64,000 bases of DNA. Origin: Curtobacterium sp. MCBD17_013 (lineage in GTDB: Bacteria; Actinomycetota; Actinomycetes; Actinomycetales; Microbacteriaceae). Under the pieces are notes generated by a model. It did not search any database. It worked only from the letters and a program-made list of their open reading frames with translations, and was not told the DNA's origin. Location: NCBI RefSeq assembly GCF_003234565.1, contig NZ_QKTU01000002.1:395810-459809 (forward strand). Reading direction: 5' to 3'. Positions 1 to 64,000 of the stretch are shown piece by piece (within the stretch, counting starts at the first letter, position 1; each line of letters opens with the position of its first letter). A program made the translations under genes and the position numbers.

Positions 1-646
1 CGGTCGTCGTCGTGGTCGTCGTCGGCGCGGTCACCTTCGGCGTCACGACCACGGGCTTCGTCACCTGGTAACCGTCGCGCGTGACGACGACGTTCTGGTA
101 CGTGCCGTGCGCCGTGAACTGCTGCGCGGGCGCCGAGGGCAGCGTCGGCGCGAGGACCGCCGCGGACGCGTACGAGCCGGACAGTGGATTGACCAGTGAG
201 CCGCCGACGAACCCGAACACCGCGAAGAACGACAGCGCGGGGATGGTCGCGCGACGACGGAGGAACGCGGTCACGCCGACGGCACGCTCCGGACGCTTCG
301 GCGGAGCCACCGGAGCGCGCCGCACCCGGACGACGCGGGCGGCGACGTCACGCTGCGCGGTCAGGGCCGACTCGGCGGCGGTCGTCGCGTGCAGCGCCGC
401 CTCGCCCCGAGCGATGGGTGCCGAGACCCGGTTGTCGGCGACCGAGACCGGCGTCGGCAGCGCGGGAGTGGCCTCCCGGGCCGCCACGCGACGGGCCGCG
501 GGCCGCTCGGCGCGAGGCCGCCCGAGGGCTGCCCGACGTTCGCCGATGACGGAGCTGGACCTGCCCTGGTCGACGGTGTCCTGCTGGAAGGACTCGTTCT
601 GACGGGGGGTCCGGACGGATCGTGGTTCTGCGGTGTGCCTGCCCAT
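1..646 (-). CDS. Membrane-anchored protein, N-terminal part (runs off window)
   Basis: The first 215 codons of a gene whose 3' end lies outside the window, read from an ATG at 646. The N-terminal ~125 residues are Arg/Ala-rich and probably cytoplasmic. A hydrophobic segment follows (starting TIPALSFFAVFGFVGG), then an extracytoplasmic stretch that ends in a run of threonines at the window edge. That layout (basic head, single membrane span, Pro/Thr linker) is typical of actinobacterial cell-wall hydrolases with a C-terminal NlpC/P60 or M23 domain, but no catalytic domain is visible here, so function is not assigned. The gene is 47 bases upstream of the DivIVA-domain gene's stop codon. Confidence 0.7.
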   Translation of the reverse strand, partial: MGRHTAEPRSVRTPRQNESFQQDTVDQGRSSSVIGERRAALGRPRAERPAARRVAAREATPALPTPVSVADNRVSAPIARGEAALHATTAAESALTAQRDVAARVVRVRRAPVAPPKRPERAVGVTAFLRRRATIPALSFFAVFGFVGGSLVNPLSGSYASAAVLAPTLPSAPAQQFTAHGTYQNVVVTRDGYQVTKPVVVTPKVTAPTTTTTTT

Positions 647-693
647 GAGTCCGTCCAGGGTAACGGATGGATCACGGAATGCGAAGCACTGAC

Positions 694-1242
694 TCACCGA
701 ACGGCGAGCATGACCTCCACCACGGCGTCGAGCACCGCGTCGACCTGGCCCTCGCGGTACCCACCGTGCTTGGGCCGGAACACCACCGATCGCACCTCGG
801 TGAGGCTCAGGGGCTTGCCGTCGTGGAAGTACCCGCGCAGTCGGGCGGCGAAGGTGTCCACGTCCTTCGGGTGGTAGCCGACCGTCAGGAAGCCGACCCG
901 TTGGAACCGCTGGCCGTCCGGGCGGTCGAGGCGCGCCACCACGTCGGACGCCTTGGCGCGGGCCTCGGCGTACCACGCCTTCTGTCCGTGACGGCTCAGC
1001 TCCGCCTCGCGCTCCCGAGCCGCGAAGGCGTCCTCGAGCCGCTCGAGCGCCGCGTCGACGTGCTGCGTCGAGTACCCGCCCTTGCGCATGCTGAAGGCGG
1101 TCGCGCGGATCTTGTCCGAGGCGACGTGGCCGTCGGCGCCGTCGTCCGTGTAGGCCCGCCGCGCGTCCTCGAGGAACCGGTCGACCTCGTCGACGTCGTA
1201 GCCGAGGGTCGAACGGTCCACGGTCGGGAATGTCGAAGCCAC
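694..1242 (-). CDS. DivIVA domain-containing protein
   Basis: A 182-residue protein starting at GTG. It carries two DivIVA-like motifs: one near residue 14 (LGYDVDEVDRFLEDAR) and one near residue 118 (VGYHPKDVDTFAARLRGYF), each resembling the short N-terminal membrane-binding segment of DivIVA/Wag31, and a third weaker one between (KGGYSTQHVDAALERLEDAF). It lacks the long coiled coil of Wag31, so it is a small DivIVA-domain protein rather than the polar-growth scaffold itself. Such proteins are common in actinobacteria and their role is poorly defined. It lies just downstream of cdsA on the same strand (61-base gap) and may be co-transcribed with it. Confidence 0.8.
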   Translation of the reverse strand: MASTFPTVDRSTLGYDVDEVDRFLEDARRAYTDDGADGHVASDKIRATAFSMRKGGYSTQHVDAALERLEDAFAAREREAELSRHGQKAWYAEARAKASDVVARLDRPDGQRFQRVGFLTVGYHPKDVDTFAARLRGYFHDGKPLSLTEVRSVVFRPKHGGYREGQVDAVLDAVVEVMLAVR

Positions 1243-1303
1243 GGCGACATCATGCCATCACCGCCCATGCGAGCAGCACCGCGCCGTCGGCTCGGCTCGC
1301 GCC

Positions 1304-2314
1304 TCAGTGCACCACGAGGTACAGGACGTACGCGACCGCCGCCGACGGGAGCACGCTGTCGATGCGGTCGAGCAGGCCACCGTGCCCCGGCAGGAAGGTC
1401 GAGATGTCCTTGATGCCGAGGTCGCGCTTGATCATCGACTCGGTGAGGTCCCCGATGGTCGCCGAGGCCGTGATCGCGACACCGAGGACGACGCCGAACC
1501 ACCAGGGCTCGTCGAGGAGCAGCACGGACACGATCACGCCCGCGATCATGCTGGCCAGCAACGACCCGCCGAAGCCCTCCCACGTCTTCTTCGGACTGAT
1601 CCTCGGCGCCATCGGGTGCTTGCCGAACGACAGACCACTCGCGTAGGCGCCCGTGTCGACGGACACCACGACGATGAGGAACGCCATGGTCCACCACTGG
1701 CCGTGTGGCAGCGCGGTGAGGAGCACCGCACATCCGGCGAGCAGTGCGACGTACACCTGGACGAACAGACCCGCCATGAGGTCGAGGACCACACTGTTCG
1801 CCGCCAGGCGCGGTCGGGTGGCAGCGAGCTCGACCAGGCGCCACACCGTGATGAGCACGATCCCGGCGATGAGTTCGAGGAGCGCGGCGCGCGGCCCCCC
1901 GAAGAAGGCGATCGGGGCGATGGCGACGCCGGTGAGGACACTCGGGATCCGGGGGACGTCACGGCCACCGGCGCGCATGGCCGTCGCGAGCTCGTAGACC
2001 GCGACACCGACCAGGAACGCGCCGACGAGGATGAACAGCGCCTTCCAGATGACGAGGCTGCCGACCATCACCAGGCCGAACACGACTCCGATGCCGATCG
2101 CCGCGGGCAGGTTGCGTCCGGTGCGCGCGGTCAGCTGTTCGTTCCGGGCCTCGATCTCAGCACGGCGCTGCCGCAGCTGCGTCTCGAAGTCGGTCCGCGC
2201 CGACCGTGCGCGCGCGTCGAGGTCGGCGCGGAGCCGCCGCGCGGTGGAAGTGGGCCGGGTCGCGCGATCGTGTTCGCCCGACTCGGGGCGGGGGTCCCCC
2301 TGCGACTGCTCCAT
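1304..2314 (-). CDS. cdsA: Phosphatidate cytidylyltransferase
   Basis: Makes CDP-diacylglycerol from phosphatidate and CTP, the branch point for phospholipid synthesis, in the cytoplasmic membrane. The 336-residue protein has a long charged N-terminal region (~65 residues) followed by about eight hydrophobic segments. The C-terminal CDS signature is intact: SMIKRDLGIKD, then the PGHGGLLDRID element with its paired acidic metal/substrate residues. The ATG overlaps the frr stop codon by one base (TGATG), so it is translationally coupled to frr. The N-terminal extension is longer than in E. coli CdsA but usual for actinobacteria. Confidence 0.95.
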   Translation of the reverse strand: MEQSQGDPRPESGEHDRATRPTSTARRLRADLDARARSARTDFETQLRQRRAEIEARNEQLTARTGRNLPAAIGIGVVFGLVMVGSLVIWKALFILVGAFLVGVAVYELATAMRAGGRDVPRIPSVLTGVAIAPIAFFGGPRAALLELIAGIVLITVWRLVELAATRPRLAANSVVLDLMAGLFVQVYVALLAGCAVLLTALPHGQWWTMAFLIVVVSVDTGAYASGLSFGKHPMAPRISPKKTWEGFGGSLLASMIAGVIVSVLLLDEPWWFGVVLGVAITASATIGDLTESMIKRDLGIKDISTFLPGHGGLLDRIDSVLPSAAVAYVLYLVVH

Positions 2315-2868
2315 CAGACCTCGAGGAGTTCCGCTTCCTTCTTCTTGAGCGCGTCGTCGATCTGGTCGACGTAGCGCTTCGTGAGGGCCTCGAGCTCCTT
2401 GTCGGCGCGCGAGATCTCGTCGTCCGAGATCTCGCCCTTCAGCGCGTCGAGGTCGTCCTTCGCGCGACGGCGGATGTTCCGGATGACCACCTTGTGGTCC
2501 TCGCCCTTGCCCCGGACGATCTTGACGAACTCCTTGCGGCGGTCCTGCGTCAGCTCCGGGATCGTGACCCGGACGATCTCGCCGTCATTCGACGGGCTCG
2601 CGCCGAGGTTCGGGAACGTCGCGATCGCGCGCTCGATCTCCTTGAGCGCGGTCTTGTCGTACGGCGTGACGATGAGGGTGCGCGCCTCGGGCGTCTGCAA
2701 CGACGCGAGCTGCGCGAGCGGCGTCGGCGAACCGTAGTAGTCGACCGGGATCTTCTGGAACAACGCCGCGTTGATGCGGCCGGTGCGGACGGTCGAGAAG
2801 TCGTCCTTGGCCACCTCGACGGCGCGCGTCATCTTCTCGGTCGCCTCGGTCAGGACATCACTGATCAC
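2314..2868 (-). CDS. frr: Ribosome recycling factor
   Basis: Splits post-termination ribosomes together with EF-G. The protein is 184 residues, the family length, and alignable throughout: [25 protein letters not shown] in domain I, the long helices around [25 protein letters not shown], and the C-terminal helix ending in ELLEV. A GTG at 2868 is chosen as start because it follows an AAGGAGAACGACC Shine-Dalgarno and gives the standard N-terminus ([12 protein letters not shown]); longer readings run into an unrelated frame. It sits between pyrH (88-base gap) and cdsA (one-base overlap). Confidence 0.96.
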
Positions 2869-2956
2869 GGTCGTTCTCCTTCGGTACGCGTCGAGTCTAG
2901 TCGCGCGGGGTCCGTCGACCGTCCGGGAGGCCCCGCGCGCCTCGACCTCGCAGGGC

Positions 2957-3676
2957 TCAGTTGCTGACGACGGTCCCGATGCGTGCGCCGCGGATGGCGG
3001 CGGCGACGTTGCCCTCGCCCTCCATCCCGAACACGTGCATGGGCATGCCGTTGTCCATGCAGAGACTGAAGGCGGTGGCGTCCACGACCTTGAGCCCGCG
3101 GACGAGGGCGTCCTGGTAAGTGACCCGCTCGAGCTTCTCGGCCGACGGGTCCTTCTTGGGGTCCGCCGAGTACACCCCGTCGACACCGTTCTTCGCGACG
3201 AGGACCTCGTTCGCGCCGATCTCGAGCGCACGCTGCGCGGCCACGGTGTCCGTCGAGAAGTACGGCAGCCCCGCGCCGGCACCGAAGATGACGACACGGC
3301 CCTTCTCGAGGTGCCGCTCCGCCCGGCGCGGGATGTAGGGCTCGGCCACCTGCGTCATCGCGATCGCCGACTGGACCCGCGTCGCGGCACCCGCCTGCTC
3401 GAGGAAGTCCTGGAGCGCCAGCGCGTTCATGACGGTCCCGAGCATGCCCATGTAGTCGGCGCGGCCGCGGTCCATGCCGCTCTGGCTGAGCTCGGCGCCG
3501 CGGAAGAAGTTCCCGCCGCCGACGACCACGGCGATCTCGACGTCGCGTGCTGCTTCGGCGATCTCGCCCGCCAGGCGGCTCACGACCGCGGGGCTCACAC
3601 CGAGGGATCCGGCGCCGAACGCCTCTCCCGAGAGCTTCAGGAGGACGCGCCTGCGGCCGGTCTTCTCGTCGGTCAT
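2957..3676 (-). CDS. pyrH: UMP kinase
   Basis: Phosphorylates UMP to UDP in pyrimidine nucleotide synthesis; a cytoplasmic hexamer of the amino-acid kinase fold. The 239 residues include the glycine-rich N-terminal [10 protein letters not shown], the [10 protein letters not shown] loop, the [18 protein letters not shown] helix and the nucleotide-binding [14 protein letters not shown] region. The ATG at 3676 is preferred over an in-frame start 75 bases upstream because it gives the family length and follows an AAAGGG ribosome site. It is followed by frr, the usual order tsf-pyrH-frr-cdsA. Confidence 0.96.
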
Positions 3677-3734
3677 CGTTCGGTTCGCCCTTTCGTCGTC
3701 GTGCTGGAGGGAATCTATCGGAAGCGGACATGAC

Positions 3735-3769
3735 GACGGGGTCCGGAACATGTCGTTCCGGACCCCGTC
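3735..3769 (-). terminator. Hairpin terminator after tsf
   Basis: A perfect 15-bp stem (GACGGGGTCCGGAAC with its complement) and a 5-base loop, nine bases past the tsf stop. No clear U tract follows, as is frequent in high-GC actinobacteria. It separates tsf from pyrH and may be a partial terminator. Confidence 0.75.
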
Positions 3770-3778
3770 GGTGGTGGG

Positions 3779-4606
3779 TTACGCGCCGACCTTGACGCGG
3801 GCGAAGCCCTCGATGGTCAGACCGGCGTCCTGCGCGACCTTGGCCACGGAGACCTTCGAGTCCTTCGCGTAGCCCTGCTCGAGCAGCACGATCTCCTTGA
3901 AGAAGCCGTTCAGGCGGCCCTCGATGATCTTCGGGAGGGCGGCCTCCGGCTTGCCCTCGGCGCGCGTGGTCTCCTCGACGATCCCGCGCTCCTTCTCGAC
4001 GGCCTCGGTCGGGACGTCCTCGCGCGTCAGGTACTTCGGGTCGGCGAACGCGATGTGCTGCGCGATCGACCGAGCCGTCTCGGCGTCGTCACCCGAGTAG
4101 GCGACGACGACGCCGACCTGCGGGGGCAGGTCCTGGCTGGTCTTGTGCAGGTAGATCGCGAAGTTCGTGCCGTCGACACGGGCGACCGTGCGGAGCTCGA
4201 CCTTCTCGCCCATGAGCGCGGCGTTGTCGTTGATGTAGTCGCTGACCGTCTGGCCGTTGACCGTCGCCGCGTTGCCGGCCTCGACCGTGTCGGCACCGGC
4301 CTCGGCGACCGCGCCGAGGACCTCGGACGCGAGCGCGATGAAGCGGTCGTTCTTCGCGACGAAGTCGGTCTCGCTCGCGAGCTCGATGATCGTGGCGGCA
4401 CCGGTGGTCTCGGTGGCGGCGACGAGGCCCGCGGTGGTCGCACGGCCTTCGCGCTTCGCGACACCCTTGAGGCCCTTGACCCGGAGGATCTCGATGGCCT
4501 TCTCGATGTCGCCGTCGGCCTCGACGAGCGCGTTCTTGCTGTCGAGCATGCCCGCGCCGAGGCGGTCACGCAGGGTCTTCACGTCAGCTGCGGTGAAGTT
4601 CGCCAT
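3779..4606 (-). CDS. tsf: Elongation factor Ts
   Basis: Guanine-nucleotide exchange factor for EF-Tu. The 275-residue protein begins MANFTAADVKTLRDRLGAGM with an N-terminal UBA-like domain, followed by the conserved ASETDFVAKNDRF segment that contacts EF-Tu and the later LLEQGYAKD element of the C-terminal core. The ATG at 4606 follows an AAAGGACG ribosome site and gives the conserved N-terminus. It is downstream of rpsB, separated by an 86-base gap holding a strong hairpin, so rpsB and tsf levels can differ. Confidence 0.97.
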   Translation of the reverse strand: MANFTAADVKTLRDRLGAGMLDSKNALVEADGDIEKAIEILRVKGLKGVAKREGRATTAGLVAATETTGAATIIELASETDFVAKNDRFIALASEVLGAVAEAGADTVEAGNAATVNGQTVSDYINDNAALMGEKVELRTVARVDGTNFAIYLHKTSQDLPPQVGVVVAYSGDDAETARSIAQHIAFADPKYLTREDVPTEAVEKERGIVEETTRAEGKPEAALPKIIEGRLNGFFKEIVLLEQGYAKDSKVSVAKVAQDAGLTIEGFARVKVGA

Positions 4607-4643
4607 GGTGGACGTCCTTTCTGGACTCGCGTGTGGTGATGAA

Positions 4644-4671
4644 CGGGGAGGCGCCGGACGGCGCCTCCCCG
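4644..4671 (-). terminator. Hairpin between rpsB and tsf
   Basis: A 12-bp perfect stem (CGGGGAGGCGCC and complement) with a GGAC tetraloop, about 20 bases past the rpsB stop. It probably attenuates readthrough from rpsB into tsf. Confidence 0.75.
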
Positions 4672-4692
4672 GTGTGTCCTGTGCGGCTGGTG

Positions 4693-5613
4693 TTACTCGG
4701 CCGGGGTGGTCTCGGCGGCGGCAGCGGCCTCGGCCGTCGGCTCCGCGTTGACCGTCTCGAGCGGCTCGCCCAGCGGCTTCTCGGCGACCTGCGCGTCGGC
4801 GTCGTTCTCCTCGACCGTGGCGCCCTCGCCCTCGGTCTGGCCTGCGGCGGTGTTCGACCCGCCCTGCGCGAGGAGCTCCTGCTCCCACTCGGCCAGCGGC
4901 TCGACGGGCTCGTCCGACCCGCCCTGGTGGCGGACGGTCAGGCCCTCGGCGGCGGCGTCGGCGACGATGCGCGTCAGCAGACCGACCGAGCGGATCGCGT
5001 CGTCGTTGCCCGGGATCGGGTAGGTGATCTCATCGGGATCGCAGTTGGTGTCGAGGATGCCGATGACCGGGATGCCGAGCTTCTGCGCCTCGTCGATGGC
5101 GAGGTGCTCCTTCTTGGTGTCGACGACCCACAGGGCGCTCGGCGTGCGCGTGAGGTTGCGGATGCCACCGAGGGTCTTGTGCAGCTTGTCGAGCTCGCGC
5201 TTCTTGATGAGGAGCTCCTTCTTGGTGAAGCCCTTCGTCGTGTCGTCGAAGTCGATCTCCTCGAGCTCCTTCATGCGGGCGAGCCGCTTGGAGACCGTCT
5301 GGAAGTTCGTGAGGAGACCACCGAGCCAACGCTGGTTGACGTAGGGCTGGCCGACGCGCGTCGCCTGCTCGGCGATGGAGTTCTGCGCCTGCTTCTTGGT
5401 GCCGACGAAGAGGATCGTGCCGCCGTGGGCGACGGTCTCCTTGACGAAGTCGTAGGCGCGGTCGATGTAGGACAGCGACTGCTGCAGGTCGATGATGTGG
5501 ATGCCCGAGCGCTCGGCGAGGATGAAACGCTTCACCTTCGGGTTCCACCGGCGGGTCTGGTGCCCGAAGTGCACGCCGCTGTCGAGCAGCTGGCGGATGG
5601 TGACGACGGCCAT
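4693..5613 (-). CDS. rpsB: 30S ribosomal protein S2
   Basis: Small-subunit protein S2. The 306 residues contain the S2 hallmarks [18 protein letters not shown] at the N-terminus, [10 protein letters not shown] near residue 100 and [15 protein letters not shown] near residue 170. Residues after ~240 form an acidic Ala/Glu/Thr-rich tail (ending AAAETTPAE), an extension common in actinobacterial S2. ATG at 5613 follows AAGGAGAACGGCA. A long 5' leader precedes it. Confidence 0.97.
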
Positions 5614-5808
5614 TGCCGTTCTCCTTTTCCGGCGCACGGCACGGCCGCGCGCTGATGTTGCGGTTTGTCGACCACGACCGGCGGTCGGGTCCCTGGTGCC
5701 CGGCGCACGACCGCCGCGACGCCGGAGAGGACCAGCGGGCGGACCGATGGGCGTGGAGGCCGATGGGCACGCGAAGTCAGCGCTCAGCGCGCTGCTGCAC
5801 TCAGGATA
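5614..5808 (-). promoter_or_regulatory. rpsB 5' leader and candidate promoter
   Basis: Most of the 312-base gene-free stretch between rpsB and the transporter gene. A TATCCT -10-like box lies at 5803-5808 (minus strand), giving a predicted start near 5796 and a leader of about 180 bases before rpsB. No convincing -35 box is visible. Long leaders are common for rpsB and may bind S2 or other proteins, but no specific motif is recognised here. Confidence 0.4.
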
Positions 5809-5837
5809 GCACCAGCCGGTCGCGCCGCAGGACGCCG

Positions 5838-5885
5838 GGAGGCACGGTGCCGGTGACTCGATCGTCTCCCGTGCCCCGTGCCTCC
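5838..5885 (-). terminator. Hairpin downstream of the MFS transporter gene
   Basis: Inverted repeat GGAGGCACGG / CCGTGCCTCC (10 bp) with a 28-base loop, about 40 bases past the transporter stop codon. An alternative inner pairing (GGCACGG / CCGTGCC) is also possible. Position suggests a terminator. Confidence 0.5.
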
Positions 5886-5925
5886 TGGACGACCGGCAAC
5901 GCCGATCGCGATGGTCCCGCGCCCG

Positions 5926-7374
5926 TCAGGACCTGCTGCCGACCTTGCCGCCCTCGGCGCTGACACCCATCTCCTCGAGCGAGCGGCCCTTGGTCTCCGG
6001 GATCTTGGCGAGCACGAAGAAGAACGACACGAGCGCGAACAACGCGTAGATGCCGTACGTGACCGTCAGGTTGAAGCCCGACAGCGCGGGGAACGTGATC
6101 GTGACCACGAAGTTGGCGACCCAGTTGGCCGCCGAACCGATGCCGAGCGCGGTCGCGCGGATGCGGTTCGGGAACATCTCACCCAGGAGCACCCACATGA
6201 GCGGGCCCCACGTCGCACCGAACGACACGACGAACAGGTTGGCGAAGACGAGCGCGATGACGCCCCACGGACCCGGCAGGTGCGGATTGCCGCTGGAGTC
6301 CAGCGACGCCTGCGAGAACGAGATCGCGACCATGAGCAGCGACACGAACATGCCGGCCGATCCGGCGACGAGCAGGGGCTTCCGACCGAGGCGGTCGACC
6401 GTGAAGATCGCCACGAACGTGACGACGACGTTGATCACCGACGAGATGGTCGAGATCGTGAAGGAGTCCGACGCCTTGAACCCGACGGCCTGCCACAGGG
6501 TCGTCGAGTAGTAGAAGATCACGTTGATGCCGACGAACTGCTGGAGCACGGCGAGGATGATGCCGACCCAGACGATGCCCTTGAGGCCGAAGCGGTCGCC
6601 GCGGATCGTGCCCTTCTGCTGCTGTTCCTCCTGGCGGATGCCGTCCTCGATCTCGTCGAGGGACGTGTCCACGGTGTCGCTCGGCACGATCTTCGTCAGC
6701 ACCTCCCGCGCATCGTCCTTGCGCCCCTGCGCGGCGAGGTACCGCGGCGACTCGGGCAGCACGAGCGCCAAGACGCCGTACACGACCGACGGGATCACCC
6801 CGACGAGGAACATCCAGCGCCACGCCTCGAGGCCCCAGAAGTGCCCACTCGCGGTGCCGCCACCGCCGATCGCGATGACCTGGTCGGACAGCAGCGCGGC
6901 GAAGATGCCCAGCGTGATCGCCAGCTGCTGGAACGACGCCAGTCGACCGCGGATGCCCTTCGGCGCGACCTCGGAGATGTAGGCGGGCGCGATCACCGAC
7001 GCGGTGCCGATGCCGAGACCGCCGATGAGGCGGAACACCACGAAGAACGTGGTGTCGGGCGAGAACGCCACCGCCACCGAGCTGACGAAGAACAGGATCG
7101 CCGCGATGAACATCACGCGGGTGCGGCCCCAACGGTCCGCGACCCGCCCGGCGAAGTAGGCGCCGAAGGCGCAGCCGATCAAGGCGCTCGCGACCGCGAA
7201 GCCGCTCCCCCCGGCCGACAGCTTGAACTGGTCGGTGATCGCCGACTCGGCGCCGTTGATCACCGAGCTGTCGAACCCGAAGAGGAACCCGCCGACCGCT
7301 GCGGCGATGGCGAACGCAGTCACCTTGCCCTTGAACGCCCGGTCTGTGCCGGACCTCGTCGTCGATGTGCTCAC
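5926..7374 (-). CDS. Sugar-porter family MFS transporter
   Basis: A 482-residue 12-helix proton-coupled or facilitative sugar transporter. The sugar-porter fingerprints are all present: RVADRWGRTRVM after helix 2, PESPRYLAAQGR closing the N-terminal half, DRLGRKPLL in the second half and PETKGRSLEEM after helix 12. A QLAITLG helix-5 segment and QQFVGINVIFYYS in helix 7 match glucose/xylose/arabinose porters, but the substrate cannot be told from sequence. GTG at 7374 is taken as start because it follows GAGGAG; an upstream extension is low-complexity. It is a single gene with its own terminator-like hairpin. Confidence 0.9.
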   Translation of the reverse strand: MSTSTTRSGTDRAFKGKVTAFAIAAAVGGFLFGFDSSVINGAESAITDQFKLSAGGSGFAVASALIGCAFGAYFAGRVADRWGRTRVMFIAAILFFVSSVAVAFSPDTTFFVVFRLIGGLGIGTASVIAPAYISEVAPKGIRGRLASFQQLAITLGIFAALLSDQVIAIGGGGTASGHFWGLEAWRWMFLVGVIPSVVYGVLALVLPESPRYLAAQGRKDDAREVLTKIVPSDTVDTSLDEIEDGIRQEEQQQKGTIRGDRFGLKGIVWVGIILAVLQQFVGINVIFYYSTTLWQAVGFKASDSFTISTISSVINVVVTFVAIFTVDRLGRKPLLVAGSAGMFVSLLMVAISFSQASLDSSGNPHLPGPWGVIALVFANLFVVSFGATWGPLMWVLLGEMFPNRIRATALGIGSAANWVANFVVTITFPALSGFNLTVTYGIYALFALVSFFFVLAKIPETKGRSLEEMGVSAEGGKVGSRS

Positions 7375-7619
7375 GTGCTCCTCGTTCCCGCCGGCGTACG
7401 ACCGAGTCGCCGTGCGCTGCCCCGGAGGTCGGCTGGTCGCCGTCCGGGGCGGCGTTGCTCGGGACCGGAGCGCCTGCCACGGTACCCCTGGGGCCGTGTC
7501 CGTGGTCGTCATCGCACGCCGCAGTCGCTCCCCCTCCCCAGGACCCGCCACCAAGCAGCACTCCCCGCACGCTCGCGCAGCGTCCCCTCGAGACGTGCGG
7601 TGGGGACCAGGCTCGGCCC

Positions 7620-8288
7620 ATGAACACGACAGGACGGTCGCGAGCGGTGCCCTCTCCCCTGCGGACGACGACGCCGCGCAGATCCTGGACGCGCCTCGGC
7701 GCGGCGCTGGTGGTCGTCCCGCGCGTCCTCGTGCTGTACGTCGTCGCGCTGTGCACCGTCACGTTGGGCGCTGGGCCCGCGCGTGCTGGTTCCTCGTGCG
7801 CTGGACCCCCGTGTGCAGGGGCACTCCGGCGCCCGGCGTCGATCCCGTCGGCGAGCATGACGGCGTCGGCCTGGACCTGGCCCGTCCCGGAGCGCGTCGT
7901 CCTCCGGCCGTTCGAACCCCCGGCACACGACTACGGCGCGGGGCACCGCGGGATCGACGTCCGCGCATCCGTCGGCACGCTCGCGCTGGCCCCGGCGGCG
8001 GGGACCGTGGTGTTCGCCGGGCCCGTGGCAGGACGCGGCGTCGTGACGATCGACCACGGCCGTGGCGTCCGGAGCTCGCTCGACTCGGTCACGCCGGACG
8101 TCGTGGTCGGCACCACGGTCGCGGCCGGGACCCCTGTCGGTCGTGTCGCGGTCGGACACTGCCCGGCCGCCGCGCCCTGCGTCCACCTGGGTGTGCGGGT
8201 CGACGAGCGGTACGTCGACCCGCTCGCGTACCTCGCACCGGCGGCCTGGCCCGTGCTCCTGCCACCCGGTGATCACGCCCGAGGGTGA
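7620..8288 (+). CDS. Secreted M23-family peptidase-like protein
   Basis: A 222-residue exported protein. A basic N-terminus and hydrophobic stretch (residues ~27-56, ending AGPARA) look like a signal peptide. The LytM/M23 domain has the first zinc-ligand pair in GAGHRGIDV (H109, D113), the LAPAAGTVVFAG strand and a C-terminal CVHLGVRV (H189) preceded by GHCPAAAP, the disulfide-bearing variant usual in actinobacteria. The classical HxH is CVH here, so catalytic competence is uncertain. Likely a cell-wall endopeptidase or a non-catalytic regulator. Its 3' end overlaps convergent xerC by 16 bases. The start ATG lacks a strong ribosome site. Confidence 0.8.
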   Translation: MNTTGRSRAVPSPLRTTTPRRSWTRLGAALVVVPRVLVLYVVALCTVTLGAGPARAGSSCAGPPCAGALRRPASIPSASMTASAWTWPVPERVVLRPFEPPAHDYGAGHRGIDVRASVGTLALAPAAGTVVFAGPVAGRGVVTIDHGRGVRSSLDSVTPDVVVGTTVAAGTPVGRVAVGHCPAAAPCVHLGVRVDERYVDPLAYLAPAAWPVLLPPGDHARG

Positions 8289-9208
8289 GCACTCCGGTAC
8301 GCCTCGCGCAGGCGCGCACTCGACACGTGGGTGTAGATCTGCGTCGTGCCGAGGCTCGCGTGCCCGAGCATCTCCTGCACGGCCCGGAGATCGGCCCCGC
8401 CATCGAGCAGGTGCGTCGCCGCGCTGTGCCGGAACGTGTGCGGGCCCGCGGGACCGTCCCCCGGTTCAGACGCCAGGATCCGCGCGATGAGCCGGTACAC
8501 CCCGCGGACGCCGAGCCGGGCACCCCGGTCACCCAGGAACAACGCCGACGGGTCCGGCGCCTGGGCACGGCCGACGAGCACCGGTCGGCCCTGTTCCATC
8601 CAGGCACCGAGGGCGTCGTCCGCGGGCACGCCGAAGGGGACGACCCGTTCGCGTCCGCCCTTGCCCAGGACACGGACCGTCAGCCGGTTCCGGTCGACGT
8701 CCGCGAGGTCGATGCCCACGAGCTCACCGACCCGCAGCGCCGACGCGTACAGGAGCTCCACGACGGCGCGGTCACGGAGGGCTCCCGGATCGCCGTCCGC
8801 GGCGCGGTCACCGAGGGTCGTCAGGATGCCCTCGACACGGTCGGCACGCACCACTCGCGGCAGGTGGGCGCCGCCCTTCGGCGCACGGAGCCGGACGCCG
8901 GGGTCGGTGGCGATCCGACCGGTCTCGGCGGCCCACCGGGTGAAGGCGCGCACCGACGAGGCCCGGCGGGCGATCGTCGTCCGAGCGAGTCCACGCTCGG
9001 TCGCACGCCACAACCAGTCCCGGAGCACCTCGAGGGTGAGCTCGTCCGGCCGACCGACACCACGCTCCGCCGCGAACGCCACCAGGTCCTCGAGGTCACC
9101 GCTGTAGGCGCGGACCGTCTGGGCGCTCAGACCACGACCGTGGACGAGGTGGTCGAGGAACGCGTGCGTGGCGCGGACCAACTCCAGGTCCTCGGCCGCG
9201 GGCGTCAT
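8273..9208 (-). CDS. xerC: Tyrosine recombinase XerC
   Basis: Resolves chromosome dimers at dif together with a partner Xer enzyme at division. The 311 residues show an N-terminal SAM-like core-binding domain (~1-110) and a catalytic domain with all expected residues: R159 in SALRVGEL, K183 in GKGGRE, H257 and R260 in HTFRHSAATHLL, H283 in LGHASLGTTQ and nucleophile Y292 in IYTHV. ATG at 9208 is chosen because upstream in-frame codons only shadow dprA. The location beside dprA and rpsB is the usual actinobacterial xerC locus, which is why xerC is preferred over xerD. Confidence 0.9.
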   Translation of the reverse strand: MTPAAEDLELVRATHAFLDHLVHGRGLSAQTVRAYSGDLEDLVAFAAERGVGRPDELTLEVLRDWLWRATERGLARTTIARRASSVRAFTRWAAETGRIATDPGVRLRAPKGGAHLPRVVRADRVEGILTTLGDRAADGDPGALRDRAVVELLYASALRVGELVGIDLADVDRNRLTVRVLGKGGRERVVPFGVPADDALGAWMEQGRPVLVGRAQAPDPSALFLGDRGARLGVRGVYRLIARILASEPGDGPAGPHTFRHSAATHLLDGGADLRAVQEMLGHASLGTTQIYTHVSSARLREAYRSAHPRA

Positions 9209-9237
9209 GGGCCAACCGTAGTCGCCGCCGGTCGCCC

Positions 9238-10455
9238 TCACGGAACCAGGCGCCACCCCGTCCGGTGGCGTTCCGCCCGGCCCTCGAGCTCGGCCAGGGC
9301 GAGCGCGTCCTCCGTCGCGGCGGTCCCCAGCCCGGACCGTCGAGCGACCTCGTCCACGGACAGTCCCGCGCGGCGGCTGAGCGCATCGAGCACACGGAGC
9401 AGCTCGGGGTCGTCCTGCGCCGATCGGATGCGGAGCGGCCCGCCGTCGGCGTCCGGACCGCTCACCGCCCGCACCGCATCGGCGGGGGCGGTGAGCAGCG
9501 TCGCCCGACCGCTGGACACCAGTCGGTGGCACCCGACCGACGACGGTGAGGTGAGCGGACCCGGCACCGCCAGCACGGGTCGACCGAGCTGAGCGGCGTG
9601 ATGGGCCGTGTTGAGCGCCCCGGACCGCGCGCCCGCCTCGACGACCACCACGGCGTCGGCGAGGGCCGCGATCAACCGGTTGCGCTGGAGGAACCGCCAC
9701 CGCGTCGGCCGGACCCCGGGTGGCGCCTCGGCCACGACGGCCCCGCGCCGCATGACGCGGTGGAGGAGTTCCACGTTCGCCGCCGGGTAGAGCTGGTCGA
9801 CACCGCCCGCGAGCACCGCCACGGTGGGTGTACCCGCAGCGAGGGCCACGCGGTGTGCCACCGCGTCGATCCCGTGTGCGCCGCCCGACACGACCAGCAC
9901 GCCTGCATCGGCCGCGGCCGAGGCGAGGTCGGCCGCTGTCTCGGCTCCGTAGGGGGTCTCCGCGCGGGACCCCACCACCGCGAGCGATGGCGCGGACGCC
10001 CACCACGACGCGGGCGGGGCGGTGCTGCGCACCCAGAGCGCGAGCGGTGCGTGCGGGCCGAGATCCGCCAGCCGCTCGGGCCAGTCACGGTCCCCGGGAA
10101 CCAGGAGTCGTGCGCCGACCGCCGCCGCCGCGTCGAGCACGCGATCGGGGTCGAGATGTCGCAGCCGCGGCGCCCAGCGGGCGAGCGCGGCGACGAGCGC
10201 CTGCACGAGTTCGCGGTGGTCCTCGTCGGCCACCGGAACCTGTGCGCGGCAGGCGTCGGCGATGCGGAGGGCGTCGTCGCCGCGCCTCACCAGGCGGAGC
10301 GCGTCCACCGCCCCCAGGGCGGCGACGAGGTGCCCGGCGACCGCGTCCCCCGGCTCCGTGACGACGGTCCAGAGCGCCGCGGCGACGGCCGTGTCCGGAT
10401 CGCCGTCGTCCGTCCTGCCGACGCCGCGCAGGCGAGCGGCCGCGGTGGCGCTCAC
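9238..10455 (-). CDS. dprA: DNA-processing protein DprA
   Basis: Binds incoming single-stranded DNA and loads RecA in natural transformation. The 405-residue protein has a divergent N-terminal helical region, the central Rossmann-like DprA/Smf domain (LAVVGSR; VVSGGAHGIDAVAHR; GGVDQLYPAANVELL; FLQRNRLIAALADAVVVVEAG; SGALNTA) and a C-terminal winged-helix of ~60 residues (LLRVLDALSRRAGLSVDEVARRSGL). GTG start overlaps the comM stop by four bases (GTGA). Together with comM and yraN it forms a tight operon. Confidence 0.93.
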   Translation of the reverse strand: MSATAAARLRGVGRTDDGDPDTAVAAALWTVVTEPGDAVAGHLVAALGAVDALRLVRRGDDALRIADACRAQVPVADEDHRELVQALVAALARWAPRLRHLDPDRVLDAAAAVGARLLVPGDRDWPERLADLGPHAPLALWVRSTAPPASWWASAPSLAVVGSRAETPYGAETAADLASAAADAGVLVVSGGAHGIDAVAHRVALAAGTPTVAVLAGGVDQLYPAANVELLHRVMRRGAVVAEAPPGVRPTRWRFLQRNRLIAALADAVVVVEAGARSGALNTAHHAAQLGRPVLAVPGPLTSPSSVGCHRLVSSGRATLLTAPADAVRAVSGPDADGGPLRIRSAQDDPELLRVLDALSRRAGLSVDEVARRSGLGTAATEDALALAELEGRAERHRTGWRLVP

Positions 10456-11975
10456 AGGGCGCTCCGCAGCGCGATCGCCTGACGCACGTGGTCGGTGTCG
10501 GGCCGCTCCTCGCCCGCCAGGTCGGCGAGCGTCCACGCCATGCGCAGGATCCGGTCGTACCCGCGCATCGTCAGCGTCCCCCGTTCGAGTCCGACATCGA
10601 GCGACCGTGTCGTCGTGGTCGGCAACGCGATGTCGGCGCTCCGGAGATGGGTGCCGGGGACGTGGGCGTTGAGCCGCCACGGGGTGCCTCGCCAGCGCCG
10701 GGACATCGCGGCCCGGGCGGCGACGACGCGCTCTCGCGCCACGGCCGTGGTCATCGGGTCATCGACGTCGGAGCGGATGCGAGCAGGGGTGACCCGGGGC
10801 ACCGCGAGCCGGACGTCGATCCGGTCGAGCAACGGGCCGGACAGCCGTCCGAGGTATCGACGCCGCGCGAGCGGCGGGCACTCGCACGGCGGTCCGGGGA
10901 CGCCGTACCGGCCGCAGGGGCACGGGTTCGCCGCGAGCACGAGTTGGAAGCGTGCCGGGAAGTGCGCGCGTCCCACCGCGCGGTGGATGGTCACGGTGCC
11001 GGACTCGAGCGGCTGCCGCAGGGTGTCGAGCACGCTCCGGGGGAACTCGGTCGCCTCGTCCAGGAACAGCACCCCGTGTGTCGCACGGGACACGGCGCCC
11101 GGCAGGATGAGACGGCTGCCGCCGCCGATCAGCGCGACCGGACTCGTCGAGTGGTGCGGGTGCTCGTACGGCGGCCGGACCGTCCACGACTCCGCGCCGT
11201 GGCCGGCGAGCGACCGGATGGCCGCCACCTCGAGCGCGGTGACCGGATCGAGGTCGGGCAGGAGGCCGGGCAACCGTTCGGCGAGCATCGTCTTGCCCGC
11301 GCCGGGTGGGCCGAGGAACAGCACGTGGTGACCACCGGCGGCCGCCAGGACGAGGGCGCGGACCGCGGTCGGGTTGCCGACGACGTCCGCCAGTTCCTTC
11401 GGTTCGGGGTCCGCCGCCGTGACCGCCGCGGCGGTCACGGGTTCGGCCGGCTCGGCGAGCAGGTCGGCTCCTGCCAGGATCGCGGCGTCGCGGAGGGTGA
11501 CGACCGGCTCGACACGGATGCCGGGGACGTACGACGCCTCGGCGGCGTTGCCCGCCGGCACCACGGCACGCTCGGCACCCGCCTCGCGCGCGGCGGCGAG
11601 CATGGGGATGATGCCGGGGACGGGACGGACTCGCCCGTCGAGCCCGAGCTCGCCGATGTGCACCGTCCCGGCCGGGTCGGCGGGCACGACCCCCGCGGCG
11701 ACGAACACCGCCATGGCGATCGCGAGGTCGAACCCGGAGCCGTGCTTCGGCACGGAGGCCGGGATGAGGTTGACGGTGATGCGCCGCGCGGGCAGCGCGC
11801 TGCCCGCGTTCGACGCCGCGGCACGGACCCGCTCGCGGGCTTCACCCAGGGCCGCGTCCGGCAGGCCGATGATGCTGAACGAGGGCAGCTGACTCGACAG
11901 GTGCGCCTCGACCTCGACCATGCGGCCGGTGATGCCGAGCAGCGCGACGGCCGTGGTCCGCCCGATGCCGCTCAC
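10452..11975 (-). CDS. comM: YifB/ComM family magnesium chelatase-like AAA+ ATPase
   Basis: A 507-residue AAA+ protein; the family acts as a hexameric branch-migration helicase during natural transformation. Residues ~20-140 form the Lon-like ChlI domain (FSIIGLPDAALGEARERVRAA; GSGFDLAIAMAVF). The AAA+ core follows: Walker A GPPGAGKTML, Walker B GVLFLDEATEF, sensor region LVLAANPCPCG with a zinc-like Cys cluster (CPCGRYGVPGPPCEC), and a C-terminal Mg-chelatase domain (MRGYDRILRMAWTLADL). GTG start overlaps the yraN stop by four bases; the stop overlaps dprA likewise. Confidence 0.93.
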   Translation of the reverse strand: MSGIGRTTAVALLGITGRMVEVEAHLSSQLPSFSIIGLPDAALGEARERVRAAASNAGSALPARRITVNLIPASVPKHGSGFDLAIAMAVFVAAGVVPADPAGTVHIGELGLDGRVRPVPGIIPMLAAAREAGAERAVVPAGNAAEASYVPGIRVEPVVTLRDAAILAGADLLAEPAEPVTAAAVTAADPEPKELADVVGNPTAVRALVLAAAGGHHVLFLGPPGAGKTMLAERLPGLLPDLDPVTALEVAAIRSLAGHGAESWTVRPPYEHPHHSTSPVALIGGGSRLILPGAVSRATHGVLFLDEATEFPRSVLDTLRQPLESGTVTIHRAVGRAHFPARFQLVLAANPCPCGRYGVPGPPCECPPLARRRYLGRLSGPLLDRIDVRLAVPRVTPARIRSDVDDPMTTAVARERVVAARAAMSRRWRGTPWRLNAHVPGTHLRSADIALPTTTTRSLDVGLERGTLTMRGYDRILRMAWTLADLAGEERPDTDHVRQAIALRSAL

Positions 11976-12352
11976 GCGATGTCCTCGAGGTGCTCGACCG
12001 CGACGTGGTCGCCGACCATGAGGACCGCGACTGCGTCGACGCGGACGGCCGCGGCGCGAGCGACGCGGGGATGTGTCGCGCACCACTCCGCGGCGAGCCG
12101 GCGGAGCCGGGTGCGTTTGCGGCGGGTGATCGCCTCGAACGGGTGTCCTGCAGTCGTCACCGTGCGCGTCTTCACCTCGACCACGGCCACCGTCTGCCCG
12201 TGGCGCACCACGAGATCGAGCTCCCCGCTCGGGCCTCGCCAGTTCCGGTCGAGGACGCGGGCCCCCCGTTCCTCGAACCACCGCGCTGCGATGTCCTCTC
12301 CCGCCGCCCCGGTCCGGCGGTTGTGACCGCCATCGTCCTGTGTCACCTGCAT
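11972..12352 (-). CDS. UPF0102/YraN family endonuclease-like protein
   Basis: A 126-residue protein of the YraN family, which adopts a restriction-endonuclease fold resembling Holliday-junction resolvases; its cellular role is not settled. The PD-(D/E)XK-like pattern is visible: GEDIAARWFEERGARVLDRNWR, then GELDLVVRHGQTVAVVEVKTR with the catalytic-type Asp and Glu-x-Lys. ATG at 12352 follows GGGAGGAACG. It leads the yraN-comM-dprA group with 4-base overlaps. Confidence 0.88.
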   Translation of the reverse strand: MQVTQDDGGHNRRTGAAGEDIAARWFEERGARVLDRNWRGPSGELDLVVRHGQTVAVVEVKTRTVTTAGHPFEAITRRKRTRLRRLAAEWCATHPRVARAAAVRVDAVAVLMVGDHVAVEHLEDIA

Positions 12353-12488
12353 CGTTCCTCCCGGACCGAGCCTGCCGAATCCGGGATCCACGCATTTCGC
12401 GTGGCGCGGATCGGTGGAAGGAATGCGATTCGGCTGGATTGTGGAGGACGGGAGGAATTGACAGGACGGATGTCCTGCTGAGAACACG

Positions 12489-12520
12489 AACGGCGGATCC
12501 GCGTGCGCGGATCCGCCGTT
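12489..12520 (-). terminator. Terminator after lsr2
   Basis: Near-perfect palindrome AACGGCGGATCCGCG / CGCGGATCCGCCGTT, 14-15 bp with a tiny loop, about 40 bases past the lsr2 stop; the minus-strand continuation is moderately T-rich. The remainder of the lsr2-yraN intergenic region shows no other feature. Confidence 0.75.
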
Positions 12521-12556
12521 TCCCGACGGTCGTTCAGCGATCGTCGGAATGCGTCG

Positions 12557-12910
12557 TCAGTGGGCGGCCGCGTAGGCCTCCTGCACCGCCGCCGAGATAC
12601 GGCCACGGCTGGAGACGTTGTGACCGTTCTCCTGCGCCCATTCCCGGATCTTCGCGAGATCGGCCGAGTTCCCGCGCTTGGCCGGGGTCTTGGTCGAACC
12701 CGATCCGGAACCCGAACGCCGGGCCCCCACCTTCCGCGCTGCGGCGATGTAGTCCGACAGGACTTCGCGGAACGCGTCGACGTGGTCGTTGGACAGGTCG
12801 ATCTCGTAGGTCGCTCCGTCGAACGCGAACTCGACGGTCCGGCCGTCGCCCGCGCCGATCGGGGTGTCGTCGAGATCGTCCACCAGCTGAACGGTCACCT
12901 TCTGGGCCAT
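12557..12910 (-). CDS. lsr2: Lsr2 nucleoid-associated protein
   Basis: H-NS-like xenogeneic silencer of actinobacteria that bridges AT-rich DNA. The 117 residues show the N-terminal dimerisation domain (MAQKVTVQLVDDLDDTPI, then TVEFAFDGATYEIDLS), a Ser/Gly/Lys-rich linker around residues 70-80, and the C-terminal DNA-binding domain. The usual RGR AT-hook is present as SSRGRISAAVQEAY. ATG follows AAGGAG. It is monocistronic, with a 216-base upstream region in which no confident promoter is seen. Confidence 0.94.
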   Translation of the reverse strand: MAQKVTVQLVDDLDDTPIGAGDGRTVEFAFDGATYEIDLSNDHVDAFREVLSDYIAAARKVGARRSGSGSGSTKTPAKRGNSADLAKIREWAQENGHNVSSRGRISAAVQEAYAAAH

Positions 12911-13126
12911 GTGCACACTCCTTGCCCACCGTGGGGACGGTGGTTCTCCGGTCGTTGACGACGTCGATGACGTGGGGCATGCGGACATGTCCACGAATTG
13001 ACGCCAGCACACAGCGTAACCATCCCGGATTGCACTCGCTCCCGGAATTGCGGAATGCCGTCGAATTCGTCGGCGCCGGGTCCCTGATTTCACCCCGCCG
13101 GGGTGAACACCCCGTGCACGGCGCAC

Positions 13127-13450
13127 CTACTCGTCGAGGGCGAGTTCCTTGGGGAGTTCGAGCTCCCGACTCGTCAGTTCCTCGACGTTGACGTCCTTGA
13201 ACGTGAGCACTCGAACTGATTTGACGAAGCGATCGGAACGGTAGACGTCCCACACCCAGACGTCGTTCATGCTCAGTTCGAAGTAGAAGTCGTGCTCGGT
13301 GTCCCGCCGGACGAGTTCGACCTCGTTCGCCAGGTAGAACCGTCGCTCGGTCTCGACCACGTAGCGGAACTGGGACACCACGTCGCGGTACTCACGGTAC
13401 AGCGCGAGCTCGACCTCGCGGTCGTAGTCGTCGAATTCGTCGTCATCCAT
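13127..13450 (-). CDS. DUF2469 family protein
   Basis: A 107-residue acidic protein of unknown function, conserved in actinobacteria next to rnhB. Recognisable elements are the acidic start MDDDEFDDYDREVELALYREYRD, the FRYVVETERRFYLANEVEL segment and VWVWDVYRSDRFVKSVRVLTFKDVN. ATG at 13450 is 8 bases downstream of a TAGGAT box, so it may be transcribed from its own leaderless promoter as well as from the lepB-rnhB unit. Confidence 0.88.
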   Translation of the reverse strand: MDDDEFDDYDREVELALYREYRDVVSQFRYVVETERRFYLANEVELVRRDTEHDFYFELSMNDVWVWDVYRSDRFVKSVRVLTFKDVNVEELTSRELELPKELALDE

Positions 13451-13458
13451 CGCCGCAC

Positions 13459-13464
13459 ATCCTA
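13459..13464 (-). promoter_or_regulatory. Candidate -10 box (TAGGAT), DUF2469 gene
   Basis: TAGGAT 8 bases before the ATG at 13450, in the 28-base gap after rnhB. Fits the near-leaderless pattern seen at several genes here. No -35 box recognised. Confidence 0.45.
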
Positions 13465-13478
13465 CGGCGCGACGAGCT

Positions 13479-14291
13479 TCAGGAGCGCTCGGGGTCGGCT
13501 CCGACGAGCGGGCGGACCCCGTCGTCGACCGACGGGACCGCGTCGTGGGCGGATGGGACCGCGTCGTCGCCGGACGGGACGTCCTCGTCGAGCTCGAACA
13601 GCGGCTCGACCTCGACGACGGGATCGCATCGGTGGAGCCACGACCGACGGTGGAGCGCGTGCGGACCGGCGGCACGGATGCCGTCGTAGTGCTCCGTTGA
13701 GCCGTACCCCTTGTTCGACGCCCAGGCGTAGTGCGGGGCCTCCTCGTGCGCGGCGACCATGAGGGCGTCGCGCCGCACCTTCGCGACGACCGACGCGGCG
13801 GCGACCGAGGCGCAGTCGCGGTCGGCCTTGACCCGCACGAGCACGTCGACCGGGTCGCGGAGCGCTCGGCTCAGCCAGTCGAACGAGCCGTCGAGGACCA
13901 CGACCGCACCGTCCAACGCGATCCCGGCCGCGACGAGCTGGTCGATGCCGCGCGCCCCGGCCACTCCGAGCGCCGTGACGATGCCCTGCTCGTCCACGAG
14001 GTCCGCCGATGCCATCCCGACCGCGGTGGTCGCCCAGGCCTCGAGCCGCGGCACCAGCGCCTCACGCTTGGCGGGCGAGAGCAGCTTCGAGTCCGCGAGC
14101 CCGCTCGGCATCCGGCCGACCGCGATCGTGACCGCCGCGACCCCGACGGCCACGGGGCCGGCGATCGCTCCGCGACCGACCTCGTCGCACCCGATGACGG
14201 TCACGCGACCCTGCTCGAGCAAGGAGCGTTCCCATCGCAGGGTCGGCCGCGCAGGCCGCTTCGCGCCGCGCACTGCGCTCGCCGCCGTCAC
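13479..14291 (-). CDS. rnhB: Ribonuclease HII
   Basis: Cleaves the RNA strand of RNA-DNA hybrids and at single ribonucleotides. The 270 residues contain the active-site motif VIGCDEVGRGAIAGPV (D36, E37), the VLVRVKADRDCASVAAASVVAKVRRD helix with the third and fourth acidic residues, and WASNKGYGSTEHYDGI. Residues after ~225 form an acidic tail with the repeated unit DDAVPSAHDAVPSVDDGV that is not part of the enzyme fold. GTG start overlaps the lepB stop by four bases. Confidence 0.94.
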   Translation of the reverse strand: MTAASAVRGAKRPARPTLRWERSLLEQGRVTVIGCDEVGRGAIAGPVAVGVAAVTIAVGRMPSGLADSKLLSPAKREALVPRLEAWATTAVGMASADLVDEQGIVTALGVAGARGIDQLVAAGIALDGAVVVLDGSFDWLSRALRDPVDVLVRVKADRDCASVAAASVVAKVRRDALMVAAHEEAPHYAWASNKGYGSTEHYDGIRAAGPHALHRRSWLHRCDPVVEVEPLFELDEDVPSGDDAVPSAHDAVPSVDDGVRPLVGADPERS

Positions 14292-15037
14292 GAGTCCCGC
14301 TGCTCCACGCCCGCGAAGACGTCCGGGTAGTCCCCGAGCCACGACCACCGGCTCGTCGGCCACGAGATCACGAACGCGCGCCCCACGACGTCGGACTCCG
14401 GCACGAAGCCATGGCTCGGCGTCTGCCGGTTGTACCGGGAGTCCTTCGAGTCGTACCGGTTGTCACCCATCACCCACAGCGAGTGGGCCGGCACGGTGAT
14501 CGAGAAGTCCGTGCCGGATGCGCGGGTCTCCCCCGCCGGCAGGGTGATGTACGGCTCCTTGATGGGCACGCCGTTCACCGAGAGCTGTCCGAAGTCGTTG
14601 CAGCAGGACACCTTGTCGCCCGGCAGCCCGATCACGCGCTTGATCAGGTGGTCGTCGCTGTCCGCGGTCCCGAGGCCGACCTGCGTGAGCAGCCACTCGG
14701 CGGCCTTGCCGAGCGCCGTGTGCGGGGTCAGGTCGGGGAGCTGCTCGCCGTCGAGCCATCCACCCGGGTCCTTGAACACGACGACGTCACCGCGTTTGAG
14801 TCCGACCACGTGCGGCACGAGTTCGTTCACGATGACCCGGTCGTTCGGGACGAGGGTCTCCTCCATCGACGCCGAGGGGATGTAGAACGACCTGATCAGG
14901 AACGTCTTCACGAGGAACGACACGAGCAGCGCCGCGAGGAAGATGATGACGAGGTCGCGGAGGAAGGTGAGCGCTCCATTGCGGCGGCGCGGCTCGCCCC
15001 GGCGACGGGTCTCCCCGTCGGTGATCGGTTCGGTCAT
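14288..15037 (-). CDS. lepB: Signal peptidase I
   Basis: Membrane-bound protease that removes Sec and Tat signal peptides. The 249-residue protein has an Arg-rich cytoplasmic head, one transmembrane helix (~residues 27-46), the catalytic Ser57 in IPSASMEETL, Lys133 in LIKRVIGLPGD and the box E element MGDNRYDSKDSR. A Cys pair (SCCNDFGQ) sits in the catalytic domain. It is downstream of rplS behind a terminator-like hairpin and is translationally coupled to rnhB by a 4-base overlap. Confidence 0.95.
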   Translation of the reverse strand: MTEPITDGETRRRGEPRRRNGALTFLRDLVIIFLAALLVSFLVKTFLIRSFYIPSASMEETLVPNDRVIVNELVPHVVGLKRGDVVVFKDPGGWLDGEQLPDLTPHTALGKAAEWLLTQVGLGTADSDDHLIKRVIGLPGDKVSCCNDFGQLSVNGVPIKEPYITLPAGETRASGTDFSITVPAHSLWVMGDNRYDSKDSRYNRQTPSHGFVPESDVVGRAFVISWPTSRWSWLGDYPDVFAGVEQRDS

Positions 15038-15081
15038 TGACGTCCTGCTGGTCCTTGAACGGTGACGGACGAGACAGCGAA

Positions 15082-15121
15082 GGCCCCCCGTCCAGCGAAC
15101 ACGCTACATGGACGGGAGGCC
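15082..15121 (-). terminator. Hairpin terminator after rplS
   Basis: GGCCTCCCGTC / GACGGGGGGCC on the minus strand, 11 bp with one mismatch and an 18-base loop, about 40 bases past the rplS stop, followed by a moderately T-rich run. Confidence 0.65.
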
Positions 15122-15162
15122 CTCGCCGACGCTCGGCGCGCTGGCTGATCCTTCGAGGAGGA

Positions 15163-15513
15163 TCAGGCTTCGCGCTTCTCCTTGATCTTCGCCTTCTTGC
15201 CGCGGAGCTCGCGGAGGTAGTAGAGCTTGGCGCGACGCACGTCACCGCGGGTCACGAGCTCGATGTGGTCGATCACCGGGGAGTGCACCGGGAAGGTCCG
15301 CTCGACGCCGACCTGGAAGCTGACCTTGCGGACCGTGAAGGTCTCGCGGACCCCGTGGCCCTGTCGGCCGATCACGACGCCCTGGAACACCTGGACACGC
15401 GAGCGCGTGCCTTCGATGATGTTGACGTGCACCTTGACGGTGTCACCGGCGCGGAAGGCGGGGATGTCGCTCTTGAGCGAGGCGGCGTCCACCTGGTCGA
15501 GGAGCTGGCTCAT
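15163..15513 (-). CDS. rplS: 50S ribosomal protein L19
   Basis: Large-subunit protein at the 30S-50S interface. The 116 residues match L19 throughout: [56 protein letters not shown] and [20 protein letters not shown]. It is divergent from map with a 226-base intergenic region in which no confident promoter could be picked. Confidence 0.97.
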
Positions 15514-15739
15514 GATGTGTCACTCTCTGCGGCCGCGCACGGGTCGGTCGCTGATCGATGGGAAGATGTGGTGCGTGCCCCACGAGCGGCGGTTCCCCCG
15601 TGGCAGAACCAGGCCAGGGCACGGCTGTCCATCTTGCCACAGGCTGTATGGCCAGCGCCACCCGGGCCGTCAGCCTGGACCACGTCCCGCGCGGGGTCGG
15701 CGTGCCGAAGCGCGGCCCGTGCGGTGCAGGATGGTGTGC

Positions 15740-16531
15740 ATGATCGAACTGCGCACCCCCGCCGAGCTCGACGGCCTCCGCACCGCCGGACGGTTCGTCG
15801 CGGACGTCCTGGACGCGCTCGTCGACGCCACCGACGTCGGCGTCGACCTGCTCGACCTCGACGCGCTGGCCGGTCGGATGATCGCGGAGCACGGCGCGGA
15901 GAGCTGCTACGTCGACTACCACCCGTCGTTCGGCGCGATGCCGTTCGGCCGGTACCTCTGCACGTCCGTCAACGACGCCGCGCTGCACGGCCTGCCCCAC
16001 GCGCAGCGCCTCGTCGACGGCGATCTGGTGAGCCTCGACTTCGCCGCGAGCGTGGACGGCTGGGTCGCGGACTCGGCCGTGACGGTCCAGGTGGGGACCC
16101 CGCGCGCCGAGGACCAGCGCCTCGTCGCGACCGTCCGGCGCGCGCTCGACGCGGGGATCGCCGCGGCCCGTCCCGGCAACCGTCTCGGCGACGTCTCGTC
16201 GGCCATCGGCTCGGTGGCACGGGATGCGGGCTACCCGGTCAACCTCCAGTTCGGCGGCCACGGTGTCGGCCGCTCGATGCACGGCGACCCCCACGTCCCG
16301 AACGACGGCCGCGCGGGCCGGGGGATGGTCCTCCGTCCCGGTCTCGTGATGGCGATCGAGCCGTGGCTCATGGCCGGCACGGACGAGCTCTACCAGGACC
16401 AGGACGGCTGGACCCTGCGCAGCAGCGATGGGTCGCGGGCGGCGCACGTCGAGCACACCGTGGCGGTCACGGATAACGGCCCGGAGGTCCTCACGCTGCG
16501 CAGCGCCGAGCGGGCCGCCCTCCTCGCCTGA
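15740..16531 (+). CDS. map: Methionine aminopeptidase, type I
   Basis: Removes the initiator methionine from nascent proteins. The 263-residue protein has the five metal ligands D100 (VSLDFAAS), D111 (WVADSAV), H174 (GGHGVGRSMH), E207 (AIEPWL) and E238 (HVEHTV), plus H83 in ALHGLP. There is an alternative ATG three codons upstream at 15731; the one at 15740 is chosen for its spacing from an AGGATGG sequence. It lies alone on the plus strand among minus-strand genes, its stop only 3 bases from the end of convergent trmD. Two or more MetAPs are usual in actinobacteria; this is probably not the one in the ribosomal protein operon. Confidence 0.92.
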   Translation: MIELRTPAELDGLRTAGRFVADVLDALVDATDVGVDLLDLDALAGRMIAEHGAESCYVDYHPSFGAMPFGRYLCTSVNDAALHGLPHAQRLVDGDLVSLDFAASVDGWVADSAVTVQVGTPRAEDQRLVATVRRALDAGIAAARPGNRLGDVSSAIGSVARDAGYPVNLQFGGHGVGRSMHGDPHVPNDGRAGRGMVLRPGLVMAIEPWLMAGTDELYQDQDGWTLRSSDGSRAAHVEHTVAVTDNGPEVLTLRSAERAALLA

Positions 16532-16534
16532 CGT

Positions 16535-17221
16535 CTAGTCGCCGAGGAGGTCCGGCCGGACCCGCCGCGTCCGCTCGAGCTGCTGCTCGTGGCGCCACGC
16601 AGCGACGCGCCCGTGATGCCCGCTGAGCAGGACCTCGGGGACGTCGAGACCCCGCCAGGACGCCGGTTTCGTGTAGCTCGGGTACTCGAGCAGGCCGTCC
16701 TCGTGCGACTCCTCGGTGAGGCTCCCGGGGTTGCCGACGACGCCCGGGACGAGCCGCCCCACGGCCTCGACGATCGCCATCGCCGCGACCTCGCCACCGT
16801 TGAGCACGTAGTCCCCGAGCGAGACCTCACGCACGGACGCGCGAGAGGACGCCCACTCGACGATCCGCGCGTCGATGCCCTCGTACCGGCCGCACGCGAA
16901 CACGAGGTGTTCCTGCTCGGCGAGGGCACGCGCGGTCTCCTGTCGGAACGGCACCCCGGCAGGGGTCGGCACGACGAGGGTCGAGGACCGGTCGGGCCGC
17001 AGGAGCCCTTCGAGCGCGAGGCCCCACGGCTCCGGCTTCATCACCATGCCGGCACCGCCGCCGTACGGGGTGTCGTCGACGGTCCGGTGGCGGTCCGAGG
17101 TGTGGTCGCGGAGGTCGTGCACGTGCACGTCGAGCAGACCCCCCTGCCGCGCGCGACCGAGGAGCGAGACGTCCAGCACGCCGAAGAACTCCGGGAAGAT
17201 CGTGACGATGTCGATCCGCAC
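16535..17221 (-). CDS. trmD: tRNA (guanine-N1)-methyltransferase
   Basis: Methylates G37 of tRNAs that read CUN, CCN and CGG codons, preventing frameshifts. The 228 residues form a SPOUT knot protein: [13 protein letters not shown] start, [15 protein letters not shown], the SAM-binding trefoil knot elements [13 protein letters not shown] and [17 protein letters not shown], and [21 protein letters not shown]. It follows rimM with a 3-base gap. Confidence 0.97.
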
Positions 17222-17224
17222 GGG

Positions 17225-17833
17225 TCAGTCCTCGTCGTGGTCGGTGGCGGACCCGTCGGCCTCCGCCTCCGACGCACCGGCGGCGTCCTCCGGGCCGTCG
17301 GCGGCGTCCTCGGGCGCTTCGATGACCTCCTCGAACAGCCCGGTCGGGGGCGTCACGGTGAGCGTGCCCCCGGCGATGTCCACCGACGGGACGATCGCGC
17401 TCACGAACGGGACGAGGACCTCGCCACGGGACGGCGTGTCGATCGCCAGCAGGTCCTGCGCCGGCAGGTGGTCGACCCGCGCGACCGTCCCGACCTCGAC
17501 GCCCTCGCGGAGGACCCGGAGCCCGACGAGCTGGTGGTCGTACCATGCGTCGTCCTCGCCCGTCGGCTCGTCCTCGTCCTGCTCAACCCAGAGGATCGCC
17601 TTGACGAGCGTCTCGGCGACCGTCCGGTCGGGGACACCGACGAAGAACGCGACGGGGTGCGCGTTGTACCACCGGAGCTCCTGGAGCTCGAGGTCCTTGC
17701 CGGACCACGGCGAATCGTCCGGCACCTGGAGCGAGAAGACGGCTCCCGGGGTGAACCGACGGTCCGGGTCGTCCGTGTAGAGCTCGAGCTTGAGACCGCC
17801 CTTGAGCCCGTGCGCCTTGCTGAGTCGACCCAC
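17225..17833 (-). CDS. rimM: Ribosome maturation factor RimM
   Basis: Assists assembly of the 30S head around S19. The protein (202 residues from the GTG at 17833) has the N-terminal barrel motif GRLSKAHGLKGGLKLELYTDDP and the PRC-barrel domain with WYDHQLVGLRV and FVSAIVPSVDIAGG, then an acidic tail of ~45 residues. The start is odd: the GTG has no ribosome site and would remove part of the first beta-strand, while the preceding in-frame codons read TTQLRV, which fits the family, yet no ATG, GTG or TTG lies in frame upstream. Gap to khpA is 19 bases. Confidence 0.9.
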   Translation of the reverse strand: MGRLSKAHGLKGGLKLELYTDDPDRRFTPGAVFSLQVPDDSPWSGKDLELQELRWYNAHPVAFFVGVPDRTVAETLVKAILWVEQDEDEPTGEDDAWYDHQLVGLRVLREGVEVGTVARVDHLPAQDLLAIDTPSRGEVLVPFVSAIVPSVDIAGGTLTVTPPTGLFEEVIEAPEDAADGPEDAAGASEAEADGSATDHDED

Positions 17834-17852
17834 CCGGAGCTGGGTCGTGCGA

Positions 17853-18089
17853 CTAGGAATCGGTGTCGACCACGTCGACCCGCACCCGCTGACCGTCGGC
17901 GAGCGCCGACACGAGGGTGCGGAGCGCCTTCGCGGTCCGTCCGGCGCGTCCGATCACGCGGCCGAGGTCCTCGGGGTGCACGCGCACCTCGAGGACCTCG
18001 CCACGCGGAGAGGTGGAGCTGGCGACGCGCACGTCGTCAGGGTGATCGACGATCCCCTTGACGAGGTGCGTCAGCGCGGATTCGAGCAA
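17853..18089 (-). CDS. khpA: KH-domain RNA-binding protein KhpA
   Basis: A 78-residue single KH-domain protein that in Gram-positives pairs with KhpB and affects cell division and RNA metabolism. The GxxG loop is visible in LGRVIGRAGRTAKALRTLV. The start is a TTG at 18089, three bases past the rpsP stop, with only a short AGG upstream, so it is probably translated by coupling to rpsP. The rpsP-khpA-rimM-trmD order is standard. Confidence 0.92.
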   Translation of the reverse strand: MLESALTHLVKGIVDHPDDVRVASSTSPRGEVLEVRVHPEDLGRVIGRAGRTAKALRTLVSALADGQRVRVDVVDTDS

Positions 18090-18092
18090 GAC

Positions 18093-18503
18093 CTACGCCT
18101 CGGCGGCGGTCTCGTCGGTGGCGTCCGCGGCCGGAGCGGCCGGGGCCTGCTTCTCCGACTTCGGCTTGAGGACCGGCTTCTTCTTGTCGTCGGCGACGAA
18201 GGCCTGCTTCGGCTCGGCGGTCTTGACGGTGCTCGTCGCCGAGGCGTCGCCCTTGAACTTGCCCCAGTCACCCGTGAGCTTGAGGAGGGCGGCGACCTGC
18301 TCGGTCGGCTGCGCGCCGACGCCGAGCCAGTACTGCGCGCGGTCCGAGTCGATGTCGATGACCGAGGGCTCCTCGGTCGGGTGGTACTTGCCGATCTCCT
18401 CGATGACACGACCATCGCGCTTGGTGCGCGAGTCGGCGACGACGACACGGTAGTACGGCGCTCGGATCTTCCCGAGGCGCTTGAGGCGGATCTTGACAGC
18501 CAC
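18093..18503 (-). CDS. rpsP: 30S ribosomal protein S16
   Basis: Small-subunit assembly protein. The 136-residue product starts at GTG 18503 behind CAGGAGCAAAC and reads [26 protein letters not shown], then [12 protein letters not shown] and [19 protein letters not shown]. After residue ~85 it has a Lys/Ala-rich tail, longer than in E. coli but usual in actinobacteria. Confidence 0.97.
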
Positions 18504-18632
18504 GTTTGCTCCTGTTGCGTGTTCAGAGTGGTTGAACTGCCGACCGTGGGCGTGGGGGCACACGCGGCGAAAGCTCGGATGGAAGTCGCGCACCGCCTGA
18601 TAGAGGGTCGGGCGGGCAGGACTCGACCGTTC

Positions 18633-18662
18633 ATTCTTGCAGATGACCGGGAGGCTCGCCAA
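18633..18662 (-). promoter_or_regulatory. Candidate rpsP promoter
   Basis: Minus strand TTGGCG (-35, 18657-18662), 18-base spacer and AAGAAT (-10, 18633-18638), giving an rpsP leader of about 120 bases. It sits in the gap between the accessory operon's last gene and rpsP. Confidence 0.4.
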
Positions 18663-18680
18663 CCGGCACGCGGTCGGGCG

Positions 18681-20792
18681 TCAGGGAGCGAGCCGCCGGA
18701 CCGCTTCGAGCGCCTCCGTGGTCGCGCGGACCGCGTCCACCGAACGGGCGTCCCGCGCACCGCCGACGACCGCGAACGGCACCCCGGTCGCCGCGAGTTC
18801 CGACGCCAGGTCGCTCGACGCCTCCTGCCCGGCGCAGAGCACCACCGTGTCCGCGGGCACGGCGACCGGTGTGCCGTCCTCGTCGAGGATCCGGAGCACC
18901 CCGGGCTCGATCCCCACGTACTCGCGCACGCCTCCGATGAAGCAGACCCCCGCGTCCCGGAGACGGCCGAGCGCGACCCAGCGCGAGGTGATCCCCACAC
19001 CCTGTCCGAACTTGCCGGAGCGGCGGAGCACGGTCACGTCGGGCCCCGGCCGGAGCGTGCGGTCAGCGGCGGGTTCGCGCTGCGGCAGGTCACCGACGAG
19101 CCCGTCGAAGCCGTCGAGCCCCCAGCGCTCGTCGAACTCCGCGGCCCGACGCGACTCGTCGGGCGACTCCACGAGGAACGCGGCCGTGTCGACACCGATC
19201 CCACCGCCGCCGATCACGGCCACGCTGCCCGCGGGAACGCCGTGCCGGAGCGCCTGCTCGTACGTGACGACGTGCGGCAGGTCCGCTCCGGGGATCGTCA
19301 CCGTGCGGGGCACGACGCCGGAGGCGAGCACGACGCCGTCGCTGTCGGCGAGGTCGGCGGCGGTGGCGGTCCGGCCGAGCAGGACCTCCGCGCCGCGCTC
19401 GACGAGTTCCGCGTGCGCGGACCGGACCGGACCGGCGTAGTCCTCTTTCCCGGGGATGCGGGAGGCGAGCCCGAACTGCCCGCCGAGCTCGTCCGCGCGC
19501 TCCCAGAGTCGCACCCGGTGCCCGCGACGCGCCGCGTCGACGGCCGCCGCGAGACCCGCCGGTCCCCCGCCGACGACGTCGATCCGCTTCGGCTCGGCCG
19601 TCGGACGGACCGGGAACGCGACCTCACGAGCGGCCCGCGGGTTCACGAGGCACGACACCGGCTGACCGACGATCGACCGGTCGAGGCACGCCTGGTTGCA
19701 GCCGATGCACGTCGTGACCAGGTCGAACCGGCCGCGGAGGCTCGTGCCGACGATGGACGGATCGGCGAGGAACGGGCGGGCGAGGGCCACCGCATCGACG
19801 AGCCCGCGTTCGAGGACCGCCTCGACGTCGCGGAGGTCGGTCATGCGGTTCGACGCCAGCACCCGGACGTCCGGGCGGTCGGAGGAGCGCACGACGCGCG
19901 CGATGCGTTCGACGTACGACAGCCAGACACCGTGCGGCACGGCGGCCTGCACGGTCGGTACCCGGGACTCGTGCCAGCCGACCCCGACGCTGATGCCGTC
20001 GATCCCGGTCGGCAGCAGGTCGCGGACGAGTGCGTCGACGTCCTCCGGCGACGACGACCCCGGCATGAGGTCGACCCCGGACAGGCGGATCGTCACCGCG
20101 AGGTCCGGTACCGCGCTGCGGACGGCGCGCGCGACCTCCACGGCGAACCGCCGCCGACGCTCGGGGTCGCCACCCCATGCGTCGTCCCGCTGGTTCGTGA
20201 GCGGCGAGCAGAACTGGTTGACGAGGTAGCCCTCGGACGCCATGATCTCGACGCCGTCGAACCCGATGTCCCGGGCGGCCCGGGCCGCGTCGGCGAAGTC
20301 CTCGATCGTCCGGAGGACCTCGTCGTGGGTCAGCGCCTCGGGCACGACACCGCGCGCGGCCGCCCACGGCAGGGGCGACGGCGCGACGGCGCGCTGCGGC
20401 GCACCGTTCCGGTCCGTGAGCCCGGCGACCAGGGCGTAGCGACCAGCGTGGAAGAGCTGGGCGAGGATGGCGCCGCCCTCGGCGTGCACGGCGTCGACGG
20501 CGGTGCGGAAGCGGTCGTCGGTGTCCCCCACCCCGAACACCGCGAAGTCCGGGCCGCCGCGCGCCTCGTCGTTGACCGCGATGCCGCCGGTGATGAGCAG
20601 CGCCGCTCCCCCGGCGGCTCGCTCCCGGTAGAACGCGGCCATGCCGGCGCCACCGTCGTCGTGCACCTCGAGTCCGGTGTGCATGCTGCCCATCACGACA
20701 CGATGCGGCAACGTGATCGGACCGAGCGACCACGGGGTCGTGGTGACGGCGAGCGGTGCGGCGGTCGTCAGCGGTGTCGACGGGTCGGACAT
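18681..20792 (-). CDS. FadH-like 2,4-dienoyl-CoA reductase (old yellow enzyme + FAD domain)
   Basis: A 703-residue iron-sulfur flavoprotein. Residues ~15-350 are an FMN-binding old-yellow-enzyme barrel (LFHAGRYAL; FDGVEIMASEGYLVNQFCSP; RDDAWGGDPERRRRF). The 4Fe-4S cysteines follow as CIGCNQACLDRS...SCLVNP. Residues ~400 to the end are an NAD(P)H/FAD domain with GGGPAGLAAA and a second dinucleotide motif GGGGIGVDTAAFL. E. coli FadH, which reduces 2,4-dienoyl-CoA, has the same architecture and similar length. Here it is the last gene of a four-gene operon, 13 bases after the FabL-like gene, and is proposed to reduce a cyclohexadiene-carboxyl-CoA intermediate. Degradation of unsaturated fatty acids is the alternative. 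Confidence 0.85.
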   Translation of the reverse strand: MSDPSTPLTTAAPLAVTTTPWSLGPITLPHRVVMGSMHTGLEVHDDGGAGMAAFYRERAAGGAALLITGGIAVNDEARGGPDFAVFGVGDTDDRFRTAVDAVHAEGGAILAQLFHAGRYALVAGLTDRNGAPQRAVAPSPLPWAAARGVVPEALTHDEVLRTIEDFADAARAARDIGFDGVEIMASEGYLVNQFCSPLTNQRDDAWGGDPERRRRFAVEVARAVRSAVPDLAVTIRLSGVDLMPGSSSPEDVDALVRDLLPTGIDGISVGVGWHESRVPTVQAAVPHGVWLSYVERIARVVRSSDRPDVRVLASNRMTDLRDVEAVLERGLVDAVALARPFLADPSIVGTSLRGRFDLVTTCIGCNQACLDRSIVGQPVSCLVNPRAAREVAFPVRPTAEPKRIDVVGGGPAGLAAAVDAARRGHRVRLWERADELGGQFGLASRIPGKEDYAGPVRSAHAELVERGAEVLLGRTATAADLADSDGVVLASGVVPRTVTIPGADLPHVVTYEQALRHGVPAGSVAVIGGGGIGVDTAAFLVESPDESRRAAEFDERWGLDGFDGLVGDLPQREPAADRTLRPGPDVTVLRRSGKFGQGVGITSRWVALGRLRDAGVCFIGGVREYVGIEPGVLRILDEDGTPVAVPADTVVLCAGQEASSDLASELAATGVPFAVVGGARDARSVDAVRATTEALEAVRRLAP

Positions 20793-20805
20793 GGGCGCGA
20801 GGGTC

Positions 20806-21624
20806 CTACTCCGGCAGGACGGCGTCGCGCAGCGGCGACGTCGTGTCCGACCAGAAGGGCGGCGCGATGACGGTGAGCCCACCGTCGACCGACAGCACCT
20901 GTCCGGTGATGTAGGACGCCTTGTCCGAGAGCAGGAAGTCGACCGCGTCCGCCATGTCGTCCGGGGTGCCGGGCCGCTGCAGCGGCAGCTTCTCGAGCAC
21001 GGTGTGCATCGGGGCCTGACCGGGGACGTTCGAGTAGAAGTAGTCGAGCGAGTCGGTGTCGATGAGTCCGCCGTTGACCGCGTTGACGGTGATCTGCCGC
21101 GGACCGAACTCGACCGCCATGTACTTCATGTAGGACTCGGTCATCGCCTTCGCGGCGCCGAGCGCGGCGTACGTGGGGAACGCCCGCAGCGAGCCGTAGG
21201 ACGTGACGACGACGATCCGACCGCCGTCGTCCATGAGCTCCGCCGCGCGCTGGGCGCCGAGCACGAACGACCGCGCGTTGGTCGCGTAGCTGCGGTCGAG
21301 GTGGTGGAGCTTCAGCTCCTTGACGGCCTTGAACGCGCTGGCTGCCGCGTTCGCCACGAAGTAGTCGAGCCGTCCGTAGGTGTCGCGGACGACGTCGAAG
21401 AGCGCGTCGATGGACTCGGGCTGCTCGATGTCGACCTGGGCGGTGATGCCGTCACCACCGGCGGCCTTGACGTCGGCGAGCGACTCCTCGGCCAGGTCGG
21501 CGTTGCCCTTGTAGGTCACGACGACGGTGACGCCGCGCGCGCCGAGCTTCTTCGCGAGCAGGCGGCCGATGCCGCGGGATGCGCCGGTGATGACGGCGAC
21601 GGGTGCACTGGTGGTGTCGGCCAC
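20806..21624 (-). CDS. FabL/ChcA-like short-chain dehydrogenase/reductase
   Basis: A 272-residue NAD(P)H-dependent reductase. The classical SDR elements are present: cofactor loop TGASRGIGRLLA, NAAA after strand 4, and an S-x12-Y-x3-K-like region where Tyr lies in YAALGAAKAMTESYMKYMAVEFG. The stretch ITVNAVNGGLIDTDSLDYF closely resembles enoyl-ACP reductase FabL of Bacillus. SDR enoyl-thioester reductases of this kind include ChcA, the 1-cyclohexenylcarbonyl-CoA reductase of ansatrienin producers. GTG start follows AAGGAACC. In this operon it is the best candidate for the final ring enoyl-CoA reductions. An ordinary fatty-acid enoyl reductase is the alternative. Confidence 0.8.
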   Translation of the reverse strand: MADTTSAPVAVITGASRGIGRLLAKKLGARGVTVVVTYKGNADLAEESLADVKAAGGDGITAQVDIEQPESIDALFDVVRDTYGRLDYFVANAAASAFKAVKELKLHHLDRSYATNARSFVLGAQRAAELMDDGGRIVVVTSYGSLRAFPTYAALGAAKAMTESYMKYMAVEFGPRQITVNAVNGGLIDTDSLDYFYSNVPGQAPMHTVLEKLPLQRPGTPDDMADAVDFLLSDKASYITGQVLSVDGGLTVIAPPFWSDTTSPLRDAVLPE

Positions 21625-21716
21625 GGGGGTTCCTTGTCTCGCTGGTGCCGGCGCGTGCGCGCCGGTCGGGGGTGGGGCGGAGGTCACGCGGGTGGGACGG
21701 TCACGCTGGTGCTGAC

Positions 21717-21758
21717 GGTCGGGAGGCACGGGACGGGCCCGCCCCGCGCCTCCCGACC
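21717..21758 (-). other. Intra-operon stem-loop between acyl-CoA dehydrogenase and SDR genes
   Basis: GGTCGGGAGGC / GCCTCCCGACC, 11-bp perfect stem with a GC-rich 20-base loop, within the 143-base gap. It may terminate part of the transcripts so that the downstream reductases are made at lower level, or stabilise the upstream message. Confidence 0.6.
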
Positions 21759-21767
21759 GAGGTCATG

Positions 21768-22946
21768 TCAGAATCGCGCCTGCCCGGTGACGACCGCGCG
21801 GCCGACCACGAGCTTCTGGATCTCGTTCGTGCCCTCCTCGAAGCGCTGCGCACGGGCGTCTCGGTACACGCGCTCGATCGTGTTGCGCTTCCAGTAGCCG
21901 GATCCGCCGTGCACCTGCAGGGCCTTGTCGGTGACCCGCGCGAGCATGTCCACGGCGACCATCTTCGACGCGCTCGAGAGCGTTCCCGCGTCGGGGCGGC
22001 CCTCCTCGTAGGCGCGGGCGGCCTCGTACACCAGGGCCCGCGCGGCCGCGATGTCCGCGTAGTTCTCGGCGAGGTAGAACTGGATCGCCTGTCGGCTGCT
22101 CAGCTTCTTGCCGAAGGTCTCGCGGGTGTTCGCGTACTCGACGGCCAGTTCGTTCGCACGCTCGGCCAGACCGACGGCGCTCATCGCGACCGACACGCGG
22201 CTCGGCAGGAGGAACCCGCCGAGCGCGACCTCGAGCCCCTGGCCCTCCTCGCCGAGGCGCGCGGACACCGGCACCGGGACGTCGTGGAACTTGAGGATGG
22301 CGTGGTCGGTGCCCCGGATGCCCATGGTGTCCGAGTCGTCGATCACCTCGGCGCCCGGCAGACCCGAGTTCGGCATGAGGAACGCGACCGTGCCCTCCTG
22401 GCCCGTCGACCCCTCGAGCCGCGCCGCCAGCAGCCAGTAGTCGCACTTCACGCCGAACGTGATGAGGTGCTTCTCGCCGTTCATGACGTAGGTGTCGCCC
22501 TCGCGCCGGACGGTCGTGCGGATGTCCGCACCGGTACCCGCGGTCGCCTCGGTCAGCGTGAACGCCACGAGCGTGTCACCGGCGATCGACGGCTTGACGA
22601 CCTCTTCGAGCTGCTCCGGAGTCGCGTACGGCGCCATGGCGCGCCACGTGCCGTTGATGACGTGCACGAGCATGCGGATCGAGCCGTGGGAGCGCGAGAT
22701 GATCTCCATGATCTCGAGGTAGCGCGGGAACGGGATCCCACGACCGCCGAGCTCGACGGGCGCCGCCAGGCCCAGCCACCCACGCTCGCGCAGGTCCACG
22801 AGGACCTGCGGGGGGACCTGCCCGGTGCGCTCGATCTCGTTCGCGTAGTCCTCGCCGGGGCCGCGCACCCACGCGTCCACCTCGGCCTTGAGCTGCTGGA
22901 ACGCGTCCTCGTCGAACGGGGCCACGGTCTCGGTCACCTGCGTCAT
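21768..22946 (-). CDS. Acyl-CoA dehydrogenase
   Basis: A 392-residue FAD enzyme of the acyl-CoA dehydrogenase family. Visible are the FAD-binding AFTLTEATAGTGADIRTT, the MNGEKHLITFG strand, GGFLLPSRVSVAMSAVGLA, the QVHGGSGYWKRNTIERVYRDAR C-terminal signature and FEEGTNEIQ, whose Glu is the expected catalytic base (near residue 370). ATG overlaps the stop of the upstream fusion gene by four bases (ATGA), so the two are translationally coupled. In the proposed shikimate-to-cyclohexanecarboxyl-CoA route it would move or introduce ring double bonds next to the thioester. General acyl-CoA oxidation is the alternative. Confidence 0.88.
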   Translation of the reverse strand: MTQVTETVAPFDEDAFQQLKAEVDAWVRGPGEDYANEIERTGQVPPQVLVDLRERGWLGLAAPVELGGRGIPFPRYLEIMEIISRSHGSIRMLVHVINGTWRAMAPYATPEQLEEVVKPSIAGDTLVAFTLTEATAGTGADIRTTVRREGDTYVMNGEKHLITFGVKCDYWLLAARLEGSTGQEGTVAFLMPNSGLPGAEVIDDSDTMGIRGTDHAILKFHDVPVPVSARLGEEGQGLEVALGGFLLPSRVSVAMSAVGLAERANELAVEYANTRETFGKKLSSRQAIQFYLAENYADIAAARALVYEAARAYEEGRPDAGTLSSASKMVAVDMLARVTDKALQVHGGSGYWKRNTIERVYRDARAQRFEEGTNEIQKLVVGRAVVTGQARF

Positions 22947-25900
22947 GAGTTCTCCTTCTGGGCGACGAGCGCCGCGGCCTGCTCGCGCAGGACGTTCTTC
23001 TGGACCTTGCCCACCGCGTTCCGCGGCAGTTCGTCGATGTACTCGAGCCGCTCCGGCCAGTAGTACTTCGACACGTTGGCGTGCTCGAGGTACTGCTGCA
23101 TCGCACCGAAGTCGAGGGTCTCGTCGTCACGCGACGACACCACGAACGCGCAGGCACGTTCCCCGAGTCGCTCGTCGGGCATCGCGACGATCGCGACGTC
23201 CGTGACGAGGGGGTGCTGGTACAACAGGTTCTCGATCTCGACCACGGGGATCTTCTCACCGCCGCGGTTGATGACGTCCTTCACCCGGCCGGTGATGCTG
23301 AGGAACCCCTTGTCGTCGATCCGCGCGAGATCGCCGGTGCGGTACCACCCGTCCGGGGTGAACACGTCGTCGGTGAGGTCGGGGCGGTCGAGGTACCCGT
23401 CGAACATCGTCGGCGAGTGCAGCTCGAAGTTGCCCTCGCTCCCCACCGGGAGCTCGGCGCCCTCGTCGTCGACGATGCGCAGGCGGATGCCCGGCAACGC
23501 GCGCCCGTCGTGCCCGTATGCGTCCGCCGGGTCGTCGCTCGGGCTCGAGAGCGCGCCGAGGCAGGTCTCGCTCGTGCCGAAGGCGCCGAGGATCGCGCTC
23601 CCGAGCACCGTCGCGGCGCGCTGCGCGAGCGCGCGTGGGACCGCGGCGCCCGTGGGCACGAAGATCCGCAACGACGCGGGCTGCTCGGCCCCGGCCTCGA
23701 CGAGGTCGACGAGGTCGGTCAGGAACGGCGTCGCGCACTGCACGAACGTCGCCCCGGCCGCCCCGAACGCCTGGTCGAGCGCCACGCGGCCGTCCCAGAC
23801 GGGCTGGATCACCTGCGCGACGCCGAGGCGGAACGCCAGGAGCATGCCGTAGAGGAACCCGGTCTGGTGTGCCAGCGGCGACGGGATGTAGATGCGGTCC
23901 TGGGCACCGAGGCCGGTCTGCGCGACGTGCATCGCGGTGGCCAGGCCCAGCGTCCGGTGCGGGTGCTGGACGCCCTTCGGCTCCCCCGTCGTCCCGGAGG
24001 TGAACAGCAGCTGGCAGATGTCGTCCGGACCGGGCGACATCGAGCGGATCTGCGCGGTGTCCGGTTGGACCGACTCGAGCGCGGTGTCGTAGTACCGCCA
24101 GTTCCACTCGGAGGCGTCGACGCGGTCCATGGCGTCAGCGGGCATCGGCGGCAGGTTCGTCGGGGTGTCCTGGTGCCCGCGGGCCTCCGACCGCAGGACC
24201 ACGACGTGCTCGACCGCGAGCCGACGGTTCTGCGCAGCGGCCTCGTCCACCACGTCGAGCAGCTCGATCGCGGGCCGGCGCTTGCGGAACACGTTCGGCA
24301 GGAACACGACGCGGGCACGCGACCGCGCGAGCGTCATGGTGGTCTCACGCGGTCCGAACACCGGCATGATCGGGGTCGCGACGGCGCCGATCTGGACCGC
24401 GCCGAGCGTGATGGCGACGAACTCCCGCCAGTTCGGCAGCTGCATCGCGACCGACTCGCCCTTGCGCACGCCGAGCTCGAGCAGGAGCGCGGACACCTGG
24501 TCCGCCTCGTCCTGGAGCTGCTTCCACGTGGTCGTGACCGCGGCCGGTCCGCCGACCTCGATCACCGCGGCTCCGTCGGGGTCCGACTCGGCGAGTGCCC
24601 GGACGCGCTCGCTGAGCACGAGCGGCTCGGCGTCGATCCCCGCCGGGACCGCGGTCTCCTCGGCGGCGACGGCGCCGAGGTCCTCGGCGGCGTCCTCGGG
24701 GTCGAAGCCCTCGGCGGAGTCGGCCGCGGCGAGCGCCGCGGTGGCATCCCCGACCTCCATGTCGAGCCCGACCGAGTTCATCGCCTCGAGGAACGTCGGG
24801 TAGGAGATGCGGTACGCCCTCGGGTAGGTGAGCGCGGACACGCCGTCGGCCTTCGACGCCGCGACGGCGAGCGACATGAGCACGCGGTGGTCGTTGAACG
24901 ACGACATCGGCGATCCGGTGAGCTGCTGCACCCCCGTGACGCGGAGCTCGTCCGCGCCCTGCTCCGCGCGGCCCCCCATCCGGTTCAGCTGCAGCATGGC
25001 GGCGACGCGATCGGACTCCTTGAGACGGATGTGCGCGACGTTCCACAGGCGGCTCGTGCCCTCGGCGAAGGTCGCCATGGTGGACAGGACGGGCAGGAGG
25101 TCCGGGATCGGTTGGCAGTCGATGTCGAGTGGCCGGAGCGGCGAGCCGTCGTGCGTGATGCGCACGAACCCGGTCTCCTCGTCGATGCGCATCGGGACGC
25201 CCATCGCGGTGGCGAGGTCGAGGAACTCGCTCTCGGGGTGGTCGGTGTCGGCGGTCCGGAACGAGGTCATCCCACGCAGGAGCACGTCCGATTCGCGGAT
25301 GCCCGCGGCGGCGATCCCGAATGCGGCCGAGCCGATGTCCGGCGGGATGACGTAGTCGTGCGGCGTCGCGCGCTGGTTCGCCGGCACGCGGTACTCGAGC
25401 CAGTCGTCCGAGACCTCGACGGTCAGTCCGAACTGGCGCATCATCGCGACCGTCAGCTCGACGTAGGGCTGCTCGTTGAGGCGGCCGCCCGTGATGTGGA
25501 TGCGGGTCTCCTGCTCGGCGAACGGGGCGACCAGGAGCAGTCCGGAGACCCACTGCGACAGGGTGCCGGCGATCGAGACGTCGCCACCGCGCGGCCGTCG
25601 GGGCTGCACGGTGATGGGCGGGCAGTCGTTCGTCGCCTCGAGTTCGACGCCCATCTGCGTGAGCGAGGTCAGGAGCGCCTTGATCGGGCGCCGCTGGAAG
25701 TACTTCATGCCCGTGAGCGTCATCGGGCGGTCGGCGAGTGCGGCCAGGCCCGTCATGAAGTAGAGGGTGGTCCCGGACGAGCCCATGTTGAGCAGACCGT
25801 CGGCGCCGCGGGAGCCGTGGTCGACGACGTCGGTGGCGACGTAGCGACCGCCGAGCCCCGTCACGAGGTAGTCGTTGCCCCGTCGCACGATGTCGACACC

Positions 25901-26080
25901 GAGCGCCCGCAGCGTCCCGACCGTCCACTCGACCTGCCGTGTCGTGCTGATGCCCGACACGACGCTGGTGCCCTCCGCCAGTGATGCGAGGACCAGCGCT
26001 CGATGCGCGTGGTACTTGGACACGGGGATGTCGAGTTCCCCGACGAGGGGTGCGGATGTCCCGCGGACGACCAGCTGCAT
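22943..26080 (-). CDS. EPSP synthase-like domain fused to acyl-CoA/AMP ligase domain
   Basis: One uninterrupted 1045-residue protein. Residues 1-445 match the AroA fold: SKYHAHRALVLASLAEGTS, GSSGTTLYFM, LSQWVSGLLLVAPF, IPPDIGSAAFG, IRLKESDRVAAM, FNDHRVLMS and SYPTFLEAM. By eye against E. coli AroA, shikimate contacts K22, R27, D313 (D248 here), E341 (E355) and K340 remain, but PEP-binding R100, R124 and K411 become Y107, Y127 and I425, and S23 becomes Y23. An acidic Ala-rich linker (~446-490) leads to an adenylating CoA-ligase domain (~490-1040): FTSGTTGEPKGV, WYRTGDLARIDDKG, GRVKDVINRGGEKI and catalytic Lys in PRNAVGKVQK. ATG at 26080 follows TGAGG. First gene of the four-gene operon; proposed to dehydrate shikimate and activate the acid as CoA ester. 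Confidence 0.88.
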   Translation of the reverse strand: MQLVVRGTSAPLVGELDIPVSKYHAHRALVLASLAEGTSVVSGISTTRQVEWTVGTLRALGVDIVRRGNDYLVTGLGGRYVATDVVDHGSRGADGLLNMGSSGTTLYFMTGLAALADRPMTLTGMKYFQRRPIKALLTSLTQMGVELEATNDCPPITVQPRRPRGGDVSIAGTLSQWVSGLLLVAPFAEQETRIHITGGRLNEQPYVELTVAMMRQFGLTVEVSDDWLEYRVPANQRATPHDYVIPPDIGSAAFGIAAAGIRESDVLLRGMTSFRTADTDHPESEFLDLATAMGVPMRIDEETGFVRITHDGSPLRPLDIDCQPIPDLLPVLSTMATFAEGTSRLWNVAHIRLKESDRVAAMLQLNRMGGRAEQGADELRVTGVQQLTGSPMSSFNDHRVLMSLAVAASKADGVSALTYPRAYRISYPTFLEAMNSVGLDMEVGDATAALAAADSAEGFDPEDAAEDLGAVAAEETAVPAGIDAEPLVLSERVRALAESDPDGAAVIEVGGPAAVTTTWKQLQDEADQVSALLLELGVRKGESVAMQLPNWREFVAITLGAVQIGAVATPIMPVFGPRETTMTLARSRARVVFLPNVFRKRRPAIELLDVVDEAAAQNRRLAVEHVVVLRSEARGHQDTPTNLPPMPADAMDRVDASEWNWRYYDTALESVQPDTAQIRSMSPGPDDICQLLFTSGTTGEPKGVQHPHRTLGLATAMHVAQTGLGAQDRIYIPSPLAHQTGFLYGMLLAFRLGVAQVIQPVWDGRVALDQAFGAAGATFVQCATPFLTDLVDLVEAGAEQPASLRIFVPTGAAVPRALAQRAATVLGSAILGAFGTSETCLGALSSPSDDPADAYGHDGRALPGIRLRIVDDEGAELPVGSEGNFELHSPTMFDGYLDRPDLTDDVFTPDGWYRTGDLARIDDKGFLSITGRVKDVINRGGEKIPVVEIENLLYQHPLVTDVAIVAMPDERLGERACAFVVSSRDDETLDFGAMQQYLEHANVSKYYWPERLEYIDELPRNAVGKVQKNVLREQAAALVAQKENS

Positions 26081-26110
26081 GCGTACCTCATTCCGTGGCG
26101 GAGCGGATCC

Positions 26111-26139
26111 ACCGTAGTCCTCGCTGAGCGCGGGTCGAA
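26111..26139 (-). promoter_or_regulatory. Weak candidate promoter of the shikimate/cyclohexyl operon
   Basis: Minus strand TTCGAC (26134-26139), 17-base spacer and TACGGT (26111-26116), about 30 bases upstream of the fusion gene ATG. The -10 fits the TAnnnT form, the -35 is poor. The divergent gene starts at 26306, and the rest of this 225-base region shows no clear site. Confidence 0.35.
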
Positions 26140-26305
26140 ACCGCCGGGGGAACGACGCGCGGGAGCCGTTGTTGTGCGTGTCCGACAATGCACGAGGCAG
26201 GATGGGACCCGATCCGACAAACCGGCGCCCGACCCCGGGCGCGTGTCCCGAGCCGGCGACGGAGCCGTGGCCCCGGGCGCACCGACCGCCTCCGAAAGGC
26301 CGCGC

Positions 26306-27445
26306 ATGGACATCGCGTTCACGTCGTCACGACCGTCCACGATCGGGATCGAGTGGGAGCTGCCGCTCGTCGATCGCACCACCGGCGACCTCACGCCGCG
26401 GGCGCCCGACGTGCTCCTCGCGGTGCGGGAGCGGTTCGGACACGACCGGGTCACGAACGAGCTCCTGACGAACACCGTCGAGGTCGTCTCGGGCGTCCAC
26501 GACACCGTCCGCGACGCGGTCCGCGACCTGGCCGGCATCGTGAGCGCGGTGCGCACGGCCGCTGACGTGCTCGACACGGACGTGATGTGCTCGGGCACGC
26601 ACCCCTTCGCGCAGTGGGACCAGCAGGAGGTCACGCCCGACAGTGAGCGGTACACGACCCTCATCGACCGCACACGCTGGTGGGGTCGCCAGATGCTCAT
26701 CTGGGGCGTGCACGTCCACGTCGGCATCGACGACCGCGAGAAGGCCCTGCCGATCCTCAACGCGATGCTCGCGTCCGTGCCACACCTCCAGGCGCTGACG
26801 GCGTCCAGTCCCTACTGGGCCGGCGTCGACACCGGCTACGCCTCGAACCGGGCGCTCATGTTCCAGCAGCTGCCGACGGCGGGACTCCCCCCGCAGTTCG
26901 GTGCGTGGGCGGACTACGAGGAGATGGTGGACGACATGGTGCGCACCGGTGTCGTGGACGACCACACCGAGTTGCGCTGGGACCTCCGACCGTCGCCGAA
27001 GTGGGGGACGCTCGAGAACCGCGTCTCGGACGGCATCAGCACGGCGCACGAACTCGCCGCGGTCGCCGCGCTCGTGCAGTGCCTGGTGACCGAGGCGTCC
27101 GATCGGTTGGACGCCGGGGAGACCCTCCCCACCATGCAGCCCTGGTTCGTGCGCGAGAACAAGTGGCGTGCGGCTCGGTACGGGATGGAGGCGGAGATCA
27201 TCGTGGACGCCGCCGGTGACGAGCGCCTCGTGTCCGACGACGTCCGCGACCTCGTCGTACGACTCGAGCCCGTCGCCGAGCGCCTGGGGTGCCTCGAGGA
27301 GCTCCACGGGCTCGACCGCGTCCTCGAGGAGGGCGCGTCCTACCAGCGGCAGCTCCGCGTCGCGGCAGAGCACGAGGACGACATGCGGGCCGTCGTCCGG
27401 TCCCTGGTCACCGAGCTCGGGGAGAGCATCGACGCGGTGCTGTGA
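26306..27445 (+). CDS. YbdK-type carboxylate-amine ligase (glutamate-cysteine ligase family 2)
   Basis: A 379-residue member of the GCS2/YbdK family, which have weak gamma-glutamyl-cysteine ligase activity; the physiological substrate in actinobacteria is unknown. Recognised by STIGIEWELPLVDRTTGDL at the N-terminus, MCSGTHPFAQW, the metal/substrate motif WGVHVHVGIDDREKAL, SSPYWAGVDTGYASNRALMF and the C-terminal MQPWFVRENKWRAARYG. ATG at 26306 follows GAAAGG. It is transcribed away from the cyclohexyl operon and ends at a bidirectional terminator facing ffh. Confidence 0.88.
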   Translation: MDIAFTSSRPSTIGIEWELPLVDRTTGDLTPRAPDVLLAVRERFGHDRVTNELLTNTVEVVSGVHDTVRDAVRDLAGIVSAVRTAADVLDTDVMCSGTHPFAQWDQQEVTPDSERYTTLIDRTRWWGRQMLIWGVHVHVGIDDREKALPILNAMLASVPHLQALTASSPYWAGVDTGYASNRALMFQQLPTAGLPPQFGAWADYEEMVDDMVRTGVVDDHTELRWDLRPSPKWGTLENRVSDGISTAHELAAVAALVQCLVTEASDRLDAGETLPTMQPWFVRENKWRAARYGMEAEIIVDAAGDERLVSDDVRDLVVRLEPVAERLGCLEELHGLDRVLEEGASYQRQLRVAAEHEDDMRAVVRSLVTELGESIDAVL

Positions 27446-27457
27446 CCGGGCGACCGA

Positions 27458-27493
27458 CGGGACGGACGGGAGGCGCACCGCACGTCCGTCCCG
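27458..27493. terminator. Bidirectional terminator between YbdK-like gene and ffh
   Basis: CGGGACGGACG / CGTCCGTCCCG, 11-bp perfect stem with a 14-base loop in the 51-base gap between two convergent genes. Confidence 0.7.
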
Positions 27494-27496
27494 CCG

Positions 27497-29053
27497 CTAC
27501 CGGTTCAGGAACTTGCCGAGCGCGGCCATCTCCTCTTCGGTGGGCGCCTTCGGGTTCTTCGCACCGCCGAGCCCGAAGCCACCGCCGGTCGGCGCCGTCG
27601 GCGCCTGCGGTCCGGACGCGATGGCCGCGTTCTGCGCAGCGCGCTTGGCCGGGTTGCCCGCCTTGGACCCCTTCTTCTTCGGCTGCTGCCGCTTGCCCGC
27701 GTAGGACGCACCGGGAACCGGGCCCATGCCGGGCACCTGGGGGACCCCGCCCTTGGCGACCGTCTTCATCATCTTCGCGGCCTGCTCGAACCGGTTCACG
27801 AGCTGGTTGACCTCGGTGACGGTCGACCCGGCACCGCGCGCGATCCGCAGGCGACGGGACCCGTTGAGGATCTTCGGCAGCGCACGCTCCTGCGGCGTCA
27901 TCGACTGGATGATCGCCTCGGTCCGGACGATCTCGCGCTCGTCGAAGGAGTCGAGGGCCTCGCGCATGCCCTTCGCGCCGGGCAGCATGCCGAGCATGCT
28001 CTTGATCGACCCCGCCTTGCGGAGTTGCTGCATCTGCTTGAGGAAGTCGTCGAGCGTGAACGAGTCGGTCGCGATCTTCTCGGCGACCTTGCGGGCTTCG
28101 TCCTCGTCGAAGGCCTGCTGCGCCTGCTCGATCAGCGACAGGACGTCACCGAGGTCGAGGATGCGGCTGGCCATGCGGTCGGGGTGGAACGGCTCGAAGT
28201 CGTCGAGGTTCTCGCCCGTGGACGCGAACATGATCGGTCGGCCCGTGATGCTGGCCACCGACAGCGCGGCACCACCGCGGGCGTCACCGTCGAGCTTGGA
28301 CAACACGACGCCGGTGAAGTCGACGCCCTCTTGGAAGGCGCGCGCGGTCGCCACGGCGTCCTGACCGATCATCGCGTCGATGACGAACAGGACCTCGTCC
28401 GGGTCGACGGCCTTGCGGATGTTCGCCGCCTGCTTCATGAGCTCGGCGTCGACGCCGAGCCGCCCGGCGGTGTCGACGATGACGGTGTCGAACTGCCGGT
28501 CCACCGCGACCTTCATCGCGTTCTTGGCGACCTTGACCGGGTCCCCGACGCCGTTGCCCGGTTCCGGCGCGTAGACCTCGACGCCGGCCTGCTCGCCGAC
28601 CACCTGGAGCTGCGTGACCGCGTTCGGCCGCTGCAGGTCCGCGGCGACGAGCATCGGGGTGTGGCCGTCCTTCTTGAGCCACTTGCCGAGCTTGCCGGCG
28701 AGCGTCGTCTTGCCCGCGCCCTGGAGGCCCGCGAGCATGATGACCGTCGGCGGGCGCTTCGCGAACTCGAGGCGGCGCTGCTGGCCGCCGAGGATCCCGA
28801 CGAGTTCCTCGTTGACGATCTGGACGACCTGCTGGGCCGGGTTCAGCGCCTTGTTGACCTCGTCCGACAAGGCGCGTTCGCGGACCGACGCCGTGAACGA
28901 CTTGACGACCTCGAGCGCCACGTCGGCGTCGAGCAGGGCGCGCCGGATCTCACGGACGGTGCCGTCGACGTCGGACGGGGTGAGTCGACCCTTGGACCGC
29001 AGGTTGCGGAAGGTCTCGGTGAGCCGATCGGAGAGTGTGCCGAATTGCGCCAT
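27497..29053 (-). CDS. ffh: Signal recognition particle protein Ffh
   Basis: GTPase that with 4.5S RNA targets membrane proteins to FtsY and SecYEG. The 518 residues have the N-terminal helical bundle, the G domain (GLQGAGKTTLAGKL, AADLQRPNAV, VDTAGRLGVD, SKLDGDARGGAALS) and the Met-rich M domain (FLKQMQQLRKAGSIKSMLGMLPG, SRRLRIARGAGST). A Lys/Gly/Pro-rich tail of ~80 residues follows, typical of actinobacteria. ATG is 9 bases downstream of a TAGAAT box. Confidence 0.97.
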   Translation of the reverse strand: MAQFGTLSDRLTETFRNLRSKGRLTPSDVDGTVREIRRALLDADVALEVVKSFTASVRERALSDEVNKALNPAQQVVQIVNEELVGILGGQQRRLEFAKRPPTVIMLAGLQGAGKTTLAGKLGKWLKKDGHTPMLVAADLQRPNAVTQLQVVGEQAGVEVYAPEPGNGVGDPVKVAKNAMKVAVDRQFDTVIVDTAGRLGVDAELMKQAANIRKAVDPDEVLFVIDAMIGQDAVATARAFQEGVDFTGVVLSKLDGDARGGAALSVASITGRPIMFASTGENLDDFEPFHPDRMASRILDLGDVLSLIEQAQQAFDEDEARKVAEKIATDSFTLDDFLKQMQQLRKAGSIKSMLGMLPGAKGMREALDSFDEREIVRTEAIIQSMTPQERALPKILNGSRRLRIARGAGSTVTEVNQLVNRFEQAAKMMKTVAKGGVPQVPGMGPVPGASYAGKRQQPKKKGSKAGNPAKRAAQNAAIASGPQAPTAPTGGGFGLGGAKNPKAPTEEEMAALGKFLNR

Positions 29054-29062
29054 GGTCCCGCG

Positions 29063-29068
29063 ATTCTA
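29063..29068 (-). promoter_or_regulatory. Candidate -10 box (TAGAAT), ffh
   Basis: TAGAAT, 9 bases before the ffh ATG; predicted transcription would start within a few bases of the start codon. Confidence 0.45.
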
Positions 29069-29126
29069 CGCGCCGGACCCGTGCCGTGCCTCCCGGCCCG
29101 CCCACCGCGGGCGCGCGCGCCGGTCC

Positions 29127-29288
29127 TCAGGCGCGACGACCGGTGACGAGGCGCACCAACCACCCGATCACCGCGATCACGAGCACGACGATCCCGATCC
29201 AGAGCAGGATGCGCAGGGCTGCGCCGAGCAGACCGACGACCAGCAGGACGATGCCGACGATGATCGCGATGGTGAGGAGCCAGCGCAT
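29127..29288 (-). CDS. Small two-helix membrane protein
   Basis: A 53-residue protein of unknown function. It consists of MRWLLT followed by two hydrophobic stretches (IAIIVGIVLLVVGLLGAALRIL and LWIGIVVLVIAVIGWLV) and a basic end VRLVTGRRA. The ATG at 29288 has an excellent ribosome site (CGGAGG, 6-base spacing), which supports translation. Similar 50-60 residue proteins with Leu/Val/Ile helices occur widely in actinobacteria, often as stress-related membrane peptides, but no function can be claimed. It is divergent from the molybdopterin hydroxylase gene. Confidence 0.75.
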   Translation of the reverse strand: MRWLLTIAIIVGIVLLVVGLLGAALRILLWIGIVVLVIAVIGWLVRLVTGRRA

Positions 29289-29421
29289 GAGAGCCTCCGG
29301 GTCGAGCCGACGGCCGGGCGACCGCCCGACCACCGTCGACGCTAGCCCCGCGGGCGCGAGCTGTCCGGGAGTAGAAGGGTTCGAGATCGCCGCGCAGGTG
29401 GTCGTGGACGAGGCGGTGCGC

Positions 29422-31614
29422 ATGGAGTCGGTGGACGAGCAGCGACGTGGACCGGTGCTCGGCGCGCCCCTCCCGAGGGTCGAGGGCGCCGACAAGGTCC
29501 GCGGACGGGCTCGGTACGCCGCCGAGACCGGCGGCGAGGACGTCGCCTGCTACGCGTGGGTCGTGCAGGCCGCGATCGCACGCGGCCGGGTCGTGGCGAT
29601 CGACCGGGAGGCGGTGCTCGCCATGCCGGGGGTCGTCACCGTGATCGCGGCCGACGACGCACCACGGCTCACCGCCGTCCCGACGACCGAGCTCTTCGTG
29701 CTGCAGAGTGACCGCGTCCACTACCGGGGCGAACCGGTCGCGCTCGTCGTCGCGGAGACCTTCGAGACCGCGCGGGCGGCCGCGGCCGCGCTCCGGGTGA
29801 CCTACGACGCCGAGCCGGCGGACACGGTGTTCCCCGACGAACCGTCCTTCGGTCCGGACGACGCCCCCGGGGTGTTCGTCGCCCCGGAGTCGATCAACGG
29901 CGACCTCGAGCCGGACACCGACCAGGGCGACCTCGACCGCGCGCTCGCCGACGCGGACGTCGTCCTCGACGCGACCTACACCACGCCGCCCCAGGTCAAC
30001 AACCCGCTCGAGCCGCACGCCGCGACCGCGTGGTGGGTCGGCCCGTCGCGCGAGCAGGACGAGGACGGTCGACCGCGCGCCGCTGCCGGCGCCCGGCTCG
30101 AGCTCATCGAGGCGACGCAGGGGCCGTCCCTGGCCGCGGGTGTGGTCGCCGACCTGTTCGGCATCGACGACAGCGCGGTCCGGCTCCGCGCCGAGCACGT
30201 CGGCGGCGGGTTCGGCTCGAAGGGCTCGCCGAAGCCCGATCTGCCCCTGGCCACCATGGCCGCACTCGTCACCGGCCGTCGTGTGAAGCTCGTGTTCACG
30301 CGGCAGATGGTGTTCTCGATCGGTGGCTACCGCACGCCGACCGCCAGCCGGATCCGCCTCGGAGCGCGTCCGGACGGCACGCTCACCGCGATCGGTCACG
30401 ACGTCCGCACCCAGACCTCCACGATCGGCACGTTCGTCGAACAGGTGGCGGACTGCACCCGCCACGTGTACGCCGCACCGAACCGCCGCACCTCGCACCG
30501 GTACGTCGCACTCGACGTGCCGACACCCCGCTTCATGCGCGCTCCCGGAGAGGCACCCGGGAGCTTCGCGCTCGAATCGGGGATGGACGAGCTCGCCGCC
30601 ACGCTCGGCATCGATCCCGTCGAGCTCCGCCTCCGGAACGAGCCGGACGTCGACCCGATCGACGGGGCGGCGTTCAGCACCAGGAACCTCGTCGGGTGCC
30701 TCCGCCGGGGGGCGGAGCTGTTCGGGTGGGAGGCCCGTGGGCGCGAGCCGCGCATGCGTCGCGACGGACGGTGGCTGGTGGGCGCGGGTGTCGCCGCCGC
30801 CTACTACCCCGCTCGCGTCGTCCCGAGCGGAGCGACCGTCACCGCCGAGGCGGACGGGACGTTCACCGTCGGCGTCGCCGCCTCGGACATCGGGACCGGG
30901 TCCCGCACCGTGCTCCTGCAGGTCGCGGCCGATGCCCTCGAGGTCGGGGTGGACCGCATCCGCATGCACATCGCCGACTCGACGCTCCCGCAGGCCGCGC
31001 TCGGTGCGGGGTCGTTCGGGACGACCTCGTGGGGATGGGCGGTCGACAAGACCTGCCGCTCGTTGCGAGAGCGACTCGAGCGCGGAGCGGTCGTGCCGTC
31101 CTCCGGTCTCTCCGTGACGGAGCGGACCGACGACGACGTGCAGCACCTCGCGGAGCGGTCGCGGCACGCGTACGGCGCGCAGTTCGTCGAGGTCCGCGTG
31201 GACACGGACTCCGGCGAGGTACGGGTCGACCGCATGGTGGGCGTGTTCGCCGCGGGCCGCATCTACAACGCCCGCACGGCCCGAGCGCAGCTCGTCGGTG
31301 GGATGACGTGGGGCATCGGCATGGCGCTGCACGAGGACGCCGAGATCGACCCCGTGGCGGGCGACATCGGCAACCACGACCTCGCCACGTACCACGTCGC
31401 GACGAACGCGGACGTGGAGTCGATCCACGCCGAGTGGCTCGACGAACCCGGCGAGGACCTCACGCCGCTCGGCGGCAAGGGGATCGGGGAGATCGGGATC
31501 GTCGGTGCTGCCGCGGCGCTGGCGAACGCCGTCTGGGACGCGACCGGCGTGCGGGTCCGTCGCCTGCCGATCCGACCGGACGCCCTCGTCGATCGGATGC
31601 CGGCCCGAGCCTGA
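29422..31614 (+). CDS. Xanthine dehydrogenase family molybdopterin-binding subunit
   Basis: A 730-residue large subunit of the xanthine oxidase/aldehyde oxidoreductase family, which hydroxylates aldehydes or N-heterocycles at a molybdenum-pterin site. Seen are the N-terminal LPRVEGADKVRGRARYA, substrate-domain HYRGEPVALVVAET, molybdopterin-binding HVGGGFGSKG and RAPGEAPGSFALESGMDELA, and GGKGIGEIGIVGAAAALANAV with the active-site Glu. PaoC/YagR-like enzymes have this length. The FAD and 2Fe-2S subunits that normally sit next to it are absent in the window, so it is an orphan whose partners must be elsewhere or lost. The frame is intact. ATG at 29422 follows a GAGG. Confidence 0.88.
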   Translation: MESVDEQRRGPVLGAPLPRVEGADKVRGRARYAAETGGEDVACYAWVVQAAIARGRVVAIDREAVLAMPGVVTVIAADDAPRLTAVPTTELFVLQSDRVHYRGEPVALVVAETFETARAAAAALRVTYDAEPADTVFPDEPSFGPDDAPGVFVAPESINGDLEPDTDQGDLDRALADADVVLDATYTTPPQVNNPLEPHAATAWWVGPSREQDEDGRPRAAAGARLELIEATQGPSLAAGVVADLFGIDDSAVRLRAEHVGGGFGSKGSPKPDLPLATMAALVTGRRVKLVFTRQMVFSIGGYRTPTASRIRLGARPDGTLTAIGHDVRTQTSTIGTFVEQVADCTRHVYAAPNRRTSHRYVALDVPTPRFMRAPGEAPGSFALESGMDELAATLGIDPVELRLRNEPDVDPIDGAAFSTRNLVGCLRRGAELFGWEARGREPRMRRDGRWLVGAGVAAAYYPARVVPSGATVTAEADGTFTVGVAASDIGTGSRTVLLQVAADALEVGVDRIRMHIADSTLPQAALGAGSFGTTSWGWAVDKTCRSLRERLERGAVVPSSGLSVTERTDDDVQHLAERSRHAYGAQFVEVRVDTDSGEVRVDRMVGVFAAGRIYNARTARAQLVGGMTWGIGMALHEDAEIDPVAGDIGNHDLATYHVATNADVESIHAEWLDEPGEDLTPLGGKGIGEIGIVGAAAALANAVWDATGVRVRRLPIRPDALVDRMPARA

Positions 31615-31666
31615 TCCGGCGCCCGCTCGGACACCCGGGCACGGTCACCGTCCAGGCGTCGAACGG

Positions 31667-32536
31667 TCAGCCGACGAGGTTCTGCACGAAGACGTGGGGC
31701 GTGAACCCGGTGAGGTCGTTGATGCCCTCGCCCTGGCCGATGAGCTTGATGGGGATCCCCGTCTTCTCCTGCACGCTGAGCACGAACCCGGCCTTCGCCG
31801 AGCCGTCGAGCTTCGTGATGACGAGACCGGTGACGCCCGCGCCCTCGATGAACGCCTGCGCCTGCGCGAGGCCGTTCTGCCCGGTGGTGGCGTCGAGGAC
31901 GAGCAGCACCTCGGCGATCTCCGTCTGCTTCTCGACGACGCGCTTGATCTTCGAGAGCTCGTCCATGAGGCCCGCCTTGGTGTGCAGGCGGCCGGCGGTG
32001 TCGATGACGACGATCTCGATCCCCTCGCGCATCGCCCGGTCGACGGTCTGGTAGGCCACCGACGCGGGGTCCTGTCCGGGCTGCTGCGGTCGCACGACCT
32101 CGACCCCGGCGCGCTGGGCCCACGTCGCGACCTGCTCCACCGCCGCGGCACGGAACGTGTCCGCGGCGCCCACCAGCACGCTGCGGTCGTAGGTACGGAG
32201 GAACTTGGCGAACTTGCCGATCGTCGTCGTCTTGCCGACGCCGTTCACACCGACGACGAGCACGACGGCCGGGCGGTTCGACAGCTTCAGCGTGGTGTCG
32301 AGCTTCGACAGGCGCTCCTCGAGCACCTCGCGCAGCATCCGGTTCAGGTCCGCCGGATCGGTCGTCTGGTACCGGTCGACCTGCGCACGGAGGTCGTCGA
32401 CGACCTCTTCGGTGATGTCCGGCCCGAAGTCGGCACCGATGAGCGCCGCCTCGAGGTCCTCCCAGGTCGTCTCGTCGATCGTGCGCCGTTGGAACAACCC
32501 GCGGAGCCGACTCGAGAGGGACCAGGAACTCGCCAT
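31667..32536 (-). CDS. ftsY: Signal recognition particle receptor FtsY
   Basis: Membrane-associated SRP receptor GTPase. The 289-residue protein is essentially the NG domain without the acidic A domain of E. coli FtsY: N domain (LGADFGPDITEEVVDDL), G1 GVNGVGKTTTIGKFA, ADTFRAAAVEQ, IDTAGRLHTKAGLMDEL, TKLDGSAKAG and the closing GQGEGINDLTGF. ATG is 6 bases downstream of a TAAGCT box. It lies between the orphan hydroxylase and terC; in many actinobacteria it is directly after smc. Confidence 0.96.
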   Translation of the reverse strand: MASSWSLSSRLRGLFQRRTIDETTWEDLEAALIGADFGPDITEEVVDDLRAQVDRYQTTDPADLNRMLREVLEERLSKLDTTLKLSNRPAVVLVVGVNGVGKTTTIGKFAKFLRTYDRSVLVGAADTFRAAAVEQVATWAQRAGVEVVRPQQPGQDPASVAYQTVDRAMREGIEIVVIDTAGRLHTKAGLMDELSKIKRVVEKQTEIAEVLLVLDATTGQNGLAQAQAFIEGAGVTGLVITKLDGSAKAGFVLSVQEKTGIPIKLIGQGEGINDLTGFTPHVFVQNLVG

Positions 32537-32542
32537 GCTCCC

Positions 32543-32548
32543 AGCTTA
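32543..32548 (-). promoter_or_regulatory. Candidate leaderless -10 box (TAAGCT), ftsY
   Basis: TAAGCT, 6 bases before the ftsY ATG; the intervening GGGAGC could also act as a weak ribosome site. Confidence 0.45.
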
Positions 32549-32576
32549 GAGCGGGCCGAACGCGCGCGATCACCGG

Positions 32577-32582
32577 TAGCCT
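32577..32582 (+). promoter_or_regulatory. Candidate -10 box (TAGCCT) of the terC riboswitch transcript
   Basis: TAGCCT ends 8 bases before the riboswitch P1 stem, so transcription would begin right at the aptamer. No clear -35 box. Confidence 0.5.
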
Positions 32583-32590
32583 GGCACCAC

Positions 32591-32690
32591 GAAGGGGAGT
32601 ATTCCTCCCGCGGTGGTGCCGTCAGTACGGTCCGGGACGATCCGGGCCCGGTGCCATCGGCCGCTCGTCCGGGCGGCGGAAGAGACCTTC
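32591..32690 (+). ncRNA. yybP-ykoY manganese riboswitch
   Basis: Two conserved blocks of the yybP-ykoY aptamer flank a variable middle: GAAGGGGAGTAT at 32591-32602 and GGAAGAGACCTTC at 32678-32690. GAAGG and CCTTC pair to close P1. Intermediate pairing elements include GGTGGTGCC and CCGTCAGTACGG. The class binds Mn2+ and turns on manganese exporters and TerC/MntP-type proteins. It is followed 48 bases later by the terC ATG, with a short palindrome (TTCCGGGAA) between that could belong to the expression platform. Confidence 0.88.
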
Positions 32691-32738
32691 AGTCGTCGTC
32701 GTCCCCGATTCCGGGAACGGCCCTACTGGAGGATCCAC

Positions 32739-33755
32739 ATGGACGTCCACATCGCCGTCTGGCTCGGCACCATCGCGCTGGTGCTCGCGCTCCTCGTCTT
32801 CGACTTCTTCTCGCACGTGCGCAAGGCGCACGAGCCCACCATCCGCGAGTCGACGACCTGGTCGCTCGTGTACATCGGGATCGCGGTCCTCTTCGGCCTC
32901 GGCGTCTGGGCGTTCGGCGGCCACCAGGCGGGCGGCGAGTTCTTCGCCGGGTGGATCACCGAGGAGTCGTTGAGCATCGACAACCTCTTCGTGTTCCTCA
33001 TCATCATGACCGCGTTCAAGGTCCCGCGCGCCTACCAGCAGAAGGTCCTCCTCGTCGGCATCGCGATCGCGCTCATCGCACGCGGCGTGTTCATCGCCCT
33101 CGGCGTCGTCATCATCGACAACTTCTCGTGGGTCTTCTACCTGTTCGGCGCGCTGCTGTTCTGGCTCGCCTGGAGTCAGGCGCGCGGCGGGCACGAGGAC
33201 GAGAGCGCCGGCGAGTCGCGGCTGATCCGCGTGCTGCGCCGCATCCTGCCGACCTCGGAGGACTACGACGGCGACCGCGTCACCACGAAGGTCGACGGCC
33301 GTCGCCTGCTCACGCCGATGGCGCTCGTCATGGTGGCGCTCGGCCTCACGGACGTGCTCTTCGCCCTCGACTCGATCCCCGCGATCTTCGGGCTGACGCA
33401 GGACGCCTACATCGTCTTCGTCGCCAACGCGTTCTCGTTGCTCGGTCTGCGACAGCTGTACTTCCTCATCTCCGGGCTCCTCGAGCGCCTCATCTACCTC
33501 GGGCAGGGACTCGCCGTCATCCTCGGGTTCATCGGCGTGAAGCTCGTGTTCCACGCCATGCACGTCAACGAGCTCCCGTTCGTCAACGGCGGTCACCACA
33601 TCGAGTGGGCTCCGGAGATCCCGATCTGGTTCTCGCTGTCGTTCATCGTGCTCGTCGTCGCGGTGGCGACGATCGTCAGCCTCGTCGTGTCCGCGCGGCG
33701 GGTCCGCCGCGGAGAACCGCTCGACGGCCATCACGACCAGCGCGTCGAGGCCTGA
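32739..33755 (+). CDS. TerC family integral membrane protein
   Basis: A 338-residue protein with about nine transmembrane helices. TerC family marks are ESLSIDNLFVFLIIMTAFKVP in the first half and LGLTDVLFALDSIPAIFGLTQDAYIVFVANAFSLLGLR in the second, each with membrane-embedded acidic residues. A hydrophilic loop (~residues 140-185) separates the halves. Bacterial TerC proteins of this type export manganese, for instance to metalate secreted enzymes. ATG follows GGAGG at ideal spacing and a yybP-ykoY riboswitch, which supports a manganese role. It is convergent with smc with a 17-base gap. Confidence 0.93.
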   Translation: MDVHIAVWLGTIALVLALLVFDFFSHVRKAHEPTIRESTTWSLVYIGIAVLFGLGVWAFGGHQAGGEFFAGWITEESLSIDNLFVFLIIMTAFKVPRAYQQKVLLVGIAIALIARGVFIALGVVIIDNFSWVFYLFGALLFWLAWSQARGGHEDESAGESRLIRVLRRILPTSEDYDGDRVTTKVDGRRLLTPMALVMVALGLTDVLFALDSIPAIFGLTQDAYIVFVANAFSLLGLRQLYFLISGLLERLIYLGQGLAVILGFIGVKLVFHAMHVNELPFVNGGHHIEWAPEIPIWFSLSFIVLVVAVATIVSLVVSARRVRRGEPLDGHHDQRVEA

Positions 33756-33772
33756 TCCGCTGATCGGGGCGC

Positions 33773-36700
33773 TCAGCTCGCGGCGCGCTCGCGCTCCGCG
33801 TCCTGCACGCGCTGCCCGACGACCGCGCTGACGCCGTCCTGCCGCATCGAGACGCCGTACAGCGCGTCGGCGATCTCCATCGTCCGCTTCTGGTGCGTGA
33901 TCACGATGAGCTGCGACGAGGTCCGGAGGCGTCCGAACACGGTGAGGAGTCGCCCGAGGTTGGCGTCGTCGAGCGCGGCCTCGACCTCGTCCATGATGTA
34001 GAACGGGCTGGGCCGGGCCGTGAAGATCGCGACGAGCAGCGCGATCGCCGCGAGTGAGCGCTCGCCGCCGGACAGCAGGGTGAGCCGGTCGATCTTCTTG
34101 CCCGCGGGGCGCACGGCGACGTCGATGCCGGTGGCGAGCATGTCGTCCGGATCGGTGAGCTCGATCGTGCCCGTCCCGCCGGGGAACAGGATCGGGAACA
34201 CCTCGTCGAAGGCCCGCTTGGTGTCCTCGAACGCCGAGCGGAAGATCTCCTGCATCTTGCCGTCGAGCTCCTCGATGATCGTGAGGAGGTCCCCCCGCGT
34301 GCTCGTCAGGTCGTCGAGCTGCTCGGTGAGGAACCGGTGCCGCTGCTCGAGCGCCTGGAACTCCTCGAGCGCGAGCGGGTTCACCTTGCCGAGCTGGCCG
34401 AGGTCCCGTTCGGCGTCGCGGAGCCGGCGTTCCTGCTCCGCGCGCACGTACGGCACGGTCGGGACCTCCGCATCGGCCTCGGAGCGGGGCGCGGCGTCCG
34501 GGTCCGGGAGCGCGGCGCCGCCGGGCAGTGTGGAGACCTCGGCATCGAGCGTCGCGGGGTCGGCGTCAGCGTCGGCGTCGACATCCGCGTCACGGTCGAC
34601 TCCCGCCGCGCGCATCGCCTCGCGGTGCTGGCGCGCACGCACGCGGGGGTCGACGAGCACGTCCACGGGGACCGGGACGTCGGGGCCGTACTCGGCGACG
34701 AGCACCTGCTCGACCAGGCCGAGTTCGCTGCCGGCGCGTTCGAGCAGCGATGACACGTGCAGCTTCTTCTCGTAGATCTCCATCTCGAGCCCGTGGAGGC
34801 CGTCGGTGACCGACTGCAGCCGGTCGCGGAGGGACTGCTCCTCGGCCCGCAGGGTCTGGAGCTCCGTGTTCCGCCGCGCACGGTCGGCCTCGGCGGCGGT
34901 CAGCCGGACGCGGGCCTCAGCCACGGACCGATCGACGGCGTCCAGGACCGCGGGGAGGTCGGCGATGACCCCCTCGGCGGCCTCGATCTGCCGGCGACGG
35001 ATCACCGCGAGGCGCGCTTGTTCGTCGGCGGCCGCGCGCTCCGCGGCCAGCTGCCGCTCCAACGCCGCGCCCCGCGCCCGTTCGGCGCGCGCCCGCTCGC
35101 GGATGGTCTCGACCTGGATGCGCTGGTCGATCTCGTCGCTCCGCGCGGCCTCGAGGTCGTCGAGGAGGTCGTCACGCGCGGACGCGTCGAGGATCGGCCG
35201 TGGCGCGGCGAGGAAGGCGGCGTGCTCCTGGTCTGCGGCGGCGAGCGCCTGCTCCGCCTGCTCGACGGCGCCCGCGGTCTCGGCGAGCGCGGCGCGGAGC
35301 CGGTCGGCCTCGCCTCGAGCGTTCTCCGCGCGGGTGCGCGCGGTCGCCGACGCCCGGTCGAACGCCGCCTTCGCGGCCACGTGGGCGCGGAGGGTGCGGT
35401 CGGCCTCGTCCGCCGCGGCGCGTGCCGCGTCCACGGCGTCACGCGCAGCTCGGAGGTCGGTGCCCGCCGCGTCGGCGGCCGCGACGACCTCGACGTGCCG
35501 GCTCGCGGCCGTGTCCCGCTCGGCCACGAGTTCGAGCCGCGACGTCGCGCGTTCCCCGCCGCCCGTCACGAGGACCGCGCGGACGACGTCACCCGCGGCG
35601 GTGACGACCGTCGCCTGCGGGACGGCGGCGAGCAGGGCCTCCAGATCGGCCGCGGCCGGGTCCGCGCCCGGCTCGACGACGACGGTGTCCGCGAGCAGCG
35701 CCACGATCGCGGGAGGCCCGTCGACCACCTCGAGTGCCGGACGGACGCCGGACGGGAGGGCCGGGGGCAGGTGCGATCCCGTGCCCGGGGCGTCGGCGAC
35801 GACGACGTCGATGCGACCGATGTCGTTCGTCCGTGCCGCGGTCACGGCGTCGAGCGCGGCGGACCGGGTGGCGGCGAGCACCGCGTCGGCGAGTCCGCCG
35901 AGGGCGGCCGCGACCGCGGCCTCGTACCCGGCGGCGACCCGGATGTGGTCGGCGAGCCGGCCGAGCACCCCGGCGCGCCCGGCGTCGATGAGCGCCTGTG
36001 AGCCGTCGCGGACGTCGAGCGACAGCCCGAGCGCGGTCACGCGTGCGGCGAGGGCGTCACGCTCGCGCTCGAGCCGATGCAGCCGCTCCCGCGCCTCGTC
36101 CCGTCGCGACTGGGCGCCCTCGAGCGCCGCCCGGGCGTCCGTGAGCAGCTGCGCCAGGTCGTCCTCGTCCGCGTCCAGTCCCGGGTCGCGGGCGACCCCG
36201 GCGAGCTCCTGTTCGGCGCGTCCGGCACGCTCCTCGGCCTCGGCGAGCGCCCGCTCCCGACGGGCACGGTCGGCCGTGGCGGAGGCGAGCCGCTGCCGTG
36301 CCACGTCGACGCGGTTGCCGAGGCGCTGGGCGTCCAGGTCGTGCTGCGACACGAGTGCGCTCTGCGCCGCGATCTCCTCGTCGAGGGCGTCGAGCGACGC
36401 ACGCGCCCGGGCCACGCGCTCGGCCGCCGACGCCAGCGCGCCCTGGAGGTCCTCGGCGTTCGCCTCGAGACGCTCGGCCTCGTCCCGCGCGTCCGCGACC
36501 ATCGACGGGGTGACGGTGGGGCCCTGGGCGGGCACGTCCGCCTGTTGGGCGAGCAGCAGGAGGCGCTGGTTCGCGAGGGTCGACAGCCCCCGCAGTCGCT
36601 CCTGCACGCTCTCGAGGCCGTGGAGCACCGTCCGCGCCCGGTCGACGTCGTCACCCACCATCGTCTGCTCGACGTGCTGCTGTCGGATGCGCGCCTGGTC

Positions 36701-37486
36701 GAGCCGCTCCTGGAGCACGATGCGCTCGCTCTTCCGGCCGGCCTCGACCGCGAGGTGCTCGGCGAGCTCCCGCCGCAGCCGGACGACGTCGTCCGCGAGG
36801 ATCCTGGCCCGCGCGTCCCGGGCGACCGCCGCCACGGACTGCGCCTTGCGCGCGACCTCGGCCTGCCGTCCCAGCGGCTTCAGCTGACGCCGGATCTCGC
36901 CGGCGAGGTCGGACAACCGGGTGAGGTTCGCCTGCATCGCGTCGAGCTTGCGGAGCGTCTTCTCCTTGCGCCGACGGTGCTTGAGGATGCCGGCGGCCTC
37001 CTCGATGAAGCCGCGTCGGTCCTCCGGCGTCGCGTGGAGCACCTTGTCGAGCTGTCCCTGCCCGACGATGACGTGCATCTCGCGGCCGAGCCCCGTGTCC
37101 GACAGGAGTTCTTGGACGTCGAGCAGGCGACAGTTCTCGCCGTTGATGGCGTACTCGCTCCCGCCGTTCCGGAACAGGGTCCGCGAGATCGTGACCTCCG
37201 CGTACTCGATCGGGAGCACGCCGTCGCTGTTGTCGATCGTCAGGGTGACCTGCGCGCGGCCGAGCGGTCCCCGCGTCGAGGTGCCGGCGAAGATGACGTC
37301 CTCCATCTTGCCGCCGCGGAGCGTCTTGGCGCCCTGCTCCCCCATCACCCACGCGAGGGCGTCCACGACGTTCGACTTGCCCGAGCCGTTGGGACCCACG
37401 ATGCAGGTCACGCCCGGCTCGAGTGCGAAGGTCGTCGGTTGCGCGAAGGACTTGAACCCCCTGAGGGTCAGGCTCTTCAGGTACAC
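33773..37486 (-). CDS. smc: Chromosome segregation protein SMC
   Basis: Condensin ATPase, 1237 residues. Walker A GPNGSGKSNVVDALAWVMGEQG lies at the N-terminus. Long Ala/Arg/Glu-rich coiled coils flank the central hinge (~residues 480-680). At the C-terminus are the signature LLSGGERSLAAIALLVAIF and Walker B FYIMDEVEAALDDANLGRL. GTG at 37486 (reading VYLKSLTLRGFKSF) follows GAAGGCC and gives the standard start. An acidic Asp/Ala insertion (DRDADVDADADADP) lies in the C-terminal coiled-coil region. mutM and rnc precede it in an operon. Confidence 0.97.
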   Translation of the reverse strand: MYLKSLTLRGFKSFAQPTTFALEPGVTCIVGPNGSGKSNVVDALAWVMGEQGAKTLRGGKMEDVIFAGTSTRGPLGRAQVTLTIDNSDGVLPIEYAEVTISRTLFRNGGSEYAINGENCRLLDVQELLSDTGLGREMHVIVGQGQLDKVLHATPEDRRGFIEEAAGILKHRRRKEKTLRKLDAMQANLTRLSDLAGEIRRQLKPLGRQAEVARKAQSVAAVARDARARILADDVVRLRRELAEHLAVEAGRKSERIVLQERLDQARIRQQHVEQTMVGDDVDRARTVLHGLESVQERLRGLSTLANQRLLLLAQQADVPAQGPTVTPSMVADARDEAERLEANAEDLQGALASAAERVARARASLDALDEEIAAQSALVSQHDLDAQRLGNRVDVARQRLASATADRARRERALAEAEERAGRAEQELAGVARDPGLDADEDDLAQLLTDARAALEGAQSRRDEARERLHRLERERDALAARVTALGLSLDVRDGSQALIDAGRAGVLGRLADHIRVAAGYEAAVAAALGGLADAVLAATRSAALDAVTAARTNDIGRIDVVVADAPGTGSHLPPALPSGVRPALEVVDGPPAIVALLADTVVVEPGADPAAADLEALLAAVPQATVVTAAGDVVRAVLVTGGGERATSRLELVAERDTAASRHVEVVAAADAAGTDLRAARDAVDAARAAADEADRTLRAHVAAKAAFDRASATARTRAENARGEADRLRAALAETAGAVEQAEQALAAADQEHAAFLAAPRPILDASARDDLLDDLEAARSDEIDQRIQVETIRERARAERARGAALERQLAAERAAADEQARLAVIRRRQIEAAEGVIADLPAVLDAVDRSVAEARVRLTAAEADRARRNTELQTLRAEEQSLRDRLQSVTDGLHGLEMEIYEKKLHVSSLLERAGSELGLVEQVLVAEYGPDVPVPVDVLVDPRVRARQHREAMRAAGVDRDADVDADADADPATLDAEVSTLPGGAALPDPDAAPRSEADAEVPTVPYVRAEQERRLRDAERDLGQLGKVNPLALEEFQALEQRHRFLTEQLDDLTSTRGDLLTIIEELDGKMQEIFRSAFEDTKRAFDEVFPILFPGGTGTIELTDPDDMLATGIDVAVRPAGKKIDRLTLLSGGERSLAAIALLVAIFTARPSPFYIMDEVEAALDDANLGRLLTVFGRLRTSSQLIVITHQKRTMEIADALYGVSMRQDGVSAVVGQRVQDAERERAAS

Positions 37487-37524
37487 GGACGGCCTTCCAT
37501 GCTCGCGCGATCGGTGGGCACAGG

Positions 37525-38490
37525 CTAGCCCAGGCGCGACCGCGGCCGACGCTGGCACACGGGGCAGCGGTGGCTCGAGCGGTTCATGAACGCCTCGCGC
37601 ACGATCGTCGCCCCGCAGCGGGGGCACGGCTGACCTTGTCGCCCGTACACGGCCAGCCGCTGGGAGAAGTACCCGGACTGCCCGTTCACGTTGACGTACT
37701 GGGCGTCGAAGCTCGTGCCGCCGTCCTCGAGCGCCCGGCGGAGCACCGCGCGCACCTCGTCGAGCAGGCCGGTCAGCGCGCGCCGGCTCAATGCGTCGGC
37801 GGGGCGGTCGTGGTGCAGCCGGGCCGCCCACAGGCTCTCGTCCGCGTAGATGTTGCCGATCCCGCTGACCACACCCTGGTCGAGCAGCACCCGTTTGATG
37901 CCGCTGTGCCGCCGGTGCGCGAGCGCGACGAACCGCGCGTCGTCGAACGCGGGGTCGAGGGGGTCCCGTGCGATGTGCGACACCTGCGTCGGGATCCGCC
38001 GTCGCCACGCCCCGTCGGGATCCGCCTGGTCGGCGGCACCGGCGTGCCCCGCGGGTGCGCTGTCGACGGTCGGGACGGTCGCGTCGACCGCCATCGAACC
38101 GAAGGTCCGCTGGTCGACGAACTCGAGCTCGACCGGCGGCTCGACGAGGCCGTCGGCGGTCCGGCCCGCGGGCTGCACCGCGAGGACCACCCTTCGGTGC
38201 CGAGCGGCCGGGCGGTCCCGACCGAGCAGGATCTGACCGCTCATGCCGAGGTGCGCCACGAGGGCCTCGGGACCCGCGCCGACGTCGTCGAGCGGCATCC
38301 ACAGGAACTTGCCGCGCCGCACGGCGGCCTGCACGGTGCGCCCGGTCAGGCGGGCGACGAAGTCCTCGGCCGGGCCCCGGTGTCGCGTCAGAGCGCGCTC
38401 GTCGACGACGTGGACGTGGAGCACGCGGGCGCCCGTGACGGACGGTTCGAGGCCCGCGCGGACGACCTCGACCTCGGGGAGTTCGGGCAC
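37525..38490 (-). CDS. mutM: Formamidopyrimidine-DNA glycosylase
   Basis: Excises 8-oxoguanine and cuts the abasic site. The 321 residues begin (M)PELPEVEVVRAGL, in which Pro2 is the catalytic nucleophile and Glu3 the general acid. The ARDPLDPAF and GVVSGIGNIYADESLW elements and the C-terminal zinc finger CPRCG...CPVCQ are intact. A ~40-residue insertion (TVDSAPAGHAGAADQADPDGA region) is unusual but in frame. GTG start overlaps the rnc stop by one base (TAGTG). Downstream smc follows after 38 bases. Confidence 0.95.
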   Translation of the reverse strand: MPELPEVEVVRAGLEPSVTGARVLHVHVVDERALTRHRGPAEDFVARLTGRTVQAAVRRGKFLWMPLDDVGAGPEALVAHLGMSGQILLGRDRPAARHRRVVLAVQPAGRTADGLVEPPVELEFVDQRTFGSMAVDATVPTVDSAPAGHAGAADQADPDGAWRRRIPTQVSHIARDPLDPAFDDARFVALAHRRHSGIKRVLLDQGVVSGIGNIYADESLWAARLHHDRPADALSRRALTGLLDEVRAVLRRALEDGGTSFDAQYVNVNGQSGYFSQRLAVYGRQGQPCPRCGATIVREAFMNRSSHRCPVCQRRPRSRLG

Positions 38491-39272
38491 TAGCGGGCGT
38501 CACCCGTGCCCGCGTCGGGGCCGTCCGCCGCGAGGAGGTCGACCGATTCCTCGCCCCGGCCGGACAGTCGCGTCCACGCGCCGAGCGCCGCGGCCATCTC
38601 GGCGTTCTTCTTGCTCGATCCGGTACCGCTCGCGATGTCCTCGCCCATGAGCACCACGGTGGCGTGGAACGTCTTGTCGTGGTCGGGGCCCTCTTCGGTG
38701 ACCCGGTACGCGGGGTTGCCGAGGGACCGTGCCGACGCCAGTTCCTGCAGGCTCGTCTTCGGGTCCATCGCGGCGCCGAAGCGGTCGGGGTCGACGAGCA
38801 GGGGCTCCACGAGGCGCAGCACGAGCGCGGTGGCGACGTCCGGCCCCGCGGACAGGTAGGTCGCGCCGATGACGGCCTCGACCGTGTCGGCCAGGATCGA
38901 CGACTTGTCCCGGCCGCCCGTGAGCTCCTCGCCGCGACCGAGCTTGAGGAAGGCGCCGAGGCCGATGATGCGGGCGATCTCGGCGAGGGCGACGGTCGAC
39001 ACGAGACTCGCGCGTCGCTTGGCGAGCTCGCCCTCGTCCAGATCCGGGTAGTCGCGGTAGAGCTTGACCGTCACGGCCTGCCCGAGGATCGAGTCACCGA
39101 GGAACTCGAGTCGCTCGTTGTGCGCGATGCCCCCGTGCTCGTAGGCGAACGAGCGATGCGTCAACGCCAGATCGACGAGATCCGGGTCGACGTCGACGTC
39201 GAGGACGGCCAGCAGACGTGCAGCGTCCGACTCCGCGGGGGTCGACCCACGGGAACCGGACGCTGCACGCAC
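38490..39272 (-). CDS. rnc: Ribonuclease III
   Basis: Double-strand-specific RNase that processes rRNA. The 260 residues contain the catalytic signature HNERLEFLGDSILG near residue 51, the second acidic site in ADTVEAVIGATYL, and a C-terminal dsRNA-binding domain (DPKTSLQELASARSLG; GTGSSKKNAEMAAALGAW). GTG start 13 bases after rpmF, behind GAGG. A ~25-residue acidic tail closes the protein. Confidence 0.96.
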   Translation of the reverse strand: MRAASGSRGSTPAESDAARLLAVLDVDVDPDLVDLALTHRSFAYEHGGIAHNERLEFLGDSILGQAVTVKLYRDYPDLDEGELAKRRASLVSTVALAEIARIIGLGAFLKLGRGEELTGGRDKSSILADTVEAVIGATYLSAGPDVATALVLRLVEPLLVDPDRFGAAMDPKTSLQELASARSLGNPAYRVTEEGPDHDKTFHATVVLMGEDIASGTGSSKKNAEMAAALGAWTRLSGRGEESVDLLAADGPDAGTGDAR

Positions 39273-39285
39273 TGATCCGCCTCGA

Positions 39286-39489
39286 TCAGACGTCGGCGAC
39301 CTTGCGGCCCTTGTACTCCATGTAGAGCGCGGTGCCGGCGCTGTCCTCGACGACCTTGGCGCGGTGCGGGAGGCTGTAGGTGACCTTGCCGTTCTCGACG
39401 GTCTTCACGAGCGCGACGGGCGCCGCCTTCCACTGCGAGCGGCGGGCGTGCGTGTTGGCGCGGGACTTCTTGCGCTTGGGAACGGCCAT
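39286..39489 (-). CDS. rpmF: 50S ribosomal protein L32
   Basis: The 67-residue L32 begins [22 protein letters not shown], the canonical start. It has no CxxC zinc ribbon in the C-terminal part ([27 protein letters not shown]), so it is a zinc-independent form. It follows the DUF177 gene with a 3-base gap, the conserved yceD-rpmF pair. Confidence 0.95.
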
Positions 39490-39492
39490 GAC

Positions 39493-40059
39493 TTATCTCT
39501 CTTCCTTGTCGGCGTCAGGACGAGCGCCGTCGGGGTCGGTGGTGTCGATTCGGAGTGCTGCGAGCGCGGACCAGCGCGGGTCGATGACCTCAGGGGTCAC
39601 ACGCTCGCCGACGTCCGCCAGGCGCTCACCCGTCACCGGGTCCAGTCCTGGGCAGTCCGGTCGGCAGACCGGTCGGAACGGCAGTGCGAGCACCACCGCG
39701 TCTCGGATCACCGGTTCACAATCCACGTGATCATCGTGAACCTGGAGATCAGAATCCTCCGAGGCATCATACGCGAACAACTCGGTGAAATCGACCTCGA
39801 CCGGCTCGGTGATGTCGATCAGACAGCGGCTGCACTCGCCGACGGCCTCGGCGTCGGCGTGGCCGGACACCAGGATCCCCTCGTGCAGCCCCTCGAGTCG
39901 GACCTCGACGTGGAGCGCCCCACCGACCGGTACGGCGACCTGTCCGGCACCGAACGGTTCCGCGAGCTCGACGTCGATGACGTGCTCGCGCATCTCGCCC
40001 GGGCGGTGCATGATGTCACGCACCGGCAGGGTGTACGGGGTGTTCACGAAGCCAGGCAC
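39493..40059 (-). CDS. DUF177 (YceD) domain protein
   Basis: A 188-residue protein of the YceD family, linked to 23S rRNA accumulation and always beside rpmF. Recognisable are RPGEMREHVIDVEL, GILVSGHADAEAVGECSRCLIDITEPVEVDF and the second Cys pair in FRPVCRPDCPGLDP, giving the CxxC...CxxxC arrangement of the family. The GTG at 40059 is the earliest plausible start and lies 8 bases after a TAGGAT box; a second GTG four codons on is an alternative. It begins the DUF177-rpmF-rnc-mutM-smc unit. Confidence 0.88.
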   Translation of the reverse strand: MPGFVNTPYTLPVRDIMHRPGEMREHVIDVELAEPFGAGQVAVPVGGALHVEVRLEGLHEGILVSGHADAEAVGECSRCLIDITEPVEVDFTELFAYDASEDSDLQVHDDHVDCEPVIRDAVVLALPFRPVCRPDCPGLDPVTGERLADVGERVTPEVIDPRWSALAALRIDTTDPDGARPDADKEER

Positions 40060-40067
40060 GAGGATCG

Positions 40068-40073
40068 ATCCTA
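40068..40073 (-). promoter_or_regulatory. Candidate near-leaderless -10 box (TAGGAT), DUF177-rpmF operon
   Basis: TAGGAT, 8 bases upstream of the GTG at 40059, in the 113-base gap after coaD. Confidence 0.45.
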
Positions 40074-40172
40074 CCGCGCATCCCGCCCGAGAGCGAGCGC
40101 CAGCATGCGGCGCGCACCCGGTGCGGTGCGGGCAGGACGGCGGCGCCCGCCACCGACGGTCACCGCTCCGGG

Positions 40173-40655
40173 TCAGTGGGCCAGGGCCTCCGCCACGACC
40201 CGCGGCACGTAGGGCGAGACGTCCCCACCGAGCGACGCGACCTGCCGGACGAGCGAACTCGACACGTGCGAGCGACCGGGCTCGGGGACGACGAACACGG
40301 TCTCGACGCCCGCGAGGTCGCGATTCACGGCCGCCATCGGTGTCTCGTACGCGACGTCCGCGCTCGACCGCACCCCCTTGACGATCACGCGCGCACCGAC
40401 CTGCCGGCAGTAGTCCACGAGCAGACCGGAGGACCACGACTCCACCCGGACGCCGTCGTGCAACCCGGCCTCGTCGAGCGCGGCGTCGATGAGCCGGACC
40501 CGTTCCGCGGCGTCGAAGAGGCTGCTCGTCTTGTCCGGGTTGTGCACGACGAGGACGTGGACCTCGTCGAAGATCGTGGCGGCACGCTGGATCACGTCGA
40601 GGTGCCCGACGGTGACGGGGTCGAACGAGCCGGGGACGACGGCGATCTGGGGCAT
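40173..40655 (-). CDS. coaD: Phosphopantetheine adenylyltransferase
   Basis: Penultimate step of coenzyme A synthesis (4'-phosphopantetheine + ATP to dephospho-CoA). The 160 residues carry the nucleotidyltransferase start [18 protein letters not shown] with the TxGH motif, [21 protein letters not shown] and the C-terminal [24 protein letters not shown] is exactly 6 bases after a TAGGGT box, so a leaderless transcript is likely. It follows rsmD-independent recG on the same strand. Confidence 0.96.
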
Positions 40656-40661
40656 GGACCG

Positions 40662-40667
40662 ACCCTA
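40662..40667 (-). promoter_or_regulatory. Candidate leaderless -10 box (TAGGGT), coaD
   Basis: TAGGGT followed by CGGTCC and then ATG; no ribosome-binding site in between. Confidence 0.5.
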
Positions 40668-40681
40668 CCGACGCCGCCGTG

Positions 40682-42922
40682 TCAGTTCTTGCCGAGGAAC
40701 GCCGCGTCGGTCTCGTCGAGGCGTCGGTCGAGCGCGGCCCGGAGCACGGCGTGGCGCTCGAGCGTCGGGTCCGCCGTCAACAGCCGCTCCGCCTCGCCCC
40801 GGGCATCGACGATGACGTCGGCGTCCCGCACGACCCGCAGGAGCGTCAGCGACGACCGGCCGCCCGACTGTCGCTCACCGAGCACGTCGCCCTCACGTCG
40901 GAGTTCGAGGTCGACGCGTGCGAGCTCGAACCCGTCGTCCGAGCCAGCCACCGCGTCCACGCGCTCGCGCGCCGGTGTGCCGTCCTCGGCGCTCGTCACG
41001 AGCAGACAGACGCCCGGGTGACCGCCACGCCCGATGCGCCCACGGAGCTGGTGCAGCTGGGACACCCCGAACCGGTCGGCGTCGAGGACCGCCATCATCG
41101 AGGCGTTCGGGACGTCGACGCCGACCTCGATCACGGTCGTCGCGACGAGCACGTCGACGTCCCCCGCGGCGAACGCGGTCATGGTGGCGTCCTTGTCCTC
41201 GGCGGGCATCCGGCCGTGGAGGACCGCGATCCGCCGGTCCCGCAGCTCCGGCATCGCGCGGATCCGCTCCGCCGTCCCGACGACGGTGGCAGGGGGACGA
41301 CGAGTGGGACCCGTTGCGCCCGCGTCGGCCTGGACCGCGTCGTCGCCGGCTTCCTCGCCCTCCTCGACCGAGCCGTCCTCGATGGCCGGGCACACGACGA
41401 ACGCCTGCCGCCCGGACGCCAGTTCCTCGGCCATCCGGGTCCAGATCCGGTGCTCCCAACCCGGGTGGTCCGCGAGGGCGACGGTGTGGGTCTCGACGCT
41501 GGCCCGCCCCGAGGGCAGCCCCTGGATCGTCGACACGTCGAGGTCGCCGAAGACGGTCATGGCGACGGTGCGCGGGATCGGGGTCGCGGTGAGGACGAGC
41601 ACGTGCGGCGGGGTCCTGCCCTTGGTGCGCAGGGCCTCGCGTTGTTCGACGCCGAACCGGTGCTGCTCGTCGACGACGACCAGGCCGAGCTCGGCGAAGT
41701 CGACCCGATCGCCGAGGAGCGCGTGCGTGCCGACGACGAGCCGTGACCCGCCGCTCGCCGCCGCGAGGAGCGCCCGCTGCCGCTCGCGGGAGGACTGGGA
41801 ACCGGTGACGATCACCGGCCGGAGCTCGGCGGCGAGGTCCGGTCCGAGGAACCGCACGATCGAGCGGAGGTGCTGCGCCGCCAGGACCTCCGTCGGTGCG
41901 ATGAGCGCCGACTGGCCGCCGGACTCCGCCACCGTGAGCATCGCGCGGATCGCCACGAGGGTCTTGCCGGATCCGACCTCGCCCTGCACGAGCCGGTGCA
42001 TGGGGTGGTGCTCGGCCAGGTCGGCGGCGATCTCCACGCCGACGGCCGTCTGGTCGTCCGTCAGCGTGAAGGGGAGGTGCCGGTCGAAGCGCTCGAGCAC
42101 GCCACCCGGCGCCGCGACCCGCGGCGTCGACGCGGTCGCCCGCGCGGCCAGGCGCCGTCGGACGAGCGCGGTCTGCAGCACGAAGGCCTCGCGGTACCGG
42201 AGCGCGTCCTGCGCGGCCTTCCAGTCGGCGGTCCGCTCGGGCCGGTGCAGGAGCTCGAGCGCGCGCCGGTGCCCGAGCAGGCCCAGTCGGGCGCGCACCG
42301 ACGACGGCACCGGGTCCTCGAGCTCGGGCAACGTGTCGAGCACGACCCCGACGGCCTTGGCGATCTGCCACGACGACAGCGTCGAGGTCGCCGGGTAGAT
42401 CGGGATCGGCTGTCGCGACCAGCGCATCGCCTGCTCGCCGTCGGCGTCGGCCGTGGCCCGCGGGTCGTCGGCGTCGAACAGCTCGTAGTCGGGGTGCGCG
42501 AGCTGCCGTGCGCCCCGGTAGTCGGACACCTTGCCCGCGAAGATGCCGCGTGCGCCCGCGACGAGGTCCTTCGCGCGCCAGCCCTGGTTGAAGAACGTGA
42601 GTGTGAGGATGCCGTTGCCGTCGCCGATGCGTGCCTCGAGGATGGACCCGCGCCGCTGCCGCATCGTCCGTTCACGGACGTCCACGACCTCGGCCACGAT
42701 GGTCACGGACTCCCCCACCGCGAGCTCGTCGAGGGCCGTCAGCGCGCCGCGCTCGGCGTACCGCCGCGGGGCGTGCGCGAGCAGGTCGCCCACCGTGCGG
42801 ATGCCGAACGCCTTCTCGAAGGCCGTCGCGGTGCGGCCGCCGAGCACCCCACTCAACCGTGCGTCGAGCGGGTCCGGGGTGACTGCCGGGGACGACGCGG
42901 ACGCGGGACTGGCGGTGACCAC
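40682..42922 (-). CDS. recG: ATP-dependent DNA helicase RecG
   Basis: Branch-migration helicase for stalled forks and recombination. The 746 residues have the N-terminal wedge OB domain (GESVTIVAEVVDVRER; FNQGWRAKDLVAGARGIFAGKV), then motif I LVQGEVGSGKTLVA, motif Ia ALIAPTEVLAAQH, motif II VVDEQHRFGVEQRE, motif III LVLTATPIPRTVAMT, motif V VLVATTVIEVGVDVPNASMM and motif VI QLHQLRGRIGRGG. GTG at 42922 lies 6 bases after TACCGT with no Shine-Dalgarno. It is divergent from rsmD. Confidence 0.96.
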   Translation of the reverse strand: MVTASPASASSPAVTPDPLDARLSGVLGGRTATAFEKAFGIRTVGDLLAHAPRRYAERGALTALDELAVGESVTIVAEVVDVRERTMRQRRGSILEARIGDGNGILTLTFFNQGWRAKDLVAGARGIFAGKVSDYRGARQLAHPDYELFDADDPRATADADGEQAMRWSRQPIPIYPATSTLSSWQIAKAVGVVLDTLPELEDPVPSSVRARLGLLGHRRALELLHRPERTADWKAAQDALRYREAFVLQTALVRRRLAARATASTPRVAAPGGVLERFDRHLPFTLTDDQTAVGVEIAADLAEHHPMHRLVQGEVGSGKTLVAIRAMLTVAESGGQSALIAPTEVLAAQHLRSIVRFLGPDLAAELRPVIVTGSQSSRERQRALLAAASGGSRLVVGTHALLGDRVDFAELGLVVVDEQHRFGVEQREALRTKGRTPPHVLVLTATPIPRTVAMTVFGDLDVSTIQGLPSGRASVETHTVALADHPGWEHRIWTRMAEELASGRQAFVVCPAIEDGSVEEGEEAGDDAVQADAGATGPTRRPPATVVGTAERIRAMPELRDRRIAVLHGRMPAEDKDATMTAFAAGDVDVLVATTVIEVGVDVPNASMMAVLDADRFGVSQLHQLRGRIGRGGHPGVCLLVTSAEDGTPARERVDAVAGSDDGFELARVDLELRREGDVLGERQSGGRSSLTLLRVVRDADVIVDARGEAERLLTADPTLERHAVLRAALDRRLDETDAAFLGKN

Positions 42923-42928
42923 GTCGCA

Positions 42929-42934
42929 ACGGTA
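42929..42934 (-). promoter_or_regulatory. Candidate leaderless -10 box (TACCGT), recG
   Basis: TACCGT, then TGCGAC, then the GTG start at 42922. Confidence 0.5.
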
Positions 42935-42993
42935 GTCGCTCCCGCCGACATGCACCGGGCCTCCCAGCCGTGCACGACGTCCGCTGGTGCCGA

Positions 42994-42999
42994 TACGGT
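42994..42999 (+). promoter_or_regulatory. Candidate leaderless -10 box (TACGGT), rsmD
   Basis: TACGGT, then GTCGTGC, then the GTG start at 43007. It is back to back with the recG promoter in an 84-base gap. Confidence 0.5.
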
Positions 43000-43006
43000 G
43001 TCGTGC

Positions 43007-43576
43007 GTGACCCGGATCATCGCGGGGGCCGCTGGCTCCACGACGCTGCGCGTGCCGCGGGCCGGCACGCGACCCACGAGCGACCGTGTGCGCGAGGCCC
43101 TGTTCTCCTCGCTCGACGCGCGGGGACTCGTCGCCGGCGCGGCGGTGCTCGACCTCTACGCCGGCACGGGCGCTCTGGGCCTCGAGGCGGCGTCACGCGG
43201 CGCGGTCGAGGTCGTGCTCGTCGACCGCGCAGCACCCGCGGCAGCCGCCTGCCGCGAGAACGCCCGGTCGGTCCAGCGGAGGACCGGCGGCGCCACCCAC
43301 ATCGACGTCCACGCACAGTCCGCGCTCGGGTACCTCCGATCCACCGGTCGCCGCTTCGACCTGGTGTTCATCGACCCGCCGTACGAGGTGGACGAGGACG
43401 AGATCCAGGCCGTGCTCGCGGCCCTCGTCCCCCGACTCGGGCCGGAGGCGCTCGTGGTCGTGGAACGCAGCACCAGGTCGCCACAGCCGACCTGGCCCGA
43501 CGGGCTCCAGGCCTGGAGCAAGCGCACGTACGGCGACACCGTCGCGTGGGAGGCCGCGCCCGACATCACGGACTGA
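43007..43576 (+). CDS. rsmD: 16S rRNA (guanine-N2)-methyltransferase RsmD
   Basis: Methylates G966 of 16S rRNA. The 189-residue protein begins VTRIIAGAAGSTTLRVPRAGTRPTSDRVREALFSSL, matching the family start, then SAM-binding VLDLYAGTGALGLEAASRGA and catalytic motif IV FIDPPYEVDED. GTG at 43007 is preferred by family alignment and by the -10 box 7 bases upstream. Convergent with thiL. Confidence 0.94.
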   Translation: MTRIIAGAAGSTTLRVPRAGTRPTSDRVREALFSSLDARGLVAGAAVLDLYAGTGALGLEAASRGAVEVVLVDRAAPAAAACRENARSVQRRTGGATHIDVHAQSALGYLRSTGRRFDLVFIDPPYEVDEDEIQAVLAALVPRLGPEALVVVERSTRSPQPTWPDGLQAWSKRTYGDTVAWEAAPDITD

Positions 43577-43605
43577 CCCCGGCGCCCACCGCGCTCGTCC
43601 TGGCG

Positions 43606-44604
43606 TCAGCCGACGGCGCCGTCCCAGCCCACGTACGGGTCCCACCCCTGCGTCGACACCGGGACGCCCCCGCGCGTCACGCCCGGCGCACCGGCCGCCG
43701 ACACGACCGTCCCGATCCGCCGGAACCCGGCCGGGAGGCCCGACCCGCGTGGGAACGTCGCGAACAGTCCGTGGTCCTCACCGCCGTGCAGGGCCGGCCC
43801 CTCCGGGACCACCGACGGGTCGAGGTCGATCGTGACACCGCTGGCCCGGGCCACGCGACCGGCATCGATCGCCAGCCCGTCGGACAGGTCGAGCATCGCG
43901 GTCGCCCCGGCCTGGGCGGCGAGGACCCCCGCGGCGACCGGCGGACTGGGGCGACGCTGCCGCTCGACGCCCGGGTCCGTCCCCCCGGGCGAGGCCGCCA
44001 GGAACGCCGCGGTCCGTTCGGCGTCCGGTTCGCCGCGGTCGTCGACCCCCTCCGCGAACAGCCGCGCGAGTCCCCGGGCCGCGACGCCGAGTTCACCCGC
44101 GACCGCGACCTGGTCACCCGCTCGCGCGCCCGACCGGACCACCGGCGCCCGGCCCTCCAGGTCCCCGAACGCCGTGACCGTCACCGTCGCGGTCGCCGAC
44201 GTCGACAGGTCGCCGCCGACCACGCCGCAACCCGGGGCGAGGGTGGCGCACGCCGCCGCGAACCCGTCGGCGATGGCCTCGAGCACGCCCACCGGGGTCT
44301 GCGGCGGCACGGCCAACGCCACGAGCAACGCGGTGGGGCGCGCCCCCATCGCGGCGACGTCGGACAGGTTCGTCGCGGCCGCCTTCCAACCGACGTCCGT
44401 CGGCGAGGACCACGCCCACCGGAAGTCCGGGCCGTGCACCATCATGTCCGTCGTCACGACGAAGCGTCCGTCCGGCGCGGCGACGACCGCGCAGTCGTCG
44501 CCCGGGCCGAGCAGGGCGGATGCGGCGGACGGGAGCCGACGGGTGATCCGAGCGAGCACGCCGAGCTCGCCGACGCTGCCCACCGTGTCGTCGCTGTCGT
44601 GCAC
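43606..44604 (-). CDS. thiL: Thiamine-monophosphate kinase
   Basis: Phosphorylates thiamine phosphate to thiamine diphosphate. The 332 residues show the PurM/ThiL fold: GPGDDCAVVAAPDGRFVVTTDMMVHGPDF, TNLSDVAAMGARPTALLVAL, GGDLSTSATATVTVTAFG and MLDLSDGLAIDAGRVARASGV. GTG at 44604 has a TACGGT box 6 bases upstream. It is divergent from the DUF3515 gene, with only 38 bases between the start codons, so the two promoters interleave. Confidence 0.94.
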   Translation of the reverse strand: MHDSDDTVGSVGELGVLARITRRLPSAASALLGPGDDCAVVAAPDGRFVVTTDMMVHGPDFRWAWSSPTDVGWKAAATNLSDVAAMGARPTALLVALAVPPQTPVGVLEAIADGFAAACATLAPGCGVVGGDLSTSATATVTVTAFGDLEGRAPVVRSGARAGDQVAVAGELGVAARGLARLFAEGVDDRGEPDAERTAAFLAASPGGTDPGVERQRRPSPPVAAGVLAAQAGATAMLDLSDGLAIDAGRVARASGVTIDLDPSVVPEGPALHGGEDHGLFATFPRGSGLPAGFRRIGTVVSAAGAPGVTRGGVPVSTQGWDPYVGWDGAVG

Positions 44605-44610
44605 TCTCCG

Positions 44611-44616
44611 ACCGTA
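44611..44616 (-). promoter_or_regulatory. Candidate leaderless -10 box (TACGGT), thiL
   Basis: TACGGT, then CGGAGA, then the GTG start at 44604. Confidence 0.5.
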
Positions 44617-44629
44617 CCGCCCGCTCGGG

Positions 44630-44635
44630 TAGCCT
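44630..44635 (+). promoter_or_regulatory. Candidate leaderless -10 box (TAGCCT), DUF3515 gene
   Basis: TAGCCT, then 7 bases, then ATG at 44643; an ATG at 44637 would fall inside the predicted untranscribed gap, which decides the start. Confidence 0.5.
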
Positions 44636-44642
44636 GATGGCG

Positions 44643-45173
44643 ATGCACTCCTCGCGCCGACTCCCCCGGGCACTCGGGGCGATCGCCCTGGCGGTCGGCC
44701 TCGTCGCGGCCCTCGAGGGCTGTGCTGACGCCGTCGCGCTGACACCGGCGCCGGCGGCGAACTCCGTGGCCTGCGCCGCGGTCCAGGTGCGCCTGCCGAC
44801 CACCGTCGAGTCGAAGCTCGCGATCCGAGCCACGAACGCGCAGTCCACGGCCGTCTGGGGCACCCCGGCAGCCGTGGTCCTGCACTGCGGCGTGCCCGTG
44901 CCGACCGTGTCCGACCTGCCGTGCTTCACCCTCGGATCGGTCGACTGGATCCGGGACGCCCGGAAGGACTCCATCGTCTACACGACGTTCGGACGCTCGC
45001 CCGCCGTGCAGGTCGCGCTCGATCCGACGGCGGCGACGAGCGACGTGCTGCAGGACATCGGGGATGCCGTGTCGACCCTGCCGAAGGACGGCCACGCGTG
45101 CCTCGACCCCTCGGACGTGGCAACGCCCTCCGCGCCCGCCACGCCGTCGGCGAGCGCCACCCCGGCGGGCTGA
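44643..45173 (+). CDS. DUF3515 family lipoprotein-like protein
   Basis: A 176-residue exported protein of unknown function found in actinobacteria beside ddl and thiL. The N-terminus is basic (MHSSRRLPR) with a hydrophobic segment ending LEGC, a possible lipobox. The body has the conserved pieces CAAVQVRLPTTV, WGTPAAVVLHCGV, CFTLGSVDWIRD and VYTTFGRSPAVQVAL; the tail is Ala/Pro/Ser/Thr-rich. The 44643 ATG is chosen over 44637 because of the spacing to the -10 box. Confidence 0.82.
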   Translation: MHSSRRLPRALGAIALAVGLVAALEGCADAVALTPAPAANSVACAAVQVRLPTTVESKLAIRATNAQSTAVWGTPAAVVLHCGVPVPTVSDLPCFTLGSVDWIRDARKDSIVYTTFGRSPAVQVALDPTAATSDVLQDIGDAVSTLPKDGHACLDPSDVATPSAPATPSASATPAG

Positions 45174-45187
45174 CCCGCCACGACCGG

Positions 45188-46315
45188 TCAGCGGACGGCG
45201 ACCGCCCCGAGCTCGACGAGTTCGCGGACGAGGTCCGGGTAGGGCAGCCCGGACGCGGCCCAGCATCGGGGGTACATCGAGAACGGGGTGAACCCGGGCA
45301 TGGTGTTGACCTCGTTGACGACGAACCCGTCGTCCGTGAGGAAGCAGTCGACCCGTGCGAGGCCCGAACCGGCGATCGCCTCGAAGGCGCGGGCGGCGAT
45401 GGAACGGACCTCGTCGGTCTCGTCCTGGGACAGCGGGGCGGGACACCGGAGCTGCTCGTCGCCGCCGAGGTACTTCGCCTCGAAGTCGTAGAACCCCGCT
45501 TCGTCGACGACGATCTCGCCCGGGAGGCTCGTGCGCGGGGTGCCATCGCGACCCTCGAGCACCGCGACCTCGATCTCGCGCCCGACGATGCGTGGCTCGA
45601 CGATGACCTTGCTGTCGTGCTCGAACGCGGTCGCGAACGCCGCCGGGAGCTGCCCCGGCTCGTCGACCCGCGAGACCCCCATGCTCGACCCGGCACGCGC
45701 GGGCTTCACGAACAGCGGCCACCCGTGCGCGGCCGCTCGCTCGAGGACGTCGGCCTCGTCGGCGTCCCATTCACGGCGGAGGACCGTCGTCCAGGGCGCC
45801 ACCCGGAGACCGGCGTGCTCGAGCACGACCTTCGACAGGTGCTTGTCCATGCCGACCGCGCTCGCGAGGACGCCGTCGCCCACGTAGGGCAGCCCCACCA
45901 ACTCGAGGAGGCCCTGGACCGTGCCGTCCTCGCCGAAGGGGCCGTGGAGGATCGGGAACACGACGTCGACGTCGCCGAGCGCGGTGATGGATCCGTCGGC
46001 CTGCACCACCGCGAGGGCGCGGGAGTCGATCGAGTCCGGCCAGCGCACGCGGGTGCCGTTGTCCGGGACCGAGGGGAGGTCGGAGCCGCGCAGGGCCCAA
46101 GCGCCCGGGTCGTCCGACTGCAACGTGAACGCGCCCGCACGGGTGATGCCGACCGGCACGACGTCGAACAGCGAGCGGTCCATCGCGGCCATGATCCCAC
46201 CCGCGGTCACGCAGCTGATCGCGTGCTCGCTCGAGCGGCCGCCGAACAGGACCACGACACGGGTCCGAGCCCCGGGTCCGGCAGGCCGGGCGTCGATGGC
46301 GGTCGTCTGCGTCAT
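45188..46315 (-). CDS. ddl: D-alanine--D-alanine ligase
   Basis: Makes D-Ala-D-Ala for peptidoglycan precursors. The 375-residue ATP-grasp protein shows VVVLFGGRSSEHAISCVTAG, FPILHGPFGEDGTVQGLLEL, the ATP-binding PLFVKPARAGSSMGVSRV, and the C-terminal LARVDCFLTDDGFVVNEVNTMPGFTPFSMYP with the metal-binding Asp, Glu and Asn. It follows gpsA by a 4-base gap in the leuC-leuD-murA-plsC-gpsA-ddl run. Confidence 0.96.
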   Translation of the reverse strand: MTQTTAIDARPAGPGARTRVVVLFGGRSSEHAISCVTAGGIMAAMDRSLFDVVPVGITRAGAFTLQSDDPGAWALRGSDLPSVPDNGTRVRWPDSIDSRALAVVQADGSITALGDVDVVFPILHGPFGEDGTVQGLLELVGLPYVGDGVLASAVGMDKHLSKVVLEHAGLRVAPWTTVLRREWDADEADVLERAAAHGWPLFVKPARAGSSMGVSRVDEPGQLPAAFATAFEHDSKVIVEPRIVGREIEVAVLEGRDGTPRTSLPGEIVVDEAGFYDFEAKYLGGDEQLRCPAPLSQDETDEVRSIAARAFEAIAGSGLARVDCFLTDDGFVVNEVNTMPGFTPFSMYPRCWAASGLPYPDLVRELVELGAVAVR

Positions 46316-46319
46316 GGGA

Positions 46320-47396
46320 TCACTCGCCCTGGGGTTCGTCGGTCTCGGTCAGGTGCGGCGCGATGTTCCGCGGGTCGAGCCTACCGGCGAGCACCTCGCC
46401 CACCTGGCTGACGATGGGCATGTCGACGCCGTGGTCGGCGGCGAGCGCCAGGATCGGAGCGACCGACGCCAGACCCTCGGCGGTCTGGTTCATCTGCCGG
46501 ACGACCTCGTCGTATCGGTAGCCCTGGCCGAGCAGTCGGCCCGCGGTGTTGTTCCGCGACAGGGGTGACTGGCACGTCGCGATGAGGTCGCCGAGCCCGG
46601 CGAGACCGGCGAGCGTCTCGGGGCGCGCACCGTTGGCGACCGCGAACCCGGTCATCTCCGCGAGGCCGCGGGTGATGATCGACGCCTTCGTGTTCTCGCC
46701 GTAGCCGACACCGTCGACGATGCCGATGGCCACCGCGATGAGGTTCTTGAGCACGCCGCCGAACTCGGTGCCGATGACGTCGGTGTTGATGAACGACCGG
46801 AAGTACGGGTTCGTGGCGGTCGCCGCGACGGCGGTCGCGGTGTCGGTGCTCGTCGACGACACGACGGCCGCCGTCGGCTGTCGTCGTGCGATCTCGAGTG
46901 CGAGGTTCGGGCCGGACGCCACCGCGATCCGATCCGGATCGATGTCGAGGCCCTGCTGGAGGACCTCGCTCATCCGGAGGCCCGTGCCCTTCTCGACGCC
47001 CTTCATGAGGCTCACGACGGGCGCCTCGACGGGCAGCAGTGTCCGGACCGCCTCGAGGTTCGCGCGCAGGCTCTGACTGGGCACCGACACGTAGACCTGC
47101 TCGGCGCCGTCGAGCACGCGGTCGAGGTGGTCCGAGGCGGTCAGCGTGCGCGGGAGGTTGATGCCGGGCAGGTAGTCGGAGTTCCGCTTCGTCTCGGTGA
47201 TCTCGCGCGCGACCTCGGGTCGACGCGCCCAGAGCACGACGTCGGCCCCGCCCTCCGCGAGCACCTTGGCGAACGTGGTGCCCCAGCTCCCCGCGCCCAG
47301 CACGGCGACCCGTCGCGACTCGGCGCGACGGAGGACGACGTTGATGGCGGCGGTGTCGACCGCGCCGCGGCCTGGATGGTCGGGCGCGTCAGGCAA
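46320..47396 (-). CDS. gpsA: Glycerol-3-phosphate dehydrogenase [NAD(P)+]
   Basis: Makes sn-glycerol-3-phosphate for phospholipids. Protein features are VAVLGAGSWGTTFAKVLAEGG (Rossmann), VSVPSQSLRANL, SLMKGVEKGTGLRMSEVL, ASGPNLALEIARRQPTAAVV and the catalytic GVLKNLIAVAIGIVDGVGYGENTKASIITRG. No ATG or GTG lies near the fold start; the TTG at 47396, overlapping the plsC stop by 8 bases and preceded by AAGGAGAC about 10 bases upstream, is the best start (358 residues). Confidence 0.93.
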   Translation of the reverse strand: MPDAPDHPGRGAVDTAAINVVLRRAESRRVAVLGAGSWGTTFAKVLAEGGADVVLWARRPEVAREITETKRNSDYLPGINLPRTLTASDHLDRVLDGAEQVYVSVPSQSLRANLEAVRTLLPVEAPVVSLMKGVEKGTGLRMSEVLQQGLDIDPDRIAVASGPNLALEIARRQPTAAVVSSTSTDTATAVAATATNPYFRSFINTDVIGTEFGGVLKNLIAVAIGIVDGVGYGENTKASIITRGLAEMTGFAVANGARPETLAGLAGLGDLIATCQSPLSRNNTAGRLLGQGYRYDEVVRQMNQTAEGLASVAPILALAADHGVDMPIVSQVGEVLAGRLDPRNIAPHLTETDEPQGE

Positions 47397-48213
47397 AGCG
47401 GCCGGTCTCCTTCTGGTTGTTCGCTGCCGGGTCCCACCGCTCGGCGGGTGCACGCTCGCCGCGCAGCTCCTCGACGAGCGCGGTGATCGCCTGCATGAGC
47501 TCGGCGGTCGCCTGCTGCAACAGGTGCTGGTCGAGCGGACGTCCCCGGTACGCGGAGAGGTCGAGCGGCTCGCCGATCGCGACGTCCACGCGCGACGGCG
47601 GGAAGAGCCGGAGCGTGCGCCCGTACCGCGGCATGATGCGCTGGGTGCCCCAGTGGGCCATGGGGATGAGCGGGACGTCGTTCTCGAGCGCGAGTCGGAC
47701 CGCGCCAGTCTTCCCGCGCATGGGCCAGAGGTCCGGGTCGCGCGTGAGCGTGCCCTCGGGGTAGACGATGAGACCGCCGCCGCCCGCCACGAGGGCACGA
47801 CCACCGGTGAGCGGGTCGCTGCCGCGGGTCCGTCCGGAGCGCTCGACGGGGACGTTGCCCATGCCGCGCATGAAGTACCCGAGCACCGGGACCCGGAACA
47901 GCGAGGCCTTCGCGAGGTACTGCGGGAGTCGACGGTGCAGCCACACGACCGTGCCGACGACGAGCGGGTCGATGTTCGTGTAGTGGTTTGGCGCGACGAT
48001 GAACGGACCCTCGGCCGGCAGCCGCGTGCTCCCGTGCCACCGGAACCGGGCAGCGACCCGGATCATCGGGATGACGATCGACGCGACGACCCGGAACGCA
48101 CCGTTCAGGTCGCCCCGATGGAACCGCCGTCCCGGGGTGGGCAGGCCAGCGGTGACGACCTCGCGCCCGCCGCCCTGCTGCCCGCTCGTCGACCCCGTGC
48201 CGTTGTCCGGCAC
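47389..48213 (-). CDS. plsC: 1-acyl-sn-glycerol-3-phosphate acyltransferase
   Basis: Converts lysophosphatidate to phosphatidate at the membrane. The 274-residue protein has a hydrophobic anchor (~residues 38-55), the acyltransferase block NHYTNIDPLV (HxxxxD), GYFMRGMGNVPVER and LIVYPEGTLTRDPDLW (the FPEG-type motif). GTG at 48213, 7 bases past murA, follows GAGGGCGCG. It is grouped with gpsA, which supplies the glycerol phosphate, and feeds cdsA chemistry. Confidence 0.93.
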   Translation of the reverse strand: MPDNGTGSTSGQQGGGREVVTAGLPTPGRRFHRGDLNGAFRVVASIVIPMIRVAARFRWHGSTRLPAEGPFIVAPNHYTNIDPLVVGTVVWLHRRLPQYLAKASLFRVPVLGYFMRGMGNVPVERSGRTRGSDPLTGGRALVAGGGGLIVYPEGTLTRDPDLWPMRGKTGAVRLALENDVPLIPMAHWGTQRIMPRYGRTLRLFPPSRVDVAIGEPLDLSAYRGRPLDQHLLQQATAELMQAITALVEELRGERAPAERWDPAANNQKETGRFA

Positions 48214-48220
48214 CGCGCCC

Positions 48221-49588
48221 TCACCCGGCAAAGTCGAAGTCCGCGCCGAGCTTGCGGAGCTTCGGGATGAAGTGCTCGTACCCACGGCTGATGATGCCGA
48301 CGTTCGTGATGTGCGACTCACCACTGGCGGTGAGCGCGGCGATGAGGTGGCTGAACCCGCCCCGGAGGTCGGGCACGCGCACGTTCGCGCCGTGCAGCGG
48401 CGTGGGTCCGGTGATCACCGCGGCCTGCTCGAAGGGACGACGAGCGACTCGACGGTCGTGGCCGGGCAGTCCCTCTTTGTGCACGACGATGTCCGCACCC
48501 ATCTCGTTGAGCGCGTCCGTGAACCCGAACCGGTTCTCGTACACGGTCTCGTGCACCACGCTGCGGCCCTCGGCCTGCGTCAGTGCCACGACGAGCGGCT
48601 GCTGCCAGTCCGTCATGAACCCGGGGTGGACGTCGGTCTCGATGACGACGGGCTTGAGCACCTCGACCTCGCGGTAGAAGCGGATGCCGTCCTCCTGGAT
48701 GTCGAACCCGCCGCCCACCTTGCGGAAGACGTTGAGGAAGGTCATGAGGTCCTGCTGCTTGGCACCCTCGACGAAGATGTCACCGTTCGTGGCGAGTGCG
48801 GCGGCGGCCCAGCTGGCGGCCTCGTTGCGGTCGTTGATCGCCCGGTGCGTGTACCCGCGCAGCTTCTCGACGCCCTCGATGAAGATCGTCCGGTTCGGCT
48901 CGACGGAGACGACGGCGCCCATCTTCTGCAGGATCGCGATGAGGTCCATGATCTCGGGCTCGATCGCGGCGTTCCGCAGCTCGGTGACACCCTCGGCCAG
49001 CACGGCGCTGAGGAGCACCTGCTCGGTCGCGCCGACGCTCGGGTACGGCAGTTCGATGTTCGCGCCCTTGAGACCGTTCGGTGCCTCGAGGTGGATGCCG
49101 GCGACCTGCTTGTCCACGACGGCGCCCATCGCGCGGAGCGCGTCGAGGTGGAAGTCGATCGGGCGGTCGCCGATGCGGCAACCGCCGAGGTCGGGGATGA
49201 ACGCCTCGCCGAGCTTGTGGAGCAGCGGACCGCAGAACAGGATCGGGATGCGGCTCGACCCGGCGTGGGCGTCGATCTCGGCGAAGTGTGCGCTCTCGAC
49301 GTTCGAGGGGTCGAGGATGAGCTCGCCACGGGCAGGATCGCTGATCCGGACGCCGTGCACCTCGAGCAGGCCCCGGACGACCTTGACGTCGCTGATGTCC
49401 GGCACGTCGCGGAGGATCGAGGGTGTGTCGCCCAGCAGCGCGGCCACCATCGCCTTGGTCGCGAGGTTCTTCGCGCCGCGGACCTCGATGCGTCCCACGA
49501 GCGGCTTGCCGCCGCGGATGACGATCTCGTCCGACTTGAGACCGACGCGAGCGCCTGCAGCCGCTGCGTCCTGTACGAGAGAGTTCAC
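48221..49588 (-). CDS. murA: UDP-N-acetylglucosamine 1-carboxyvinyltransferase
   Basis: First committed step of peptidoglycan synthesis, adding enolpyruvate from PEP to UDP-GlcNAc. The 455 residues carry the substrate-binding RGAKNLATKAM (the K-N pair) and the catalytic loop LGGCRIGDRPID with Cys137, the fosfomycin target. GTG start abuts the leuD TAA without a gap. Contrast with the EPSP-synthase-like fusion at 22.9-26.1 kb: this one keeps all family residues seen. Confidence 0.95.
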   Translation of the reverse strand: MNSLVQDAAAAGARVGLKSDEIVIRGGKPLVGRIEVRGAKNLATKAMVAALLGDTPSILRDVPDISDVKVVRGLLEVHGVRISDPARGELILDPSNVESAHFAEIDAHAGSSRIPILFCGPLLHKLGEAFIPDLGGCRIGDRPIDFHLDALRAMGAVVDKQVAGIHLEAPNGLKGANIELPYPSVGATEQVLLSAVLAEGVTELRNAAIEPEIMDLIAILQKMGAVVSVEPNRTIFIEGVEKLRGYTHRAINDRNEAASWAAAALATNGDIFVEGAKQQDLMTFLNVFRKVGGGFDIQEDGIRFYREVEVLKPVVIETDVHPGFMTDWQQPLVVALTQAEGRSVVHETVYENRFGFTDALNEMGADIVVHKEGLPGHDRRVARRPFEQAAVITGPTPLHGANVRVPDLRGGFSHLIAALTASGESHITNVGIISRGYEHFIPKLRKLGADFDFAG

Positions 49589-50185
49589 TTACTTCACCGG
49601 CAATGTCTCGGGCCGCCACGAGGCGCGGCGGGATTCGAACTCCGTGATCGACGGTTCGTCGCGGAGGGTGAGCCCGATGTCGTCGAGCCCTTCCATCAAC
49701 CGCCATCGAGTGTATGCGTCGATCTCGAACGGGACGTCCACATCACCCACCGACACGCGCTGCGCGACGAGGTCGACCGTCGCCTCGGCTCCGGGCGCGG
49801 CATCGATCGCCGCCCAGATCCGCTCGACGTCGGACTCGGTGACCACGGCGGTCAGCAGCCCCTGTTTGCCGGCGTTGCCGCGGAAGATGTCCGCGAACCG
49901 CGGCGAGACGACCACCCGGAACCCGAAGTCCCGGAGCGCCCACACCGCGTGCTCCCGGCTCGACCCCGTGCCGAAGTCCGGACCGGCGACGAGCACGGAC
50001 GCACCCTGGTACTCGGGACGGTTGATGACGAACTCGGGATCCTGCCGCCAGGCGGCGAACAGGGCGTCCTCGAAGCCCGTCTTCGTCACCCGCTTGAGGT
50101 AGACGGCCGGGATGATCTGGTCGGTGTCGACGTTCGCCCGACGCAGCGGTGCCGCCACGCCGGTCACGACCGAGAGCTTGTCCAT
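49589..50185 (-). CDS. leuD: 3-isopropylmalate dehydratase small subunit
   Basis: Small subunit of isopropylmalate isomerase in leucine synthesis. The 198 residues include [35 protein letters not shown] and [18 protein letters not shown] overlaps the leuC stop by one base (TGATG) and follows GAGGAAC. Confidence 0.97.
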
Positions 50186-51699
50186 CAGTGTTCCTCCTCG
50201 GGCTGCGCGACGCCGGCCTCGGCGTCGGCGACGGTCGTGCGACCAGCGGCGACACCGACCGGCGTGACCTCGTCCACGGCACGCCGCGCGTCGTCCTCCT
50301 CGAGGTCCCACGGGCTCGACAGCGTGCCCCGGACGGCGGTGGCCGCGGCGACGAGCGGTGACACGAGGTGTGTCCGGCCGCCCTTGCCCTGGCGCCCCTC
50401 GAAGTTGCGGTTCGACGTGGACGCACATCGCTCGCCGGGGGCGAGCTGGTCGGGGTTCATGCCGAGACACATCGAGCAGCCGGCGAACCGCCACTCCGCG
50501 CCGAAGTCGAGGAACACCTGGTCGAGCCCCTCGGCCTCGGCCTCGAGGCGGACCCGCGCGGACCCGGGCACCACCATGACCCGGACGCCCTCGGCCTTGG
50601 TCCGACCGCGGACGATCGAGGCGAACGCGCGGAGGTCCTCGATGCGCGAGTTCGTGCAGGAGCCCATGAACACCGCGTTGACGGGGATCGCCTTCATCGG
50701 GGTGCCGGGAGTGAGGTCCATGTACTCGAGCGCCCGTTCGGCGCCCGCACGGGCGTTGGCGTCGGCGAAGTCGGCCGGCGAGGGCACGGTCGCCGACAGC
50801 GAGACGCCCTGACCGGGGTTCGTCCCCCACGTCACGAACGGCTCGAGCTCGTCGGCGTCGATGAACACCTCGGCGTCGAACACGGCGTCGTCGTCCGTCG
50901 CCAGCGTGTCCCAGTAGGCGACGGCGTCGTCCCAGTCCTGCCCGCTCGGGGCGTGCGCCCGTCCGCGGAGGTAGTCGTAGGTCGTCTGGTCGGGTGCGAC
51001 CATCCCGGCGCGTGCACCGGCTTCGATCGACATGTTGCAGATCGTCATCCGGCCTTCCATCGAGAGCGCCCGGATCGCGCTGCCGCGGTACTCGAGGACG
51101 TAGCCCTGACCACCGCCGGTGCCGATCTGCGCGATCACGGCGAGGATGACGTCCTTCGCCGTGACACCGGGGCGCAGCGTCCCCTCGACGGTGATCGCCA
51201 TGGTCTTGAAGGGCTTGAGCGGCAGCGTCTGCGTGGCGAGGACGTGCTCGACCTCGCTCGTGCCGATCCCGAACGCCATGGCCCCGAACGCGCCGTGGGT
51301 CGAGGTGTGCGAGTCGCCGCACACGACGGTGATGCCGGGCATGGTGAGGCCGAGCTGCGGTCCGACGACGTGCACGATCCCCTGCTCGGCGTCCCCGAGC
51401 GGGTGCAGCCGGACACCGAACTCCGCGCAGTTGCGCCGCAGGGTCTCGATCTGCGTCCGGCTCGTCGGGTCGGCGATGGGACGGTCGATCGCGAGCGTCG
51501 GCGTGTTGTGGTCCTCGGTGGCGATGGTGAGGTCGGGGCGGCGGACGGGCCTCCCGGCCTGGCGGAGGCCGTCGAACGCCTGCGGACTCGTGACCTCGTG
51601 CACGAGGTGGAGGTCGATGTAGAGGAGGTCGGGGGTGCCGTCCTCGCCCTTGACCACGACGTGGTCGTCCCACACCTTCTCGGCGAGCGTCCTGCCCAT
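50185..51699 (-). CDS. leuC: 3-isopropylmalate dehydratase large subunit
   Basis: Aconitase-family 4Fe-4S subunit that interconverts 2- and 3-isopropylmalate. The 504 residues contain [32 protein letters not shown], and the cluster cysteines in MGSCTNSR and [14 protein letters not shown]-terminal ~25-residue extension after the usual end ([25 protein letters not shown]) is acidic. ATG at 51699 follows GGGAGG. Its upstream region holds a palindrome and a hairpin. Confidence 0.97.
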
Positions 51700-51846
51700 G
51701 ACCTCGTGCCTCCCATGCGTGTGGTCGCCTGTCCTGTCGGACGGCGACCGGGTCGTCCGCGCACCCCGAGCGAGGTGCGCGTCCCGCGTGTCGCGGGCCC
51801 GGCGGGCGCCGGGTCCAGCGAGTCTACGCTCGCGTCCGGGCCCTCC

Positions 51847-51878
51847 GAGGCCCGTGGATGCCCGCAACCACGGGCCTC
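51847..51878 (-). other. Stem-loop in the leuC upstream region
   Basis: GAGGCCCGTGG / CCACGGGCCTC, 11-bp perfect stem with a 10-base loop, 148 bases upstream of leuC in the 315-base gene-free gap. It may be part of a leuC leader (attenuator) or a terminator. No leucine-rich leader peptide was found beside it. Confidence 0.5.
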
Positions 51879-51918
51879 GAGCGTCCATTCCCGGTCCGAT
51901 CCGCATGCTGGCGCGGAT

Positions 51919-51928
51919 TGGTATACCA
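51919..51928. promoter_or_regulatory. Palindromic operator-like site TGGTATACCA
   Basis: Perfect 10-bp palindrome, AT-rich in a GC-rich gap, between divergent leuC and the FUSC-like gene. Such sites are typical of GntR- or IclR-type dimeric regulators; leu genes in actinobacteria are often under IclR-type control. No regulator gene is nearby. The remainder of the 51700-52014 gap shows only the hairpin noted separately. Confidence 0.4.
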
Positions 51929-52014
51929 GCAGGACGACACCTGTCGTTCTTCTCCGTCTCGCGCGTCGTCCGGGCGTCCTCCCCCAGCACGCCCGGTGGG
52001 ATGATGGACAGGAC

Positions 52015-53088
52015 ATGACGACGACCGAACGACCGCCCCACTCCGCCCGCACGATCAACATCGAGGGAGCGGCACGGGCCGCCGTGGCCGGCGGGGTCCC
52101 GCTCGCCGTGCTCATCGGTTCCGGTCTGTCGGGCTACGCCGCCTTCGCGCTCTTCGCCGGGTTCGCCGCGATCCCGGGCGCGCGGGAGCCCTACGGACGA
52201 CGCGTCGTCACCGTCACCACCGCGGGCCTGCTGCAGGCCGCGTGCATGCTCGCCGGCGTCGCGATGAGCATGACCGGGGCGCCGCTCTGGGCCGAGGCGG
52301 TCGGACTCGCGGTCGTCCTCGTGGTGGCCGTCGGCACGCTCTCGGTCCTCCAGGCGATCCCCGCGCAGCCCATCTTCCCCGTGTTCGCGTTCGTCGTCTG
52401 CTCGCTCGTACCGGTGACCCCGGCCCAGCTGCCGGGCGTGGTCGGGATCGTCCTCGGCGCCGTGGCGTTCGCCTGGGTGGTGTCGATGGGCGGGTTCCTC
52501 GCCCGGGCCGTGTGGGGCGAGTCGATGCGCCACCTGTTCCGACCCTTCGTCGAGCCACGACGCCGGTCCTTCGCCGTGCTGCGGAGTCCCGCCCTGTGGG
52601 AGACCGTCGGCCTCAACCTGGTCGGCGCGCTCGTCGCCGGCGCGGTCGGCGAGGCGACGGGGCTGGGACACCCGTACTGGGCGGTGGTGGCGGTCGTGTC
52701 GACGCTCCCCGCGCTCCGGCAGCGGCACACGATCCAGCGCGCTGTGCAGCGCGTGGTCGGCACCATCGGCGGCACCGTGGTCGCCGTCGGCGTCCTGCTC
52801 CTGCACCCGACGGACTGGTGGATCGTCCTCATCGCGGTGCTCGGCCAGTTCTGGGCCGAGATCTTCGTCGCGCGGAACTACGCGGTCTGCCTGCTGTTCC
52901 TCACGCCGCTCGCCCTCGCCGTCTCGTGGCTCAGCCTCCCCGAGGCACCCGAGCGTCTCGCGGTCGAGCGGATCGTGCAGACCGCGCTCGGGGCGGCCGT
53001 GAGCGTCCTCCTGCTCCTGGCCGGGCGCGCCGTCGAGCGTCGCCGTGGCCGGCCCCTCGGTGCGACGAGCGCGATCCGCACCGTCTGA
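52015..53088 (+). CDS. FUSC-like multi-pass membrane protein
   Basis: A 357-residue integral membrane protein with about ten hydrophobic segments in two halves. The C-terminal half resembles the fusaric acid resistance/aromatic acid exporter family: [44 protein letters not shown], then [24 protein letters not shown]. The large cytoplasmic domain of AaeB-type exporters is missing, so it is the short form; substrate unknown. ATG at 52015 has only AGGAC immediately upstream. Confidence 0.8.
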
Positions 53089-53164
53089 CGGCCGGGAGCC
53101 GTCCGACGGCTGGGAGGGCCGGGGAACGACAGCGCGGAACTCCCGGCACCGGGGCCGACGGTTC

Positions 53165-53206
53165 GACGGCCGGGAGGGACGGGCCGCCCCGGCCCTCCCG
53201 GCCGTC
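53165..53206. terminator. Bidirectional terminator
   Basis: GACGGCCGGGAGGG / CCCTCCCGGCCGTC, 14-bp perfect stem with a 14-base loop, between the convergent FUSC-like and phosphatase genes. A second partial copy of the same motif lies at 53089-53120. Confidence 0.75.
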
Positions 53207-53210
53207 GGGC

Positions 53211-53813
53211 CTATCCCGGCTGGACGTTCCAGTGGTCGATCACCGGGCGGCCGTGTTCGTAGCCGAGCACGCTGACCGAGGCGGTCGAGAGCGCGAGGAC
53301 TGCGCCGTCCTGCGGCGCGAGTCGGATCCAGGCCGCACCGATCGCGCGGAGCACGTGCCCGTGCGCGACGAAGATCGCGTCCTGCCCCTCGGCGAGCACC
53401 GGTCGCGCCCGGTCGAGCACCCGTTCGGCCCGGACCCGGACCTCGGCGGCGTTCTCACCAGGGGTGTCGCCGGCGGGGACGCCGTCGGTCCAGAGGTCCC
53501 AGGGCCCGTGCCGCTGCACCTTGATCTGCGGCGTGGTCAGTCCCTCGTACGCGCCGTAGTCCCACTCGAACAGGTCCTCGTCCGGCTCGGCGTCGACGCC
53601 GACGAGCCGCGCGGTCTCGCGCGCTCGCTCGAGCGGGCTCGACAGCGCGAGGGCGAAGTCGCGATCGGCGAGGAACCGCCCCGCGCGCTTCGCCTGTTCG
53701 ATGCCGTTCTCCGTCAGGGGGATGTCCGTCCTACCGGTGTGCTGGCCGCTCTTCGACCACGCGGTCTCTCCGTGGCGGACGAGGACGAGTTCACCGGGGC
53801 GTTCCGAGGTCAT
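53211..53813 (-). CDS. Histidine phosphatase family protein
   Basis: A 200-residue phosphoglycerate mutase-like phosphatase. The phosphohistidine motif is [26 protein letters not shown], with [11 protein letters not shown], the acidic [14 protein letters not shown] and the second catalytic histidine in [17 protein letters not shown]. The family covers many phosphatases, so substrate is unknown; glycolytic phosphoglycerate mutase is less likely at this length. ATG overlaps the crcB stop by four bases and follows GGAAGG, so it is made with the fluoride channel genes. Confidence 0.9.
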
Positions 53814-54187
53814 GTGTTCCTTCCGAGGAGGAGGCCGAGCGCTGCGGCGCCGACCGAGACGACGAGCATGCCGATCCCGTTCAGCAGCGCGAGCCACGGA
53901 TGACCGGCACGCACGAGCTGGACCGTCTCGACACTCGCCGTCGAGAACGTCGTGTACCCGCCCATCATGCCCGTCCCGAGCGTCGCGACGACCAGGCTCG
54001 GGAGCAGCCCGGCCGTTCCGAGTCCGGTGACGTACCCGAGGACGAGCGATCCGCTCACGTTGATGACGATCGTCCCGAGGGGAAGTGAGCGCGGCCAGTG
54101 CGCTCTGACGGCGCCGTCGAGGACGAAGCGGAGCACGGCGCCGACGCCACCGCCGGCCGCGACGAGCACGAGTTCGACCGTGCTCAC
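53810..54187 (-). CDS. crcB: Fluoride channel Fluc/CrcB, second copy
   Basis: A 125-residue four-helix fluoride channel subunit. Recognised by GGGVGAVLRFVLDG, LPLGTIVINVSGSLVLGYVTG and GTGMMGGYTTFSTASVETVQL, with the helix-3 break and pore Phe/Thr residues. GTG overlaps the first crcB stop by four bases and follows GGGAG. Tandem crcB genes usually form heterodimeric channels. Confidence 0.93.
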   Translation of the reverse strand: MSTVELVLVAAGGGVGAVLRFVLDGAVRAHWPRSLPLGTIVINVSGSLVLGYVTGLGTAGLLPSLVVATLGTGMMGGYTTFSTASVETVQLVRAGHPWLALLNGIGMLVVSVGAAALGLLLGRNT

Positions 54188-54711
54188 CGACGTGCTCCCC
54201 TGGCGTCGGGGCGCGTCACCGCCGCGACCACCAGACCCACGACGACCGCGACGAGCCCCGCGACGACCGAGAGGAGGCCGTACCCCACCGCGGTGCCCGC
54301 GTGGCCGGTCCGGAGCAGCGTGGCCGCGTCGACCGCGAGCGTGCTGTAGGTCGTGAAGCCCCCGAGCACGCCCGTCCCGAACAGGAGCCGTAGGGATCGG
54401 CGGCGCCCCTCGTCGGAACCGCGGCGCGTCAACGCCTCGAGCAGGAGCCCGAGGCAGAACGCGCCGAGGACGTTGATGCCGAGGACCGGCCACGAGGCGG
54501 GACCGGACGGCAGGGCCGAGGTGATCAGCGCTCGCGCAGCCGTCCCGACCGCTCCGCCGAGCGCCACGAGGCCGATGGACGGCCAGCGGAGATGCAGCGG
54601 ACGGATCGGCGCACCGCTCGCGGCGTCGTCGACCTCGACGTCAGGGTCGGACGGCAGGCCGTCACCGCTCGACGCTGGGGCGGCGCTCGGTCCGCCGGAC
54701 GCGTTGGTCAT
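54184..54711 (-). CDS. crcB: Fluoride channel Fluc/CrcB, first copy
   Basis: A 175-residue CrcB homologue with an N-terminal acidic extension of ~50 residues (PSDPDVEVDDAASGAP region) before the channel domain: ALGGAVGTAARALI, PVLGINVLGAFCLGLLLEAL and GTGVLGGFTTYSTLAVDAATL. ATG at 54711 follows GGGAG. It starts the crcB-crcB-phosphatase unit. Confidence 0.92.
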   Translation of the reverse strand: MTNASGGPSAAPASSGDGLPSDPDVEVDDAASGAPIRPLHLRWPSIGLVALGGAVGTAARALITSALPSGPASWPVLGINVLGAFCLGLLLEALTRRGSDEGRRRSLRLLFGTGVLGGFTTYSTLAVDAATLLRTGHAGTAVGYGLLSVVAGLVAVVVGLVVAAVTRPDARGARR

Positions 54712-54856
54712 GGTGCTCCCATCTGCTGGACGCGTCGAGGACGCGCGATCGGAGACAGGGACCGTCGTCGCTCGACCGGCCGGTCGGCGAGGTTCGGGTC
54801 CGGCAGGCCCCACTGCCGGGGTCGGAGACCCCTGGAGCGTACCAAGCCGGAACGAC

Positions 54857-54886
54857 GGAATCCCCCGCCCGCGGGCGAGGGATTCC
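54857..54886 (-). terminator. Terminator after tRNA-Glu
   Basis: GGAATCCC(T)CGCCC / GGGCG(G)GGGATTCC, a 13-bp stem with one mismatch and a very short loop, about 40 bases past the tRNA. Confidence 0.6.
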
Positions 54887-54924
54887 ATGCGGCTGCCGTG
54901 CTGGTTCTGCAGTCACTGTGCGCG

Positions 54925-54997
54925 TGACCCCAGCGGGATTCGAACCCGCGTTACCGCCGTGAGAGGGCGGCGTACTAGGCCACTATACGATGGGGCC
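54925..54997 (-). tRNA. tRNA-Glu (anticodon CTC)
   Basis: 73 bases folding as a cloverleaf: acceptor stem GGCCCCA with TGGGGTC and discriminator A, anticodon loop CTCTCAC on stem CCGCC/GGCGG, T-loop GGTTCGAATCC. The anticodon CTC reads GAG. CCA is not encoded. It is monocistronic. Confidence 0.95.
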
Positions 54998-55012
54998 GTT
55001 CCGGCAACCAGA

Positions 55013-55018
55013 AGAGTA
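55013..55018 (-). promoter_or_regulatory. Candidate -10 box (TACTCT), tRNA-Glu
   Basis: TACTCT 15 bases upstream of the mature tRNA 5' end; no clear -35 box. Confidence 0.35.
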
Positions 55019-55083
55019 TGACACAGGTCCGGGTCACGACGCAAAACGAGCGGCCGTCGGTGTGTCGGCCCGGCGCCGGGGCA

Positions 55084-55089
55084 TACCGT
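55084..55089 (+). promoter_or_regulatory. Candidate leaderless -10 box (TACCGT), DUF72 gene
   Basis: TACCGT, then GGGGCG, then ATG at 55096; supports that ATG over the upstream in-frame ATG at 55018. Confidence 0.5.
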
Positions 55090-55095
55090 GGGGCG

Positions 55096-56142
<1,047 letters not shown>

Positions 56143-56162
56143 CCGCGCGCGGTCGCGATCCG

Positions 56163-56420
56163 TCAGCCGCTCCCGCCGACGTCATGGGAGGCCTCCCGTC
56201 CGTCGTGCCCGCCGGTCCGGCGGACGAGCGCCGCGCGCCGATGCAGCAGAGCCGCGACGAGCGCGACGACGACGAGCAACGCGAGCGCCCATCCGAGCGC
56301 GGACCGCCCGGTGAGCTCGCACGTGATCGTCACGACGAGGAGGACCGCGCCGAAGAACCCACTGAACCCGATCAACGTGTCGGTCGTGTCCGTGGGCCGC
56401 GGCGGCCGCATGCGCGCCAC
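56163..56420 (-). CDS. Small two-helix membrane protein linked to the ABC importer
   Basis: An 85-residue protein of unknown function with two hydrophobic helices (LIGFSGFFGAVLLVVTITCEL and SALGWALALLVVVALVAALL) and a basic/His-rich tail. GTG at 56420 is two bases past the permease stop, with an AAGGGC ribosome site overlapping the permease end, so it is co-translated with the transporter. Similar short membrane proteins end sugar ABC operons in related bacteria; the role is unknown. Confidence 0.65.
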   Translation of the reverse strand: MARMRPPRPTDTTDTLIGFSGFFGAVLLVVTITCELTGRSALGWALALLVVVALVAALLHRRAALVRRTGGHDGREASHDVGGSG

Positions 56421-56422
56421 GA

Positions 56423-57328
56423 TCAGCCCTTGACGCCACCGGCCGTCAGACCGGCGACGATCCGACGCTGGAAGACGAGCACGAGGATCACGAGCGGGAT
56501 CGTGACGATCGTGCCCGCGGCCATGACCGCCGTGTACGGCTCCTGGTGGGGCTGGCTGCCGGCGAAGCTCGCGATCGCCACCGTCACCGGCTGTGTCCGG
56601 TCGCTCGAGAGCTGACTCGAGATGAGGTACTCGTTCCACGACGAGATGAACGCCAGGATCGCCGTCGTGAAGACCGCGGGAGCGGCGAGCGGCAGGATGA
56701 CCCGTCGGAACGCCTGGATCCGCGTGCAGCCGTCGATCCGCGCAGCCTCCTCGAGGTCCCACGGCATCTCGCGGAAGAACGAGGTGAGCGTGTAGACCGT
56801 CAGCGGCAGCACGAACGAGATGCTCGGCAGGATCAGGGCCTGGTAGGTGCCCATCCAACCGAGGTCCGTGAACAGCTGGAACAGGGGCGAGATGAGCGCC
56901 ACGCCGGGGAACATGGACGCGGCCAGGATCGCGCCGGCGATCACCGACTTGCCGCGGAACTCGAGTCGGGCCAACGCGTAGCCGGCACTCGTCCCGACGA
57001 GCAACGCGATCACCGTCACGGTCCCACCGATGACGAGGCTGTTGCCGAGGGCACGTCCCAGGTGGTTGCCGAGTCCGGTGGAGAACGCCGTCCGGTAGTT
57101 CTCCAGCGTCACGTGGGTGGGCCACGGCGTCGCGTCGAACGTGAAGCCGACGTCGCGGAACGACGTGACGACCATCCAGTAGAAGGGCAGGAGGCACCAG
57201 ATGACGATCACGGCGGCGCTGATGCCCGTCCGGATCGCAGGACCTCGGTGCCGCTCGACCCGGATGGTCGAGGTGGTCGTGTCGCGATCACGGACGGCGG
57301 CGCGGGCCCGTGGCGCTGCGATGGTCAT
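56423..57328 (-). CDS. Carbohydrate ABC transporter permease (MalG-like)
   Basis: A 301-residue inner-membrane permease with about six helices. The EAA loop that docks the ATPase is EEAARIDGCTRIQAFRRVILPLAAP. Other marks are LLPFYWMVVTSFRD and ISSWNEYLISSQL, usual in CUT1 family permeases. ATG overlaps the first permease stop by four bases. No ATPase gene is in the window, so a shared multifunctional ATPase such as MsiK is presumed. Confidence 0.93.
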   Translation of the reverse strand: MTIAAPRARAAVRDRDTTTSTIRVERHRGPAIRTGISAAVIVIWCLLPFYWMVVTSFRDVGFTFDATPWPTHVTLENYRTAFSTGLGNHLGRALGNSLVIGGTVTVIALLVGTSAGYALARLEFRGKSVIAGAILAASMFPGVALISPLFQLFTDLGWMGTYQALILPSISFVLPLTVYTLTSFFREMPWDLEEAARIDGCTRIQAFRRVILPLAAPAVFTTAILAFISSWNEYLISSQLSSDRTQPVTVAIASFAGSQPHQEPYTAVMAAGTIVTIPLVILVLVFQRRIVAGLTAGGVKG

Positions 57329-58359
57329 CGGAGTTCACCCTTCTGCTGCGCGGCGTGCGTCTGCACGACGTTCGCGCCGAGGAACCGGACGAACAGGAAC
57401 GCCACGGCGAAGATCACGAGGAACGTGATCGTCGACAGGGCCGACGCGGAGTTGAACCCCTGTCGGATCTGCTCGACGACGAGGATCGAGAGCGTCGTGG
57501 TGGCGTTCCCCGATCCCCCGCCGCCGCCCGTGAGGATCGCCGGGAGGTCGTACAGGCGCAGCGCGTCGAGCACCCGGAACAGCACGGCCACCATGAGGGC
57601 TGGGCGGACGAGGGGCAGCGTGATGTGGAGGAACCGCTGGACCGTCGTGGCACCGTCCACCTTGCCGGCCTCGTAGACCTCCTCGGGGATGAGCTGCAGG
57701 CCCGCGAGGATGAGCAGCGCCATGAACGGGGTCGTCTTCCACGTGTCGGCGATGACGATCGCGAACCGCGACGACCACTCCCCGCTCGTCCAGAGCACGT
57801 GGGTCCCGAGTACCTGGTTGAGGACGCCGTTGACGTCGAAGATGAAGTACCAGAGCTTGGCCGTCACGGCGGTCGGGATCGCCCACGGAACGAGCACCGC
57901 GGCCCGGACCAGCGCCCGCCCGGTGAACGGTCGGTTCATGATGATCGCCATCCACACCCCGATCACGGTCTCGAAGACGACCGTCACCGCGGTGAAGAAG
58001 AACGTGTTGCCGAACGACGTCCAGAACGTCGCGCCGAGGCTGCCGGGCGGACACGCGACCGCGCTCCCACCGGTGCCGCACCGCTGTCCGAGCCAGTGCA
58101 CGTAGTTGGCGACACCGGCGAAGCCGCCGCTGACGAACATCCCGGTCGCCTTGTCCAGGCCGGCGTCGTTCTGGAACGACTGCACGATCGCGCTCACCAC
58201 CGGGTACCCGATGACGATCGCGAGCAGGAGCAGGGTCGGGCCGATGAGCCAGACGGCCCACCGGCCGTGCGCGGCGTTGAGACCGCTCCGTCCCCGACGT
58301 CGTGGTTCCATGCCCGACGGGGCCGGGATCGCGGCCGGGATCTCTGTTGCTGCTGACAC
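57325..58359 (-). CDS. Carbohydrate ABC transporter permease (MalF-like)
   Basis: A 344-residue CUT1 permease with six helices and EAA loop YEAGKVDGATTVQRFLHITLPLVRP. A periplasmic loop around residues 85-110 has two cysteines (QRCGTGGSAVACPPGS). GTG at 58359 follows GAGGAGGCC. It is separated from the binding-protein gene by a strong hairpin, the usual device for making more binding protein than permease. Confidence 0.93.
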   Translation of the reverse strand: MSAATEIPAAIPAPSGMEPRRRGRSGLNAAHGRWAVWLIGPTLLLLAIVIGYPVVSAIVQSFQNDAGLDKATGMFVSGGFAGVANYVHWLGQRCGTGGSAVACPPGSLGATFWTSFGNTFFFTAVTVVFETVIGVWMAIIMNRPFTGRALVRAAVLVPWAIPTAVTAKLWYFIFDVNGVLNQVLGTHVLWTSGEWSSRFAIVIADTWKTTPFMALLILAGLQLIPEEVYEAGKVDGATTVQRFLHITLPLVRPALMVAVLFRVLDALRLYDLPAILTGGGGGSGNATTTLSILVVEQIRQGFNSASALSTITFLVIFAVAFLFVRFLGANVVQTHAAQQKGELR

Positions 58360-58405
58360 GGTGGCCTCCTCGCCTGGTGTCGCTTCGTACCGGTCTCCGG
58401 ACGGA

Positions 58406-58452
58406 ACGGACGGGAGGGGCGGCGCGGCTCCGTCACCGCGCCTCCCGTCCGT
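58406..58452 (-). other. Intra-operon hairpin between binding protein and permease genes
   Basis: ACGGACGGGAGG / CCTCCCGTCCGT, 12-bp perfect stem with an inner CGCGG/CCGCG extension. Lies 20 bases past the binding-protein stop and likely stabilises its mRNA or terminates part of the transcripts. Confidence 0.65.
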
Positions 58453-58473
58453 CGGTCGGGAGGACCTGGAGGG

Positions 58474-59769
58474 TCAGTTCGAGTTCGACGCCGACTTGAC
58501 CGCGGCCTGCATGTCCTTGAGTGCCTGCTGCACCGACTTCGAGCCCTTGAGCGCGGCGTACGCGTTGTCCTGGATCGCCTTCGTGACCGCGGGGTAGTAC
58601 GGCGTCACCGGACGGGGTTCGGCGCTCTTGATCGAGGTGAGCAGCGTGGGCAGGTACGGCAGCTTCGACGTCAGGGCCGGATCCGTGTAGAGGCTCCCGA
58701 CGACGGGCGCGAGGGACCCCTGCGTCGCGAAGAACTTCTGGGTCTCGTTCGACTCGAGGAACTCGAGGAAGTCATGCGCGGTCGCCTTGTGCTTCGAGTA
58801 CACGCTGATCGCGGCGTTGTGACCACCGAGCGTCGACGATCCGATGCCGTCGGCGCCCGGGATCGGCGCGATCCCGAACGTGTCCTTGACCGTCGACGAA
58901 CCATCGGTCTTCGCGAGGTTGTACACGTACGGCCAGTTGCGCAGGAACAGCAGCTTGCCGGACTCGAACGCCTGGCGTCCCTGTTCCTCCTGGTACGTGA
59001 TCGCCTCCGCGGGGATGTCGCCGTCCTTGAACGCGGTGACGAGGTTCTGCAGGCCTGCCCGGGCCTTCGCGGTGTCGAGCGTCGGTGTCGAACCGTCCTT
59101 CGCGAGCACCGATCCACCGGCACCGTTGATCGCCTCGGAGGTGTTCACCGTGAGGCCCTCGTACTTGGCGAACTGACCCGCGTAGCACCCGATCCCGGCC
59201 CGCTCGGCGATCGAGCAGTCCTGCATCATGGCCGACCACGTCGTCGGCGGCGTCGTCACGAGGTCCTTGCGGTAGTACAGGAGCGCGCCGTCCGACGTCT
59301 GCGGTGCGGCGTACAGCGTGTTGTTGTACGTCGCCGTCTTCACCGTCGGTGCGAGCAGCTTCGAGGTGTCGATCCGCATCTTCCCCGTGAGCGGCGTCAG
59401 CCAGCCCTTCGCCGCGAACTCGGCCGTCCACACGACGTCGACGTCGACGACGTCGTACCCCGAGTCCTTCGCCTGGAAGTGCTGCACCAGGTCGTCGTGC
59501 TGCTGGTCGGCCTGGTCGGACTGCTCCTTGAACGTCACCTTCTCGTTCGGGTGCGCGGCATTCCACTTGGCGATGAGCGGGCGGACGACGTTCGAGTTGT
59601 CCTTGCCCTGCACGTACGTGATCGGCCCGCGGCTGGTCTGGCCCGAGGTCGCGTCGCCGCCACCCGAACCCGAGCCGGAACCGCCGCTCGAACACCCTGC
59701 CAACGTCAGTCCGATCACCGCGACGCCGGCCGCACAGACGATGCGCAGCTTCCCTCGTGTCCTGTCCAC
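58474..59769 (-). CDS. Carbohydrate ABC transporter substrate-binding lipoprotein
   Basis: A 431-residue extracytoplasmic solute-binding protein. The signal peptide ends in LTLAGC with lipidated Cys26, followed by a Gly/Ser linker. The body is a type I family (MalE/ThuE-like) protein: ITYVQGKDNSNVVRPLIAKWNAAHP, YDVVDVDVVWTAEFAAKGWLTPL, YAAPQTSDGALLYYRKDL and GGHNAAISVYSKHKATAHDFLEFL. It binds an oligosaccharide of unknown identity; the divergent endo-H gene suggests high-mannose or chitobiose-type glycans. ATG start is 176 bases from the LacI-type operator. Confidence 0.93.
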   Translation of the reverse strand: MDRTRGKLRIVCAAGVAVIGLTLAGCSSGGSGSGSGGGDATSGQTSRGPITYVQGKDNSNVVRPLIAKWNAAHPNEKVTFKEQSDQADQQHDDLVQHFQAKDSGYDVVDVDVVWTAEFAAKGWLTPLTGKMRIDTSKLLAPTVKTATYNNTLYAAPQTSDGALLYYRKDLVTTPPTTWSAMMQDCSIAERAGIGCYAGQFAKYEGLTVNTSEAINGAGGSVLAKDGSTPTLDTAKARAGLQNLVTAFKDGDIPAEAITYQEEQGRQAFESGKLLFLRNWPYVYNLAKTDGSSTVKDTFGIAPIPGADGIGSSTLGGHNAAISVYSKHKATAHDFLEFLESNETQKFFATQGSLAPVVGSLYTDPALTSKLPYLPTLLTSIKSAEPRPVTPYYPAVTKAIQDNAYAALKGSKSVQQALKDMQAAVKSASNSN

Positions 59770-59944
59770 TGTCGTCTCCTCGTTGAGATCGCAGGCGACA
59801 CGCCTGAGCAGGCCTCATTGCCCGCTGGTTCGGGACGGTACCCCCGGAAGGGGGAGGCGCGCACCCGCTCGGGGCGTCGCGACACCACATCGTTATCAAC
59901 CCGCTGGACGCCGGCCCGACTCCGAGGACGAGGCTGGTGCGGGG

Positions 59945-59973
59945 TTGACTGAAGCGCTTCAGTCATCCACGCT
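59945..59973 (+). promoter_or_regulatory. Candidate endo-H promoter
   Basis: TTGACT (-35, 59945-59950), 17-base spacer, CACGCT (-10, 59968-59973), predicting a leader of about 44 bases before the endo-H ATG. The -35 box and spacer are covered by the operator palindrome. Confidence 0.5.
59946..59965. promoter_or_regulatory. LacI-family operator palindrome
   Basis: A perfect 20-bp palindrome, TGACTGAAGCGCTTCAGTCA, whose core AAGCGCTT matches LacI/GalR-family sites. It overlaps the endo-H promoter and lies between endo-H and the divergent importer, so one repressor could control both. No regulator gene lies in the window. Confidence 0.85.
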
Positions 59974-60023
59974 CGGTCCACGGCGAAGAACACCGCCACC
60001 CACCCCACTCGACGAGGAGTGCC

Positions 60024-61004
60024 ATGCGCAGGACCACCACCACCACCACCACCACCGGGACCCGCGGGACCGTCACCCCCAGGAGCACCAGGCGATGGTG
60101 CATCGGGGCCGCGGCCGCCATCACGCTTGCGGCCGTGCCGCTCGCACCGTCCGCTGCGAACGCGGCGACGGCAGGCCGTCCGGACCACGGACATCAGCAG
60201 CACCACGCCGTCAAGCACGGCCCGACCAGCGTCGCGTACGTCGAGGTCAACAACGACCAGCTCGCGAACGTCGGCCGCTACACGCTCGCCGACGGGGCGA
60301 ACGCGTTCGACATCGGGATCATCTTCGCCGCGAACATCGACGACGACGGCACGAAGGCGCAGCTGTCGCTCAACGCCAACGTCCAGGCGACGCTCGACCA
60401 GGCCGCCACGCAGATCCGGCCCCTCCAGGCGAAGGGGATCAAGGTCGAGCTGTCCATCCTCGGCAACCACCAGGGCGCCGGCATCGCGAACTTCTCCACA
60501 CCCGCCGCCGCCGCGGACTTCGCACGGCAGGTCCGCGACGTCGTCACGAAGTACCGCCTCGACGGCATCGACCTCGACGACGAGTACTCGGACTACGGCG
60601 TGAACGGCACGCCACAGCCCAACGCGCAGTCGATCGGCTGGCTCATCTCGGCGCTCCGGGCAGACCTGCCGCACAAGCTGCTCTCGTTCTACGACATCGG
60701 CCCGGCATCGACCAGCCTCGACGCTTCGAGCCCGCGCATCGGCTCGAAGCTCGACTACGCCTGGAACCCCTACTACGGCACCTACAGCGCCCCGGCGACA
60801 CCCGGCCTCCCGAAGTCGCGGCTCTCCCCCGCCGCCGTCGACATCCAGAGCACCCCGATCGCGACCGCGCAGGCGCTCGCACGACGGACCGAGGCGGAGC
60901 ACTACGGCGTGTTCATGACGTACGACCTGCCCGACGGTGACGACAGCGCGTACGTGTCAGCACTCATGCAGAGCCTCTACGGACAGGGTGCGACGTACCG
61001 CTGA
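60024..61004 (+). CDS. Secreted endo-beta-N-acetylglucosaminidase H (GH18)
   Basis: A 326-residue exported glycosidase that cuts the chitobiose core of high-mannose N-glycans. A poly-Thr head and hydrophobic signal peptide (AAAAITLAAVPLAPSAANA) precede the GH18 barrel. The active site is LDGIDLDDEYSDYG with D185 and catalytic E187, and KLDYAWNPYYGTY, LSPAAVDIQ and FMTYDLPDGDDSAYVSAL match Streptomyces endo-H closely. ATG at 60024 follows GAGGAG. It is divergent from the ABC importer under a shared operator, and is followed by a terminator. Confidence 0.92.
   Translation: MRRTTTTTTTTGTRGTVTPRSTRRWCIGAAAAITLAAVPLAPSAANAATAGRPDHGHQQHHAVKHGPTSVAYVEVNNDQLANVGRYTLADGANAFDIGIIFAANIDDDGTKAQLSLNANVQATLDQAATQIRPLQAKGIKVELSILGNHQGAGIANFSTPAAAADFARQVRDVVTKYRLDGIDLDDEYSDYGVNGTPQPNAQSIGWLISALRADLPHKLLSFYDIGPASTSLDASSPRIGSKLDYAWNPYYGTYSAPATPGLPKSRLSPAAVDIQSTPIATAQALARRTEAEHYGVFMTYDLPDGDDSAYVSALMQSLYGQGATYR
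60033..60056 (+). repeat. Trinucleotide repeat (ACC)8
   Basis: Eight consecutive ACC codons at the start of the endo-H gene, encoding Thr4-Thr11 ahead of the signal peptide. Confidence 0.85.
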
Positions 61005-61035
61005 CCGGAACGGCCGCGCGCGACACCCGGCGCGG

Positions 61036-61061
61036 GAGGGACGGTGGCGGCACCGTCCCTC
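61036..61061 (+). terminator. Terminator after endo-H
   Basis: GAGGGACGGTG / CACCGTCCCTC, 11-bp perfect stem with a GCGG loop, 31 bases past the endo-H stop. Confidence 0.7.
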
Positions 61062-61137
61062 GCGCTCGCCCCAGGAGATCGTGCCGTCGACGGGCCGGCA
61101 CGCCCGCCGGGCGCTCGCGGCTGTTCCCCGGAAAAGC

Positions 61138-61167
61138 AGCAGGCCCCCGATCGCTCGGGGGCCTGCT
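61138..61167 (-). terminator. Terminator after tRNA-Gln
   Basis: AGCAGGCCCCCGA / TCGGGGGCCTGCT, 13-bp perfect stem with a 4-base loop followed on the minus strand by GCTTTTCC, a good intrinsic terminator 6 bases past the tRNA. Confidence 0.85.
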
Positions 61168-61172
61168 CGCTG

Positions 61173-61244
61173 CTGGGGTACCTGGACTCGAACCAAGAAC
61201 AACTGAACCAGAATCAGCCGTGTTGCCAATTACACCATACCCCA
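61173..61244 (-). tRNA. tRNA-Gln (anticodon CTG)
   Basis: 72-base cloverleaf: acceptor TGGGGTA with TACCCCA and discriminator G, anticodon loop TTCTGGT (CTG, reads CAG) on stem GCTGA/TCAGT, T-loop GGTTCGAGTCC. CCA is not encoded. Confidence 0.95.
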
Positions 61245-61297
61245 ATGGTCACGAGGCAGCCTCGGACCATGGTTCCGTGGTGTCCGGAACCGAGTGT

Positions 61298-62305
61298 CTA
61301 CTGTACAGCATCCCGAGCAGGCCGAAGACCACGGACGAGGTCACGATGGACGGCAGCGGCCGTCACGGCGCCGGCACCAGCCGCGACGATGAGCTGCTCG
61401 GGGCCGGGCGGGGTGACATCGCCCACGGCGTACAGTCCCGGGACACCCGTCCGGCCGTGCCGGTCGACCACGACGAACCCGTCCTCGTCGTGGTCCAGCC
61501 GCGTGTCGAGGAAGTCGAGATCGACGTGCCACCGGGGTCGCACGAAGCCGGCGACACGCGGGACCACGACGCCGTCGACGAGCCGGACGCCCGTCAGTCC
61601 ATCACGTCCGCCCTCGAGGTCGGCGATCGCCCGGTCCTCCACAGCCACCCCGGCGGCATGGAGGCGAGCGCGGTCGTCCTCCGACAGACGGCCAACGCCG
61701 TTCGTGAACACGACGAGGTCATCCGTCCACGCCGCCAGCACGAGCGCGCGCTCCGCCAGGTCGTCGGTCTCCCCGATCAACGCCAGCGGCTGCCCGGCCT
61801 TCTCGTACGCGTCGCACTCCACGCAGCTGTGCACGCTCGTCCCGTAGAACGCACGGACGCTCGGGAGGCTCGGGAAGCTCTCGCGGAGTCCCGTCGCCAC
61901 GACGACGGCCGCACCACGCGCCGCGAGGGGCGTTCCCCGCCAGGCGCCCGAGACCACCCAGCCGCCAGCGTCCGCGTGGACGTCATCCACCACCGCCTGC
62001 GTGACCGTCGCCTCGGGGTAGGCCTCGACCTCCTCGCGACCGAGCTTCCGGAGCTCGAGGGGCGAGACGCCGTCACGGGTGAGGAACCCGTGCGACCGCA
62101 GCGTCGCCGCGTTCCGCGGGCGGTTGGCGTCCACGAGCAGCACCCGCCTGCGCGCGCGCACGAGGTTGAGCGCGGCGCTGAGCCCGGCAGGGCCGGCCCC
62201 GATCACGACGACGTCGTAGTCGTCCGCGGGAGGCACGTTGGGGCCGTGCGGCGCCGCAGGGGCGCTGCGCGGGGGCACCGCTCCCGCTCCGGGCGAATCC
62301 GTCAC
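61298..62305 (-). CDS. Thioredoxin reductase-like FAD/NAD(P)-dependent oxidoreductase
   Basis: A 335-residue flavoprotein. After a Pro/Ala-rich head, the FAD motif [27 protein letters not shown] appears, a redox CxxC as SCVECDAYE near residue 160, and the C-terminal FAD motif [25 protein letters not shown]. The NADPH half has [17 protein letters not shown] rather than the usual GxGxxA, so cofactor use may differ from true thioredoxin reductase. GTG overlaps the gltX stop by four bases. The role is uncertain (disulfide reduction or mycothiol-type metabolism). Confidence 0.85.
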
Positions 62306-63789
62306 CGGTCGCGGAGCCGGCGGAGCCGGGTGAGCGTCGACGGCTTTCCCAGGATCTCCATCGACTCGAACAGCGGCGGACTCACCCGTCGCCCGGAGAC
62401 CGCGACCCGCAGCGGACCGAAGGCGACCCGGGGCTTCAGGCCGAGCCCGTCGATGAGCGCAGCGCGGAGCGCCGACTCGATGGGCTCCGCGCGGAAGTCC
62501 TCGATCGCTTCGAGGGCGTCGATGGAGGCGTCGAGCACCGTCCGCGCGTCCTCCTTGAGGGTGGCGAGCGCGTCGTCCTCCATCGTGAGGTCGTCGTCCG
62601 CGACGAAGAGGAAACCGAGCATCCCCCGCGCATCACTCAGGACGTTCATGCGTTCCTGCACGAGCGGCGCCGCGCGCTGCAGCATGGACCGCTCGTCCAC
62701 CGTCACCGGGTCGCTCAGCACGCCGTCGAGGTACGGCACCAGACGATCCGTGAAGTCGTCGACGGCGAGGAGTCGGATGTGGTCGCCGTTGATCGACTCG
62801 GCCTTCTTGGGGTCGAACCGCGCCGGGTTCGGGTTGACGTCCACGACGTCGAACGCCGCCACCATCTCGTCGAGGGAGAACACGTCCTGGTCCGCCCGCA
62901 GCGACCAGCCGAGCAGCGCGAGGTAGTTCACCAGCCCCTCGGGGATGAACCCGTTCGCCCGGTGGTGGAACAGGTTCGACTCCGGGTCGCGCTTGGACAG
63001 CTTCTTGTTGCCCTCGCCCATCACGTAGGGCAGATGCCCGAACCGCGGCACGAACGAGGTCACGCCGATCTGCACCAGGGCCTCGTACAGCGCGATCTGC
63101 CGTGGCGTCGACGAGAGCAGATCCTCGCCGCGGAGCACGTGCGTGATCCCCATGAGCGCGTCGTCGACCGGGTTCACGAACGTGTACAACGGCTTGCCGT
63201 TCGGTCGGACGACCACGAAATCCGAGAACGATCCGGCGGGGAACGTGATGTCGCCCCGGACGAGATCAGCGAACCCGAGATCGCGGTCCGGGACCCGGAG
63301 ACGGAGCGCCGGCTGCCGACCCTCGGCCCGGTACCCCGCACGCTCGGCTTCGGTGAGGTCGCGCTCGAAGTTGTCGTACCCCTGCTTCGGATCACGGCCG
63401 TTCGCGAGGTTCCGGGCTTCCATCTCCTCCGGGGTCACGAACGACTCGTAGACGAGCCCCTCGGCCTTGAGGCGCTCGATGACGTCCACGTAGATGTCCG
63501 ACCGCTCGGACTGCCGGTAGGGGCCGTGCGGACCGCCGACGTCGATGCCCTCGTCCCAGTCCAACCGCAGCCAGCGGAGCGCGTCGAGGATCTGCTCGTA
63601 GCTCTCCTCGCTGTCGCGAGCCGCGTCGGTGTCCTCGATCCGGAACACGAAGGTCCCGCCGGTGTGCCGCGCGTAGGCCCAGTTGAACAGGGCCGTCCGG
63701 ATCAGTCCGACGTGGGGCGTCCCGGTCGGGGACGGGCAGAAACGAACTCGGACGTCGGAGCCGGAGGCGGTGGTGAATGGCGCTGTCAT
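62302..63789 (-). CDS. gltX: Glutamyl-tRNA synthetase
   Basis: Class I synthetase charging tRNA-Glu (and tRNA-Gln when GatCAB is used). The 495 residues have the HIGH-type motif [24 protein letters not shown], the [16 protein letters not shown] element, [20 protein letters not shown] and the KMSKS-type [12 protein letters not shown], then the C-terminal anticodon-binding helical domain. ATG at 63789 is 9 bases after a TAGGAT box. It is downstream of the rRNA operon terminator. Confidence 0.96.
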
Positions 63790-63798
63790 GACGCCCCG

Positions 63799-63804
63799 AT
63801 CCTA
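63799..63804 (-). promoter_or_regulatory. Candidate near-leaderless -10 box (TAGGAT), gltX
   Basis: TAGGAT, 9 bases before the gltX ATG, just after the rRNA terminator. Confidence 0.45.
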
Positions 63805-63840
63805 CCGTGACGCCCGTCGACACCGACCGGAGACGACGAA

Positions 63841-63884
63841 AAGCCCCTGATCAGCACGCTCCTCGAGCGAGTGATCAGGGGCTT
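63841..63884 (-). terminator. rRNA operon terminator
   Basis: AAGCCCCTGATCA / TGATCAGGGGCTT, 13-bp perfect stem with an inner GCTC/GAGC pairing, followed on the minus strand by a TTTTCGTCG-type tail, directly after 5S rRNA. Confidence 0.85.
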
Positions 63885-63895
63885 CCCTGACGTTG

Positions 63896-64000
63896 AGTCC
63901 GGCGGTGTCCTACTCTCCCACAAGGTCCCCCTTGCAGTACCATCGGCGCTGAGAGGCTTAGCTTCCGGGTTCGGAATGTGACCGGGCGTTTCCCTCTCGC
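63896..64000 (-). rRNA. rrf: 5S ribosomal RNA (3' part, runs off window)
   Basis: The last ~105 bases match 5S rRNA: GCGAGAGGGAAACGCCCGG, CATTCCGAACCCGGAAGCTAAG, CCGATGGTACTGC and the 3' end GGAGAGTAGGACACCGCC. The 5' end and the rest of the rRNA operon lie beyond 64000. The 3' end is placed to within a few bases. Confidence 0.93.

Follow-up and report, generated by a model that had tools for sequence, protein, structure and literature searches.

A four-gene operon in the genome of Curtobacterium sp. MCBD17_013 likely converts shikimate to cyclohexanecarboxyl-CoA, the primer for membrane omega-cyclohexyl fatty acids; judging from sequence comparisons, we give this reading a probability of roughly three in four. 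The initial annotation had assigned all four genes to this supply. The conversion is supported by Streptomyces loci with AHBA genes, by the presence of the cassette in C. pusillum, by the separation of its EPSP-like domain from AroA, and by the residue spacing of its short-chain dehydrogenase/reductase (SDR), whereas a dedicated role of the FadH protein is not.

Organization of the operon

The four genes were located on the minus strand at positions 18681-26080 of the window, i.e., the whole 64,000-nucleotide stretch that was analyzed. They encode an EPSP-synthase-like/acyl-CoA-ligase fusion (22943-26080, 1045 aa; PF00275 at residues 10-435, PF00501/PF13193 at 498-1026), an acyl-CoA dehydrogenase (ACAD)-family protein (21768-22946, 392 aa; PF00441, PF02770, and PF02771) predicted to be a ring enoyl-CoA reductase or desaturase, an enoyl-reductase-type SDR of the FabL/ChcA type (20806-21624, 272 aa, GTG start) predicted to be a 1-cyclohexenylcarbonyl-CoA reductase, and a full-length homologue of the 2,4-dienoyl-CoA reductase FadH (18681-20792, 703 aa) with an OYE (Oxidored_FMN) and an FAD/NAD (Pyr_redox) domain. 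No internal stops were found in the four reading frames. The fusion and ACAD genes overlap by 4 bases, followed by gaps of 143 and 13 bases, so that the gene set, single strand, and spacing first described for this locus were borne out by the coordinates and domain searches. None of the four genes encodes a hydratase, hydroxyacyl dehydrogenase, or thiolase, and the operon contains neither a fatty acid synthase gene nor a dedicated FabH or isomerase.

The operon is flanked by rpsP, encoding 30S ribosomal protein S16 (18093-18503, minus strand; PRK14520 above cut-off), and, on the far side, by a YbdK-type glutamate-cysteine ligase gene (26306-27445, plus strand; PRK13517 above cut-off) followed by ffh (27497-29053, minus strand). 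The flanking genes that were scanned were housekeeping or molybdenum oxidoreductase genes, with no polyketide genes among them.

The EPSP-synthase-like domain

The fusion comprises an EPSP-synthase-like domain (residues ~1-440; 24761-26080, minus strand), a disordered linker (~445-485), and an acyl-CoA ligase (~490-1040); in its predicted structure, both domains are mostly modeled with confidence, and confidence is low for the linker between them. The fusion exceeded the cut-off of the aroA model TIGR01356 (311.8 vs 287.25), and its counterparts in relatives are annotated as enzymes of an amino-acid pathway. Since it scores above this curated threshold, a misannotation has likely been exposed. 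A separate AroA (331.8 vs the same cut-off of 287.25) is encoded upstream of the window, and the genome also has a MurA. The gene at 48257-49516 was also considered as the true aroA and rejected, as it encodes MurA.

The EPSP-like domain has the same fold as AroA and most of its catalytic-core residues (K22, R27, R124, Q171, D313, K340, E341, R344, H385, and R386), but differs in its clade, in altered substrate-contact positions, and in its fusion to a ligase here. Assessed as an AroA by clade and by retention of all substrate contacts, it failed on both counts. In a tree with 32 AroA rows, nine of which were flagged for unusual composition, it formed a clade apart from AroA with 100/100 support. 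Tyr23, Ser94, Tyr100, and Glu197 (E. coli numbering) were near-fixed in the family, at positions presumably contacting shikimate-3-phosphate/PEP, while the other contact positions were kept; K411 was left out owing to ambiguous alignment, and positions 169 and 170, which vary among AroA themselves, were not used. Of 201 family rows, 198 contained the motif SKYHxHRA, as against 0 of 32 AroA; 80 of the family rows came from a scan using that motif as one of two patterns. The domain is accordingly named here as a predicted shikimate-binding dehydratase. Unfused EPSP-like proteins occur in Herbiconiux.

CoA ligase, dehydrogenase, and reductases

The ligase half was closest to TIGR03208, cyclohexanecarboxylate-CoA ligase (427.9, below the cut-off of 792.3). 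The best NCBIfam matches of the ACAD-family protein included acryloyl-CoA reductase (233.6) and cyclohexane-1-carbonyl-CoA dehydrogenase (190.0), both far under cut-off, and the protein failed the cyclohexanecarboxyl-CoA dehydrogenase model TIGR03207 (136.3 vs 575.35). The shortfall against TIGR03208 and TIGR03207 may arise because these models describe degradation enzymes; such sub-threshold scores give no positive proof of substrate. Among ordinary fatty-acid oxidation families, no curated cut-off was passed by the ACAD-family protein (23 families) or by the SDR (best 25 of 231 families).

The best NCBIfam match of the SDR was FabL (225.5 vs a cut-off of 328), and its best PDB match was 3oic, an NADPH enoyl-ACP reductase. 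In a loose pattern search, all 73 loci with the SDR showed a Y-x6-K spacing, which we take to be the enoyl-reductase motif of SDRs, and none showed the Y-x3-K[AG] pattern.

The best PDB match of the FadH protein was the 2,4-dienoyl-CoA reductase 1ps9 (E 1.1e-148, residues 19-694), and at E 1e-15 the genome had no other full-length match. Of the 70 loci with the gene, 69 showed the Fe-S cysteine pattern. Within the genus, 25 of 60 genomes lacked an ACAD match, and in each of the 15 of these that were read (15/15) the FadH gene was kept, with no in-frame stop in the aligned stretches (one locus, L114, aligned in two pieces); a 16th stretch (G064, L118) turned out to carry the cassette. The protein matches E. 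coli FadH over nearly its full length; it differs in being a member of the cassette operon, yet it is kept alone in cassette-less congeners. Because FadH is retained where the other three genes are lost, we rejected it as a dedicated part of the pathway in this genus; it is shared with general metabolism.

Comparison with known cyclohexanecarboxyl-CoA systems

Cassettes of the ans/chc type encode an EPSPS homologue, a CoA ligase, an acyl-CoA dehydrogenase, a ChcA-type SDR, and a further reductase together, and the ansatrienin genes of Streptomyces collinus for cyclohexanecarboxyl-CoA are ansJKLM plus chcA. The window operon encodes this gene set. It resembles the S. collinus system, as generally described, in keeping the same five functions together; it differs in lying between rpsP and the glutamate-cysteine ligase gene and in its predicted use for lipid. 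No S. collinus record was among the 80 loci listed. Four other Streptomyces loci (L065, L066, L075, and L104) carried the cassette with identical gene order and common upstream genes, at 47-64% identity per protein or domain to the window cassette. At L065, the sole locus whose upstream families were typed, these genes encode a DegT aminotransferase, an AHBA-associated HAD protein (349.1 vs the TIGR01454 cut-off of 246.65), and a class-II DAHP synthase ending ~150 bases ahead of the fusion, i.e., AHBA synthesis. The same cassette thus stands beside AHBA (ansamycin) genes, as expected for an ansatrienin-type supply of cyclohexanecarboxyl-CoA. Additionally, the cassette has FabF-type ketosynthases as neighbors in those loci of Streptomyces, Acidothermus, and Eremiobacterota that were tested, and a type I PKS as a neighbor in Actinoplanes, which fits primer supply.

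The predicted product and precursor are also those of omega-cyclohexyl fatty acid synthesis in Alicyclobacillus, a genus not named among the matches listed. An origin of these acids from shikimate was reported in 1972 (De Rosa 1972, by its title in the references of PMC3035248), and in the portions of the literature found the lipid was recognized by chemistry alone.

Proposed pathway and alternative functions

In the proposed pathway, the EPSP-like domain would bind shikimate without a 3-phosphate and drive the first 1,4-elimination of water, and the fused ligase would convert the acid to its CoA ester. The ACAD-family protein, SDR, and FadH may then alternate dehydrations with enoyl/dienoyl-CoA reductions, removing the remaining hydroxyls, after which a FabH would condense cyclohexanecarboxyl-CoA with malonyl-ACP. 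The balance would be shikimate (C7H10O5) - 3 H2O + 4 x 2H -> cyclohexanecarboxylate (C7H12O2). As seven steps face four proteins, some proteins must act repeatedly or unlinked enzymes (e.g., an isomerase) must help. A group on contig C34, comprising an extra FabH, an enoyl-CoA hydratase, a dienoyl-reductase-like SDR, and FabF, was considered as a source of the missing FabH and isomerase partners and rejected, since no more than 4 of the 60 genomes of the genus had its hydratase at E 1e-60, and one of these, G074, is cassette-less. The EPSP-like domain offers a defined target for showing the first dehydration of shikimate, and the cassette may be a compact source of starter for doramectin-type and ansatrienin-type compounds.

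The surplus of chemical steps over proteins, the PKS and AHBA genes adjoining the cassette in some relatives, and the lack of a fatty acid synthase gene in the operon would also suit synthesis of another shikimate-derived acyl-CoA (cyclohexenyl-, dihydroxycyclohexane carboxyl-, or benzoyl-CoA) or supply of an unlinked secondary metabolite instead of membrane lipid. We consider this rather unlikely, because the Microbacteriaceae cassette occupies an old site beside rpsP with the scanned flanks free of polyketide genes, and because omega-cyclohexyl acids are reported for C. pusillum and C17:0 cyclohexyl may occur in Herbiconiux.

Degradation of a ring acid, either cyclohexanecarboxylate or a plant acid resembling shikimate, through CoA activation and dehydrogenation is very unlikely. 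The operon ligase belongs to the AliA/BadJ-type family as its best NCBIfam match, the ACAD-family protein matches cyclohexanecarbonyl-CoA dehydrogenase models, and plasmid proteins named aliA or cyclohexanecarboxylate-CoA ligase were 36-39% identical to the ligase half. However, the ligase scores below cut-off, the SDR and FadH are of the reductase type, the degradation partners are missing from the four genes, and the setting in relatives, with AHBA genes adjoining the same cassette, is biosynthetic; to our knowledge, EPSP-like domains have no role in degradation. Plasmid-borne spread of the fusion was rejected, as none of 32 matching plasmid records covered 80% of it; in the 20 of the 32 that were listed, every match lay in the ligase half. 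An additional EPSP synthase, for aromatic amino acids or glyphosate tolerance, joined by accident to a fatty acid ligase is a scarcely credible reading of the fusion: it passes TIGR01356 and keeps the core residues from K22 to R386, but Tyr23, Tyr100, and Glu197 are family-wide, the clade is its own, the genome already has AroA and MurA, and the ACAD and SDR genes accompany the fusion.

Distribution and genomic site of the cassette

Of 80 relatives fetched, spanning two phyla (Actinomycetota and Eremiobacterota), 68 have all four genes in this order, indicating that the arrangement is not due to chance. Of the remaining 12, five lie on contigs that break off early (L031, L035, L050, L058, and L098), one (L080) lies on a contig ending 1.5 kb past the SDR gene, two Cellulomonas loci (L083 and L086) lack the SDR gene, and four micrococcal loci (L094, L095, L097, and L101) lack the FadH gene. 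This spread points to omega-cyclohexyl lipids in more organisms than those few so far named as producers. SKYHxHRA plus a linked dehydrogenase and SDR provides a gene signature for the omega-cyclohexyl lipid that would allow its prediction from genomes alone.

The cassette does stand between rpsP and ffh, as the initial annotation stated in describing an interruption of a conserved region, but it appears to be no newcomer to the site. It lies between rpsP and the same glutamate-cysteine ligase gene in Frondihabitans (L041), Humibacter (L055), and one MAG (L045), and 0.2-2.5 kb from rpsP in Gryllotalpicola, Lacisediminihabitans, and two Microbacteriaceae MAGs. Since the rpsP-side site is common to other genera, it appears ancestral, with loss as the likely origin of the shorter loci in congeners. 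In Curtobacterium, the fusion, ACAD, and SDR genes were lost together, near-completely; the YbdK-type ligase gene was found in 59 of 60 genomes. Carriers in the genus include C. pusillum ATCC 19096 (L026), which we take to be the type strain, and C. flaccumfaciens LMG 3645 (L033), for which we know of no report of omega-cyclohexyl lipids.

Fatty acid profiles of carriers and relatives

A literature search, mostly without subscription papers, returned no title or abstract opening on genes for omega-cyclohexyl fatty acids and no lipid data for the strain studied here. The expectation that some Curtobacterium contain these acids agrees with a report on C. pusillum (Suzuki 1981, as cited in the available parts of PMC5023266 and PMC3426160), whose strain ATCC 19096 carries the cassette. 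For Herbiconiux, the accessible text of PMC10011130 states that "Cyclohexyl-C17:0 may be present".

Published lipid profiles do not all fit the omega-cyclohexyl reading. For the carrier Subtercola lobariae, C18:1 and the cyclohexyl acid were both absent in the tables seen of PMC5945732, and 52.1% summed feature 8 was given elsewhere (PMC9287328). The major acids of Lacisediminihabitans profunda were only iso/anteiso in the part of PMC7033078 available; the genome compared here was that of its congener L. changchengi (L051), which carries the cassette.

Subtercola endophyticus and Rathayibacter soli, type strains that both carry the fusion, are reported to contain 51-77% "C18:1 omega7c" by MIDI. 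This component is perhaps misnamed omega-cyclohexyl-C17:0. We tentatively propose, at somewhat less than even odds for the two parts jointly, that one entire EPSP-fold branch, at present labeled AroA, dehydrates shikimate independently of phosphate and opens a cyclohexane-ring lipid route in Actinomycetota, Eremiobacterota, and Steroidobacteraceae, and that the "C18:1 omega7c" of carriers such as these two is omega-cyclohexyl-C17:0 misnamed by the MIDI library. If the latter is true, corrections are due to the fatty acid profiles published for several Microbacteriaceae.

Organization of the cassette and families of its products

The cassette comprised four minus-strand genes, together spanning 18681-26080, which encode an EPSP-synthase-like/acyl-CoA-ligase fusion (22943-26080), an acyl-CoA dehydrogenase (ACAD, 21768-22946), an SDR (20806-21624), and a FadH-like reductase (18681-20792), with the spacing given in the initial annotation (one 4-base overlap, then gaps of 143 and 13 bases). 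It is flanked by rpsP on one side and, on the other, by a gene for a YbdK-type glutamate-cysteine ligase followed by ffh. The GC content of the cassette (0.718) is close to that of the window (0.715), and thus carries no compositional sign of recent arrival. Based on the EPSP-like domain, the closest relative was Curtobacterium ammoniigenes (94% identity). Additionally, a plus-strand gene adjoining ffh (29035-31614) encodes a PaoC-like molybdenum aldehyde oxidoreductase scoring under its family cut-off.

In the fusion, PF00275 precedes an AMP-binding ligase. Its predicted structure (mean pLDDT 85.3, pTM 0.55) contained two mostly confident domains, matching EPSP synthases and acyl/aryl-CoA ligases, respectively, and a disordered linker at about residues 445-485. 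The top family of the ligase half was TIGR03208 (cyclohexanecarboxylate-CoA ligase), with a score of 427.9, below the cut-off of 792.3. The top family of the ACAD was acryloyl-CoA reductase, and cyclohexanecarbonyl-CoA dehydrogenases were also matched, all far under cut-off; in the PDB, it matched acyl-CoA dehydrogenases, with the caffeyl-CoA reductase CarC in fourth place. The SDR was closest to FabL, under cut-off, and the FadH-like protein matched 2,4-dienoyl-CoA reductase (1ps9) over nearly its full length (E 1.1e-148).

Distinction of the EPSP-like domain from AroA

The EPSP-like domain exceeded the curated cut-off of TIGR01356 (aroA; 311.8 vs 287.25), and its relatives are named 3-phosphoshikimate 1-carboxyvinyltransferase by NCBI. 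The same genome encodes a separate AroA (L001, upstream of the window; 331.8) and MurA, and by TIGR01356 score it would seem to hold two EPSP synthases. Phylogenetic analysis of 38 cassette-type together with 32 AroA sequences placed the two groups on opposite sides of a branch with 100/100 support. Residues were counted at positions numbered after E. coli, gaps excluded, for 201 cassette-type sequences (80 loci, 120 proteins, and the window) and 31 AroA sequences. Position 23 was Tyr in 198 of 198 cassette-type sequences and Ser in 29 of 31 AroA, although this column is partly selected, as the 80 loci were fetched with two patterns, one of which spans it. Position 100 was invariably Tyr (201/201) in the former and Arg (31/31) in the latter; position 94 was Ser in 200 of 201, compared with Asn (23), Leu (7), or Asp (1) in AroA; and position 197 was Glu throughout (201/201), where AroA mostly has Pro or Ser. 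Judged from these sequences, the EPSP-like domain is not AroA.

In EPSP-synthase structures, positions 23 and 197 contact shikimate-3-phosphate and position 100 is situated towards PEP. Binding of the 3-phosphate would be disfavoured by an additional carboxylate at 197. The cassette-type sequences retained K22, R27, R124, Q171, D313, K340, R344, H385, and R386 wherever a letter was present, and E341 in 200 of 201. The domain may therefore keep the acid-base machinery while binding unphosphorylated shikimate; such a model does not account for the retained PEP-side arginines, which would accommodate a step that uses PEP or phosphate.

Distribution and genomic settings

Scanning of genomes yielded 253 matching stretches; 240 were relatives, and the best 80 of these were analyzed. 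The complete four-gene set was present in 68 of the 80, always in identical order and with both fusion halves in one frame (68/68). Five of the 12 incomplete loci stop at a contig edge, and L080 stops 1.5 kb past the SDR gene; four loci of Arthrobacter and its kin (L094, L095, L097, and L101) were without the FadH gene. In two Cellulomonas loci (L083 and L086), no SDR gene was found between those for ACAD and FadH. Carriers among the loci listed included Curtobacterium, Frondihabitans, Subtercola, Gryllotalpicola, Humibacter, Kocuria, Acidipropionibacterium, Streptomyces, Actinoplanes, and Eremiobacterota MAGs, and unfused EPSP-like proteins occurred in Herbiconiux, Steroidobacteraceae MAGs (P0305, P0332, and P0341), and others. 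Alicyclobacillus was absent from the matches listed (best 80 of 240 scan relatives and the protein hits listed).

Four Streptomyces loci (L065, L066, L075, and L104) shared the genes directly upstream of the cassette. In L065, the only one typed, these encode a class-II DAHP synthase, whose gene stops some 150 bases short of the fusion, together with an AHBA-associated HAD protein that exceeded its cut-off and a DegT aminotransferase. This combination is typical of ansamycin AHBA clusters; among AHBA compounds, ansatrienin is the one that bears cyclohexanecarboxylate. A ketosynthase-family protein flanked the cassette in 14 of 40 loci compared (Streptomyces, Acidothermus, Solirubrobacterales, Eremiobacterota, and Actinoplanes). 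Among the four typed, those of L067, L090, and L093 matched FabF (the first two over cut-off), and that of Actinoplanes L085 was a type I PKS. These neighbourhoods fit the supply of an acyl-CoA starter. Whereas the L065 cassette adjoins AHBA genes, as would be expected of ansatrienin-type clusters, that of the window adjoins rpsP and the gene for the glutamate-cysteine ligase.

History within Curtobacterium

Of 35 other congeners, 22 matched the fusion at E 1e-150, compared with none of 23 genomes from other genera of the same order. Among 60 genus genomes (the window strain and one same-species genome counted), 35 had the ACAD and 36 had the SDR. In all 15 ACAD-less genomes read (of 25; L105-L117, L119, and L120), the FadH gene was still in place, with rpsP to one side and the gene for the glutamate-cysteine ligase to the other; one of these genomes (G074) retained the SDR alongside it. 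The 65% complete genome G026 held pieces of the fusion with no ACAD match. The cassette had been described as interrupting a conserved ffh-rpsP region. It does lie between these genes, but its site is common to other genera and FadH was left behind in the cassette-less genomes read, so that loss within the genus agrees better with the data than repeated gain. This retention also suggests another use for the FadH gene in Curtobacterium; the operon copy is the sole full-length match of its kind in the strain's genome.

Reported lipids of carriers and relatives

C. pusillum is cited as a producer of omega-cyclohexyl fatty acids in passages of PMC5023266 and PMC3426160, and strain ATCC 19096 carries the cassette. 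For Herbiconiux, a passage of PMC10011130 states that 'Cyclohexyl-C17:0 may be present'. In Table 2 of PMC9287328, summed feature 8 ('C18:1') makes up 76.7% in Subtercola endophyticus AK-R2A1-2 (fusion P0066), and neither C16:0 nor C18:0 was detected. For Rathayibacter soli SW19 (fusion P0088), Table 2 of PMC11294650 gives 50.8% feature 8, a value assigned to feature 9 in the text, compared with 5.6% and 3.2% for a pair of reference strains. In these tables, the two cassette-bearing type strains have 51-77% 'C18:1' and nearly no straight-chain saturated acids. Feature 8 is also counted as a major acid in the account of Herbiconiux daphne, which has an unfused EPSP-like protein (P0272), and C18:1 is given as major for Frondihabitans in PMC5945732. 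We suspect, as a guess, that omega-cyclohexyl-C17:0 perhaps elutes as, and is misnamed, 'C18:1' or feature 8; a literature search on such co-elution found nothing. Against it, reported values include 40.4% feature 8 with 30.2% feature 3 in S. frigoramans and 11.8% in S. boreus, neither named among the 120 fusions listed, only some of which bear names, and 28.1% in Herbiconiux aconitum, not named among the unfused proteins listed. The carrier S. lobariae (fusion P0069) has 52.1% in PMC9287328 vs no C18:1 in the table of PMC5945732, and Lacisediminihabitans profunda is described without such an acid in PMC7033078.

Proposed pathway

The pathway first proposed, from shikimate to cyclohexanecarboxyl-CoA, is very likely correct on the present genomic comparisons, and the window very likely holds a known kind of cassette, here in a probable lipid setting. 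The four-gene cassette and the AHBA and ketosynthase settings speak for it; its site is corrected as described, and a dedicated role for FadH falls away in this genus, since FadH outlasts the cassette. By arithmetic, conversion of shikimate (C7H10O5) to cyclohexanecarboxylate (C7H12O2) takes the loss of three H2O and four two-electron reductions, and therefore the four proteins must each be used more than once or be assisted by other enzymes. Six enoyl-CoA hydratase/isomerase and five KAS III matches were present in the genome. On contig C34 of the same genome (L151, 4859-10183), genes for an extra FabH, an enoyl-CoA hydratase, a 2,4-dienoyl-CoA-reductase-like SDR, and FabF lie together. The FabH/hydratase/FabF group was rejected as a helper because its hydratase occurs in just 4 of the 60 genomes of the genus, including one that lacks the cassette.
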